Shown piece by piece: positions 1 through 41,131 of a stretch of DNA of 41,131 nucleotides. Every line of letters begins with the position of its first letter. The stretch's first letter is position 1. Source of the DNA: a virus; IMG/VR virus record IMGVR_UViG_3300049215_000044, positions 1-41,131 of that record, one strand, 5' to 3'. The notes beneath the pieces were generated by a model that saw only the letters and a program-made list of their open reading frames with translations, did no database searches and was not told the origin of the DNA. A program made the translations under genes and the position numbers.

Positions 1-2
1 TA

Positions 3-464
3 GATCAGGCTCCATCGACATATGAAGTAACTTGCGAGGACACCGCAAAGCAAGCGTTATCCTACAGCTTACAGGCACGCAAGCTGAAGACAAGGATCGA
101 GGATTCGAGGAAAGAGATCGTTCGTCCTCATATCGACTTCCAGAAGGCTGTAATGAAGTTTGCTAAAGACTTCAATGAGAAGCTTGATTCTATAGAGCAT
201 AATCTTCATACAAAGATAGCCACGTGGATGAAGAGCCAGAAGGAAAATCCGTTCGCTTGCATCGATGAGTTGGAAGTTGAGGACGGCAAAATCAGCGTCA
301 AAAAAGCTTGGGACTTCGAGATTGAAGATCCGACTATTGTCCCCCCTGCTTTCCTATGCCCTGATGAAGATTCCATCAAAAAGGCAGTCGCTTCTGGCAT
401 CCGTAAGATTCCTGGGGTAAGAATATTCAGCTTTGAGTCCACACAAATGAGAGTTAAAAACTAG
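3..464 (+). CDS. Partial phage protein upstream of the RecT-like gene
   Basis: The frame is open from the first complete codon of the window, so the gene begins before base 1; an internal ATG at 153 is not the likely start. The visible 153 residues are charged and mostly helical, with a coiled-coil-like stretch around the middle (many K, E and R with regular L and I) and no transmembrane segment. It ends 9 bases before the RecT-like gene, so the two are very probably co-transcribed. Proteins of this general kind (DUF1351-like) often sit beside RecT-type annealing proteins in phages, which suggests a role in recombination; I did not recognise a catalytic motif. Function is therefore inferred from position only. 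Confidence 0.7.
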   Translation, partial: DQAPSTYEVTCEDTAKQALSYSLQARKLKTRIEDSRKEIVRPHIDFQKAVMKFAKDFNEKLDSIEHNLHTKIATWMKSQKENPFACIDELEVEDGKISVKKAWDFEIEDPTIVPPAFLCPDEDSIKKAVASGIRKIPGVRIFSFESTQMRVKN

Positions 465-473
465 GAGAATGCA

Positions 474-1352
474 ATGAGCAAGGATTTAGTAATAAAGAAA
501 GACATCGCAAAAGAACATGAATTGTCGGTGATCGAAAGAGTGGTTATGCAGGGGGATTTATCCAAATTAGATCCAACTCAGCGAGTCACCTACTACAATA
601 AAGTTTGCGAAAGCATGGGACTCAATCCATACACTCGCCCTTTCGATTATATTTCCCTAAATGGGAAGTTGACGCTGTACGCCAAAAAGGATGCGACTGA
701 GCAGCTGAGACAGGTAAAGAAAATCTCAATCGTGAGCTTGGAAGGCAGGATGGTTGACGATCTTTACATTGTGGTAGCGAAAGCCACTACGCCTGATGGA
801 CGGTTAGACCAATCCACTGGAGCTGTAAGCATCGGAAATCTGAAAGGCGAGCAGAAAGCCAACGCGATCATGAAAGCAGAAACCAAGGCGAAAAGAAGGG
901 TAACTCTGAGCATTTCGGGCATGGGCTGGACTGATGAATCTGAGATTGAGTCAATTCCTCACGCAAAACACGTGAATGTTGACTTGGAAACTGGCGAGGT
1001 GATCGACATTCCAAACCCTCAGATCGGACATACGCCTCAGCCACAAGTTGAGCCACCAGCTCCACCAGTTGCACCGCCTCCACCGCCTGAGCCACCAAAA
1101 GATGAGAAGCACTCACAATACAATGTGTTTTGCCATAAGCATAGCATCATGATGAATAGCGATGGGACAGAAAGCAAAAAGCTGGAGTTTGTAAGGAAGT
1201 CAGCATTGAAAGCAAAGATGAGTGAAATTAGAGTCATCAACTTTGCTATCAATAATGAGGCTGATTTTCAAAAGAAATTCGATAAATGGTCGGCTGAAAA
1301 CTATCCAAATCAGGGAACTGAGACTCCCCGATCAATGGATGAGCTTGTGTAA
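474..1352 (+). CDS. RecT/Red-beta-like single-strand annealing protein
   Basis: This 292-residue protein is predicted to coat single-stranded DNA and anneal complementary strands during phage recombination. Residues 1-165 form the core, with LDPTQRVTYYNKVCESMGLNP near 32-52 and a basic helix KAETKAKRRVTLSISGMG at 134-151, a pattern I associate with phage annealing proteins next to exonucleases. Residues 181-210 are a proline-rich linker, followed by a charged C-terminal domain of about 80 residues that may bind a partner. The start has an AGGAG site 5 bases upstream. The partner exonuclease would be expected upstream, outside the window. Assignment to RecT rather than Erf or Rad52-like families is from memory and is not certain. 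Confidence 0.65.
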   Translation: MSKDLVIKKDIAKEHELSVIERVVMQGDLSKLDPTQRVTYYNKVCESMGLNPYTRPFDYISLNGKLTLYAKKDATEQLRQVKKISIVSLEGRMVDDLYIVVAKATTPDGRLDQSTGAVSIGNLKGEQKANAIMKAETKAKRRVTLSISGMGWTDESEIESIPHAKHVNVDLETGEVIDIPNPQIGHTPQPQVEPPAPPVAPPPPPEPPKDEKHSQYNVFCHKHSIMMNSDGTESKKLEFVRKSALKAKMSEIRVINFAINNEADFQKKFDKWSAENYPNQGTETPRSMDELV

Positions 1353-1364
1353 AACAGCTTTACA
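1348..1364. repeat. 17-bp near-palindrome, copy 1
   Basis: TGTAAAACAGCTTTACA overlaps the stop codon of the RecT-like gene. It differs at one position from the perfect-arm copy at 11297 and at two from the copy at 26158. It could be an operator or part of a transcript-end structure. Confidence 0.5.
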
Positions 1365-1367
1365 TTG

Positions 1368-1421
1368 GAGTCGGTTACAGTCAAGTAACCGACTCACTTG
1401 CGGAAGGGGTTCACCCCTCCT
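1368..1421. terminator. Two hairpins between convergent genes
   Basis: The first hairpin (1368-1395) has perfect 11-base arms, GAGTCGGTTAC and its complement, around a 6-base loop. The second (1402-1421) has a GGGG/CCCC core with a TTCA loop. They fill the gap between the plus-strand recombination cluster and the end of the long minus-strand run, the place for a bidirectional terminator. Neither hairpin is followed by a clear T-run, so intrinsic termination is likely but not proven. Confidence 0.55.
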
Positions 1422-1452
1422 TGAACTTAATCCTTGCTAGCACTTAAGAAAT

Positions 1453-1650
1453 TCATGGCGTTAAGTCTACATGAATCCCAGTTTCAACTTCAAGGATTTT
1501 CTCAGCCTCAATCTCGATGATGTTGTCTTTACCAAGCAATAAGATCGAGCCATAAGCCATAACGATTGCAGTCACCGCAATGATGATCTTCCACTTGTTT
1601 TTGACTACCCAAAGGTAAATCGGGTCGCCTATCTCATCGGGTACTGTCAT
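1453..1650 (-). CDS. Small single-helix membrane protein
   Basis: This 65-residue protein has one strong transmembrane segment at about residues 21-40 (KIIIAVTAIVMAYGSILLLG) and a short acidic tail. Its start overlaps the stop of the lipoprotein gene by 4 bases (ATGA), so translation is coupled. It is the last gene of the long minus-strand structural run, a common place for lysis functions, so a holin or spanin-like role is possible. It is shorter than typical inner-membrane spanins and lacks a long periplasmic coiled coil. I do not recognise the family. Confidence 0.7.
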   Translation of the reverse strand: MTVPDEIGDPIYLWVVKNKWKIIIAVTAIVMAYGSILLLGKDNIIEIEAEKILEVETGIHVDLTP

Positions 1651-1838
1651 GGTTTTGTGATCCCGATCGATGAGCCTGGCGTAAGAGGTACAGTGACTGT
1701 TGGGGAGACGTTAGGTGTATTACTGGCAGTGTCATCAATCACATCATCCGCTGTCCCTGATGTATGAGCCATTGAAACGTTGTATGTGCAGGATGTCATA
1801 CACAAAAGCATCATGACACTCACAAATAATTTTCCCAT
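1647..1838 (-). CDS. Small outer-membrane-type lipoprotein
   Basis: This 63-residue protein starts with a lipoprotein signal (KLFVSVMMLLCMTSC); the cysteine at about 16 is the predicted lipidation site. The mature part is short, rich in T, S, P and D, and ends in a proline-containing tail with no charged coil. Small phage lipoproteins of this shape (an AHT..TADDVID..T stretch, then SP..TVPL) are familiar near tail and lysis genes in myoviruses. It could be an outer-membrane spanin subunit or a superinfection-exclusion lipoprotein; the sequence does not decide. The GGGGG ribosome site just upstream supports the start. Confidence 0.75.
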   Translation of the reverse strand: MGKLFVSVMMLLCMTSCTYNVSMAHTSGTADDVIDDTASNTPNVSPTVTVPLTPGSSIGITKP

Positions 1839-1847
1839 TTTATCCCC

Positions 1848-2192
1848 CTATTTGGATTGTTTTTCTATTTCAATTAAAGCTGTCTGCTCAACAGCTTGAT
1901 CTTGCACCGCGATATAATTGCGGCTCTCGGCCACTAGGGCTGCAAAATGCCCTTGCATGACCATAGTCTCGTTTCTTACTTGCTCGGTTGCAGCCTGCAC
2001 ACCCTCGAATCTTGCTTGAAGGGCTCCCATTTGAATCATGAGCCTTTTCGGGACACAATCCCTTACAAGTTTTTGCTGGCCACTCTGTCCTTCTGTCCAC
2101 CAGCTCTCTACGTGATTGGGACACTCTTCCACGTTGCTGCAAAACCCTGATTTGACCCACGGACATTTTCCCTCGCATGATGTATTTTCCAT
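1848..2192 (-). CDS. Small cysteine-containing phage protein
   Basis: This 114-residue protein has an N-terminal cysteine cluster (CEGKCPWVKSGFCSNVEECP, within residues 6-26) and a further cysteine near 46. The C-terminal half is a long helix with coiled-coil character. The spacing of cysteines suggests a small metal-binding or disulphide-stabilised knuckle. I chose the ATG at 2192 because AGG lies 5 bases upstream; a GTG two codons earlier has no good site. It lies directly after the tail-tip gene and before the lipoprotein, so a virion-tip or lysis-related role is possible, but no function can be assigned. Confidence 0.7.
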   Translation of the reverse strand: MENTSCEGKCPWVKSGFCSNVEECPNHVESWWTEGQSGQQKLVRDCVPKRLMIQMGALQARFEGVQAATEQVRNETMVMQGHFAALVAESRNYIAVQDQAVEQTALIEIEKQSK

Positions 2193-2198
2193 CTTCAC

Positions 2199-2870
2199 CT
2201 ATAGAATTTTTAGACACAGAATACCGACTGAAGCTGAAGGCCTCCAAGTATTGCCGTGATTGTGTCCATTGGTGGCTCCTGCTGGATCTGTACTTGCTGT
2301 GTCTGTAGATCCTGCACCGCCAGTAAACTTGGTTGCTGCATTGTTTTGGTGCGATGTCTCCTGAGTACCAGAAACGATGTTGGCTTGAAGCGTTCCACTC
2401 TTGCTCTGTCTAGTTCTCATTGCGTGAGAGTGAGCAGGGATTTGATCTATCGTTAGGGTAGCATTTGACTGCTGCCAGTTGGTTGTTGCCGTGGAGACAC
2501 CGCCAGTCACAAAGGTCGCTCCACCTTTCACAGCTAGCAGCCTATCCCCTGTATTGGGTATTATCTGCCAAAAGGAAGGTGAGACTGGGACAGCGTTCAT
2601 ATAAAACCACATCTGCGTTCCGACAGTAAAACCGACAGCTGCGAATTGGCATTTTGCATTAGAGCCTCCCCTAGCCAGCATGACCAGATCAGTAGCTAAA
2701 GGCGAGTTGGGAGTAGGAGAAAGATTAGGCAAGCCAGCAATATTGATCGTCCTCAAAAGGGCAACTGTTACCTTGTAATCAGTGGTATTATTCTTTCGGA
2801 TTAAAGCCAAATCCGCATCATCGGCTGATGAGGCTGGGTCTAAGTCTGAGAGTTGTACTGGACTTGTCAT
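2199..2870 (-). CDS. Tail fibre / tail collar-type tip protein
   Basis: This 223-residue virion protein has an N-terminal adaptor part with a TDYKVTVALLRT stretch, a central region, and a C-terminal part typical of short tail fibre tips. That part carries IDQIPAHSH around 142-150, further histidines (GHNHGN), and an ending RPSASVGILCLKI like collar-type fibre ends. In gp12-like fibres such histidines bind metal along the trimer axis; this is family knowledge, not proven here. It probably contributes to host receptor binding. The AGGAGG-type site upstream and the 9-base spacing from the preceding gene support the start. Confidence 0.8.
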   Translation of the reverse strand: MTSPVQLSDLDPASSADDADLALIRKNNTTDYKVTVALLRTINIAGLPNLSPTPNSPLATDLVMLARGGSNAKCQFAAVGFTVGTQMWFYMNAVPVSPSFWQIIPNTGDRLLAVKGGATFVTGGVSTATTNWQQSNATLTIDQIPAHSHAMRTRQSKSGTLQANIVSGTQETSHQNNAATKFTGGAGSTDTASTDPAGATNGHNHGNTWRPSASVGILCLKIL

Positions 2871-2879
2871 TTAATCCTC

Positions 2880-3356
2880 CTACGGAATGTTTTTCATCTG
2901 ACCATAGATTATGTAGTTGCCTGATCCCCCTGCTGCCGTAATCACGCCAGTAACCGAAATAGTCGAAACGGTCAGAGTTGTTCCGCCCAGCTTTGTCACC
3001 GTGACAGGGGAAACTGGGTTTGGTGGAATATAGGTTATCCCATGAAAAGAATTGGCAGGTGTCGTAGTGTCGATGACATAGACGATTGCCATGCCCCCAG
3101 TTACGATGTCAAAAGCAGGGGTAGTTCCTGTGTTATCCACCACGCTGGATTGAGCCTCTTGCTGGTCGAGCCATTGTAGCCATCGGTTAGTATAACGCCC
3201 CAGCCAGTTAAACCAATTCCTTGGAGGCTGTTCGTTGAAGTTCCATCCATAGTTTTGCTTCTCTAAGGGTGGGGTCGTAACGTTATTCTGACCTGAAATG
3301 TCGTCTGTCCTATTGAGTTCTGCCCAAACAGGAAAGGTTGAGGGTTTTAGTACCAT
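2880..3356 (-). CDS. Tail fibre-associated protein
   Basis: This 158-residue protein has a tryptophan- and asparagine-rich segment (YGWNFNEQPPRNWFNWLGRY at about 51-70) familiar from phage fibre or baseplate-tip proteins. A beta-rich C-terminal half follows, with many T, V and G. It lies between the DUF2612 baseplate protein and the collar-type fibre in one tightly packed run with an AAGGAG site. It probably connects a fibre to the baseplate or forms part of the fibre shaft. No enzymatic motif is present. Confidence 0.75.
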   Translation of the reverse strand: MVLKPSTFPVWAELNRTDDISGQNNVTTPPLEKQNYGWNFNEQPPRNWFNWLGRYTNRWLQWLDQQEAQSSVVDNTGTTPAFDIVTGGMAIVYVIDTTTPANSFHGITYIPPNPVSPVTVTKLGGTTLTVSTISVTGVITAAGGSGNYIIYGQMKNIP

Positions 3357-3365
3357 AGATTCTCC

Positions 3366-4133
3366 TTAAGGATTTGGGGGTATCTCACCATTTAAAACCA
3401 AAACTTCTGCTAATCTGCCCTGATTTGGAGCCACAAAATTGTCTTCGGCAAAGCCTCCGAAGTTTGGGTTCGTCACGGTTTGACCTCTGTTAATTTGAAA
3501 TATATCATCAGCAATCCCATCAGGTGACACATGAAATGGGTTTAACTGAGTAAGATCAAGAGGATTCGGTGCGACATAGAAGTCTTCAACGATAGGGTCA
3601 CCACTAAATCCAAATCCTTTGTCAGTGAGATAATACCATGTGATCGGAGCGTACTGAACGCCAGCTGGACTAATAGAATGGATTGCCGTGACAATTTCAT
3701 CTGGAGGGATAGAGAAGTTTTCAGGGAGGCCGTTCGTCCACATCTGAAAAAACGCTGGGTAAGGCTCGAAGTAATGGACTTTGTTTGCCTTGGTTAAAAA
3801 CTTCAAGGCAAAGATCATTTCTTCTGGGGTGGCCGTACTCTTATTGATGAAGACTTGGAAGTATAGCTGTTCCCGATACGCTGAGTCTGTCTGGCCTGGC
3901 TGCCGTTGCAAACCGAGGATTATGCCAATCTCATCAAGTTGAACGCCTACAGCAGTCCCTATCCACCTCTGATTATAAAGCTCAAGCTCGACAGTGTTAA
4001 TGTCGTAGCAGGGAGCCACCATAGCAGCTAAAAACTTTTGAAAGTTTGTCTTGCCACCATTTGCCAAGCTCTCAGCAAATTGAGCTGCCAGTAAGGCGAC
4101 CGTCCTCTCATAAAAGTTTAAAATTGAATACAT
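3366..4133 (-). CDS. DUF2612-type baseplate protein
   Basis: This 255-residue protein matches the DUF2612 baseplate family: LYNQRWIGTAVGVQLDEIG at about 52-70 followed by YREQLYFQVFINKS and a C-terminal beta part. In this phage type it takes the place of tail protein I next to baseplate J and links the baseplate to the fibres. The C-terminal 60 residues, rich in N, P and F (FGGFAEDNFVAPNQG), resemble an extension for fibre attachment. It follows baseplate J with no gap. Confidence 0.8.
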   Translation of the reverse strand: MYSILNFYERTVALLAAQFAESLANGGKTNFQKFLAAMVAPCYDINTVELELYNQRWIGTAVGVQLDEIGIILGLQRQPGQTDSAYREQLYFQVFINKSTATPEEMIFALKFLTKANKVHYFEPYPAFFQMWTNGLPENFSIPPDEIVTAIHSISPAGVQYAPITWYYLTDKGFGFSGDPIVEDFYVAPNPLDLTQLNPFHVSPDGIADDIFQINRGQTVTNPNFGGFAEDNFVAPNQGRLAEVLVLNGEIPPNP

Positions 4134-4134
4134 G

Positions 4135-6129
4135 CTATACCGTCACTGATATTCGAGTTATAGACCATGTAGATATCTCATTCTCTTCGATGATAATATC
4201 TGACGACCCAAATGAAGGTGTGTCAGTTGGGCTATTGGTTGCGGCCAACTGCATCACTCCGCTCGCTACTCCTGGCACTGTGAAGATCTGACACAGCACA
4301 CGCTGCAATAGAACGTCCTCTCCAATACCTAAACTCTGACCATACGCTAAAATAGCATCGGCCACAAGCTGAACTCCGTTCGTTGGGAACGTCTCTTCTG
4401 AGTACAGAGAGAGCGTCAAAGTCACCCAAATGTAAATCGGAGTCGGCCTTGAGAAGTGAATTATTTGCGTATCACCTTGGGAGTCGATGATCGGAATGCC
4501 GTTCCCACTGTTGACATTGCCGAAAGTCTGGATGCCTGCTGGCTTCGATAGCCAAATTTCTTCAGCGACATCCGCATCCGATCCGCCACTAACGACTGCT
4601 TCGAAGCTTTTGGGTGGACGCCCCCCCTTGACGACATAGTTTGCTTGGGATGCCCCACCTGTAATGATAACTGAATCAATTGTCACCTCCTGAAAGATGT
4701 TCATCGTAATTTCTAAAGTATTGTTTGACACGCCACCTACAACGCAATCATCAATTTCGGGCTGAGCTGCAAGCAATAAGGCAAGCTGTCCCATCGTTGC
4801 TACGCTGCTTGTTGCCCATGTAATCGTGGCAAGCGTCCTAGAGTTCATGGAGATGGTTATCTGGTTTCCTGTCACTAAGGGAGCAGAAAACACGATATCG
4901 ATCTCATCTTGAATCATATTCACATTTTCAAAGACTAAAGCACTATCAACGCCTGGCACGTTCTGCAATAGGTGAGCTCTAATCGCCTCTACCGTGGCAT
5001 TTCCTGCAAGCCTAATAGAGCTAGCTCTTCGGATTCTCAATTCAGCATCGGTTTCGATAAAACGACCAGTCACGCCTGCTTTCGGATTTGTGATTGATGT
5101 CCAGCCTCCTATTGGAGTAAGGATCTCTGTAAGAGAATTGGCAGGACAGATCACGGGTCCAAATTCTTGAGAGCGGAAAGTGACTGGCGAGCTTTGCGCC
5201 GTGATCGTAAGACCTGGCTGGGGAGATGCAGCAAAAGGAACGTCAGCATCATCCGCCGTAATTGTAAAAACGCCTAGCAAGCTGGTTGCACTTACTGGCT
5301 GAGAGCCTGCTGTGATAACCGCTGCCAAATATTGTGCGATGGTATTTATAGAGCCTGGAACGTCAAAAGTAATTGCAGAGGTAGGGAAGGAGCCTGTTCC
5401 AGTATTCTGAATATTATTGATTGTAACCGAAAAACCAAGATTTGGAATGATCTTAATTGTGTCTGGGTTTGTTGGTGTGGCACTGAATACGGCAGGGCTT
5501 AATGCAATTTCCGCTGCAATATCTGCCAACATCTGATTGCTTGTAGTTGTAAATGGAACTGGAGAAAGTTCTACCCCATTCAAAGTGACCGTAGCTATAT
5601 TACCAGCGATAAACGAGCCTGTAAAAGTGATGATCGGCAGGGAGTAAATGAATCCCTGATTATTGACCAGCATCGTATAAACTTGGGCTGCTGGGGGAGA
5701 ATCAACCGTCACGCCAACAGAATAGGCATTGCCTCTGGTTATCAAACCTGCGATTTGGTTGGAAAAAACGTTATTGGTGTTAGGAATCCTAACGAGAGAT
5801 CCGGCAGGAATGGCTGTCGATTCATTACCAGTACACACTCCAGTAACCACTGTTTGTCTGGCTGGAAGCCTTGTAATGCCATTCAATTGGACTACGTTGT
5901 CAAGGGCAACGCCTTCCGCTGAGTTGGGATATTGACTAAAATAAACGTCCTCCAAATTCTCCCAAATGTCTGCGAATTGCTTTGCGAGAACGCCAATTTG
6001 CTGTCCAAAAACTGACTGAGGATCAATATTGATGTCACCAAATTGAGCGATCATGGCATTTTCAAGGTCTTGCTTTATGTCTGCGAGCCTTTTGGCATTG
6101 AATCCTAACGGCGTTAATCCGAATGTCAT
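4135..6129 (-). CDS. Baseplate J-like protein with two inserted modules
   Basis: This 664-residue protein is the J-type baseplate wedge component. J features are the N-terminal FGDINIDPQSVFGQQIGVLA, the central IETDAELRIRRASS at about 358-371, GVDSALVFENVN at 393-404 and GRPPKSFEAVVSGG at 503-516. J proteins of this phage type are usually well under 500 residues. The excess comes largely from two beta-alpha-beta modules at about 168-248 and 414-501. The second lies exactly between VFENVNM and GRPPKSFEAVV, two motifs that are close together in ordinary J proteins. Related modules occur in the sheath, cement and collar proteins of this window. A GGAG site supports the ATG start. Confidence 0.9.
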   Translation of the reverse strand: MTFGLTPLGFNAKRLADIKQDLENAMIAQFGDINIDPQSVFGQQIGVLAKQFADIWENLEDVYFSQYPNSAEGVALDNVVQLNGITRLPARQTVVTGVCTGNESTAIPAGSLVRIPNTNNVFSNQIAGLITRGNAYSVGVTVDSPPAAQVYTMLVNNQGFIYSLPIITFTGSFIAGNIATVTLNGVELSPVPFTTTSNQMLADIAAEIALSPAVFSATPTNPDTIKIIPNLGFSVTINNIQNTGTGSFPTSAITFDVPGSINTIAQYLAAVITAGSQPVSATSLLGVFTITADDADVPFAASPQPGLTITAQSSPVTFRSQEFGPVICPANSLTEILTPIGGWTSITNPKAGVTGRFIETDAELRIRRASSIRLAGNATVEAIRAHLLQNVPGVDSALVFENVNMIQDEIDIVFSAPLVTGNQITISMNSRTLATITWATSSVATMGQLALLLAAQPEIDDCVVGGVSNNTLEITMNIFQEVTIDSVIITGGASQANYVVKGGRPPKSFEAVVSGGSDADVAEEIWLSKPAGIQTFGNVNSGNGIPIIDSQGDTQIIHFSRPTPIYIWVTLTLSLYSEETFPTNGVQLVADAILAYGQSLGIGEDVLLQRVLCQIFTVPGVASGVMQLAATNSPTDTPSFGSSDIIIEENEISTWSITRISVTV
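4627..4890 (-). repeat. Virion insertion module, copy in baseplate J (2)
   Basis: Residues 414-501 of the J protein. Diagnostic features are VTGN, then a beta strand, T-M-G followed by an alanine/leucine helix (QLALLLAAQ), and a TGGASQ end signature shared with the collar-protein copy. Confidence 0.7.
5386..5628 (-). repeat. Virion insertion module, copy in baseplate J (1)
   Basis: Residues 168-248 of the J protein. It carries ATVTLNGVELSPVPF, a TTSN turn and a LADIAAEIA helix, closely matching the cement and sheath copies. Confidence 0.7.
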
Positions 6130-6485
6130 GGTAACTCCTGATCTATCTCGATTATCCCCGACAGCGATTTAACAGAGAACTGTACTCCGAAAGTTCGCTT
6201 GGCGGAATTGTAGTCGCTAGAGAAGGAAGTGATCTCCTCTACTCCCCTAGTATTGACTATCTCATCTTTTAAAAATGATTCTACCTGAATCTGGTTTGGC
6301 TCTTTAACAAAAAAATATTGAAAGTATGGAATGCCAGCCAAGATATTTAGATACCATTCTCCCTGAATAAAGCGTAGACGTATCGCAAGATTTTGTGCGA
6401 TTTGATCTACTTGGTCGACAAGCACTGCACTGGCCTCAATAAGAAGCAAGTCGCCTGTCTTTGGGTCTAATGCCATATCAATCAT
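6126..6485 (-). CDS. gp25-like baseplate wedge protein
   Basis: This 119-residue protein matches the small gp25/W-type wedge component: LDPKTGDLLL near the start, then QNLAIRLRFIQGEWYLN at about 31-47 and PYFQYFFVKEPN, as in myoviruses of this type. It sits between the spike and baseplate J, the conserved wedge order, and overlaps both neighbours by 4 bases. It is expected to nucleate sheath assembly at the baseplate. Confidence 0.85.
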   Translation of the reverse strand: MIDMALDPKTGDLLLIEASAVLVDQVDQIAQNLAIRLRFIQGEWYLNILAGIPYFQYFFVKEPNQIQVESFLKDEIVNTRGVEEITSFSSDYNSAKRTFGVQFSVKSLSGIIEIDQELP

Positions 6486-7159
6486 GGTGGTATCGTCCCT
6501 TTTATAGCGTTAAGCTGCGTCTGTAAGGTTGCCACTAAAGCTGTAAACGCTGGGTTTAATGGTCCCCCTAAAGCTGTTCCAGTTACCGCTGCTCCTTGCA
6601 AATAGGTCATTAGAGTAGAAATAACTTGAAGCACTTCAGTTGTTGAATTGCCTATTGCTACCTTACCAGAAGTTTTAATTAGAACATCGCCATTTTGTTT
6701 AATTGTAATATAACTATTAGCATAGTTTATTAAGAAATCTGAATTGTTCTGAGCTGGACTAGTTTCTGTAAAAGGCAGCAATCCCATGATGGCTACGCCG
6801 TCCGACAAGTCAAGCTTTCTAGGATCGGTAGGTGGCAGCTGTTGCCCTGTTGCCAGAAAGTTATCAATGGAACGCTCGCAACAGATAATCAAGCAATAGT
6901 CGCCTGCGTTTACAGGAAAGGTAATGCTAGCTCCTCCTGCAAAAGGGAAGATCACAGGGACATTATTCAGGATCGGCATAGGCTCGGTTGTTCCGTCTGT
7001 GTACTTCTTATCGACCATAGGCTGGACATTTGCCTTCTTGGTCTTATAATCGTAGTTGACTATCTTGGCAGGGAACGCCGTATGAATATTTAAAAGCTGG
7101 TACAGAATCGCGTTTCTTATCGCGTCTGTCATTGTATTTGGGCTTGATGGACTGCTCAT
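6482..7159 (-). CDS. Baseplate spike protein (gpV / Gp138-like)
   Basis: This 225-residue protein is the central membrane-piercing spike. Its N-terminal half is an OB-like domain: FPAKIVNYDYKTKKANVQPM, then PVIFPFAGGASITFPVNAGD and CLIICCERSID. A short beta-helix-like stretch (YITIKQNGDVLIKTSGKVAIG) and a helical tail follow. I chose the ATG at 7159, which overlaps the hub stop as ATGA; a GTG at 7195 would add 12 residues and a 40-base overlap. It lies between hub and wedge genes as expected. No lysozyme domain is present. Confidence 0.85.
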   Translation of the reverse strand: MSSPSSPNTMTDAIRNAILYQLLNIHTAFPAKIVNYDYKTKKANVQPMVDKKYTDGTTEPMPILNNVPVIFPFAGGASITFPVNAGDYCLIICCERSIDNFLATGQQLPPTDPRKLDLSDGVAIMGLLPFTETSPAQNNSDFLINYANSYITIKQNGDVLIKTSGKVAIGNSTTEVLQVISTLMTYLQGAAVTGTALGGPLNPAFTALVATLQTQLNAIKGTIPP

Positions 7160-8025
7160 GGATTTAGCTGTGTAACCTCCATATTGGATTCCCACTGCAT
7201 ACCGAAAGTGTCGCCTGAGTGTCGAATCGTTTCACATCGAAAAATACCTTGAAATCCTAAATATTGCGAAGAGATATCCAGCTTTGAGCCTGGCAAAATC
7301 TTAGGATAGAGAAGGGTTGCAACTCTCCAGCCAACCGCTGGTCCTTGGACGTAGAAGTCTTGACGCTTGTAAGTGTAACGCTGAGGGATTCCAATCATTC
7401 CAGTCTGGCCATTGATTAAAAAGGCCGTCTCATCAATGACTCCGCTGACTGGAATGATCTGTAAAGTCTCGTTCTGAACGCTGGCTTGCAGGTTCAGTAG
7501 TGAGCAAGCTTTTAAAAGAGCTTCTTTGCCCATTCCAGCACATTCAAATCCTTGATCATAAACAAGGTTGTCGCTGTTAGCAAACTCAGTGATAGGAATG
7601 CCCATCCTCTTAGCGATAGTTTGAATAACTTCCCTCGCGGACGTTCCCGCCTGGAAACTGAGTGAAAAATGTTTCTGATTAACATATCGCTCTCCATCTC
7701 CACACTCAAGGGTTGTGACGATGTCGGGCAGGTCATAGGTGTGATAAACCGTGGTGGTGTCTCCAACATAAAGTAACTCCTCTCCAGAGCCTCTTTCATA
7801 GCCAGCGTAAACAGTCACCTCATCTCCATAGTCTTTTATGAGATTGCGATGATCGCGGCTGAGGTTCCAAATTTTAATGTTTCCTACATTGGTTGACCAA
7901 GCCAAATTCTTCTGGATATTAAAGGAAACTCTCAAGCCTGACAAGCGAATCGTCTTTTCATATCCAGTGAAGTCGTCACGCCGAATCCTAATTATAACGG
8001 TCGCTGTTCGGATAAACTTCGTCAT
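7156..8025 (-). CDS. Baseplate hub protein (gp27/gpD-like)
   Basis: This 289-residue protein matches the hub of contractile tails. Evidence includes an N-terminal beta part (LRVSFNIQKNLAWSTNVGNI), a VTVYAGYERG strand pair, a DTTTVYHTYD...TTLECGDGE element, a helical FQAGTSAREVIQTIAKRMGI segment at about 124-143 and an ALLKACSLLNLQ repeat helix. It would form the trimeric ring that carries the spike and meets the tail tube. The gene lies between the plug-like and spike genes. The ribosome site is weak, so translation probably depends on coupling to the upstream gene (4-base overlap). Confidence 0.85.
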   Translation of the reverse strand: MTKFIRTATVIIRIRRDDFTGYEKTIRLSGLRVSFNIQKNLAWSTNVGNIKIWNLSRDHRNLIKDYGDEVTVYAGYERGSGEELLYVGDTTTVYHTYDLPDIVTTLECGDGERYVNQKHFSLSFQAGTSAREVIQTIAKRMGIPITEFANSDNLVYDQGFECAGMGKEALLKACSLLNLQASVQNETLQIIPVSGVIDETAFLINGQTGMIGIPQRYTYKRQDFYVQGPAVGWRVATLLYPKILPGSKLDISSQYLGFQGIFRCETIRHSGDTFGMQWESNMEVTQLNP

Positions 8026-8354
8026 GTGGCCAATGCCTCCAACTCGCCTGCTTCATAGTAGAAAAGCTCATCAATTTCACCCATATCGAATCGCATTATT
8101 TTCTGAAAACCCCCAAGTACATTCTGACATACGATGTCCCCTGATGGCATACCTACAGTTACAAATTGACCTGTCAAATTCCAGTTGACTACGACCTTAA
8201 CCCCCAACAGAATTGGCTCATCATTTCGAGAATAAATTGACATCACCCAATATTGATTTATGGCGTTCCATTTGAATCGCAAATTGAAGATGACATTGGT
8301 TAAAGTTATCTGGGCTTCCCATGAGGCTGGCTCTTTAAAGGGTATGATTTGCAT
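8022..8354 (-). CDS. Baseplate plug-like protein (Pam3 gp18 / DUF6983-like)
   Basis: This 110-residue all-beta protein has the layout of the small baseplate plug of cyanophage Pam3-like myoviruses. It begins with IIPFKEPASWEAQITL, then a W-containing strand pair (FKWNAINQYWVMSIYSRND) and a closing GMPSGDIVCQNVLGG. Its place between the Dit-like and hub genes fits that role. The assignment rests on recalled pattern and position. Confidence 0.7.
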   Translation of the reverse strand: MQIIPFKEPASWEAQITLTNVIFNLRFKWNAINQYWVMSIYSRNDEPILLGVKVVVNWNLTGQFVTVGMPSGDIVCQNVLGGFQKIMRFDMGEIDELFYYEAGELEALAT

Positions 8355-9022
8355 TAGGCGATCCCCCTAAGAATTGATGCAGTGGATAAGACTTGAGGTA
8401 GCATGGCAGATGGAACGGTAGCAAGCGATTGAACGCCTACGCTGACCTGCGATTCGGCTTGGTCTTTCAAAGAGAAAGGCGGATCGTTCTGCAGGACTGG
8501 AATATTGGTATTCTCCGCGACTATGGCTCTTGGCGTATTATCTATCACGCCTTCGAATACGTTGCCTTGATTGATCTCTACCTGCACCGTGTCGTCAAAA
8601 ATAATCTTTTGGAATTCGATATTGAATGTAAGCGTCTGCCCTGTCTTTACATTACGTGGGACGTCAAGCGTAACGATGGCCATATTGGTGTAGACTTTGA
8701 TTCCAGTGACAAGGGTGACAGGCAAGCGTCTATTGAATAGCTCTACCAATTGATTGAAGGCAGCTACAGAGCGATTGAATGTGCTAAAGATAGAAAGAGG
8801 CGTGTCAGAGATTATTCCCGAAATATTGACCACTTCAGGCTGTTTGAATATGTGGTCGGAAATGATGAGCTGACCTTGACCGAATTCAACTGGGTATTGG
8901 GTAGCTCTGGCTTGGTATCTATGGTCTTCGATTGTCACTGTATCGAATACAACGCTACCGAAATTGCTAGACACCTGAGTCTTGGCGTACTTGTTTTTAC
9001 CATAGAGAAGAGAGAGTACCAT
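8354..9022 (-). CDS. Dit-like tail protein
   Basis: This 222-residue protein resembles the Dit-like N-terminal domain of myovirus tail proteins. It shows the FDTVTIEDHRYQARATQYPVE pattern, a DHIFKQPEVVNISGIISDTP strand region and a VTGIKVYTNMAIVTLDVPRN core, with a C-terminal helical tail. It directly follows the tape measure and precedes the plug and hub, the conserved place for the protein joining tube and baseplate. It overlaps the tape measure stop by one base. Confidence 0.8.
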   Translation of the reverse strand: MVLSLLYGKNKYAKTQVSSNFGSVVFDTVTIEDHRYQARATQYPVEFGQGQLIISDHIFKQPEVVNISGIISDTPLSIFSTFNRSVAAFNQLVELFNRRLPVTLVTGIKVYTNMAIVTLDVPRNVKTGQTLTFNIEFQKIIFDDTVQVEINQGNVFEGVIDNTPRAIVAENTNIPVLQNDPPFSLKDQAESQVSVGVQSLATVPSAMLPQVLSTASILRGIA

Positions 9023-10119
9023 TATTCCGCCTGTGGGTTGTTATTGGTTATTTCTCTGGTCTTTTCGTCCCAGAATTGCTGCATCGCCCCTTTAACAGTT
9101 TCCCCGATATTCTGCGCTTGCTCTACCAAGGTTCCTGCTGGAACATTGACCTCAACATTATTCGTTATGGTATTGGCCTGGGAATTATTCATCGTCTGCA
9201 TACCTTTCTGATACTCACCAAGTCGACGATAAAAATCCGAGTCCTCTTGATAGACTCTGTTTTGAACGTCAACAAGTGGCTCGTAGCCTAAGAATCTGTA
9301 TACTGAATCGGCTATAGCCTGACCTACAAAATCAGCCGTCTTTGCTAACCCAGTTTCATCGTAGGCTTGCTTTATGACTCCAATCCCCTTAAATCCTTCG
9401 GTAGCGAATTCCAAGGTCTTGGTAATGGCAGGCAGGATATTCTCAACAAAGGCGACTTGTACGGCCTCAAGCTGCTTGTAGAATTCATTCAAGACTTTAG
9501 AGTACTCTTTTGTCTTCGGAATGTTGTCTACAAATGACTGTCCAAAGGCTTTATTCTTTTCTGTAGCTTGCGCGAATTTTTGACTTCCTGCTTCTACAAT
9601 AGCAAATAATCCTCGGTCGGGATCTCCGAAAATATCTGTTAAAGCCCTAGTCTTTTCTTGAATTGTATTAAGACTTGCCGTGTAGTCAATAATAGCTTTA
9701 AAAGCACCCTCGACATCATTATTCTTAATGAAGGGTTTGAGATTTAGAAGCCCTCTGGAATTCCTTAGAATCTCAAAGAGCTTACCTGCGCCTGCCTCCC
9801 CTTCCCTTAAAAGTTCGCCTAGCCTACCAAAGTAAGCATCAAACTTTTCAGGGGGGAGTTGGAAGTCTTCAGCAGCTCTTCTAAGAGCTACGAATTTCTC
9901 AGTGGCTATTCCAGTCTGTTTGGCTAAAAACTCAGTGTCTTGAGCTGCGTTTGCAATGTCTTTAAAGTAGTTTAAAGTCTTGGATACAGCAGCAGTAACA
10001 CCTGCAGAAAGCAGGGCAAACTTGGTTTTAAATCCTATGATGGATTTTTCAAACTTTTCTAGCCCTGTCTTATCGACCTGAAATCCGAGCTTGGTAACTA
10101 ATTCTCTAACGATTGTCAT
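9022..10119 (-). CDS. Short tail tape measure protein
   Basis: This 365-residue protein is mostly helical and lies just after the frameshifted tail chaperone, the diagnostic place for a tape measure. The N-terminus (VRELVTKLGFQVDKTGLEKF) is typical of myovirus tape measures. A hydrophobic patch near 30-50 (FALLSAGVTAAVSKTL) is followed by long amphipathic helices. The C-terminal NNVEVNVPAGTLVEQAQNIG is a known end signature for tape measures. At about 0.15 nm per residue the length would set a tail of roughly 55 nm, short for a myovirus. Its start lies inside the chaperone frameshift extension, so it is translationally coupled. Confidence 0.85.
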   Translation of the reverse strand: MTIVRELVTKLGFQVDKTGLEKFEKSIIGFKTKFALLSAGVTAAVSKTLNYFKDIANAAQDTEFLAKQTGIATEKFVALRRAAEDFQLPPEKFDAYFGRLGELLREGEAGAGKLFEILRNSRGLLNLKPFIKNNDVEGAFKAIIDYTASLNTIQEKTRALTDIFGDPDRGLFAIVEAGSQKFAQATEKNKAFGQSFVDNIPKTKEYSKVLNEFYKQLEAVQVAFVENILPAITKTLEFATEGFKGIGVIKQAYDETGLAKTADFVGQAIADSVYRFLGYEPLVDVQNRVYQEDSDFYRRLGEYQKGMQTMNNSQANTITNNVEVNVPAGTLVEQAQNIGETVKGAMQQFWDEKTREITNNNPQAE

Positions 10120-10812
10120 GCTTTTTGCCTTGCTTCCTTCGTTCGACTTGAGCTAGATCAAACTTCATGTCAAGTAAAGCGTTAGCACGCATTACATCAT
10201 CTAGGCTCCATAAAGTTTCAAGCTCCGTAAGAGTCGCCACATTGTCCAAGACAAGTCGCCATACAGCAAACTCATCTCTTATTTGTACGTGTAGGTTTTT
10301 TTCGTATCCTGATCCTGCGGATTGAGTCCTTGAGACAGGTTCCCAATACCGCTCCATCCGAAAAAATCGGCGTAATTTACCTCTAGGACAAACAAAAGAA
10401 CGGCATACAGAGTCGTTAATTCGCCTGCAAAATCTTGGTCTATCTTTCCTGCCGTCAACTCCATGCCATCCTTGCGGACACCTTGCAATAGCTCCATACA
10501 AAGATCGTCAAACGTCTTCTCGTCAAGATTGGAAACTAAGAGCTGAACGCCCTTAACCACACTTGCCTTACGCATGTCTTGGATCTTGTATTTATCTACT
10601 GCTGAAATAGCAAGCTGCGAAGCCAATTCATCGGTAGTCATCTCATCAGGATTTTTTTCTTCCGTTTCTTGGGAAGTCAAAAAGATCTGAGCAAGTGACG
10701 TTCCAAACATTTTGACTAGGCGAGCTTTCAATTTCAAAGCACGTCGAGCAGGTAGCTGAGTAACGGTGTAGACTGATTCGCCAATCTTCTTTTCTTTCGT
10801 TTGTATTGCCAT
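10106..10812 (-). CDS. Tail assembly chaperone, long -1 frameshift product (gpGT-like)
   Basis: A second open frame runs past the stop of the short chaperone and is entered by a -1 shift at a run of seven A (positions 10296-10302, minus strand). The joined product has about 235 residues: the whole short protein except its last few residues, then an extension with the tail-chaperone signature ETLWSLDDVMRANALLDM and a basic end. There is no plausible independent start for the extension. Order is tube, G, GT, tape measure, as in lambda and most long-tailed phages. The long form normally recruits tube subunits to the tape measure. Confidence 0.75.
10279..10812 (-). CDS. Tail assembly chaperone, short product (gpG-like)
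   Basis: This 177-residue helical protein has no enzymatic motif. Its features are those of a tail chaperone: an N-terminal YTVTQLPARRALKLKARL segment, an acidic middle (EEKNPDEMTTDELAS), a FDDLCMELLQGV helix and a C-terminal LEVNYADFFGW. It ends shortly after the A7 slip site. It follows the tube protein and precedes the tape measure. The start is preceded by AAGGAAAA, and that site lies in one arm of a hairpin with the start codon (10811-10848). Confidence 0.85.
   Translation of the reverse strand: MAIQTKEKKIGESVYTVTQLPARRALKLKARLVKMFGTSLAQIFLTSQETEEKNPDEMTTDELASQLAISAVDKYKIQDMRKASVVKGVQLLVSNLDEKTFDDLCMELLQGVRKDGMELTAGKIDQDFAGELTTLYAVLLFVLEVNYADFFGWSGIGNLSQGLNPQDQDTKKTYTYK
10296..10302 (-). 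promoter_or_regulatory. Slippery heptamer for -1 frameshifting
   Basis: On the minus strand the sequence is ACG AAA AAA ACC, a run of seven A six codons before the short chaperone stop. A ribosome slipping back one base reads AAC CTA and enters the extension frame. It departs from a perfect X-XXY-YYZ site because the first base of the heptamer in phase is G. Confidence 0.7.
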
Positions 10813-10848
10813 GAGTTTTCCTTTTAGGGTTTAAATCGGGAAACTCAT
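10811..10848 (-). promoter_or_regulatory. Hairpin covering the chaperone ribosome site and start
   Basis: The arms ATGAGTTTTCC (10811-10821) and GGGAAACTCAT (10838-10848) pair at 10 of 11 positions. In the minus-strand mRNA the 3' arm holds the GGAAAA ribosome site and the AUG of the tail chaperone. The hairpin could limit translation of the chaperone or separate its expression from the abundant tube protein. Confidence 0.55.
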
Positions 10849-10849
10849 G

Positions 10850-11284
10850 TTACACGGTTTCGCTATTGCTTCCGACGAAAAGATCAAGAGCAGCAAGCTG
10901 AATATTCCATTCTCTATCGCTAATGTCCTTACCGAAAGTGGAATTCGCATATTGCTGCACCCATCCTTGACCGCTGAAATATGTAGAATTACCGCTCAAA
11001 TCTTTAATCAAGATCGGGATAATCCCTGCATTGGTCAGCTCATCCAAAGCCATGAAGCCTGAAAGAACGTCATTAGATGGGCTACTTTGTTTTAGTGTCA
11101 AGGTGACTAGTCCACTAAAGTTATTCGTCTTGCCCCTAGTGACAAAACCGTCAGCTCCAACGACCATATTCCAAGTAGGTTCAGTACGAACGACTTCAAG
11201 GAATGTTCCGTCAGAAAATCCAGACATCGGCACACCGCCGATCGTTATGATGACCTCTTTAGGGTCGTAAGTTCTTACCGCCAT
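10850..11284 (-). CDS. Tail tube protein (DUF3277-like)
   Basis: This 144-residue protein matches the myovirus tube family by size and pattern: TYDPKEVIITIGGVPMSGF at the N-terminus, then FLEVVRTEP, a VTRGKTNNFSGLVTLTLKQS strand pair and a C-terminal WNIQLAALDLFVG. It forms the inner tube of the contractile tail, stacked as hexamers. It lies between sheath and tail chaperone, as expected. TAGGAG lies 6 bases before the start. Confidence 0.85.
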   Translation of the reverse strand: MAVRTYDPKEVIITIGGVPMSGFSDGTFLEVVRTEPTWNMVVGADGFVTRGKTNNFSGLVTLTLKQSSPSNDVLSGFMALDELTNAGIIPILIKDLSGNSTYFSGQGWVQQYANSTFGKDISDREWNIQLAALDLFVGSNSETV

Positions 11285-11296
11285 TTTGATCTCCTA

Positions 11297-11313
11297 TGTA
11301 AAGCAGCTTTACA
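11297..11313. repeat. 17-bp palindrome, copy 2 (perfect arms)
   Basis: TGTAAAGCAGCTTTACA has perfect 8-base arms around one central base. It spans the stop codon of the sheath gene and the short gap before the tube gene. In mRNA it could form a small hairpin between two highly expressed genes; as DNA it could be an operator. Confidence 0.6.
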
Positions 11314-13483
11314 CCGTTACTGTTCCTTGGATTCTGATAGCCTGAATTGCACCTGCCAATGTCGCTTGGAAAGTCACATTTCTCAATATCCTTGCCGCTT
11401 TATCTGCACTCGAAACATTTGCAGCTTTAGGCACAGTCACGATCGGTTCTGGATCGGCTGAGATGAAGTTGTTTGTGATCCCTTGAGCTAAGGCTCGTCT
11501 AATTTGAGCTTCAATGCTTGTGATCCCTGCATCAGTGTAAGGCACTTTTGGACTGTTTACCAGCACGCCGTATACATAGCTTTGGATTGTAGAAGTAAGC
11601 CAATCAACGCCACGGATAATGTCTATGTATTCACCAGAGGATACTGTTCCATTCTGTGTGATTCCAACTCCCCCCACGTACTCGTAGGTATTGGCTTTCT
11701 TGGTCAATACGTGATTGCTTTGATTGTTTGAAAGATCGCTATAGGCGATTGAAACCAGCGTCTTAAATGCCCATGTCTCGGAGCCTGGCTGGAATGGAAG
11801 GCAATTGCCAAACCATGCGCATTCAGGATAATCTGAGTCGGCATCTTGATGGTAAAGAACAAAAGTTCTTGTCAATTGTTGGTTATTGAACAGGGCAGCA
11901 ATCGAAGTTGTATCAGCTCCAACCGCCTGATCTATGATATTCGGATCAGCTGAGGCCGTTCCAAAAATCTTCACTCTAGCTTGCACCCATGTCGCCACTA
12001 ATTGAACTGTACCGCTTGTGCGATCAATCATTGCCAAGGCATACCAGTTGTCGTCTACATCGACAATCGCATCCAAGTCATCCGTTACCACGCCTGTTGG
12101 AACTAAAGGCAGCACGTTCATTCCAAAGAGGTAGGTCATCAAAGTTGGGGTCACTTGGGCTACAAAGGTCAACGCAATATCATCTGAAATAAGCTCGAAC
12201 GTTCCATCAAGATTGTCTGATGCTGAAACGGTCAGCTGAGGATCGGCGTTGATTAAGGCGACTAACCCTGCTGCGACCTGCTCATTCGATTGTACTTCGA
12301 CTGGGCTGGTGTACTGGAATAATGTTCCATTGATCGTGACTTCATAGAGCGTATTCGGATTCGCTTCTTCTACCCTTACTCTGCCTGAGTTGGCATTGAC
12401 TATGTTGGTTGAAACGTCCAAGGTGTAAGGCTCTCCAGCGACATTCGCCTCTAGGCTGAAAGTTCCATCGCCGTTGTCTACTGCGCTCACTGGGTTTGCG
12501 TATTCGGTATCCCATGTAGGCTGCGAAGCTCCAAGAGTGGTGACCAAAGAGATCGTCAAGGCAATGCCGTTTTCTGGAACAACGGATATTGAATTTGTTC
12601 CGTTTGAAGTCGCTGAATCAATATTTGCTTGGCCAGCGATTTGAGCTGCGATCAATGATAAGGTGTTGGCATTGCTTGAAGCCCAAACGATTGGCGAGAG
12701 CGGAGTACCATTCAGGGTGACCACTGTAGAATTTCCAGTGATAAGAGCAGCGGACTGAGTGACTACTGCTACCTGACCATTGTTAATCTGTTGAACCATC
12801 GCATTTGCGATAGACTCGACCGTTGTACTCTGTGTTGTATTAACCACTGTGGCTGTCGCTTGAGAAGCTCCAAGGGTAACTAATACGTTTGTGGCCACTG
12901 CGCTAAAGTTAGGGAAGGAAGTGATCTCAAGGACTCTGTTTGGATTCACGCCATCAGGAAGGATTGCAACGCTCTGAATGACATCGGGAAAGTCAGCAAG
13001 GAGCTGCGTAACAATCAAGCCCATAGTGGTTGCTTGGTCGGTAGTCCTTGTGACCTGAGTCATTGGATCGCCATTGATATCCATATCAATTTTATTCGAC
13101 GCTACAAAGTCTGCGCTGAATGTGATGGTTGACGCTTGATGCGTATTCGTTGAGCCAATCGTGAAGGAAGTCCCATTGATTATGGTCGTATAGTTTTTGC
13201 CTGGCATGGCTGTAATGACTTCGATTGAAGCATTGTCAGCCTGTCTACGGCCTATTGCAAGCTGTTGAGGGGTGATCGGCTGGCTAAAAACTGCCTGAGC
13301 TGCCACATATTCTGAATCGCTTGGTCTAAAATCTTCTGCTACCCCCTGCATGGAGCTGTAGTATCTGATTAGATCGTTGAACCTTTTGAAAGTTCCTAGA
13401 ATCATGAGCGTACCAAAACCAGCCTCGGAGACTGTTTGAGTCTGTCTCGTGATTTGCACATTGACAATGTCATTTAATGGCAT
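11309..13483 (-). CDS. Tail sheath protein (DUF3383-like) with three inserted modules
   Basis: This 724-residue protein is the contractile sheath. The N-terminus (DIVNVQITRQTQTVSEAGFG) and the C-terminal RNVTFQATLAGAIQAI are recognisable DUF3383 ends, with VADDLDAIVDVDDNWYALAM-like and ADSDYPECAWFGNCLP segments between. Sheaths of this family are usually about 350-500 residues. Here residues about 118-447 are filled with three beta-alpha-beta modules, which would decorate the outer surface of the tail. The second is closely similar to the one in the cement protein. Position before the tube gene and a GGAGGAG site support the call. Confidence 0.9.
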   Translation of the reverse strand: MPLNDIVNVQITRQTQTVSEAGFGTLMILGTFKRFNDLIRYYSSMQGVAEDFRPSDSEYVAAQAVFSQPITPQQLAIGRRQADNASIEVITAMPGKNYTTIINGTSFTIGSTNTHQASTITFSADFVASNKIDMDINGDPMTQVTRTTDQATTMGLIVTQLLADFPDVIQSVAILPDGVNPNRVLEITSFPNFSAVATNVLVTLGASQATATVVNTTQSTTVESIANAMVQQINNGQVAVVTQSAALITGNSTVVTLNGTPLSPIVWASSNANTLSLIAAQIAGQANIDSATSNGTNSISVVPENGIALTISLVTTLGASQPTWDTEYANPVSAVDNGDGTFSLEANVAGEPYTLDVSTNIVNANSGRVRVEEANPNTLYEVTINGTLFQYTSPVEVQSNEQVAAGLVALINADPQLTVSASDNLDGTFELISDDIALTFVAQVTPTLMTYLFGMNVLPLVPTGVVTDDLDAIVDVDDNWYALAMIDRTSGTVQLVATWVQARVKIFGTASADPNIIDQAVGADTTSIAALFNNQQLTRTFVLYHQDADSDYPECAWFGNCLPFQPGSETWAFKTLVSIAYSDLSNNQSNHVLTKKANTYEYVGGVGITQNGTVSSGEYIDIIRGVDWLTSTIQSYVYGVLVNSPKVPYTDAGITSIEAQIRRALAQGITNNFISADPEPIVTVPKAANVSSADKAARILRNVTFQATLAGAIQAIRIQGTVTV
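12143..12355 (-). repeat. Virion insertion module, sheath copy 3
   Basis: Residues about 377-447 of the sheath: YEVTINGTLFQYTS, an EQVAAGLVALINADP helix, then paired strands. This is the most divergent copy and resembles a beta-alpha-beta domain common in phage tail proteins. Confidence 0.55.
12494..12751 (-). repeat. Virion insertion module, sheath copy 2
   Basis: Residues about 245-330 of the sheath: NSTVVTLNGTPLSPIVW, SSNANTLSLIAAQIA, DSATSNGTNSISV and TLGASQ. It shares NSTVVTLNG, the helix pattern and SATSNGT with the cement-protein copy. Confidence 0.8.
12848..13132 (-). repeat. Virion insertion module, sheath copy 1
   Basis: Residues about 118-212 of the sheath. KIDMDINGDPM, TTMGLIVTQLL and TLGASQATATVV match the module layout, and the TLGASQ end signature is shared with copy 2. 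Confidence 0.6.
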
Positions 13484-13494
13484 TTTTGCTCCTC

Positions 13495-14037
13495 CTACGG
13501 ATTTGGCGGAATTAACACGGTCTGATCAAGGACAATGGTTCCGTCTACATTTAAAATCACTTCTTCTGCCTCGATTTGGGCAATAGTACCAAGTATATCG
13601 GCGTACTCTTGAGCTATCCTAAACCTGATATCCATCGTAGCTCTTTGCTCAAATCTTGAATCAACCAAGTCAGTGATATCGTTGATTGGAAACCAGTCTA
13701 CAAATACTATTCCATTAGCTCGCAGAGTATCTAAAACAGTCTGCTTTTGTAAAGAAGTTCTTAGATTTTCAAGGACGGTCAAAACGTCACCGCCATAAGC
13801 ATTCGCTGTCACTATAAATTCTCTATCGCCTACCTGTTCTACGTCACCTGCTGTATCTGTTGGCTGAGGCACATAATCCCATCCTACTTGCATGACTGAT
13901 GAGATCAAGAGGGATAGATAATCAACTGTTGGCCTTGGAGCGTTCGGGAAGTAAAAAACTACTGGCATCCCTGCTGGAACGTTGGCTAATGCCCAATTAT
14001 ACAATGATGTTTTAATATTAGAAAAAACTAAAGGCAT
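13495..14037 (-). CDS. Neck / tail terminator protein
   Basis: This 180-residue protein has the pattern of the phage neck terminator of this myovirus type. It shows VVFYFPNAPRPTVDYLSLLISS at about 26-47, then VGDREFIVTANAYGGD, a VLENLRTSLQKQTVLDTLRA helix and RATMDIRFRIAQEY near the C-terminus. It would cap the end of tube and sheath and join them to the head connector. It lies between the collar protein and the sheath, the conserved place. It contains no inserted module. Confidence 0.8.
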   Translation of the reverse strand: MPLVFSNIKTSLYNWALANVPAGMPVVFYFPNAPRPTVDYLSLLISSVMQVGWDYVPQPTDTAGDVEQVGDREFIVTANAYGGDVLTVLENLRTSLQKQTVLDTLRANGIVFVDWFPINDITDLVDSRFEQRATMDIRFRIAQEYADILGTIAQIEAEEVILNVDGTIVLDQTVLIPPNP

Positions 14038-14711
14038 TAGCCAACTCCTGGCAAAGGATGTAGTCTTAATGCAACAAACTTATAGTGATTAGTAATATTA
14101 AATGTGGCATTGTTTTGCCAATCATTAATATTAATTACTTCATAAACGATCCCTGTGAAGGGAGCTTTCAATACTGTAACTTGATCGGGATTTTGAGCAG
14201 TCACGCCAAAAATCTCGGTCGAGGTATAGAATTTAAATTCAGCTGCATCTCTTCGGCCTTCGGGTACGAGTTTTACGTCTTTTCCTAAAGGTTGAACGCT
14301 AGCCGTAGCATTGATTATGGTCGGTGAATTTACAATCGTCACTGTCGGTTGACTTGCGCCCCCTGTGACGGTAAAAACTGTGACCTGAGACAATACAGGC
14401 TGAAGGGGAACAATCGTCAGGGTGAGCAGATTTGACGATATGTCAACTTGCTGAATCCCAGGCTGAGCGAGAATAGCTGAAGCAATCAATCCCATCGTAA
14501 TCGCGGCTGATGTCAAAAAGTTTATTGGTGTTAAGGCCACGCCATTAATCGTAATATTGATAGTATTCCCAGTAACCAGCACAGAGCTGAGATTAATTTG
14601 GCTTCCCTCTTGCCAGATTCCATTGAGATAAAATCCTTGAGTAAATCTTCTTATGAAGATGGGAGTCCTGAAGACTTCAAATGGAGTCAATGGAACTATG
14701 GGTGGTATCAT
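14037..14711 (-). CDS. Head-completion / collar protein with inserted module
   Basis: This 224-residue protein appears to be a short head-tail joining protein interrupted by a module. The host protein is visible in two parts: RRFTQGFYLNGIWQEG (21-36) and TASVQPLGKDVKLVPEGRRD (136-155), followed by a VYEVININDWQ...NHYKFVALRL ending. Head-completion proteins usually run directly from the W..G element into the ASVQP element. Here about 90 residues lie between them, with VTGN, an INGVALTPINF strand, a helix and TGGASQPTV as in other module copies. Position between the neck terminator and HK97-gp10-like genes agrees. Confidence 0.75.
   Translation of the reverse strand: MIPPIVPLTPFEVFRTPIFIRRFTQGFYLNGIWQEGSQINLSSVLVTGNTINITINGVALTPINFLTSAAITMGLIASAILAQPGIQQVDISSNLLTLTIVPLQPVLSQVTVFTVTGGASQPTVTIVNSPTIINATASVQPLGKDVKLVPEGRRDAAEFKFYTSTEIFGVTAQNPDQVTVLKAPFTGIVYEVININDWQNNATFNITNHYKFVALRLHPLPGVG
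14328..14597 (-). repeat. Virion insertion module, collar-protein copy
   Basis: Residues about 39-128 of the collar protein. VTGNTINITINGVALTPINF, ITMGLIASAILAQPGI and TGGASQPTV are its main landmarks; the nearest relative in the window is J copy 2. Confidence 0.75.
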
Positions 14712-15190
14712 GGGATCACCACTTTTTTCGTTACAGCTTGAACCATTTGACCAAAATCTATAAGGGGTTTAGAGCTTTTCTTTCTTGCGATCGTTCTAGG
14801 CGAGTTGGGCGGATAGTGGATAGACCTGATCTTTGTCTGAATCAAGTCAATCCCTAGCAAGCCGATTGCATTCAAAGACTTCTTAACCGTGGATTGCCCA
14901 TCCACGATCTTTCCATATTCAGTCTGAATAGCTACATTCAACTTATTTCTGTTCTCATCAAAGCTAGTCCTCATGAAAGGTCTAGCTGGGATTTTGTCTG
15001 TCCCAAATTCGTTCTGAGCAGCTATCTGAGGCATTGATTGTCCTGCCTTTTTACTTCTGCCGTTCTTTACTTGGGATTTAGTAACTTGACCTTCTTGGAA
15101 GCCGACTAAGACGTAAGCATTCTCAAATTTCTCAATGAGCTTAATCCGCTCGTCAAACTCTCTACGATACTCTTTGAATAATGATGACAT
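14708..15190 (-). CDS. HK97 gp10-like head-tail / tail completion protein
   Basis: This 160-residue basic protein resembles the HK97 gp10 / tail completion group: VLVGFQEGQV near 27-36, PQIAAQNEFGTDKIPARPFM at 54-73, then an amphipathic helix and a basic NSPRTIARKKSSKPLIDFG segment. The last element is typical of gp10-like proteins that act at the top of the tail. It overlaps the collar gene by 4 bases and starts just after the DUF4054 gene with a GGAGG site. Confidence 0.8.
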   Translation of the reverse strand: MSSLFKEYRREFDERIKLIEKFENAYVLVGFQEGQVTKSQVKNGRSKKAGQSMPQIAAQNEFGTDKIPARPFMRTSFDENRNKLNVAIQTEYGKIVDGQSTVKKSLNAIGLLGIDLIQTKIRSIHYPPNSPRTIARKKSSKPLIDFGQMVQAVTKKVVIP

Positions 15191-15652
15191 CTAACAGCAC
15201 CCTCCACCTCCAGCATTCCCCCATCCATAGCCCCATCCGCCACCACAGCAGCCTAGAGGCATATTCTGGATTACACCGCCCAAAACAACTGGCAAGTTTG
15301 ACACTGTGCTTCCTAGTGTTGTCCTCTTCACAAGATCAAGGTAGCTTCTTCCATAAGGAGTTAGCTCCAATGAACTCATGTCGGCAGCCACGTTATAGCC
15401 AAGGGAGAGATCTCCCTCGGCTATATTCGAGAGAACGCCTATGTTGGGATTAGCTGCCAAAGTCAGATAATGAGCCATCAAAAAAGCAAACACAGAGGGT
15501 CCACAGCACGAAAGGAACTGAAAATTCACTTGGCATTTAAGCAGCTCATAAAGAGAGTTTAAATAGGCAAGCCGATCAGTATCGGTGGTGTAGAACTGGG
15601 GTGCATAGATAAACAATGCACTTATCACTGTGTTAGCGGAAATGAGACTCAT
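15191..15652 (-). CDS. Head-tail connector (DUF4054-like) with Cys/Gly-rich tail
   Basis: This 153-residue protein has the DUF4054 connector layout: a helical N-terminal half (DTDRLAYLNSLYELLKCQV), a membrane-like helix FAFLMAHYLTLAANP, and SLGYNVAADMSSLELTPYG. In this phage type it forms the first ring below the portal. The C-terminus is odd: a stretch of about 20 residues made almost only of C, G and W (PLGCCGGGWGYGWGNAGGGG, then CC). I chose the ATG at 15652, which has an AGAAG site and a 20-base overlap; the upstream in-frame ATG at 15694 would read through the previous gene. Confidence 0.8.
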   Translation of the reverse strand: MSLISANTVISALFIYAPQFYTTDTDRLAYLNSLYELLKCQVNFQFLSCCGPSVFAFLMAHYLTLAANPNIGVLSNIAEGDLSLGYNVAADMSSLELTPYGRSYLDLVKRTTLGSTVSNLPVVLGGVIQNMPLGCCGGGWGYGWGNAGGGGCC

Positions 15653-16007
15653 CTTCTGCTTCTGCCTTTGCTTTAGATGGGTTCTTAATAGCATCCAACT
15701 GCGATTGAGCAGCTTTTACAACTGGTGCTCTGCCGTCAGAGTCAATCAGTTTCTTCAACAATTTAATGTCGGTGATGTTAGGCATCAATTGAAGCATTTC
15801 TTCAACTGGACGCTTGCCATCTTTTCCAACGCTGTCTTGTAGAATCTGGATTAAACCTTTTGATACTCTAGCCTGAAATAAGGGATGAGCCTTCATTAAA
15901 TTGAGGGTGTCATCCGCCACTTCATTAATGCCAGGCATAATTCGAGTCAAGCCTGTCTTGATGCCTATGCCGAGTACATTTTTACCATTATATTTTACCA
16001 AAGCCAT
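15633..16007 (-). CDS. Small head-region protein
   Basis: This 124-residue basic protein sits between the capsid and connector genes. It begins ALVKYNGKNVLGIGIKTG, has PGINEVADDTLNLMKAHP (a pattern seen in small head proteins at this place in other phages) and ends in a charged KAEAEDESHFR tail. The ATG at 16007 has a GAAGG site 8 bases upstream and overlaps the capsid stop region by 2 bases. It could be an assembly factor or minor head protein; no catalytic motif is present. Confidence 0.75.
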   Translation of the reverse strand: MALVKYNGKNVLGIGIKTGLTRIMPGINEVADDTLNLMKAHPLFQARVSKGLIQILQDSVGKDGKRPVEEMLQLMPNITDIKLLKKLIDSDGRAPVVKAAQSQLDAIKNPSKAKAEAEDESHFR

Positions 16008-16008
16008 A

Positions 16009-17004
16009 TTAGATACCTTCCCCAAATGCTAGTGATAATGGATAGTATGTGATAATTCCACCATAACGAGATTCGCATGGAACTACAAATTCAAGCCCAC
16101 GTTCCTGCGGAGGATACTGTGTGAATGGCATTGGAATTTCCATTGTCAACTTGTCAGGATTCTTATCGTATACGATGAACATATCAGTTCCCAAACCGCC
16201 TGGAGGGTCAGTTTGAATACCTGCACCTGTCAATTCTGGTACCCAATCCACGGTCGTGATGAAAGGGTTATTTTGAATAAAGTATTCCAAGATAGTCGTA
16301 TCGCTGGTCGAGCTACGAGGTGTAGATGCAATCAGAGTATACTGCTCAATTGGCAATAACACTGTGTTTGGCATTTCCACGCCCTTGGTCAACTGAGGGA
16401 TGCTATTTGTGATCTGGTTAAGATCGCGAAGCACTTGGTCAGGAGTCTTGTTAATCCACAGAGTCGAAGCACCAGCACCATCGTTAGGAACGAGGTAAAC
16501 AGGGATGTTCGGTGTGTTTAATAAGCCAAGGATGTTGTAGGTCGAGTCGCCAAACCAAGCCAATCGGTTGATCTTCTGGTCGTTAGCACGTCTTGCTGCA
16601 TTAGCTTGACGTTGTGTAAGAGAACGGCCAACCAAGATGGCAGCTCTGATCTCTTGCACGGAATAACCATAGGATACGCCGATAGATTTAACTTGAGTTG
16701 TGTACTCTTTACCAGTGATGTCAGCTCTTGGAAGATCATCTGCATAGGATTCAATAACCCTTGCAAGACCGACTTCTTCAAACTGAGCATATGTGATAGC
16801 CTGAGCACCTTCACCAGCTTCTGTCGAAATTGGGATGTGCTTGAATGCCTTCATCTCAGGGAATTCGATATCATAGCTCTTAGACTTGATATACTCCAAT
16901 TCCCTTGCAAAGAAGAATGTTTCGCCTGCATCGCGTCTGAGACTTGCAAATGAGCCGATCACAGCTAAGTCGTGCAGGGTATTTGGACTTGAATATTGAT
17001 TCAT
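16009..17004 (-). CDS. Major capsid protein (DUF2184, HK97 fold)
   Basis: This 331-residue protein matches the DUF2184 major capsid family. Landmarks are FFARELEYIKSKSYDIEFPE at about 31-50, HIPISTEAGEGAQAITYAQF, the long helix RSLTQRQANAARRANDQKIN, GDSTYNILGLLNTPN, and a C-terminal YPPQERGLEFVVPCESRYGG. These correspond to the N-arm, E-loop, spine helix and P-domain of the HK97 fold. AAGGAG upstream gives strong initiation. It follows the protease/scaffold and cement genes, as usual in this group. No inserted module is present, unlike its neighbours. Confidence 0.92.
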   Translation of the reverse strand: MNQYSSPNTLHDLAVIGSFASLRRDAGETFFFARELEYIKSKSYDIEFPEMKAFKHIPISTEAGEGAQAITYAQFEEVGLARVIESYADDLPRADITGKEYTTQVKSIGVSYGYSVQEIRAAILVGRSLTQRQANAARRANDQKINRLAWFGDSTYNILGLLNTPNIPVYLVPNDGAGASTLWINKTPDQVLRDLNQITNSIPQLTKGVEMPNTVLLPIEQYTLIASTPRSSTSDTTILEYFIQNNPFITTVDWVPELTGAGIQTDPPGGLGTDMFIVYDKNPDKLTMEIPMPFTQYPPQERGLEFVVPCESRYGGIITYYPLSLAFGEGI

Positions 17005-17021
17005 TTAAAGTTCTCCTTAGA

Positions 17022-17804
17022 TTACGGTTGATTTATTTCTAAAACAGCCAAGTTGCCAGCAGTCGCACTTGTGATCCATCTCACTTGATTGCTTGAGAGA
17101 AGGATAGCGTTTCCACCGTCTGAATCGGATCTGAATCGACCTACTTGCGGATTGCCGACTGTAGGAATCATTCTCCAGTAAACTGGGCTGTCAGAAGTCA
17201 CGTTGTTTTCAACCTGAACATAAATCCTACCGCGAGTTAAGCAAGCAACCGCATCGCCTGGGATATAAGGAGCTGCACCTGCTGAGCCTTGTGGGCTGTA
17301 GAGGTTCATCTTGTTCTGAATGTATACGCTGACACCATAGAACACGTTGTCGTTGGTATAGGCAGTCGTCCAAGTAACAGCACTACCGCTTGAAGTCACG
17401 AATACCGCTGTAACTGCAAAGCCTTGCTCAGCATTGATAGTGATCGTATCTGTGCCATTGGAGGTGGCAGAGGCGATTCCATCTTGAGCTGCGATTAATG
17501 CTGCGATTGCAGCCAAAGTCGCGGCGTTTGAAGTCGCATAGACTACTGGTGCTAAAGCGATGCCATTCAAGGTGACAACGGTTGAGTTGGCTGCGCTCAA
17601 TGGAGCGGACAGCGTCACTGCTGCGATGTCTTGGTGTGGCAATCTAACCTGCATGTCTTGACCAATGATCTTCGCTAAGCCGAAGCCTGGGAAAATCTGA
17701 GGTTCAATTGGCGATACAGGCGAAAGAACGTTGTTGAAGCCGATGTCATAAAGCTCACCAGCGACCCCAATATTCATCAAAAAATTATATGCTAATTGTG
17801 GCAT
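17022..17804 (-). CDS. Capsid cement / decoration protein with inserted module
   Basis: This 260-residue protein resembles the structural cement proteins next to DUF2184 capsids. It begins AYNFLMNIGVAGELYDIG and later has YIPGDAVACLTRGRIYVQVE, DSPVYWRMIP and a closing RWITSATAGNLAVLEINQP. Without residues about 63-151 it would be about 170 residues, near the usual length. The extra block is the virion insertion module, placed in what should be a surface loop just before FYGVSVYIQNKM. It would sit on the capsid surface. A GGGAGGG site precedes the start. Confidence 0.82.
   Translation of the reverse strand: MPQLAYNFLMNIGVAGELYDIGFNNVLSPVSPIEPQIFPGFGLAKIIGQDMQVRLPHQDIAAVTLSAPLSAANSTVVTLNGIALAPVVYATSNAATLAAIAALIAAQDGIASATSNGTDTITINAEQGFAVTAVFVTSSGSAVTWTTAYTNDNVFYGVSVYIQNKMNLYSPQGSAGAAPYIPGDAVACLTRGRIYVQVENNVTSDSPVYWRMIPTVGNPQVGRFRSDSDGGNAILLSSNQVRWITSATAGNLAVLEINQP
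17352..17618 (-). repeat. Virion insertion module, cement-protein copy
   Basis: Residues about 63-151 of the cement protein: NSTVVTLNGIALAPVVY, TSNAATLAAIAALIAAQ, SATSNGTDTITI. It is the closest relative of sheath copy 2. Confidence 0.8.
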
Positions 17805-17806
17805 AA

Positions 17807-19150
17807 TTATTTCCCTCCCTTATAGGCTACTTTTTGTCTGCGGATCATGTTCTTTCTAGCGTCAGGTGCATTTGCGCGATCCTTTTCTTCCGCATCTGGA
17901 TCACGGTCTGCATTATAACTTCTAGAAGGTGCAGCAATAACTTTAGCCCCTGGAAGGTCTTCCATGACGGAGTCGAATCTTGCGTTGATATAGACTTCGC
18001 TCTTTCCTTCTAGCTGAGCATTAGGCTGGGAATTGATAATTAAGCGTTTCTTGATCTCAAGATCGCTCATGCTATCAAGTCTAGCCAATACGTTTCTGTC
18101 GAGATAACGCTCAGAAAGTTTTTCGAGCTTCACTCTATTTTTCACCCGTCGATCTAAATCCGCTGCGTCAACTTTTGATACATGCGGAAGATCGTGCGGA
18201 TAGTGTTCGTTCTTAGGTGAATTCACCACATGATTCTCCATGTTAGAGGGTTTTTCATAATCCTTGACGTGGGACTGCATCCCATACGTATCTATAGGGT
18301 CTTTTTCTTCTTTCCCTTTAGAGCCGATCTCATCGTTCTCTAACGGATGATGAACTTCTTCTGGATTGTGAACGTCCTTATCTCTAAGGCTATCACGCTC
18401 CGCCATCATTTTATCATGAGCATCTTTCATGGCGTTGTGTTTCCCCATGAAGTCATCATGTGATTTTTTGAACTCATGATGATTATTCATCAATTTTTCG
18501 ATAGCTGAAGCTGCATCGTCTTCGAGCATGTACTCCTCTGCATCGATCTTTATTTTTCTTTTGTTAGCCACTTCGGCCTCCTCTTTTAAGATTTCCTCTG
18601 CGTCCTCTCCATCAAGTGCAATCCTCGCTTGTGGTCCTGCCCTAGCTTGATCAACCAGCGCAAGGTGGTTGTAGCGAATATTGGTTTGACGGAATTCATA
18701 AGGCTCACCGAAGTACATTCCTGAGTCAGGAATTAGATCTGTAGTATAGCCCAAAGACAGTTCGTTCTTTCTCTTATCCCTGATCTCATCTACGGCATCC
18801 TTATCGGTCACCAAAATGTTTGCTACTATATAAGGATTTTCTATGTCTACAGTCTCTCCTGTATACCCCACGGCTAACCGCTTGGCATTATCGGCAGTGA
18901 CTAATCTTTCAGGAGGGTGGCCATTGACAACAGGGATCATCTTAATAGTCTCCAAGCTCTCAGGCAACAAAACGTCATCAGGGTGTCTCAACTCTTTTCT
19001 TACCGTACCATCTGCGTTCTTGTAAAGGAAAACACCGCAACGTGTGACTATAGAACGAGCTTTAATATACCCTTCATCCGTAATTGTCGTTTCGCCTTGT
19101 ACAACACCTTTGTCGTATCGAGCTAGATTTTTAAGGGTTTGTTTCTGCAT
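17807..19150 (-). CDS. Capsid maturation protease / scaffold (DUF2213-like)
   Basis: This 447-residue protein looks like a prohead protease fused to a scaffold. The N-terminal half (about 1-190) has the DUF2213 pattern: EGYIKARSIVTRCGVFLY, PVVNGHPPE, ELSLGYTTDL with a likely catalytic serine, and YNHLALVDQARAG with a conserved histidine. The C-terminal half is strongly charged and helical, with histidine- and methionine-rich heptads (HKFKKSHDDF-like), as expected of a scaffold. The catalytic assignment is inferred. I chose the ATG at 19150, five bases after the MuF stop; an earlier in-frame start would overlap MuF by 55 bases. Confidence 0.8.
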   Translation of the reverse strand: MQKQTLKNLARYDKGVVQGETTITDEGYIKARSIVTRCGVFLYKNADGTVRKELRHPDDVLLPESLETIKMIPVVNGHPPERLVTADNAKRLAVGYTGETVDIENPYIVANILVTDKDAVDEIRDKRKNELSLGYTTDLIPDSGMYFGEPYEFRQTNIRYNHLALVDQARAGPQARIALDGEDAEEILKEEAEVANKRKIKIDAEEYMLEDDAASAIEKLMNNHHEFKKSHDDFMGKHNAMKDAHDKMMAERDSLRDKDVHNPEEVHHPLENDEIGSKGKEEKDPIDTYGMQSHVKDYEKPSNMENHVVNSPKNEHYPHDLPHVSKVDAADLDRRVKNRVKLEKLSERYLDRNVLARLDSMSDLEIKKRLIINSQPNAQLEGKSEVYINARFDSVMEDLPGAKVIAAPSRSYNADRDPDAEEKDRANAPDARKNMIRRQKVAYKGGK

Positions 19151-19155
19151 CAATT

Positions 19156-20004
19156 CTACCCACTCAGATTTAGAATTTTGTCCAGTACAGGTCTTGCAAC
19201 GCAACGGCAATTGACATCATGGCCTGGGTGTCCAGTCTTAGCAGGAGGTGAATCCCATCTAAACTTTTTACCATCATTAGCTCTGTGTGTCGTCCTAACT
19301 CTCTCATCACCGCTGGTCTGCCATATGTACTCTTCTACGCCTACTTCTTCTTGCCTTAGCTTTGTCAAACTTGCATTTAATTTCGTTGTCTGATCTCTTG
19401 CAATCAACTTAGCACGTCGATGAGTAATTCCAAAAGATTTTTGAATCTCTTTCGCTACGTCAGTAAACCTAAGCCCTTGTTGGAGTCCTCTTTCGACAGT
19501 TCCAGCAACTCTCTCAAGCTCCTGCTCTGGAAGCGACCTAATGAGCTGGGCATTTTGTGATGCAAACAATGAGAGTTGATCGCTAAGCCAAGGTTCATCG
19601 ACAAAAATATCAAAACCAAATATTGAATTTGTTGTCTTTTCGAATTGTTTTTTGTTGAATCTTGCAATTTCAACTCCTACGGCTTCGGCTCCCAAGATAC
19701 TAAGACTTACTTTATCCTGTATAGCTTTGGCAATGTAAATAATCAATCCTTTTAATCTGTCAAGATAATCATCGTTTCTATCATTGGGTGTTTTGTTTTC
19801 GACTTCGGCTATCATGGATGGAATTTCGGGTAGGAGAATTTCTTTGATCAAACGCTTTAGATCGTTGGTCAAAGAGTATAGGATTTTGTCGTATTGCTTC
19901 TCGGCGTTGGTCGGAAATAACCACTTAGGTGGCACTTTAGCTTTGGGCTTTATTCCCTGCTGCTTGCGAATCTCTAGCAGAGCTTTAAAGTTTTTCCTCG
20001 CCAT
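19156..20004 (-). CDS. MuF-like minor head protein
   Basis: This 282-residue protein has the MuF head-morphogenesis domain at its C-terminus: the helix RRAKLIARDQTTKLNASLTK, then GDERVRTTHRANDG and HPGHDVNCRCVARPV (about 253-273), with the conserved H..CRC motif. The N-terminal two thirds are helical. MuF proteins attach to the portal and may be injected with the DNA. It overlaps the portal stop by one base. There is no C-terminal toxin extension. Confidence 0.88.
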   Translation of the reverse strand: MARKNFKALLEIRKQQGIKPKAKVPPKWLFPTNAEKQYDKILYSLTNDLKRLIKEILLPEIPSMIAEVENKTPNDRNDDYLDRLKGLIIYIAKAIQDKVSLSILGAEAVGVEIARFNKKQFEKTTNSIFGFDIFVDEPWLSDQLSLFASQNAQLIRSLPEQELERVAGTVERGLQQGLRFTDVAKEIQKSFGITHRRAKLIARDQTTKLNASLTKLRQEEVGVEEYIWQTSGDERVRTTHRANDGKKFRWDSPPAKTGHPGHDVNCRCVARPVLDKILNLSG

Positions 20005-21539
20005 TAGAATGAAGCTCCTGGCGACCTAGGCAATCCAGTACCCATATAGTTCGGTCCTTGGGTCACTTCTGGTCCTGTGTTTGCTGCCTTTTCTTCTTCG
20101 AGCATTTGAATCTCTTCTTTCTCAGGATTCATTCTCTCTCTCATTTCCTCATCGATCTCGGTATTCATTGACCACTTGTTACCGCCGAATCGGGAGATCG
20201 CCACTTCTTCAGGGGTTAGGACTCCCCTATCAATATAGATGGCATCGGTCTCGGCAACTGATCTTCTTGTGAGAGCGTCCTGCTCTTCTGTGTTCTGCCA
20301 TAATGGGATGAATTGCAGGCTCCAATATTCTGGTTCGACTCCGGCAAAGGGTCCATCTTTGGAGATCATTATATAGCGAATAAGCTTCTCAAGTACGCAA
20401 CGAAGCTTTGATTCTTGTTCTGTCTTAATTGCGTCATAGAAATTGCGGACATCAGATTCCCCAGTCGCGTTAAGACCAGCTGGACTTCTTCCGAAAAGTA
20501 GGGATACAGGTATTCTAGTGACAGCTGACAAAGCAAGCATGAAGCGATCAATAAGATCGGCCACGCCACTGACGTTAGTAGTTTGCTTTTCGTAAGTTTC
20601 ATCGCCATCCAAAAGCATAGTATTGGTTGTAGACTTGGACAAATTTAAAATATTCAATCTTTTCAATACGTTCTGGTCACCACATTGTGAAGCCATAATT
20701 GTGGTCAAATTAGGGATCTTCAAAACACCATTTACAAAGTCTTCCATCATAGTTGCAGTATGCGAAAAGGCCGTCGAGTAATTTCTTAATTCCTCGTAAA
20801 TTGTTTGGATTAAAGGATCGCCCCAGCCCTGATTAAAATTTTGCCATCTTGGTGGGAGTACATTCCAATCCATCCTGAGTATACGAGAGTAATGAACGAA
20901 GAAAACTGCTCCTGTTCTGTTGTCGTTAACTGTATAGACGTTGGGGAATCCATAGTTCGGGGAGTTGAGATCTGATTCAAAAGTCCCATCTCGTGAGTAG
21001 CATTGATAACGGTCAAAAACTCTGAGCCACTGAACATCTCTAATTCCCTTTTCGTCTACTGGTTGATCTAATGGAAGGCCGTCAGCAATGCCCATAATGC
21101 AAACAGCACCGCCGAATAGCCTAGCCCACTTAATAAGGTTTCCCATTGCTTCATTGACTTTTAGCTCCTCTAGCTTTCCGACAATCTTCCCTTCTGCATC
21201 GCCTTCTAGTTCCCATCCTTGCCTTAGCATCTCTTGGGCGAATATATCAATAATAAGCCTTAGAACACCGTCAGAGCGATACATCTGATCAAGCTCGGAA
21301 CGGTTGAATATCTGGCTAATCCTAAAGAATGCGCTCTGCTTTTTGTCCCTGCCACAGACTCCTAAGCCTGTCAGGACGTTCATCCATCCGTCTATACGGT
21401 TCTCGCCGACACCGTCACCATGTACTTGGCGAGTCTCTTCGAGTATACGTTTCGATGTCTGGACGTAGGTTTCTTCCATCACTTTTGGATCAATGAATCC
21501 GCTAGGTGCGGCATTGACACTTGCTTTGTTTTTATCCAT
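20004..21539 (-). CDS. Portal protein (DUF1073-like)
   Basis: This 511-residue protein is the portal through which DNA is packaged. Evidence includes MYRSDGVLRLIIDIFAQEML near 86-105, FGGAVCIMGIADG, a WGDPLIQTIYEELRNYSTAF segment, SRIPVSLLFG-like VTRIPVSLLFGRSPAGLN and GESDVRNFYDAIKTEQES. Pipelines sometimes name this family after the anti-CBASS protein Acb1; the length and context here say portal. I chose the ATG at 21539, which has an AGGGG site just upstream; the earlier in-frame ATG overlaps the terminase gene and lacks one. Confidence 0.9.
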   Translation of the reverse strand: MDKNKASVNAAPSGFIDPKVMEETYVQTSKRILEETRQVHGDGVGENRIDGWMNVLTGLGVCGRDKKQSAFFRISQIFNRSELDQMYRSDGVLRLIIDIFAQEMLRQGWELEGDAEGKIVGKLEELKVNEAMGNLIKWARLFGGAVCIMGIADGLPLDQPVDEKGIRDVQWLRVFDRYQCYSRDGTFESDLNSPNYGFPNVYTVNDNRTGAVFFVHYSRILRMDWNVLPPRWQNFNQGWGDPLIQTIYEELRNYSTAFSHTATMMEDFVNGVLKIPNLTTIMASQCGDQNVLKRLNILNLSKSTTNTMLLDGDETYEKQTTNVSGVADLIDRFMLALSAVTRIPVSLLFGRSPAGLNATGESDVRNFYDAIKTEQESKLRCVLEKLIRYIMISKDGPFAGVEPEYWSLQFIPLWQNTEEQDALTRRSVAETDAIYIDRGVLTPEEVAISRFGGNKWSMNTEIDEEMRERMNPEKEEIQMLEEEKAANTGPEVTQGPNYMGTGLPRSPGASF

Positions 21540-21546
21540 ACGTCCC

Positions 21547-22902
21547 CTACATTTTAATAAACGCTTCAAAATTGTAATTTGACTCTGTGTGCATTAAGAA
21601 AGCACCGCTAAGAGCATCCACTATGTCATCGTGCGCTGCCTCTGGGAAGTTCTCTAGCTCTCTAAAGAAGTCTTCATTCCAAGGAGCTCGCAGCACTCTA
21701 ATGTTTCCTGCTTCGGCTTGGGCACTCACTGGTGAGGCTCTAGTTACCTTATCCTTAGTCGCTCTATAGGCTTTGACATTAAAACCCGAAAGCATTCTAA
21801 TGAGTAGGTCAACTTCCGATACGCCTGCCTGACCTGGGTCTTGCTCAATTCCAACTTTACATAAAGTCCCATCTTGTGAAGCAGTATTTTTAATTGCATT
21901 CTGCACGTGTAATGGGCTTTCTTGCAATCTAACAACATCGCAAATGTAAAATACTCCTTGACTGTCTTTGGCTAACTTTAATCCAACTGTATAGTCTGGA
22001 TCGTTGTTCTCCGTCTTCTTAGTCGCGGCTCTATCCCAATATCTAACAAAAGTCAGGTTCCTCGGCAATACATCAATAACATAGAAAAAAGATCTTTGAA
22101 AGAACATCCCAGCTGAGGGTCTTACATTCCAATTCCCCATGAGAAGCTGCTCGCGCTCGTAGCGAGACAGAGCCTTCAAAGAAGCCAAATAGGAAGGATC
22201 TCTTTCAAGTAATATCTTATTATCGAAAATAGTTGAAGCAACAAAACTAAAACTTTTAGGCAATCTAGTTGGGTCTTTTGAAACTAACTCTTCTTTACTA
22301 GCTGCCCAAATTACTTTATCGCTTTCAACTACAAACCATCGGACTACGCCTGATCTTTCTTGAATGGCATAGCCAGTATGCTCATCAATCCACCAGCCAA
22401 TCATATGCCTAACCCATGAATCTGGGTCTGGGTTTGTAGTCGCTCGAATATAAGAGGGTACGCCCGATACGCTACGGTTTCGGCTGAACATGTACATGAA
22501 TTGTTGCCAAGAGAAGTGAGTCAGCTCGTCGAAGCCGATCAAAGGAATTTGACTACCCTGCCAATTAAATCGATCATTATCATGCTCCATATGAGCGAAT
22601 TGCACCTTGGCGCCAGAGGGAAATCTCCATTCAAGACTTGACTGCCTCGGATATCCTCCAGCGAGAGGGTATATTGTGAGAGAGGTGTCCCAAAGTCCAC
22701 CTGGATTCCTGACCTGCGTAGAATTTCGTCGAAAAATAACGGCAGAGAATCCACTCTTCTCGACCCATCGTAGACACTCAAGAAGTAACGCGAAAGTCTT
22801 TCCGCCTCCTGCTGCACCGCCGTAGATGACGATGTTAGCACTATTCCTGAGAAAGTCTTCCTGTGGTCCTGCCTGTGGTCGTAGTTCAAATTCATCACTC
22901 AT
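21547..22902 (-). CDS. terL: Terminase large subunit
   Basis: This 451-residue protein is the packaging motor and nuclease. The ATPase has Walker A GGAAGGGKT at 28-36 and Walker B IGFDE at 123-127, followed by the TTNPDP coupling motif at 156-161. The nuclease domain shows RYWDRA with D291, IEQDPGQAG with E354, and HDDIVDAL with D427 and D430. All key residues appear intact. The start at 22902 has AGGTGAG upstream and overlaps the small subunit stop by 8 bases. It lies between the small subunit and the portal. Confidence 0.95.
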   Translation of the reverse strand: MSDEFELRPQAGPQEDFLRNSANIVIYGGAAGGGKTFALLLECLRWVEKSGFSAVIFRRNSTQVRNPGGLWDTSLTIYPLAGGYPRQSSLEWRFPSGAKVQFAHMEHDNDRFNWQGSQIPLIGFDELTHFSWQQFMYMFSRNRSVSGVPSYIRATTNPDPDSWVRHMIGWWIDEHTGYAIQERSGVVRWFVVESDKVIWAASKEELVSKDPTRLPKSFSFVASTIFDNKILLERDPSYLASLKALSRYEREQLLMGNWNVRPSAGMFFQRSFFYVIDVLPRNLTFVRYWDRAATKKTENNDPDYTVGLKLAKDSQGVFYICDVVRLQESPLHVQNAIKNTASQDGTLCKVGIEQDPGQAGVSEVDLLIRMLSGFNVKAYRATKDKVTRASPVSAQAEAGNIRVLRAPWNEDFFRELENFPEAAHDDIVDALSGAFLMHTESNYNFEAFIKM

Positions 22903-23413
22903 CCGCCTCACCTTCGCATTTCATTCCGTTATCAGGCAGATAGATCTTCACTCCTGATTGCACTTGCACATTCTGTTCTAGTACGGCCGTCTCCTTCCAT
23001 CCAAGTCGTGTCTTGGCCAGAAATATAAGAGCGGATAAATTGGGTTTGACTGGAGGTGCAATAACCTCATTCGTGTCTGGATGGATAACTGCGTCTTTGC
23101 CGATTGCAATATTGTAGAGCCTCTGTGCGATCGTATTTTTTGCAGTTGCCCTTCCGCTAAGTAGCTCTTCGGGAAAGTATTTTGTGAGAGTTTTATTATC
23201 CATCCCCAAGATTGCAGCGATATCTTCGTTGGTAGCACCGTATGCAGCATATGAGTAGACGATTGTCGCATCTTTATCGGTCTTTTCATATTGCTTAGCG
23301 ATGTGCTTCTTAGGTGGCTTATAGTCATTCCGCTTGATTGCTTCCTTCGGATCCACCAATTCTTTTGAACTCTCGCTCTTTTTTGACTTTGCGGATTCGC
23401 TTGACTTCTTCAT
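22895..23413 (-). CDS. terS: Terminase small subunit
   Basis: This 172-residue protein has a lysine/serine-rich N-terminus and a helix-turn-helix at about 50-85 (AAYGATNEDIAAILGMDNKT), followed by a helical oligomerisation part. The place directly before the large subunit and the HTH mark it as the DNA-recognising packaging subunit. The ATG at 23413 has GTGAG about 9 bases upstream and lies 89 bases inside the preceding TET-like gene, so the two genes overlap in different frames. If phage DNA is hypermodified, this protein must recognise modified DNA. Confidence 0.85.
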   Translation of the reverse strand: MKKSSESAKSKKSESSKELVDPKEAIKRNDYKPPKKHIAKQYEKTDKDATIVYSYAAYGATNEDIAAILGMDNKTLTKYFPEELLSGRATAKNTIAQRLYNIAIGKDAVIHPDTNEVIAPPVKPNLSALIFLAKTRLGWKETAVLEQNVQVQSGVKIYLPDNGMKCEGEADE

Positions 23414-24161
23414 TGATGTTCTCACAGTTCCACATTTGTTCAAGGGAATAATAGACTACAGAGTATCTGTAGCAGTCATCGCCTTCGGGTTTAATAATAG
23501 GGGTAACGCCGTGCAGGATTTGTGCGCCGTCGAAGATCACAACGTGATTGTCATCACACTTGAATTTCAGATCGAATTCAGGGCAGGCTAGGTGTCCCCC
23601 AGCTACTCCCCGTTTTAGCACAATCATATTGGACAGTACATTCTTAAAATTCCCAGCGTCATGGTGATACTTCAATGGATTGTTCTTATTGACGATTCCA
23701 GAAGTAAATGGAGTCCCTGGAAGCTTCCACTCATCTTTTACTTTTAAATTACAATGTTGGTAGTGGCGTTCCAGGGTTTCCGAAAAGTGGGTTTGGTATA
23801 TTTTTATTAACTCCTGTGCAAACCCACAAATCACATGGTGCTGCTTGGGGAAATTCCTCGACATAGCAGTGGCGGAGCAAAAGTCTTTACGCATGGTGAC
23901 TCGTGGAGAGAAGCCAAAGATTGCGCTACGAGTTTTAAGACCATTCGTTCTTGTCGTCTCCTCATAGTCAATAGTCTTCACAGCCCATCTCAAAGCCTGT
24001 GTAAGATTGGCTTCCATCTTGCAATAAAGAATTCGTGGACTACCATTCACGGTAACAAGGCAGTCGTAGTCCACTAGCTGAGAGCAATCGTCCTCTACAG
24101 CTGATCGCATCTTGAATTGCTTAAAATCAACCTTCTTTGGTTGGATCTCCAGAATCTTCAT
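23325..24161 (-). CDS. TET/JBP-like 2-oxoglutarate/Fe(II) dioxygenase, predicted DNA base oxidase
   Basis: This 278-residue protein has the full set of residues expected of a 2-oxoglutarate/Fe(II) oxygenase. The HxD pair is H166 and D168 in LKYHHDAGN, the distal histidine is H217 in ILHGVTP, and the 2-oxoglutarate-binding arginine is R232 in YRYSVVYYS. Features pointing to the TET/JBP branch are FGFSPR at 82-87, the N after HxD, GVAGGHLACPEF at 185-196, and VVIFDGAQILHG. Phage TET/JBP enzymes oxidise 5-methylcytosine in DNA, often followed by glycosylation. The neighbours here, two ParB-like proteins, a TAGT-like glycosyltransferase and terminase, are those described for phage TET genes. A different 2OG-oxygenase substrate cannot be excluded. 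Confidence 0.78.
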   Translation of the reverse strand: MKILEIQPKKVDFKQFKMRSAVEDDCSQLVDYDCLVTVNGSPRILYCKMEANLTQALRWAVKTIDYEETTRTNGLKTRSAIFGFSPRVTMRKDFCSATAMSRNFPKQHHVICGFAQELIKIYQTHFSETLERHYQHCNLKVKDEWKLPGTPFTSGIVNKNNPLKYHHDAGNFKNVLSNMIVLKRGVAGGHLACPEFDLKFKCDDNHVVIFDGAQILHGVTPIIKPEGDDCYRYSVVYYSLEQMWNCENINEEVKRIRKVKKEREFKRIGGSEGSNQAE

Positions 24162-24378
24162 CTTCCTCGTCCTCTGAATTTATTAAGGTGTTAAGCATAT
24201 CGCCCATCTCGCAATAAATACGACCTCTCAGTATCTTTGAGAGCATTTCTAGTTCTTCAGTATTATGATCAATATTATCTAAAGTAGCATCTAGATCATT
24301 CAAATTATCTATCGCTTCGGAGAGATGTACAATACAAGGCTCCTCTGCCATTAAAACATCAACTATTTCCCTTCCCAT
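24127..24378 (-). CDS. Small acidic protein of unknown function
   Basis: This 83-residue protein is strongly acidic, especially the end (SEDEEDEDSGDPTKEG), with a helical middle that may form a coiled coil. GGGGGAG lies just upstream of the ATG. It overlaps the preceding stop by one base and the TET-like start by 35 bases. Unknown function; the acidity could mean DNA mimicry, but this is only a guess. Confidence 0.65.
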   Translation of the reverse strand: MGREIVDVLMAEEPCIVHLSEAIDNLNDLDATLDNIDHNTEELEMLSKILRGRIYCEMGDMLNTLINSEDEEDEDSGDPTKEG

Positions 24379-24605
24379 TACTCCCCCAAAATAGGTAAAT
24401 CATTCAGCAATTTTTGCAGATTATCTGCACATTTTTGAAAACGTTTATGGTCTTGCATGAGAATTAAATGCCTGATCTCAACGATCATGTCATTTACTTG
24501 CCATAACTGGTGTCGCCAATCGTTAAAGGCTCGGCGTTCCGCTTTTGTGATTGCCAGATTCATCTTGTGAATCGCATCTCTGAATTTCTTCTCGTTCAGT
24601 TTCAC
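24378..24605 (-). CDS. Small basic helical protein
   Basis: This 75-residue protein is nearly all helix, rich in K, R, H and W (RRAFNDWRHQLWQVNDMIVE), and ends LLNDLPILGE. It starts with GTG, supported by GGGAG 5 bases upstream. Its first 83 bases overlap the end of the upstream gene in another frame. The family is not recognised. Confidence 0.65.
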   Translation of the reverse strand: MKLNEKKFRDAIHKMNLAITKAERRAFNDWRHQLWQVNDMIVEIRHLILMQDHKRFQKCADNLQKLLNDLPILGE

Positions 24606-24813
24606 TTAGCTCCCTCCATCCAACTACTTTTAGCTTTATTTTATCCAATTGGAAAAGGGGAATGTCTAGCAGCCACGCCCATCCAAAATTCGGATTAGGA
24701 TCGTAGGTTGCCTTGCACTCAGTCCCACCTTCAATTCGGACTACATACAACTGGCCCTTTATCGGCTTCGGTATCTTTTTTCCATCGGTAGACTGGTTCC
24801 AGTTTTCTTCCAT
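24523..24813 (-). CDS. Small protein, DUF551-like fold possible
   Basis: This 96-residue protein has a beta-rich core, GQLYVVRIEGGTECKATYD then FGWAWLLDIPLF, with a charged C-terminal tail translated over the next gene. AAGGAG lies 7 bases before the ATG. The W..LD.P pattern recalls small DUF551-type proteins, but this is weak. It overlaps the upstream gene by 83 bases and the downstream gene by 83 bases. Confidence 0.6.
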   Translation of the reverse strand: MEENWNQSTDGKKIPKPIKGQLYVVRIEGGTECKATYDPNPNFGWAWLLDIPLFQLDKIKLKVVGWRELSETEREEIQRCDSQDESGNHKSGTPSL

Positions 24814-25243
24814 GCATCTTCTCCTTTTCTATCGCGTAGAATTCAAAGAAGTATTTAGCTACCAGCTTCTTTAAATCGTTTCCATAATAGGAAACGGCAG
24901 CACATTTATCTACGTGTATAGGCTTGTTTGACCTAAACAATCTCTCGTATATGACCATGAATTCAGTTACCATAACAAGACCTCGCATTGGGCTTCCTTG
25001 CATAGTAAACACCGTGCCAGCGTAGCCGTATTCCCCATCAAAGTTGACTTGGTATAACCCTCGGCCTCTATGATCTTCGCAAGCTGCCTTTGATCCATGA
25101 CCTCCCTGTCTTAATGACAGATATGGTCCTCCGAGAGGGTGATTGATATAAATGCAGGAAATAATATCGTTGATGTTTTCAAGGCTGACACCATCCTCAC
25201 ATTTCCTTCTCACATACTCTACAACACCTTTCTCGTACTTCAT
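24731..25243 (-). CDS. Unknown protein in the hypermodification block
   Basis: This 170-residue protein is a mixed alpha/beta protein that I do not recognise. Visible features are a YEKGVVEYVRRKC N-terminal helix, GGPYLSLRQGGHGSKAACED with Gly and His residues (about 38-57), a YGYAGTVFTMQGSPMRGLVM segment and a basic helical C-terminus. The GGGHG-like stretch might be a nucleotide or metal site. It starts right at the stop of the coiled-coil protein and has a GGAG site. Its place between the glycosyltransferase and TET-like genes makes it a candidate accessory factor of the same pathway. Confidence 0.65.
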   Translation of the reverse strand: MKYEKGVVEYVRRKCEDGVSLENINDIISCIYINHPLGGPYLSLRQGGHGSKAACEDHRGRGLYQVNFDGEYGYAGTVFTMQGSPMRGLVMVTEFMVIYERLFRSNKPIHVDKCAAVSYYGNDLKKLVAKYFFEFYAIEKEKMHGRKLEPVYRWKKDTEADKGPVVCSPN

Positions 25244-25518
25244 TAATCTCCACTCACTTGGTGATTGATTCCTTGAAGCTTGGACACGATAGCCTCTTCC
25301 ATTCCTGTCATTCTTTCTTGAAGTCCAAGGATTCTTGAGTCCATCATATTTAGGATTTTGTGAAGCTTGTCGGAGTTCTCAGCGATATGACTCAGTTTCT
25401 CCACGATCTTATCCATGTAGAAAAGCTCCATTGAGGTAGCATATGGCGTTGTACAGCCCTCTTCATGAAGTTTAATGAAGATTTGGCTTGCGTGTACTTT
25501 GTCTTCTGGTGTCATCAT
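25243..25518 (-). CDS. Small coiled-coil protein
   Basis: This 91-residue protein begins MMTPEDKVHASQIFIKLHEE and continues as long helices with heptads (YMDKIVEKLSHIAENSDKLH; LQERMTGMEEAIVSKLQ). The ATG at 25518 overlaps the glycosyltransferase stop by 4 bases and has GGAG 9 bases upstream; an earlier TTG is less likely. It may be an oligomerising partner of a neighbour. Confidence 0.65.
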   Translation of the reverse strand: MMTPEDKVHASQIFIKLHEEGCTTPYATSMELFYMDKIVEKLSHIAENSDKLHKILNMMDSRILGLQERMTGMEEAIVSKLQGINHQVSGD

Positions 25519-26246
25519 TTTATTTTGCTCCAATTTATTTTAACGTCTATTCTTCCATCTTTTTGAAGAGGCTCGACCAGCTTCGGCCACTTCCGGCAAA
25601 GCTTCCAAGTCTCGTGCATCTCAGTCTCAGCGTTGTACCAGCCACTCATTCCGCCAGCTTGGCTCTTCATGTCCGCAATGCCATAGTAATATTTACCGCT
25701 CTTGAGCGTCCCCTTATCTTTGAAGATAGCTTGAAAGCTGATGTCATAGTCCTCTCTGATTTTAAGGCGAAGGTCATAGTCGATATTTTGGCAATGTTGC
25801 AGATCGAACATGACACACTGCATGGCGATTTTGTCGCGCTGTACTTCCTTACTAGACCACGCAAATTGGCGTAGCTCAAGAGAATACATACTCGCTGGTC
25901 CATAAGACTGCAATTGGGTATAGGCTTTAAGTAGTACTCTCGCATCTGTTTGAGTAGTTTTTCCATCTTCCGCTTCTCCAAAACATTCAATATCGTCGTC
26001 CAGCATCCAGAATCGTTCGTATTTCATCTTCCGCATCTGACGCAAAATCCAATGGCGCGAGTAGGTAATTCCCTGATCGTTTTCAGGTAAAACCATGATC
26101 TGATGACCTGCATCGGCATAAAGAGCTTGCTCTTGGGGTTCGACGACAAAGCAGTAATGTAAACCTGCTTTACATAGTAATTTATCCGTCTTCGTCTTCC
26201 CTGCTCTCCCCTTCGATGGAATCATTATCGGCGTTTTCGAGTCCAT
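25515..26246 (-). CDS. TET-associated-type glycosyltransferase (TAGT-like)
   Basis: This 243-residue protein has a GT-A-like N-terminal fold: MIPSKGRAGKTKTDKLL at 8-24, the sugar-nucleotide strand HYCFVVEPQEQ, LPENDQGITYSRHWIL at 53-68, and WMLDDDIECF at 80-89 with an aspartate triad for metal binding. A C-terminal acidic motif REDYDISFQ follows. The VEPQE, LPEND and DDDI signatures match my recollection of the TET-associated glycosyltransferases predicted to put sugar on oxidised cytosine in phage DNA. GAGG lies 6 bases before the ATG. It starts 65 bases inside the ParB-like gene. Confidence 0.75.
   Translation of the reverse strand: MDSKTPIMIPSKGRAGKTKTDKLLCKAGLHYCFVVEPQEQALYADAGHQIMVLPENDQGITYSRHWILRQMRKMKYERFWMLDDDIECFGEAEDGKTTQTDARVLLKAYTQLQSYGPASMYSLELRQFAWSSKEVQRDKIAMQCVMFDLQHCQNIDYDLRLKIREDYDISFQAIFKDKGTLKSGKYYYGIADMKSQAGGMSGWYNAETEMHETWKLCRKWPKLVEPLQKDGRIDVKINWSKIK
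26158..26174. repeat. 17-bp near-palindrome, copy 3
   Basis: TGTAAACCTGCTTTACA lies inside the glycosyltransferase gene, within its N-terminal coding region. It differs by two bases from the perfect copy at 11297. Being intragenic weakens a terminator role and leaves a DNA-binding site possible. Confidence 0.45.
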
Positions 26247-26898
26247 GACTTACCTCGTAATAGTTGATCAGATGCATCAGTACTTCACTGTTGTCATTAA
26301 GATCAAGTTTCTTGGATATTTCATCCATAGTCTTTATAGTGTCTTCATATACATCTGAGGGCAATTGGAATACGATTTGCTTTATCGTATTGTCATTAAA
26401 ATTCTTCTTGGACTCTTCCAGCTCATCATCATCAATATCAGGCTCAACGGCATCATCATCTCCCATTACTGGGGGAGGTTTAATAGATGGGTCGGCCTCT
26501 GGAGCTTTCCTTTCCAATAACTCAATCTCGGCTCCATATTTCAGAAGCTCATCGGGGGTGTATTGCTTGCGTAAGAGCTCAACATCCCATTTACCAAAGT
26601 CGATGTTGTCTCGGAGAATGAAGCGTCTAGCTTGCTCATCCTGAATCTGGTCAGCCCAAATGACCCATACGGATTCCATTCCAGCAGCACAGCAGGCACG
26701 ATAACGCATGTTACCGCCCAGAATGATACCGTCTTTATTTACCACGATTGGACGGAGTTTAAGCATCCACGGTGCGTCTTTTACAGACTGGACTAGCTGC
26801 TCAAATTTCTGAGGAGTGATGGTTCTAGGGTTTGCAGGATTCTCGCAAATGCTAGAAACATTCTCCTTGACTATCTTGTAGACTGGTTCAATTGCCAT
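26182..26898 (-). CDS. ParB-like protein A of the hypermodification block
   Basis: This 238-residue protein has an N-terminal ParB/sulfiredoxin-like domain: NPANPRTITPQKFEQLVQSV at 20-39 and ILGGNMRYRAC at 59-69, the GxxRxxA signature. An acidic linker follows (about 145-160) and then a C-terminal domain with IKQIVFQLPSDVYEDTIKTM. That domain is shared with the adjacent ParB-like protein. Unlike plasmid ParB, there is no ParA partner or parS-type array nearby. Phage TET/JBP neighbourhoods are known to carry such ParB domains, whose job (nuclease, nucleotide-binding or targeting) is unsettled. Confidence 0.8.
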   Translation of the reverse strand: MAIEPVYKIVKENVSSICENPANPRTITPQKFEQLVQSVKDAPWMLKLRPIVVNKDGIILGGNMRYRACCAAGMESVWVIWADQIQDEQARRFILRDNIDFGKWDVELLRKQYTPDELLKYGAEIELLERKAPEADPSIKPPPVMGDDDAVEPDIDDDELEESKKNFNDNTIKQIVFQLPSDVYEDTIKTMDEISKKLDLNDNSEVLMHLINYYEVSHGLENADNDSIEGESREDEDG

Positions 26899-27547
26899 AA
26901 TTCCTCTTCCAATAGCTAATCAGGTTGAGCAGCACTTCTGGGTTTTCTTGGCATTCCATATGGGTTTTAATCCCATTCATAGCCTGAATAACTTTCTCGT
27001 AGAAATCGGCTGGGAAGTACACCACGATCTGTTTTATCTTATTGTTATCGTAGGCATCCTTCCTCTTGTCTAAGTCCGACTCATCAATCTCAGGTTGAAT
27101 ATCGCCTATGACTTCCATTCTTGGCGTTGAGACTTCCACTAGTTTCATCCCCACTTCCACCATCTCTCGATCTTGGTAGTGTTGTGAAAGCATCGGTTTA
27201 TCCCAATCTCCGAAAGAAAGGTTGTCTTTAACAATGAATTCCTTCAATTGCTTTTCGCTTAGATCGTCTGCCTTGACTACATGAACTTCCTTCACTCCTG
27301 CCACTTGGCAAGCCTTTAGACGTTGGTTTCCGCCTTGAACTACCATATCCTTATCTACAACCAAAAAACGAATGGATAGCATGAAACCGTCCTTCTTGAT
27401 CGAAGAAACAAGATTCATGAAATCCTCGTCTGTGATGACTCTAGGATTGGTTGGGTTGGGCTTCACTTGGGAGATCGGCACGAGGCATATCGGGTATGCT
27501 TCCTCCTTCTGCGATTCCTGCGTCAACGACTTCTTCTTTTTTGCCAT
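26888..27547 (-). CDS. ParB-like protein B of the hypermodification block
   Basis: This 219-residue protein is a diverged tandem relative of the next gene. The ParB domain shows VPISQVKPNPTNPRVITDED at 23-42 and VVQGGNQRLKAC at 69-80. The C-terminal domain has IKQIVVYFPADFYEKVIQAM and a final NLISYW, aligned with the same elements in protein A. The two differ enough to suggest a heterodimer or divided functions. Its stop overlaps protein A by 11 bases, and its start lies 107 bases inside the upstream gene. Confidence 0.8.
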   Translation of the reverse strand: MAKKKKSLTQESQKEEAYPICLVPISQVKPNPTNPRVITDEDFMNLVSSIKKDGFMLSIRFLVVDKDMVVQGGNQRLKACQVAGVKEVHVVKADDLSEKQLKEFIVKDNLSFGDWDKPMLSQHYQDREMVEVGMKLVEVSTPRMEVIGDIQPEIDESDLDKRKDAYDNNKIKQIVVYFPADFYEKVIQAMNGIKTHMECQENPEVLLNLISYWKRNYGN

Positions 27548-27890
27548 CTTTCAAACTCTCTTGGTATTGTTTAGCTTGCATCAAATTGTAGTTCTTAGTC
27601 GTTCTAATCATATCATGAGACAGTTTCTCAAAACTCTTCGGACTCAATTGAACGCAAAAGACAGCCTGCTCGCCTTCCATAAACTTAATCTGGAAGTATC
27701 CCTCATCAGCATCCCAATGGATTTGAATACTCATTGGATGACTCTCATCGGTCTTTTTATCAAGCACTTCGCTTTGGTAGTGCTCCATGCACATTGGGTT
27801 CTCACCAGCTTTTATGCCAGTTCCGTTGCAGATACAGCATAGAGCTTTTTCCAGCTCCGCTCCTTCTAATGACTTTGTTTCTTCGCTCAT
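27441..27890 (-). CDS. Protein with a Cys motif, unknown function
   Basis: This 149-residue protein carries a zinc-knuckle-like stretch LCCICNGTGIKAGENPMCMEH (about residues 17-37; Cys 18, 19, 21, 34 and a His). A beta-rich middle follows (IQIHWDADEGYFQIKFMEGE) and then a helix. The last 36 residues are translated across the start of the ParB-like gene in another frame and look less structured. AAGGAG lies 7 bases before the ATG. Confidence 0.65.
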   Translation of the reverse strand: MSEETKSLEGAELEKALCCICNGTGIKAGENPMCMEHYQSEVLDKKTDESHPMSIQIHWDADEGYFQIKFMEGEQAVFCVQLSPKSFEKLSHDMIRTTKNYNLMQAKQYQESLKDGKKEEVVDAGIAEGGSIPDMPRADLPSEAQPNQS

Positions 27891-28081
27891 TTTTTGGCTC
27901 CTTTTCTTGTTAAAACAATTTTAAAGTCAGCAGTGAATTCATCATCGGCATTCATAGAAGTTCCGCATGAGAATTCGACATTATCAGCATTGGCTAATAT
28001 TGCGCTCTTCTTTGCGTTGTTCAGCATACCTTGAAGCCATTCATTGAACACTTCTTGCTTCTGTTGATCGGTGTATTTCAT
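27887..28081 (-). CDS. Small unknown phage protein
   Basis: This 64-residue protein has an N-terminal helix (QQKQEVFNEWLQGMLNNAKK) and a beta-strand C-terminus (FTADFKIVLTRKG). GAGG lies just upstream of the ATG, and it overlaps both neighbours by 4 bases (ATGA), so the three genes are translated together. No known family is recognised. Confidence 0.65.
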   Translation of the reverse strand: MKYTDQQKQEVFNEWLQGMLNNAKKSAILANADNVEFSCGTSMNADDEFTADFKIVLTRKGAKK

Positions 28082-28311
28082 TTTTCCTCAACCATCTCAG
28101 GTGTTAATTCAATGACAAAGACATCCATAGCTTCTACCGCTTGGCTTTCAGTGTCATGGACTGACAATTGATAGGACTTCATTCCAATGCTGGCATAGAA
28201 ATACCATTTGCCATCTTCTAGAATTTGACCAATCCAGAATGTATCTATTGCACTCAGTTTTATGTATTCTTTCTTCTTTAAAGTTTCAATATGTCCAGAG
28301 ATAATTTCCAT
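28078..28311 (-). CDS. Small unknown phage protein
   Basis: This 77-residue protein looks alpha/beta, with WIGQILEDGKWYFYASIGMK strands and an acidic end (ELTPEMVEEK). Coupled downstream by ATGA. No family is recognised; it is probably an early phage protein. Confidence 0.65.
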   Translation of the reverse strand: MEIISGHIETLKKKEYIKLSAIDTFWIGQILEDGKWYFYASIGMKSYQLSVHDTESQAVEAMDVFVIELTPEMVEEK

Positions 28312-28313
28312 TT

Positions 28314-28670
28314 TTAAGCCTTGGTTACTATTTTAATTTCGACAGGGTAGAGATCTTCTACGATTTTTCGCTTGGCGATTGACATAGCCGTGTCTCGCCC
28401 TTTAGTATCGATAAACTCAACAGTACCATCAGCCAAAAACACCTGAAAATCACATACATACTTAACGCCACCGCCAATGTCAAACGGCACTTGGCACAGA
28501 AAGAAAACCACTTCTCCGCTCGCTTGCCGAATTTTAAGCGTATCGTAATATCGACGTTCGAGTCTTGAAGGGAATTTTTTCTGGTCGCGCTCACAGCTCA
28601 TCGCTCCGAATTTATGTTTGGTGACTTTGCGCTTACGCAAGGCGTTCACATCATCAAGGCTTATTGGCAT
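28314..28670 (-). CDS. DUF1064-like PD-(D/E)XK nuclease
   Basis: This 118-residue protein matches the DUF1064 group of small phage nucleases. Landmarks are KKFPSRLERRYYDTL at 31-45 with E38, a Q-containing strand FLCQVPFDI, YVCDFQVF with D74, and FIDTKGRDT with D88 and K90, together forming a PD-(D/E)XK-type site. Such proteins are thought to act as Holliday junction resolvase-like enzymes in replication or packaging. It has an AGGTGAT site and lies near the start of the long minus-strand run, consistent with early expression. Confidence 0.75.
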   Translation of the reverse strand: MPISLDDVNALRKRKVTKHKFGAMSCERDQKKFPSRLERRYYDTLKIRQASGEVVFFLCQVPFDIGGGVKYVCDFQVFLADGTVEFIDTKGRDTAMSIAKRKIVEDLYPVEIKIVTKA

Positions 28671-28857
28671 CCATCACCTGCTTTTTTTTGACAAAATCAC
28701 GGTAAGTTCGAGCGTAGCAAGCTTGGCATAAACCTTTAGAATAATGCTTTTTTTTCTTGGTTTTGCAGCATTGGCATTCATCGAATTTCGATGACCATCC
28801 ACCTTTTCTGCGACACTGGATCGTAATTTCCATAATTTTTTCTTCGTCTTTGCTCAT
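28654..28857 (-). CDS. Small zinc-finger-like protein
   Basis: This protein of about 67 residues contains a four-cysteine pattern, CQCCKTKKKKHYSKGLCQAC, a treble-clef or zinc-ribbon-like knuckle, surrounded by many lysines and arginines. It is probably DNA- or RNA-binding. I chose the ATG at 28857; a longer in-frame start (28911) would extend into the divergent promoter gap, and a shorter ATG near 28830 is also possible. It is the first gene of the long minus-strand run. Confidence 0.6.
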   Translation of the reverse strand: MSKDEEKIMEITIQCRRKGGWSSKFDECQCCKTKKKKHYSKGLCQACYARTYRDFVKKKQVMDANKP

Positions 28858-28905
28858 ACCTGCATCGTAATGGAAAAAAAAGATATATTGCAATACTTTT
28901 TCTCT

Positions 28906-28933
28906 TTGCATAAAAGATTGAATCGGTTAATAT
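28906..28933 (+). promoter_or_regulatory. Sigma-70-like promoter for the plus-strand accessory cluster
   Basis: TTGCAT at 28906-28911, a 16-base spacer and TAATAT at 28928-28933 form a good match to a bacterial housekeeping promoter, about 40 bases before the first plus-strand gene. The same AT-rich gap must carry the promoter of the minus-strand run, which I could not place with confidence. Confidence 0.6.
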
Positions 28934-28974
28934 TTGCTTATTCAAAGAAACCAATCAAGCTAAGGAGCTTAAGA

Positions 28975-29250
28975 ATGAGAAAGTCAGGACAACACCCAAT
29001 CACAGCGATCGACATAGATACGCTAGAAGTTATCAAAGCAGAGGCCGTGATCTTGACAAGAGATTCGAGCATTGAAACGTTAAAGACAACGATCATGGCT
29101 CACGTTGGATTTTGGTTCGATATGGATCAGGTAGCAGCTCTTAAAATGGAAGAGGATCCAGCAGAATTGGAATCGAGAGTTGTTGCTCACATCATTTTTA
29201 AAGATGGCCAACAGATTGCTGTTGGCATCAATGAGTCAGAAGAGAATTAA
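28975..29250 (+). CDS. Unknown protein, first of the plus-strand accessory cluster
   Basis: This 91-residue protein has an alpha/beta look: TAIDIDTLEVIKAEAVIL, a helix, then VVAHIIFKDGQQIAVGINES. I chose the ATG at 28975 because AAGGAG lies 8 bases upstream; an in-frame ATG at 28870 would read through the promoter. Family unknown. It is followed by a hairpin and the DUF932 gene. Confidence 0.7.
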   Translation: MRKSGQHPITAIDIDTLEVIKAEAVILTRDSSIETLKTTIMAHVGFWFDMDQVAALKMEEDPAELESRVVAHIIFKDGQQIAVGINESEEN

Positions 29251-29256
29251 ATCGAA

Positions 29257-29274
29257 GGGGAGTTGTAGCTCCCC
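29257..29274 (+). promoter_or_regulatory. Intergenic hairpin before the DUF932 gene
   Basis: GGGGAG and CTCCCC pair around a 6-base loop in the 58-base gap. No T-run follows, so it is more likely an mRNA processing or stabilising hairpin than a terminator. Confidence 0.4.
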
Positions 29275-29308
29275 TGTCTAAAACACCAATAAACTTATAG
29301 GATACAGT

Positions 29309-30091
29309 ATGTCAAATTTTCTAAGTGAAGTCCAGTTAATGAAGAACGCTCCAAGCGTTTTCGCAACTGGTGGGTCGCAACATGTGAGTTCAAAATACGG
29401 ATTCATCCCTACGATCGAAGTTGTACGAGGATTGCGTTCATCTGGTTTTCACCCAGTGATGGCAAGCCAGTCAAGAACACGGATTGATGGCCGTGAAAGT
29501 TTCGTTAAACACGTCATGCGCTTCCGTCATGAGACTGCCGTTGAGAAAGGTGGCGTTCTACCTGAGATTGTTTTGGTCAACAGCCATGACGGAACTACGA
29601 GCTACCAATTAAGAGCTGGCGTCTACCGCCTTGTTTGCAGCAATGGAATGATCGTAGGTGACGAGATGTTCTGCCGTAGAGTCAAACATCAGGGTGACGT
29701 GGTAGAGCGAGTTGTTGAGGCTGCAAATGACCTTATCGAGATTGTTCCGATCAGCGTCGAGAAAGCAAAAGAATGGCAGAGCATCGAATTGAACCCAGCT
29801 CAAAAGGTTGTATTCGCTCAGACTGCGCTAGGCTTGAAATGGGACGGCGAGGAGACGTTAATTACACCTAACCAAGCCTTGGAGCCACGCCGTTCAGCTG
29901 ACTCAAAGAATGACCTCTGGACAACGTTTAACGTCCTTCAGGAAAATATCATCCGTGGTGGCGTGAGATACAGAACTGAGGCAGGCTCAAGAATGAGAAC
30001 TAGACCAGTGAATTCTGTCGGCGAAAATGTTAGACTAAACACCGCCTTATGGACGCTAACTGAAAAGATGGCTGAATTGGCAGGAAGATAA
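29309..30091 (+). CDS. DUF932 domain protein
   Basis: This 260-residue protein matches the DUF932 family found on phages and plasmids. Landmarks are SKYGFIPTIEVVRGLRSSGF at about 28-47, the strand series VKHVMRFRH, IVLVNSHDGTTSYQLRAGVY at 91-110 and RLVCSNGMIVGD at 111-122. The biochemical role of DUF932 is not settled. It is followed not by another gene but by a 176-base gap with several hairpins, which is unusual in this compact genome. Confidence 0.8.
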   Translation: MSNFLSEVQLMKNAPSVFATGGSQHVSSKYGFIPTIEVVRGLRSSGFHPVMASQSRTRIDGRESFVKHVMRFRHETAVEKGGVLPEIVLVNSHDGTTSYQLRAGVYRLVCSNGMIVGDEMFCRRVKHQGDVVERVVEAANDLIEIVPISVEKAKEWQSIELNPAQKVVFAQTALGLKWDGEETLITPNQALEPRRSADSKNDLWTTFNVLQENIIRGGVRYRTEAGSRMRTRPVNSVGENVRLNTALWTLTEKMAELAGR

Positions 30092-30267
30092 CACAATGAA
30101 CCCAGTGGGAAATTTCCCACTGGTTCCCATATGCACATTCGGCAATTAAATGTTGTGTTGAACAAATAGGGTATTTGTTCAACACGGCCAAATGACTAGG
30201 ATTCAAAGACTTAGTCGCGGGGAAAATTAACCGCTAACTTTCCTCGTGATAAAAAAGGGAGTTTGAA
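30092..30267 (+). ncRNA. Hairpin-rich intergenic region, possible structured RNA
   Basis: This 176-base gap holds, in order, a perfect 22-base palindrome at 30102-30123 (arms CCAGTGGGAAA and complement) and a hairpin at 30155-30185 with perfect 13-base arms (GTGTTGAACAAAT) around AGGGT. These are followed by a weaker stem at 30194-30216 (GACTA/TAGTC) and a GCGG/CCGC stem at 30217-30234 with an alternative pairing GGAAA/TTTCC. No T-runs follow the stems. I infer a structured leader or small RNA; it could instead be protein-binding palindromes. Confidence 0.5.
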
Positions 30268-30384
30268 ATGGACGATAGCGAATACCAATACATTCTGAGC
30301 AAAATCAAAGAGATGGGTAGCAGTGGCCTTTTAAATTTGATCAAAGAAATAATCAAAGAATTAGAAGAGAGGAATAATTACTAA
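30268..30384 (+). CDS. Small 38-residue protein
   Basis: This short gene starts at an ATG with GGGAG 7 bases upstream and ends by sharing one base with the next start. The peptide begins MDDSEYQYILSKIKEMG and ends in a charged helix, LINLIKE-like IKEIIKELEERNN. The good ribosome site, immediate coupling to the next gene and helical pattern support it as real. Confidence 0.65.
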   Translation: MDDSEYQYILSKIKEMGSSGLLNLIKEIIKELEERNNY

Positions 30385-30722
30385 TGGATGAGCCAAATGG
30401 ATTCGACAGATACCTAGTCAAAACAAAATGGGGTGGAATTTACCTCATTGGAAATCCCATGACCAAAAAAGGGATCAATTATTACGACTCAATCTTCTAT
30501 GATTGCTGCTCGTTAAAAGATGAAGATATAGAGGAGTGGGTAGGAGTGGACGATACAAGCTTTAATCAAAGGGAAAGGCTGATTAGACAGTCTTGCAAAA
30601 TGGTGATCGAGTTCTTTAAAGAGACACGCCAAATGAAGATGGAATGCGTCACGCCCGAATACATTGACAATTGGATATCCAAGCAACTGGAGCAACGCTA
30701 TGAAGATCAGGACGGAGAATAG
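30384..30722 (+). CDS. Unknown 112-residue protein
   Basis: This protein is acidic and mixed in structure, with YLVKTKWGGIYLIGNPMTKK near the N-terminus, CCSLKDEDIEEWVGVDD in the middle and a C-terminal helix. Translation is coupled to the preceding 38-residue protein. No family is recognised. The surrounding cluster of small plus-strand genes looks like accessory phage content. Confidence 0.65.
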   Translation: MDEPNGFDRYLVKTKWGGIYLIGNPMTKKGINYYDSIFYDCCSLKDEDIEEWVGVDDTSFNQRERLIRQSCKMVIEFFKETRQMKMECVTPEYIDNWISKQLEQRYEDQDGE

Positions 30723-30897
30723 CAGCTCAGGCAATAGGTACATCACCGTGAAAGGATATTGGATATTCAAGAAGTATTTCAATTACAACACAGGTAAATG
30801 GGATAGTAAGTTTAAATACGAAAAAAACAAAATAGATTATGTTATAGATCGAAGGAGATCAGATGATTCATTATTACAACAAAGAAACTCACGTTGA
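30700..30897 (+). CDS. Small basic protein, possibly real
   Basis: This 65-residue frame starts at an ATG with GGAG 7 bases upstream and overlaps the genes before (23 bases) and after (35 bases). It is lysine-rich and aromatic (ITVKGYWIFKKYFNYNTGKW), a plausible beta hairpin. Its last residues (SLLQQRNSR) are translated over the next gene. It fills what would otherwise be a 140-base gap, which supports it. Confidence 0.5.
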   Translation: MKIRTENSSSGNRYITVKGYWIFKKYFNYNTGKWDSKFKYEKNKIDYVIDRRRSDDSLLQQRNSR

Positions 30898-31228
30898 GTT
30901 ATTAACGGATCACCCGAATATTATCCGTGAAAACAAGGTTCATGTCTTGCCAGTTATTATTCAGAATTTCGCTGAGATTAATATTTACCTTACCGAAAGG
31001 CAAACCGTGATCATCGAAAGTCCACATCAGCCGATCAGATATGGTCGTCATTGTGGTAGCAGAATCCATTTGGGAGCTGCATACGACAAAGTAGACTACA
31101 ATCCGAAGCTTATCTGGAATGGTAAAGAATGGTTTGTCCAAACTCACGGTACGTTGCTTTTTGCTGAGATGGAGCTGAATAGCAACTACGAGACTGAGCA
31201 TAGACTAGAAAAGCTGGAGAATAGATAA
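30863..31228 (+). CDS. Unknown 121-residue protein
   Basis: This protein begins MIHYYNKETHVELLTDHPNI and is beta-rich (VHVLPVIIQNFAEINIYLTE), with a GRHCGSRIHLGAAYDK loop and a C-terminal helix. GAAGGAG lies 6 bases before the ATG. It overlaps the next start by one base. I do not recognise the family; no membrane segment or enzyme motif is visible. Confidence 0.68.
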   Translation: MIHYYNKETHVELLTDHPNIIRENKVHVLPVIIQNFAEINIYLTERQTVIIESPHQPIRYGRHCGSRIHLGAAYDKVDYNPKLIWNGKEWFVQTHGTLLFAEMELNSNYETEHRLEKLENR

Positions 31229-31434
31229 TGCAGCCAGTAACGCCAGCCGAGAAGGTTAGAGCCTTTGAAAGAATCAGAGGTTGCGCTAACAGCTTGCTTC
31301 ATGACCAAGCAATCACGTATGGTGAATTCAAAATCTTAATAGATCGGGCAGTCACTTTATATGGTGATTGCCTTTATAAAAAGGAGCCAGAATGTCATAC
31401 GAGCGATCCCCAGAATGGGGTACAGTCAACTTAG
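31228..31434 (+). CDS. Small helical protein
   Basis: This 68-residue protein is mostly helical (TPAEKVRAFERIRGCANSLL; YGEFKILIDRAVTLYGDCLY) and ends in a polar tail translated over the next gene. It starts at the base where the preceding gene stops. Function unknown. Confidence 0.62.
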   Translation: MQPVTPAEKVRAFERIRGCANSLLHDQAITYGEFKILIDRAVTLYGDCLYKKEPECHTSDPQNGVQST

Positions 31435-31856
31435 GTGTTGACGTACTCCAAGGCCACGGCGAGCAAAATCAGCCAGGCAAAGCCGACTACGATAAGAATC
31501 ACCCCAGCTATCCAAAGCAAAAGCAGCAATATAACCCTGGACGAAATCAGGAGCTTAATTTGCCTCCCGATATTTTTCCCATGAATCACAATATGACTCG
31601 TACAAATCCTAACGCCCCAGAAGGCAAAGCAGTTCCAATGGCCAATATCCATGAAAGAATCAAAGAATTGCTCGGTGAAGGCGTTCCACGGCGCGAGGCA
31701 ATAGCAAAGGCAAAGGCTGAGGCAGGGAAGCAAGATCGCGGCGACATTGGGACTATTACCCCTAAAGATGTCTATCGCTACAAGTTTCAGGCAGAGACAC
31801 CAGCAAAGAAAATCTCACCTTTCAGTGAGCAAGTACAGGGATACCCATTCATATGA
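31392..31856 (+). CDS. Unknown proline- and glutamine-rich protein
   Basis: This 154-residue protein has a disordered N-terminal half rich in N, P, Q and G (ADYDKNHPSYPKQKQQYNPG). A helical segment follows (MANIHERIKELLGEGVPRRE, about 82-101, then AIAKAKAEAGK), which resembles the short helix motifs of phage virion-associated proteins. AAGGAG is 5 bases before the ATG. It is followed directly by the 29-residue membrane peptide. It could be a minor virion or injected protein; this is only a guess. Confidence 0.65.
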   Translation: MSYERSPEWGTVNLGVDVLQGHGEQNQPGKADYDKNHPSYPKQKQQYNPGRNQELNLPPDIFPMNHNMTRTNPNAPEGKAVPMANIHERIKELLGEGVPRREAIAKAKAEAGKQDRGDIGTITPKDVYRYKFQAETPAKKISPFSEQVQGYPFI

Positions 31857-31942
31857 TGCACGCTGCAATTTTATTGGGAGTTGGCTTCGGCTTGGGTCTT
31901 TTGACTTGGGGATTTTATAAGATCTGGAAGAATGCAAAATGA
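31853..31942 (+). CDS. 29-residue single-helix membrane peptide
   Basis: This tiny gene overlaps the preceding stop by 4 bases (ATGA) and the next start by 4 bases (ATGA), so it is translationally coupled on both sides. The peptide is a single hydrophobic helix, AILLGVGFGLGLLTWGFYKI, with a short charged end (WKNAK) that predicts an N-out/C-in topology. A small holin-like or regulatory membrane peptide is possible. Confidence 0.6.
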   Translation: MMHAAILLGVGFGLGLLTWGFYKIWKNAK

Positions 31943-32133
31943 GTGAGAATCGCTATACCCATAAAACAATTCGGGGTAAAAAGCAGCCTCTCCATAGGCA
32001 TATAATGGAAGATCATCTCGGCAGGGAGCTTGAGTCCAATGAACATGTCTATCATTTGGACGGCGACCCTTCAAATAATAAGCTGGAAAATCTGGCAGTA
32101 ATCACAAAGAAGTATAGAAAGAAAAAAGGGTAG
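31939..32133 (+). CDS. Minimal HNH-type endonuclease
   Basis: This 64-residue protein carries most of an HNH nuclease motif: LHRHIMEDHLGRELESNE at 18-35, then HVYHLDGDPSNNKLENLAVI at 36-55, where H39 and N46/N47 match the conserved catalytic H and N. It lacks the usual DNA-binding extension, so it may be a minimal nicking enzyme, a remnant of a mobile gene, or a packaging co-factor. Its last codons (KKKG) lie on the T-run of the terminator of the opposite-strand operon. Confidence 0.72.
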   Translation: MSENRYTHKTIRGKKQPLHRHIMEDHLGRELESNEHVYHLDGDPSNNKLENLAVITKKYRKKKG

Positions 32134-32153
32134 TGACGTTTTGTCCCTACCCT
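32122..32153 (-). terminator. Intrinsic terminator of the tail-fibre operon
   Basis: Read on the minus strand, AGGGTAG and CTACCCT pair (positions 32127-32153), with an inner GAC/GTC pair, and are followed at once by six T. This is a classic Rho-independent terminator for the minus-strand operon ending at 32159. The T-run coincides with the last lysine codons of the plus-strand HNH gene. Confidence 0.82.
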
Positions 32154-32158
32154 CTGAA

Positions 32159-32788
32159 TTATCCAACGATAGCCCAGCTCACTGTGCTTGTATCTGTCGC
32201 ATCAGCTGATACTGGAGTAAAGCCTACGCCTGTATCAATTGTGGTCAAGATGGCTTGAGCGACTGTCACAGTACCTAAAGCTGAGATCGTGTAAACGATG
32301 ATCGAGCCTGTTACCGCTGCTGCCGTCAAGATTTTAGCATGTGTTCCTGAAGCAAAAGTGAATGTCCCTTTACGAGTACCAGCAGTTAAAACAACACCGC
32401 CGTTCGCTGGGAAGGTTAAAACATCAGCGTCAGACAATACAGTCAAAGAGCCTTGCAGCAATTTGCCTGTAGTGCTGTCATAACGTGCTAGCGTGTTGTC
32501 TGTTACTGATGCTGGTCCTTGAACTACGTTAGCTGTCAAAATACCGCTGTCCTCAAGCAATTTGCCTGTGGTTCCGTTAAATGCAGCTAGACGATGAGTT
32601 ACTGAGGACGCTGGTCCAACAACATCTCCCATCGCTGATCCGTTACCCCAAGCAACGCCTAATGGATCGCTTGGATCTGCAAATAAAGCTTGGTTGGCTG
32701 CGCCTGGAGCTAATGGCTCTGGTGCGCTGCCTCCGCCTCGTGCTACGAATAAAGTTCCCTTCTCGTAGACATAGTTTGAATCTGTCAT
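32159..32788 (-). CDS. Fibre-type protein with TTGKLL repeats
   Basis: This 209-residue protein is a fibre or decoration-like virion protein. It has two tandem copies of a motif (GPASSVTHRLAAFNGTTGKL and GPASVTDNTLARYDSTTGKL, about 58-109) and a beta-rich C-terminal part (TAAAVTGSIIVYTISALGTV). The motif also occurs once in the larger fibre at 36125. AGGGGG lies 5 bases before the ATG. It is the last gene before the terminator. Confidence 0.72.
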   Translation of the reverse strand: MTDSNYVYEKGTLFVARGGGSAPEPLAPGAANQALFADPSDPLGVAWGNGSAMGDVVGPASSVTHRLAAFNGTTGKLLEDSGILTANVVQGPASVTDNTLARYDSTTGKLLQGSLTVLSDADVLTFPANGGVVLTAGTRKGTFTFASGTHAKILTAAAVTGSIIVYTISALGTVTVAQAILTTIDTGVGFTPVSADATDTSTVSWAIVG

Positions 32789-32800
32789 AAAAACCCCCTG

Positions 32801-33028
32801 TTAATACATTGTTCCCTTAGCAAATTGCTTCGGTTGAAAATTATCCTTCCCGATTTTCCCAACCCCTCTACCGACATTCTCATTCGAATCGTGATTCTTT
32901 CTGTCGGATTGCCTCTTGAAAAACTCAGGGTTTTGATGCTTGATCGAAGCTTGCTTAGTCCTTGCTTGCTCCGCTGGTCCACCTGCGCGAGAGCCTACAA
33001 AGATGTTATTTTTTCCTGGATTTGCCAT
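32801..33028 (-). CDS. Small basic protein
   Basis: This protein of about 75 residues is basic and polar (NIFVGSRAGGPAEQARTKQA; GRGVGKIGKDNFQPKQFAKG), with no hydrophobic core, so probably disordered or virion-bound. I prefer the ATG at 33028, with AGGA about 9 bases upstream. An ATG at 33073 with a stronger AGGGGG site would give 90 residues and a 68-base overlap. The function is unknown; phage proteins like this often bind DNA or capsid. Confidence 0.58.
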   Translation of the reverse strand: MANPGKNNIFVGSRAGGPAEQARTKQASIKHQNPEFFKRQSDRKNHDSNENVGRGVGKIGKDNFQPKQFAKGTMY

Positions 33029-33215
33029 CCGCTTTTCCTGACGCTGGTCGCTCGGAATTATGTTCTTTGTCATTCTTGCCCCCTGCTGGCTTTTTATCTT
33101 TGTTTGGAGTAGCGACATCTTTCTTGTCCTGAGCTACTTTCTTGACTGCTTTTTTTAATTCTTTTTTAGGGATTGATCCCTTACCTTTCGGCTCTTTTAG
33201 TGTTCTTTCTTTCAT
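33006..33215 (-). CDS. Very lysine-rich small protein
   Basis: This 69-residue protein has about one lysine in three residues (KGKGSIPKKELKKAVKKVAQ) and is otherwise polar. It could be a histone-like, DNA-condensing or injected protein. AAGGGG lies 7 bases before the ATG, and it overlaps the preceding stop by 4 bases. Confidence 0.65.
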   Translation of the reverse strand: MKERTLKEPKGKGSIPKKELKKAVKKVAQDKKDVATPNKDKKPAGGKNDKEHNSERPASGKADGKSRKK

Positions 33216-33484
33216 TTCTTACCCCTTACGCCGTAGCGATCGTATTTTGATTCTTTTCTTCTTTGTTGGTTATACGATTGTCCGCTTTCGCTTGCAGCTA
33301 TAGCCTCAGCCTGTTTTGGGCTGTTGACTTGTTGACCGTTAGACGACTTCAGCTTGCCAGTTCCGTACTCCGACATCACTTTCTTGAATTTCGGTGTAGC
33401 AATCAAGTCTTTTCTTTTTTCGTTCATGCTCATACCGCTACAGGAATTCATTCCCTTACATGAGTTCATCGCATTACACGCCAT
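33212..33484 (-). CDS. DUF6496-like small protein with Cys-rich start
   Basis: This 90-residue protein has a repetitive N-terminus (CNAMNSCKGMNSCSGMSMNE). A DUF6496-like core follows: TPKFKKVMSEYGTGKLKSSN and VNSPKQAEAIAASE, about 30-67. The three cysteines are spaced like a short C..S repeat. The C-terminus is basic. GGAG lies upstream. DUF6496 proteins are small and of unknown role; their lysine and arginine content suggests nucleic-acid binding. Confidence 0.7.
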   Translation of the reverse strand: MACNAMNSCKGMNSCSGMSMNEKRKDLIATPKFKKVMSEYGTGKLKSSNGQQVNSPKQAEAIAASESGQSYNQQRRKESKYDRYGVRGKK

Positions 33485-34169
33485 CTTTCTTCTCCTCCAT
33501 TTCGCCGTCTGGTTTTTGAGTTAAAGCCTGAAGCAAAAACCCACAACGGCCAGCATGGTTAAATTTGATTAATGGGTCTACCCATATATCTAAGCCAGCT
33601 TCTCTAGCTCTTCGGCAGAATGTGTAGTCCTCACCCCAGAATTCGCCTTCCCATACGCCAGCTTCAAAGAAGCAATAGCCATCGGCGTGCTTCAATTGAT
33701 CGTTCTTTGGTTGGAAGTAAAGCTCAGGAAATTTAGTCTTCATCTTTTCGAGGGCTGAACGCTGCATTAGCATGAAGCCTGCTGGAATGTATTCCATTTT
33801 CAGGAGATGACCCTCTGTTTGGATCGAGCCATTTTCATTTAAGAACGGCCTGAACGTGAAGGAATTCTCTCCCCTAGAAGGATAGACACCTGCGACAATT
33901 TCCTTGCCTGCGAGCAGCATTTTAACTACTTGGCTTGATTCCCACCCAAGATCGCTATCGACGCAAAGAATGTGAGTGCAATCCGAATCCATGAAAGCCT
34001 TTAGAATCCTGTTCCTTTCGGCTATCAGCAATGAGCCTGATGTGGTCAGATTATAACACACAGAAACGCTGTTATTTAATAAGAGATTGGTTGTTTCAGA
34101 AAGCGACAATGCGAAAGGGACGTGTACTGTTCCGCTATAGCAAGGGCTTGCTATCATTACTTTATGCAT
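33474..34169 (-). CDS. GT-A-type glycosyltransferase in the tail-fibre operon
   Basis: This 231-residue protein has GT-A features: an N-terminal KVMIASPCYSG, LLIAERNRILKAFMDSDCTH at 47-66, ILCVDSDLGW with the metal-binding D-S-D at 71-73, IVAGVYPSRG, IPAGFMLMQRSALEKM, and GEDYTFCRRAREAGLDIW near 188-205. Such phage enzymes may glycosylate DNA bases, virion proteins or the host surface. Its place between the fibre gene and small basic proteins suggests virion or surface sugars, but it could also serve the base-modification pathway at 23-27 kb. Confidence 0.78.
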   Translation of the reverse strand: MHKVMIASPCYSGTVHVPFALSLSETTNLLLNNSVSVCYNLTTSGSLLIAERNRILKAFMDSDCTHILCVDSDLGWESSQVVKMLLAGKEIVAGVYPSRGENSFTFRPFLNENGSIQTEGHLLKMEYIPAGFMLMQRSALEKMKTKFPELYFQPKNDQLKHADGYCFFEAGVWEGEFWGEDYTFCRRAREAGLDIWVDPLIKFNHAGRCGFLLQALTQKPDGEMEEKKDGV

Positions 34170-34171
34170 GG

Positions 34172-36115
34172 TTAAGCTGCCTTTATGTAAAGTGATCTAT
34201 TGAAATTTAAAGGTGGTTCTACTGTGATTGCCGCTCCTGCATCTGTTGGGAGCTGGAACTGTGTCCCTGTAGCATAAGGATAATTATCGGGAGCATACTG
34301 AATAGCTCCTCCTGCTCCTACTGAAACGACATTACCTGCATGAGCCAGTCCGACAATTGAGGATGTCGAGTTGGTTGTTGCAGCTGTGAAAGTTTGAGCG
34401 TTCGTGGAAGTCCAGATTGCACCTGACTGGGTAGCTGCATAGTAAATACCATTGGTCGCTGTCACGGCAGTTAAGCCTGTCAAACTAAAAATAGTATTTA
34501 GCGTCCAAGTGGTCGCATCGGTTGAGCTTAATGAGGTTCCTATACCTCCCACTGCCAAATAACGGCCTACTCCTGATTCGTAGGTTATGCCTGTATAGTT
34601 CGTTGTTGTACCGCTCACTCTTGATGTGTAGGTCACGCCGTCAGTGGTTGTGAATATGTTTCCTCCTGATCCTGCTAGAGCAAAAATCCCATTTCCAAAT
34701 GTATTTGAGATAAGATTTGCAGTTGTTCCAGAGGTTTGGCTAGTCCAAGTAAAACCATCGGTTGAAGTCGATACTCCCCCTACGTTTCCTGAAGCCAAAT
34801 AGATTGTTCCATTCCATGCTAGAGCTGTGAGCGTCTGAACGGTAATGCCGATATTTCTTGCAGTCCAAGTGATACCATCGGTCGAGGTGGCCATTGCGTT
34901 ATCAGCTAAAGCCCAGAATAAAGATCCGTCCCAAACAAGGCCAGTGATGTTCGCTGATAGGTTGCTCGTTCTGGCATTCCAAGTGGTCGCATCGGTTGAG
35001 GTAGATATTCCTCCTCCGTTCGCTCCAAACATATAAAGACTGTTTGCAAATATCATTGCATTTATCGTGCTAGATGTGCCAGAGGTGCGATTTGTCCAAG
35101 TCGTCGCGTCAGTCGAGCTGGCTATTCTGCCTCCACCTGCTCCGTAGACGTATACTGTACCAAAAGCAAAACTCTGGATAGTGCTAGTGGTATTACTGGT
35201 CTTCGCAGCCCATGTTATAGCGTCAGTTGAAGTTGAAAGTCCTCCCCCAGTGCATCCTAGAAGGTACAAAGAGTTTACATAAGCTAAAGCCGTGATCGTC
35301 GAAGTTGTTCCGCTGGTCTGAGTCGCCCAGACATTACCGTCAGTCGAAGTTTTTAATACACCTCCGACCCCTGCTGCTACGAATTGAGTACCGTAGGCCA
35401 GTGATGCAAATGAAGATGTCGTTCCTCCGCTTTTCCTCGCCCATGTAATAGCGTCAGTCGATGTGGCTATAAATCCTTGGGTAGCTGCGATCATGTAAAG
35501 GCTATTGCCAAATGTGATTGCTGAAGCTCCACTCATTGAATCAAAGAACGCTCCATTCTGTCCGCTCCATTGACTCCCATCAGTTGAAGTGACCAAAACA
35601 TTAGAGCCTGCGATAGCTACGAATTTGGTTGTATGGATCAAGCTATTTGGGTTTAACCCTATGGATGGTAGTCGAGAGTTGAAGGTGATACCATCTGTTG
35701 ATGTGACTACGCAATTTGATGACCCAGTAGCTACGAATTTATCTCCGTAAGTGATACCGAATAGGCCGTTTTGAACTGGTGAATTTGCCCTTGTCCACGT
35801 CTTTGCATTCGTTGAAGTCATTATCAACCCAGAGGCTCCAACGGCAACATAAATTGATCCGTTTCCAGCTACAGCACTCAAGCTTGAAGTTGTATTGGAC
35901 AAAGCGTTAGTAAAGAATTGGCCTGGGGGATTGATTAACCCTACAGCTGCGAAAAGATTGGGATAGGTGGCTTGAGCTAATACTTGACCACTGCATTTCA
36001 GCCAGCCAGCCGACAAGAGAGCTGCGTCTCCTCCTGCATTGGCAAAATACTGAAGCTGTCCAATTGGTGCGCTTGCGCCTGCCAGTTGGTAAGAAGGATT
36101 CTCATTATAAGCCAT
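34172..36115 (-). CDS. Large tail fibre: collar domain split by an Asp-box propeller
   Basis: This 647-residue fibre protein begins with a tail-collar-type element (GWLKCSGQVLAQATYPNLFA at 37-56) and ends with its other half (TGTQFQLPTDAG near 616-627). In ordinary collar proteins these two elements are separated by only a few tens of residues. Here 13-14 repeats of about 39 residues are inserted between them (79-617), each with an STDGITW or STDATTW box like the Asp-box of sialidase-type beta-propellers. It is likely the receptor-binding fibre; propellers commonly bind sugars. AAGGGTGA lies before the ATG. Confidence 0.82.
   Translation of the reverse strand: MAYNENPSYQLAGASAPIGQLQYFANAGGDAALLSAGWLKCSGQVLAQATYPNLFAAVGLINPPGQFFTNALSNTTSSLSAVAGNGSIYVAVGASGLIMTSTNAKTWTRANSPVQNGLFGITYGDKFVATGSSNCVVTSTDGITFNSRLPSIGLNPNSLIHTTKFVAIAGSNVLVTSTDGSQWSGQNGAFFDSMSGASAITFGNSLYMIAATQGFIATSTDAITWARKSGGTTSSFASLAYGTQFVAAGVGGVLKTSTDGNVWATQTSGTTSTITALAYVNSLYLLGCTGGGLSTSTDAITWAAKTSNTTSTIQSFAFGTVYVYGAGGGRIASSTDATTWTNRTSGTSSTINAMIFANSLYMFGANGGGISTSTDATTWNARTSNLSANITGLVWDGSLFWALADNAMATSTDGITWTARNIGITVQTLTALAWNGTIYLASGNVGGVSTSTDGFTWTSQTSGTTANLISNTFGNGIFALAGSGGNIFTTTDGVTYTSRVSGTTTNYTGITYESGVGRYLAVGGIGTSLSSTDATTWTLNTIFSLTGLTAVTATNGIYYAATQSGAIWTSTNAQTFTAATTNSTSSIVGLAHAGNVVSVGAGGAIQYAPDNYPYATGTQFQLPTDAGAAITVEPPLNFNRSLYIKAA
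34265..35881 (-). repeat. 13-14 tandem Asp-box (BNR-like) repeats
   Basis: Each unit is about 39 residues (about 117 bases): a strand pair such as SLYVAVG, then GGGISTSTD, the box STDGxTW, and an SGTTSTITALAY link. Units 4-8 and 10-11 are the most alike, which points to recent unit duplication. Confidence 0.85.
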
Positions 36116-36124
36116 TTTTCACCC

Positions 36125-37444
36125 TTACTTTATAAAGAATTGTGTGCCATTCCAATACAGGTCAACCGCTCCGCCGTTATTGCTAATGACAAAAGTTGCT
36201 GCTCCATCGATATTGACACCGTTGCCCGAAATCGTGATGTTATTCGTCCCTGCTGCGAGGGATTCATCTTTGATAGACCATGTCTGCCCGATAGCCATAT
36301 TAGCGTTCGGCATTGTGATTGTACGAGCTGAGGCCGTAGATGACACGCCGACAATCGAATCCGTGATTAAGACTTGGTAGCTAATTGGAGTTTGAGTGTA
36401 TGCGCTGACAGTTGGGGAGGCCACAGGGATAATTATTCCGCCCGATCTTGAGACTGTCAAATCCTTGGTCATGTAGAAAAGGTCGAACAAGGCCAAAGGT
36501 AAAGCTCCTGACGATCTTGCGAAAGCTACAGTAGCAGACATAGCAGCTGATGGAACGTTCGCCGTTGCAATCGTCCCTGCGAGAACTCCATCAATGTAGA
36601 ATGAGACTGAGGTTCCAGCTGCGTTTATTGAGATCGTATAGCTGTGATAGCCAGTAGTCGCGGCAATCGAGGTATTTGTTGTTGTGGTTCCTACGCCTGA
36701 CTTTGTGCATTTGATCTGCCAGTTGCCTGAGTTTACGTTATCGGCGTACTGGAAGCTGATTCCATTGCCAGTAAAGCCAGCGGACTGACCAAATCCAATA
36801 TTGATTGTGTATCGGTTTGCCACCGCCGACAAAGTGACCAGATTCAAAACAAAAGTTGCTGATATTGCGCCTGAAGCTGGCTGGACTGAGTTTGAGTTAT
36901 TGAAGTTGTCCAAGGCGATCGAGGCAAAAGCTCCGTTGGTAGGAGTCAATAAGCCTGGGTTGGCTGCCGTTCCGTTTACTGCACTCCACTGACCGCCGAA
37001 GGTATCCCAGTTTAACTGACCATAGATCGTTGGAGATAGGTCTTGCGCCACTCCATTGTACGAGCAAATGAAGTCATCGACCAGCGTCAGCAATTTGCCT
37101 GGGTTAAAGTTTACTGCATTGGGAGTATTCGTGATGTCTTGCCATTCTACGCCGAGAGGCTGCGCGCTATTCGCTACTAAAGACTGGCCGTTGGCTCCAA
37201 CTGGTATTCTCGCTGGAACTGTTGAGAAGCCATAAATGTCACCTTTAGTCGTCAAAGGTGCTATCTGAGCAATGGTGAATCCGCCATCCTTGATAATCTT
37301 CCCTGTCACACCGTTGAAAACAGCTATGTGATTATTGACCGATGATCCTGGTCCTGTAACGTTCCCACTACCTCCTCCTCCTGCATCAGAACTGAGGTCG
37401 AGTTTATTTGTGAGAGGGTTATATCTGAATTTTGGTCCTGCCAT
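36125..37444 (-). CDS. Tail fibre protein with a lectin-like domain
   Basis: This 439-residue fibre starts with a linker (GPKFRYNPLTNKLDLSS), a single GPGSSVNNHIAVFNGVTGK motif like those in the protein at 32159, and GANGQSLVANSAQPLGVEW. The middle holds a jelly-roll or laminin-G-like part (GYHSYTISINAAGTSVSFYI near 267-286 followed by DGVLAGTI). The end is a beta-helix-like tip (TITMPNANMAIGQTWSIKD; NNGGAVDLYWNGTQFFIK), common in phage fibres. It probably binds a surface sugar. It has a GAGGAC site and follows a small fibre-associated gene. Confidence 0.78.
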   Translation of the reverse strand: MAGPKFRYNPLTNKLDLSSDAGGGGSGNVTGPGSSVNNHIAVFNGVTGKIIKDGGFTIAQIAPLTTKGDIYGFSTVPARIPVGANGQSLVANSAQPLGVEWQDITNTPNAVNFNPGKLLTLVDDFICSYNGVAQDLSPTIYGQLNWDTFGGQWSAVNGTAANPGLLTPTNGAFASIALDNFNNSNSVQPASGAISATFVLNLVTLSAVANRYTINIGFGQSAGFTGNGISFQYADNVNSGNWQIKCTKSGVGTTTTNTSIAATTGYHSYTISINAAGTSVSFYIDGVLAGTIATANVPSAAMSATVAFARSSGALPLALFDLFYMTKDLTVSRSGGIIIPVASPTVSAYTQTPISYQVLITDSIVGVSSTASARTITMPNANMAIGQTWSIKDESLAAGTNNITISGNGVNIDGAATFVISNNGGAVDLYWNGTQFFIK

Positions 37445-37452
37445 TTTGTCCT

Positions 37453-37734
37453 CTACGTAAAGTAAGTGTCTCTTAGAGTCCAGACGTATGTAAATCCTGG
37501 GCCGTCAACTGGAAGCTGCTTGTAGTTCAAGAAGCCATTGACGTCATATTCAAGCTTGATGATATACCAAATAGGAGCGTCAACATCCGCTCTTGGCTGC
37601 ATGGACATACCGACATAGAGAATATTGCCGTCATCATCATTCTCCATTCGTGTTTCGTATAGATCGTCTACGTCCAAGACTTCGGACAAAGCTAGGAGAT
37701 TCGTCCACATGTTAGGCACATTAGGCAGTGACAT
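37453..37734 (-). CDS. Small fibre-associated protein
   Basis: This 93-residue protein begins SLPNVPNMWTNLLALSEVLD, followed by DDDGNILYVGMSM and YIIKLEYDVNGFLNYKQLPV, a pattern I recall in small virion proteins next to fibre genes. It is the first gene of the tail-fibre operon and has AAGGAG 6 bases before the ATG. The 58-base gap upstream is AT-rich and may hold a late promoter that I could not define. Confidence 0.7.
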   Translation of the reverse strand: MSLPNVPNMWTNLLALSEVLDVDDLYETRMENDDDGNILYVGMSMQPRADVDAPIWYIIKLEYDVNGFLNYKQLPVDGPGFTYVWTLRDTYFT

Positions 37735-37792
37735 TTATAACTCCTTTAGTTTTGAATTAATATTTAACACTTGAATGAATTACTATCCATGA

Positions 37793-37990
37793 TTAACCTT
37801 CTCGATATTCCGTTCCAGTTCCCTGAACAGGCAGCAAATTCTCACCCTGTCGCTGGAATTCATTTTTGTCCAGCACCTTCTTATTGCAAGAGCTGCTTGA
37901 ATGAAATGGAATAGGCTCAGAAATTTTGGCTTCATCGAACGCCTCCTCTAGTCTGATTGATCCTATCTCAACGTTGTGCTCATCCATAAA
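37793..37990 (-). CDS. Small unknown protein next to the SSB-like gene
   Basis: This 65-residue protein is acidic (HNVEIGSIRLEEAFDEAKIS) with two hydrophilic tails. I chose the ATG at 37990, with GAGGAG about 12 bases upstream. The longer frame to 38026 has no ribosome site, and still longer forms are read over the SSB-like gene. Function unknown. Confidence 0.55.
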   Translation of the reverse strand, partial: FMDEHNVEIGSIRLEEAFDEAKISEPIPFHSSSSCNKKVLDKNEFQRQGENLLPVQGTGTEYREG

Positions 37991-38003
37991 AACTGTCAAC
38001 TCC

Positions 38004-38501
38004 TCAAAATGGTACTTTAGAATCATCAAATGGAGGCATATCAGGCATGTCCGTAAAGGATTGCTGATATTCTGGCCTCTGCACAAAAGGCACGCTGCTC
38101 TTAGCAGGTGGCTGGTGTGGGTAAGGCGGTTGCGTATCTTTCCGATAATTCGGGTTAGGTTGCTGCTGCACCTGAGCAACCGTCTGCCCTTGATTATTTG
38201 TGTTAAATACGCTAGGCTGTTGCCCTTTTAGCCATTCATTGTAGGAATGGATGATGAACTTGACGAGGGAGTCATAATCTGAACGCATCTCTGGCATCCA
38301 TGATTCGTCATACTCTTCGCCTGGCATTCTGTCTGGCATTTTGTAACTAGCAATATTAGGAAAAACGCCAGTGCCATCTTTACGAGCCACGATTTTGTAG
38401 CGGACAAGTGAAATTGGGTCTCCATGAATCCTCACGCTTATGACCCCCAAATGTTTCTCGTTGGGAGTCGGGATAAAGTCTACGAATTGATACTTGGCCA
38501 T
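38004..38501 (-). CDS. SSB-like single-stranded DNA-binding protein
   Basis: This 165-residue protein has an N-terminal folded part (YQFVDFIPTPNEKHLGVISV, then RIHGDPISLVRYKIVARKDG, about 4-43) and a glutamine- and proline-rich linker (NNQGQTVAQVQQQPNPN, about 102-118). It ends FDDSKVPF, which copies the acidic tip by which bacterial SSB proteins dock partners. The tip and linker suggest an SSB-type role; the core does not look like classical SSB. It lies beside the replication protein. Confidence 0.68.
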   Translation of the reverse strand: MAKYQFVDFIPTPNEKHLGVISVRIHGDPISLVRYKIVARKDGTGVFPNIASYKMPDRMPGEEYDESWMPEMRSDYDSLVKFIIHSYNEWLKGQQPSVFNTNNQGQTVAQVQQQPNPNYRKDTQPPYPHQPPAKSSVPFVQRPEYQQSFTDMPDMPPFDDSKVPF

Positions 38502-38534
38502 GCACTTTCCTCTGTTTGTGGTCTAGGGCTTTTA

Positions 38535-38565
38535 TAGCTTCCGTTCTTCACCATAACGGAAGCTA
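38535..38565 (-). promoter_or_regulatory. Hairpin between the replication and SSB-like genes
   Basis: TAGCTTCCGTT and its exact complement form an 11-bp stem around a 9-base loop in the 85-base gap. On the minus strand it is followed by TAAAAGCC, not a T-run. It may be an attenuator or mRNA-stabilising element. A palindrome CGAACGTTCG lies next to it (about 38566-38575). Confidence 0.5.
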
Positions 38566-38586
38566 CGAACGTTCGCAAAATGTTTT

Positions 38587-39522
38587 TTACTTCTTTTGGC
38601 TTTCTACAACGCGATTGAGGTACTCAAGATAAGCCACAATGTTTTTCTTAAACTCAGGCTGATCGACCGAGAATATGGTCACCTTCATTCCGCATAGGAA
38701 TTCGATGTATTTATTGCCTACAACGATATTGGTCATGCCCATCTTTTTTCCATCTAAGTGATTAAGGCTCTTAAGGTAAGCTAGGTTGCTCTCTTCCTTT
38801 TCTTCGACAGTAGGGTTGTCAGACCATTCATCAGCTCTCTTGAGAGTAGTCATAATTCCGACCTCGTCAGATGGGCGAGTTTTCCATCTAAGGCAGCGTT
38901 CGACGGCAACGTCAATTTCAGCAACCGAGTACTCATTCAGGATTTTAACGGCCAGCGTTGAGGGTATTTCTAATTTTGTGAGAGAAGAAAAAACAACAAC
39001 CGCCTCTGGCGCCGAACATTGTCTTTTTAAAGATTCATCTAGAGATTCTTTAATTATACCGCCATTTTTGGCGGTATCATAGGAACCGCCATTTTTGTCG
39101 GGTTCTAAGGAACCGTCATTTTTGGCGGGATCGGGAGCCGACTCTTCTGGCGGTATCGTCTCTTCGGCTGGAGGCGTAGAAGGCAAAGGTGGCTTGACAA
39201 GGGCAAAGGCATCATTGAAGTAGATTTTTCGTTTCTTTGTCCAAGAGAAAGCTCCGTCTTGCCCTTTTACTGGCACGTTGGCGGTGACTCTTTTAATGAA
39301 GCCAGCGGATTCTAGCTCAGTATGCCAACGCTCAATGGTGCGCTTGGAAACCCCCTTCATTTCGGCAAGCTGATCATCAGTAGCCCACATGTAGCCAGTC
39401 TTTTTGGCAAAGGCGACTATTTGACCATAGTATAGCTTGCAGGAATCAGAGATATTTGTGTCGGCTTGGACATGATATGGAATAACGGCGAGATACGGAA
39501 AATCTAAATTGTTTTCGGACAT
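38587..39522 (-). CDS. Replication initiator-like protein with internal iterons
   Basis: This 311-residue protein has an N-terminal winged-helix region: CKLYYGQIVAFAKKTGYMWA at 28-47, ATDDQLAEMKGVSKRTIERW at 47-66, HTELESAGFIKRV at 67-79. This layout is typical of phage and plasmid initiators such as O-type and RepA-type proteins. A proline- and acid-rich middle (about 112-155) is encoded by three 27-bp direct repeats, giving the peptide echoes AKNDGS, DKNGGS, AKNGGI. The C-terminal part is helical and resembles helicase-loading modules. AAGGAG precedes the ATG. I infer initiation of phage replication. Confidence 0.75.
   Translation of the reverse strand: MSENNLDFPYLAVIPYHVQADTNISDSCKLYYGQIVAFAKKTGYMWATDDQLAEMKGVSKRTIERWHTELESAGFIKRVTANVPVKGQDGAFSWTKKRKIYFNDAFALVKPPLPSTPPAEETIPPEESAPDPAKNDGSLEPDKNGGSYDTAKNGGIIKESLDESLKRQCSAPEAVVVFSSLTKLEIPSTLAVKILNEYSVAEIDVAVERCLRWKTRPSDEVGIMTTLKRADEWSDNPTVEEKEESNLAYLKSLNHLDGKKMGMTNIVVGNKYIEFLCGMKVTIFSVDQPEFKKNIVAYLEYLNRVVESQKK
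39059..39128. repeat. Three 27-bp iterons, candidate replication origin
   Basis: The units begin at 39059, 39086 and 39113: CCGCCATTTTTGGCGG, CCGCCATTTTTGTCGG and CCGTCATTTTTGGCGG, each 16 bases with inverted ends, spaced exactly 27 bases apart. The AT-rich segment 39021-39058 lies directly beside them. They sit inside the initiator gene, the same arrangement as the lambda origin inside gene O. Confidence 0.7.
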
Positions 39523-39787
39523 TTTGGACTCCTTGTGGGTTTAGCGAGCGAATTGCATCTCCACATAAGAATCCAAAATAATAATTCACAGTTGCCCTAA
39601 AGTGGACTTTGTGATAATCTTCTTGCACCGTTCAAAGTGAAAGAATCCTCTTTGCGATAAATAGCGTAAGAGGTATTATTGGAGTCGAATGTGGTGGCAA
39701 TCCAATTCGCTCTATCGCCTCCAGTGCTAATTACACTGGGGGCATCGTCTTTTAAAGAGGCTAACAGAAAAGAAGACAGAAAGCTAT
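39523..39787. other. Intergenic region upstream of the replication gene
   Basis: About 265 bases lie between the replication gene and the terminator at 39788. It contains a hairpin at 39719-39741 (CCAGTG/CACTGG around a 7-base AT-rich loop) and AT-rich stretches near 39570-39590 that may hold the replication-gene promoter. I could not define a convincing -35/-10 pair. A weak open frame across this region is unlikely to be a gene. Confidence 0.5.
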
Positions 39788-39810
39788 AAAAAAGCATCTC
39801 ACACGATGCT
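39788..39810 (-). terminator. Intrinsic terminator after the HNH/DNA-binding gene pair
   Basis: On the minus strand AGCATC and GATGCT pair around a 6-base loop and are followed by TTTTTT. It lies 55 bases beyond the stop of the gene at 39865 and would separate the regulatory genes from the replication gene. Confidence 0.68.
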
Positions 39811-39864
39811 CTGAACAGGCTGGCGTCTTCTGCTCTGAATCTAATCATTAAATAATAATCCTGA

Positions 39865-40362
39865 CTATTTCCGAGCTCCAAACATGTCGAACTGTTTCGG
39901 AGCTGGAAAGGCTTTCTGCAGGGCTTCGCGAATAAGCTCGTTAGCTTCGATCAAATGACCCTCTTGTACTGACCTTTGTAACGCTTGATTTTTAATAAAG
40001 TCAAGATGATCTTTTTCCATCACTAAGCATATTGACTGAGGTTGTTTTATTTTTGACCGAGTGTTTTTCTTGGCAGGGGCTTGCCTATCTATCTTCGGCC
40101 TCCCCTGCGCTTTCTTGCTCCACTTGCAATTCAACTTGCAGAATTCTATGTCCTCATCGACAAGCGACAGACCGTTGCAGTCGTCGGGCATCGGTCCCAT
40201 ATCCGCTAGGAATTGGGAAAAGTTGTTGCTCCATTCCCTGCATATTGTAATTCCTCTGCCTCCGTACCGCTTGTAGTATGGGACGTTGGTGTTGCTCACG
40301 CAATCCTTCATCCTCCTCCACGCTTTGTACTCTCTCGTGTGCGACATTTTGTGACTCGTCAT
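39865..40362 (-). CDS. DNA-binding protein with NCxW and ribbon-helix-helix-like parts
   Basis: This 165-residue protein has an N-terminal motif set common in phages: TREYKAWRRMKDCVSNTNVP, YYKRYGGRGITICREW, and KLNCKWSKKAQGR (about 76-88). I associate it with small HNH/AP2-related DNA-binding proteins. The C-terminal part (LVMEKDHLDFIKNQALQRSV at about 114-133 and then ANELIREALQKAF) looks like a ribbon-helix-helix dimer domain. The start has GGAG 7 bases upstream. Its first 209 bases overlap the preceding gene in another frame. It may be a homing-type nuclease or a regulator. Confidence 0.68.
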   Translation of the reverse strand: MTSHKMSHTREYKAWRRMKDCVSNTNVPYYKRYGGRGITICREWSNNFSQFLADMGPMPDDCNGLSLVDEDIEFCKLNCKWSKKAQGRPKIDRQAPAKKNTRSKIKQPQSICLVMEKDHLDFIKNQALQRSVQEGHLIEANELIREALQKAFPAPKQFDMFGARK

Positions 40363-40819
40363 CCTGCTTCTCCAAATTAAATTTCAGTTGGGGATCATAG
40401 ACAGGGAAAGCGGATTCGGCCTGTTCCCTCATGATTGTCCCGATTGGCCTGCCTGTTTTTTGAGCTTCTTCTTTCAAGGCAAGGTAGTTCCTAATAGGCA
40501 ACTCGAAAGTCACCGTAATTCTATTGTGCGTTTCTACCAAATAAGGCATCGGCGATTGCTGATTATTGTCAGGATTCAGGGGATGGGTATCCGTGTGCGC
40601 CTTGCAATGGCACTTCTTGCAGAGCCAAGTCACTGCCATTGGCTTACCATAGTCGATATGATGGGCTTCCATCTTCCCTTCAGATTGGCACAATTCGCAG
40701 GCTTTCGGTCTGATCAGTTGACCTCGTTCGATTGCTTTCGATGTGATACGCCGTACATATCTTCTTTTTTTGAAGTTGATCAGCTCAACCTCAGACACGG
40801 TAAACTCGTGGACAGTCAT
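40154..40819 (-). CDS. HNH/zinc-type protein with a CopG-like part
   Basis: This 221-residue protein has a Cys/His nuclease-like region: ACELCQSEGKMEAHHIDYGK then WLCKKCHCKAHTDTHP, about 39-81 from the chosen start. This is a zinc-bound HNH arrangement with a CxxC and CxxC/H set. A CopG-like segment follows (ITVTFELPIRNYLALKEEAQ). The last 70 or so residues are low-complexity and lie across the next gene in another frame. The ATG at 40819 has GGAGG 6 bases upstream; the earlier ATG at 40846 lies in the promoter. Confidence 0.68.
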   Translation of the reverse strand: MTVHEFTVSEVELINFKKRRYVRRITSKAIERGQLIRPKACELCQSEGKMEAHHIDYGKPMAVTWLCKKCHCKAHTDTHPLNPDNNQQSPMPYLVETHNRITVTFELPIRNYLALKEEAQKTGRPIGTIMREQAESAFPVYDPQLKFNLEKQDDESQNVAHERVQSVEEDEGLREQHQRPILQAVRRQRNYNMQGMEQQLFPIPSGYGTDARRLQRSVACR

Positions 40820-40844
40820 ATAGCCTCCAAAGGCATGGGATGCC

Positions 40845-40873
40845 ATTATATATAATCACAATCTTAATCTTAA
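40845..40873 (-). promoter_or_regulatory. Sigma-70-like promoter with consensus -10
   Basis: On the minus strand TTAAGA (40868-40873), a 17-base spacer and TATAAT (40845-40850) form a good housekeeping-type promoter. Transcription would begin near 40838 and reach the ATG at 40819 with a short leader containing GGAGG. Confidence 0.72.
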
Positions 40874-40891
40874 ATATTAGATAATAAGATT
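40860..40891. promoter_or_regulatory. Inverted and direct repeats over the promoter, candidate operator
   Basis: AATCTTA occurs at 40860-40866 and again at 40866-40872, and its complement TAAGATT at 40885-40891. The repeats cover the -35 region of the promoter and lie beside the Cro-like gene, which fits an operator for that protein. Confidence 0.5.
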
Positions 40892-40911
40892 ATTTTCGAT
40901 TGTGGAAATGT

Positions 40912-41131
40912 TCACAAAGCACAGGTTCGCCCCACATATTCATACACTGGAGCTACCTGTCCCTCTGTGAGATCATAGATGCGCCTCGCGTAAAGCGGAC
41001 ATATCGGAATCCCTCTTTTGACCTTCCAAATGACAGGTCTTGAACATCCGATCAGTTCCGCAAAGCGAGTAGTTTTCATGTTTCTTTTTCGGAGCCAACG
41101 CTCCAGATCAGAATCTTTATAATCTTCCGCC
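40912..41131 (-). CDS. Cro/YdaS-like helix-turn-helix regulator (cut by the window end)
   Basis: The minus-strand frame is open to the right edge, so the start may lie outside; an internal ATG at 41079 is possible. The visible part has a helix-turn-helix: MKTTRFAELIGCSRPVIWKV then KRGIPICPLYARRIYDLTEG and a short end. The CSRPVIWKVKRG segment is the likely recognition helix, and RIYDLTEG is typical of Cro/YdaS-like repressors. It lies upstream of a promoter with inverted repeats and probably regulates it. The preceding residues (LERWLRKRN) fit the same fold, so the gene likely starts at or beyond the edge. Confidence 0.72.
   Translation of the reverse strand, partial: AEDYKDSDLERWLRKRNMKTTRFAELIGCSRPVIWKVKRGIPICPLYARRIYDLTEGQVAPVYEYVGRTCAL

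Follow-up and report, generated by a model that had tools for sequence, protein, structure and literature searches.

A phage origin has been proposed for the TET/JBP enzymes. Clusters for cytosine hypermodification, in which a phage TET is combined with a TET-associated glycosyltransferase (TAGT), with or without a C5-cytosine methyltransferase (C5-MTase), were reportedly predicted by Iyer et al. in 2013 and described by Burke et al. in 2021, and the phage TETs shown to be active in the latter work are said to act on 5-methylcytosine (5mC). To our knowledge, the only phage TETs shown to be active use 5mC. The locus analysed here lies in a viral record of 41,131 nucleotides (IMG/VR IMGVR_UViG_3300049215_000044), which we refer to as the window, and resembles these clusters in that a TET/JBP dioxygenase adjoins a TET-associated glycosyltransferase and ParB domains. 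It differs from them in that both the window and its clade lack a C5-MTase, and in that its TET is of type A, whereas most of the C5-MTases found here are in type B (the types are defined below).

The kinetoplastid base J pathway, which consists of JBP1/JBP2 and the J glucosyltransferase (PMC10057400), likewise uses a TET/JBP dioxygenase and a glycosyltransferase and does not need a methyltransferase; however, the 278-aa window TET is a dioxygenase domain only, without the J-DNA-binding domain of JBP1 or the SWI2/SNF2 domain of JBP2. Closer in layout are the actinophage blocks of Serendipitous, Rich, Prince, Tonitrus and LittleMunchkin (ParB, TET, either TAGT and PIG-L or an ADDT, P-loop kinase, terminase), which share the TET type, the upstream ParB and the downstream terminase with the window, but P-loop kinase, PIG-L and ADDT are all missing from the window and its TAGT comes from another branch. 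The TET-TAGT-MTase block of Nonlabens phage P12024L also has adjacent TET and TAGT genes, with a TAGT 33-34% identical to that of the window, but its TET is only ~22% identical and of type B, the next gene is an N6/N4-type MTase, and no ParB homologue was detected. Clusters of TET, TAGT and ParB are a known kind, to which the window adds a new member; its phage group has no match at the DNA level among the searched annotated isolates (the window itself had none in the annotated isolate phage collection).

Results

A predicted DNA hypermodification block beside the terminase genes

An earlier note on this DNA had proposed a hypermodification block in direct contact with the terminase genes, and all of the genes that it named were found in place. 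The block is on the minus strand, in the order ParB1, ParB2, TAGT, five small open reading frames (ORFs), TET, a terminase small subunit (TerS)-like gene and the terminase large subunit (TerL), and most of these genes overlap. The features of the block and its upstream neighbours are as follows (L001 and G001 denote one relative, as do L002 and G002):

21547..22911, minus strand: terminase large subunit (Pfam Terminase_6N, 7.9e-26; Terminase_6C, 6.2e-21)
22895..23443, minus strand: terminase small subunit-like gene, overlapping TET and adjoining TerL; synteny in L001, L002, G035 and G036
23325..24161, minus strand: predicted TET/JBP 2-oxoglutarate/Fe(II) DNA dioxygenase, type A (N171, L240), from Pfam Tet_JBP, invariant residues and fold
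24127..25533, minus strand: five small ORFs in a predicted variable cargo slot that separates TAGT from TET; no homologue in relatives
25515..26246, minus strand: predicted TAGT (TET-associated) DNA glycosyltransferase, GT-A fold, DDD motif, from Pfam TAGT, PHROG 842, model and fold search
26182..26898, minus strand: ParB-domain protein 2 (ParB_N 2.3e-6, just over the cut-off); conserved in L001, L002, G035 and G036
26888..27547, minus strand: ParB-domain protein 1 (ParB_N 2.5e-6, just over the cut-off); conserved
27441..27890, minus strand: small conserved protein upstream of ParB1 (identity 44% in G001, 41% in G002, 34% in G035)
28314..28670, minus strand: DUF1064 protein, a predicted nuclease, upstream neighbour (Pfam DUF1064 1.9e-13; 72-84% identity in 4/4 relatives)

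The contact with the terminase genes is as had been described, with TET (23325-24161) overlapping the TerS-like gene (22895-23443) and TerL next. The TerS-like gene shares the strand and the block of TET and TAGT, and is not part of the modification chemistry. The two adjacent ParB-domain proteins, whose genes precede TAGT and TET, both pass the ParB_N (PF02195) cut-off by narrow margins (28.0 and 27.8 bits versus 26.3). Together, the TET/JBP, TAGT and ParB genes support the proposed hypermodification block beside the terminase. Just upstream of it, a DUF932 protein (29309-30091) and the DUF1064 predicted nuclease (28314-28670) are kept in all four relatives.

Gene order in four other IMG/VR records (G001, G002, G035 and G036) is collinear with the window and circularly permuted. 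Since the two ends of the window lie ~2 kb apart in G002, we take the window to be a near-complete genome of ~41-45 kb. The presence of Baseplate_J, DUF3383 and other tail genes (Pfam) indicates a contractile-tailed, myovirus-like phage, and a host in or near Bacteroidota is likely, because the nearest relatives within bacterial genomes are in Siphonobacter and Ignavibacteria. None of the four collinear relatives has a counterpart of the tail collar/DUF6242 protein (34172-36115) or of its neighbour (33474-34169), which mark a probable host-range region.

The oxygenase and the glycosyltransferase

The oxygenase at 23325-24161, in which the full HxD, H and R set and a TET/JBP character had been noted, matches Pfam Tet_JBP (PF12851) with E=5.1e-13 (49 bits versus a cut-off of 34.9). 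The residues H166, D168 and H217, which form the HxD...H Fe(II) triad, and R232, the Arg for 2-oxoglutarate, show no variation in any of three alignments, of 6, 51 and 47 homologues. An AlphaFold2 model of the protein (pLDDT 93.1) best matched the PDB structures CcTet, NgTET1, TET2 and CMD1, with FTO and AlkB proteins ranking behind them, so the protein does not belong to a 2-oxoglutarate enzyme family that acts outside nucleic acids. Thus, judged by profile, catalytic residues and predicted fold, this protein is a TET/JBP enzyme. PHROG 6059 and many RefSeq actinophage records name the same family 'queuine tRNA-ribosyltransferase', a label that the profile and fold evidence contradicts.

The transferase at 25515-26246 matches the Pfam TAGT profile (PF20691) with E=8.9e-22 (78.5 bits versus a cut-off of 27.5) and PHROG 842 with 1.1e-29. 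All three motifs reported earlier (VEPQE, LPEND and DDDI) are present in the window protein; across relatives only the DDD stretch, which is the DxD-type motif (residues 83-85), is invariant or nearly so. Its AlphaFold2 model (pLDDT 93.8) adopts a GT-A fold of the nucleotide-sugar type, for which TarP (UDP-GlcNAc) and collagen galactosyltransferase are the top structural matches. In T6-like phages, PF20691 proteins have been described as probably glycosylating DNA (PMC13390438). From profile and model, we assign this protein as a TAGT DNA glycosyltransferase.

In actinophages (L004:2504-3091; L246:6714-7304), a PIG-L (GlcNAc de-N-acetylase) gene lies directly 3' of TAGT, hinting that the TAGT there adds an N-acetyl sugar that is later deacetylated. 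Two other loci (L116:7415-10353; L131:8361-11496) each have four TAGT-family genes in tandem with no TET detected, which suggests that several sugars are added one after another.

Five small ORFs separate TAGT from TET

The five small proteins encoded between TAGT and TET had been named as candidate components, and their position inside the operon and on its strand would suit extra tailoring enzymes or regulators that give rise to an additional modified base unique to this phage. The comparison with relatives contradicts this idea, which we consider highly improbable. The five ORFs (24127-25533) have no homologue in L001/G001, L002/G002, G035 or G036, in which the flanking TET and TAGT are 62-83% identical; none has a profile match above the curated cut-off in Pfam or PHROG, and the largest, of 170 aa, has no match in the viral contig collection. 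Moreover, the content of the slot varies, with nothing in G035 and a single unrelated small ORF in G001 and G002. With the ORFs ruled out as components by their absence in collinear relatives and by this variation, the TAGT-TET slot is, on sequence comparison, a variable cargo slot that lies outside the system.

Phage TETs fall into two types with different operon partners

We retrieved ~130 phage TETs, which form two groups with complete support in a tree. Type A, which includes the window TET, has HxDxGN and a Leu at Arg+8, whereas type B, to which the TET of phage P12024L belongs, has HxDxGD and an Arg at Arg+8. In the alignment, TET2 has Asn and His at the two type-defining positions; as to residues of the base pocket, type A shares the Asn at HxD+3 with TET2 but has Leu opposite the TET2 His, which we take to be His1904.

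The window clade comprises the window, L001, L002, L006, L086 and L194 (100% SH-aLRT), with a uniform order of ParB(-ParB)-TAGT-TET-TerS-TerL. Several relatives repeat the order ParB-ParB-TAGT-TET-TerS-TerL, and dozens of environmental phages have ParB-TAGT-TET. Actinophage TETs nest within type A, and type-A operons without TAGT have an ADDT and a P-loop kinase both in Prince, Tonitrus and LittleMunchkin and in the environmental records L025, L030, L042 and L226; MO526 also has an ADDT. In contrast, ADDT is absent from 28 of the 28 searched records with type-B or type-B-like TETs. According to Lee et al., ADDT (amino acid:DNA transferase) reportedly acts on thymidine derivatives in thymidine hypermodification, and the TET homologue of Prince was annotated as 'thymidine hydroxylase' by its depositors.

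In the TAGT phylogeny, the window protein has its place, at moderate support, beside the TAGTs of type-B TETs and not beside those of most type-A operons, and six records of the type-B TETs concerned have a C5-MTase. The window is thus a mosaic, with a type-A TET and a TAGT of a branch otherwise found mostly with type-B TETs. Variation of another kind was seen in two related Siphonobacter prophages, in which the slot between ParB and TET is occupied by a P-loop-kinase-like gene without a Pfam match (L228:5505-6023) or by TAGT (L229:5207-6004). In two further type-A operons (L064:7793-10888; L178:3549-7312), a C5-MTase lies beside ParB and no TAGT was detected in the available DNA; the order is ParB-C5MTase-ParB-TET in L064 and ParB-TET-ParB-C5MTase in L178.

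C5-MTases are nearly absent from type-A records

The earlier note had seen no DNA methyltransferase in this DNA, and a search for C5-MTases (PF00145), extended to the rest of the genome, likewise found none in the 41-kb window or in the four collinear relatives (G001, G002, G035 and G036). We rejected the idea that a C5-MTase was missed because its part of the genome had not been sequenced, since the relatives, as circular permutations of the same genome, jointly cover it and have none. More widely, 50 of 52 non-redundant type-A TET records (1.68 Mb) have no C5-MTase, nor do 11 complete isolate phages with type-A TET matches or P12024L; the search itself works, as 10 of the 14 genomes used as controls gave a C5-MTase and the MTases inside the L064 and L178 operons were picked up. 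The frequency of C5-MTases in type A (2/52) compared to type B (3/17, plus one record with a truncated TET) is suggestive only (Fisher p ~0.09).

We also looked for other enzymes that might supply or elaborate a modified base. No thymidylate-synthase-fold hydroxymethylase (PF00303) was found in 50 records, and pre-replicative supply by an enzyme of this type was therefore rejected. Neither an ADDT nor a P-loop kinase was found in a Pfam scan of 40 window ORFs, and ADDT (PF18724) is absent from G001, G002, G035 and G036. The bacterial genomes with the nearest prophages (Siphonobacter and Ignavibacteria) carry chromosomal C5-MTases, which could be a source of 5mC for the phage.

Discussion

Very probably, the block serves to oxidise the methyl group on one of the DNA bases, after which a sugar is attached. 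That this base is methylcytosine, as the earlier note had proposed, finds no support in gene content, given that a C5-MTase is missing from the window, its collinear relatives and nearly all other type-A records and that related operons have thymidine-hypermodification enzymes. We consider it somewhat more likely that thymine is oxidised directly, in the manner of base J synthesis, than that 5mC is oxidised, and would give an about even chance to the reading that thymine is converted to 5-hydroxymethyluracil and then to a glycosylated, base-J-like nucleotide. Thymine is favoured because the phage and its relatives have no means of their own of supplying 5mC and because related operons place ADDT and a P-loop kinase where TAGT stands in the window. 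We also counted in its favour the name given by the Prince depositors, the lack of a hydroxymethylase, and the restriction of ADDT to type A among the records searched. Against it we counted the in-operon C5-MTases of L064 and L178, the reported action of the active phage TETs on 5mC, the chromosomal C5-MTases of the prophage-bearing genomes, the lack of an ADDT-type enzyme or kinase in the window and, weakly, the TAGT phylogeny.

If 5mC is placed on the phage DNA by a C5-MTase of the host or of a co-resident prophage, the same machinery could oxidise it to 5-hydroxymethylcytosine and glycosylate the product, thereby masking host-methylated sites from modification-dependent restriction. The pairing of type-A TETs with C5-MTases in two operons, the clustering of the window TAGT with those of C5-MTase-linked type-B TETs and the C5-MTases of the prophage-bearing genomes keep this a serious rival, to which can be added the use of 5mC by the active phage TETs, as reported by Burke et al. 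in 2021. The occurrence of PF20691 TAGTs in T6-like phages with glucosylated cytosine (PMC13390438) is also in line with it. However, it requires a host enzyme and would modify host motifs only; type-A phages can bring their own C5-MTase, as those two records do, but the window clade never does, and the thymidine-hypermodification enzymes of related operons again argue against it. We regard it as possible but doubtful. Readings other than thymine or host-derived 5mC are, taken jointly, unlikely. Among these, TET might act as an eraser or decoy that oxidises 5mC placed by the host to evade methyl-dependent restriction, with TAGT acting elsewhere, for example on a host surface glycan. Although GT-A folds such as those of TarP and collagen galactosyltransferase use non-DNA acceptors, TAGT and TET adjoin and overlap each other in dozens of loci and the close relatives of this TAGT are phage DNA glycosyltransferases, making such a division of labour very improbable.

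Returning to thymine, we suggest that the locus is a post-replicative, thymine-directed DNA-hypermodification operon of a ~41-45 kb contractile-tailed phage, a proposal that, as a whole, we think could go either way. From the observed family membership, catalytic residues, fold, operon conservation and absence of a C5-MTase, we infer the activities, the order of the steps, the base, the addition of a sugar, the part played by ParB and the benefit to the phage. Specifically, TET would hydroxylate the 5-methyl group of a pyrimidine in replicated phage DNA, and TAGT would then transfer a sugar onto the new hydroxyl. The enzymes are probably loaded on DNA, or targeted to it, with the help of the two ParB-domain proteins. 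Timing may be tied to packaging through the block shared with the terminase, as the overlap of TET and the TerS-like gene suggests co-expression with packaging. The product would likely protect phage DNA from host nucleases.

More tentatively, and with slightly less assurance than an even chance, we propose that the window TET and most type-A phage TETs, a widespread branch of phage TET/JBP enzymes, are hydroxylases of thymine and not of methylcytosine, which would make 5-hydroxymethyluracil directly in DNA, to be followed either by TAGT glycosylation to a base-J-like nucleotide or by a kinase and an amino acid:DNA transferase, as a phage counterpart of base J synthesis.

The interesting part of this system is which base is modified, since this operon family is almost always without the methyltransferase needed for 5mC and, in related phages, is associated with enzymes that modify thymidine. 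If the base is thymine, these phages would offer a clear parallel to base J, and gene content would give a simple rule for predicting which phage TETs use thymine. Cultivated actinophages share the TET type of the window, and thus the question of the base is testable now.
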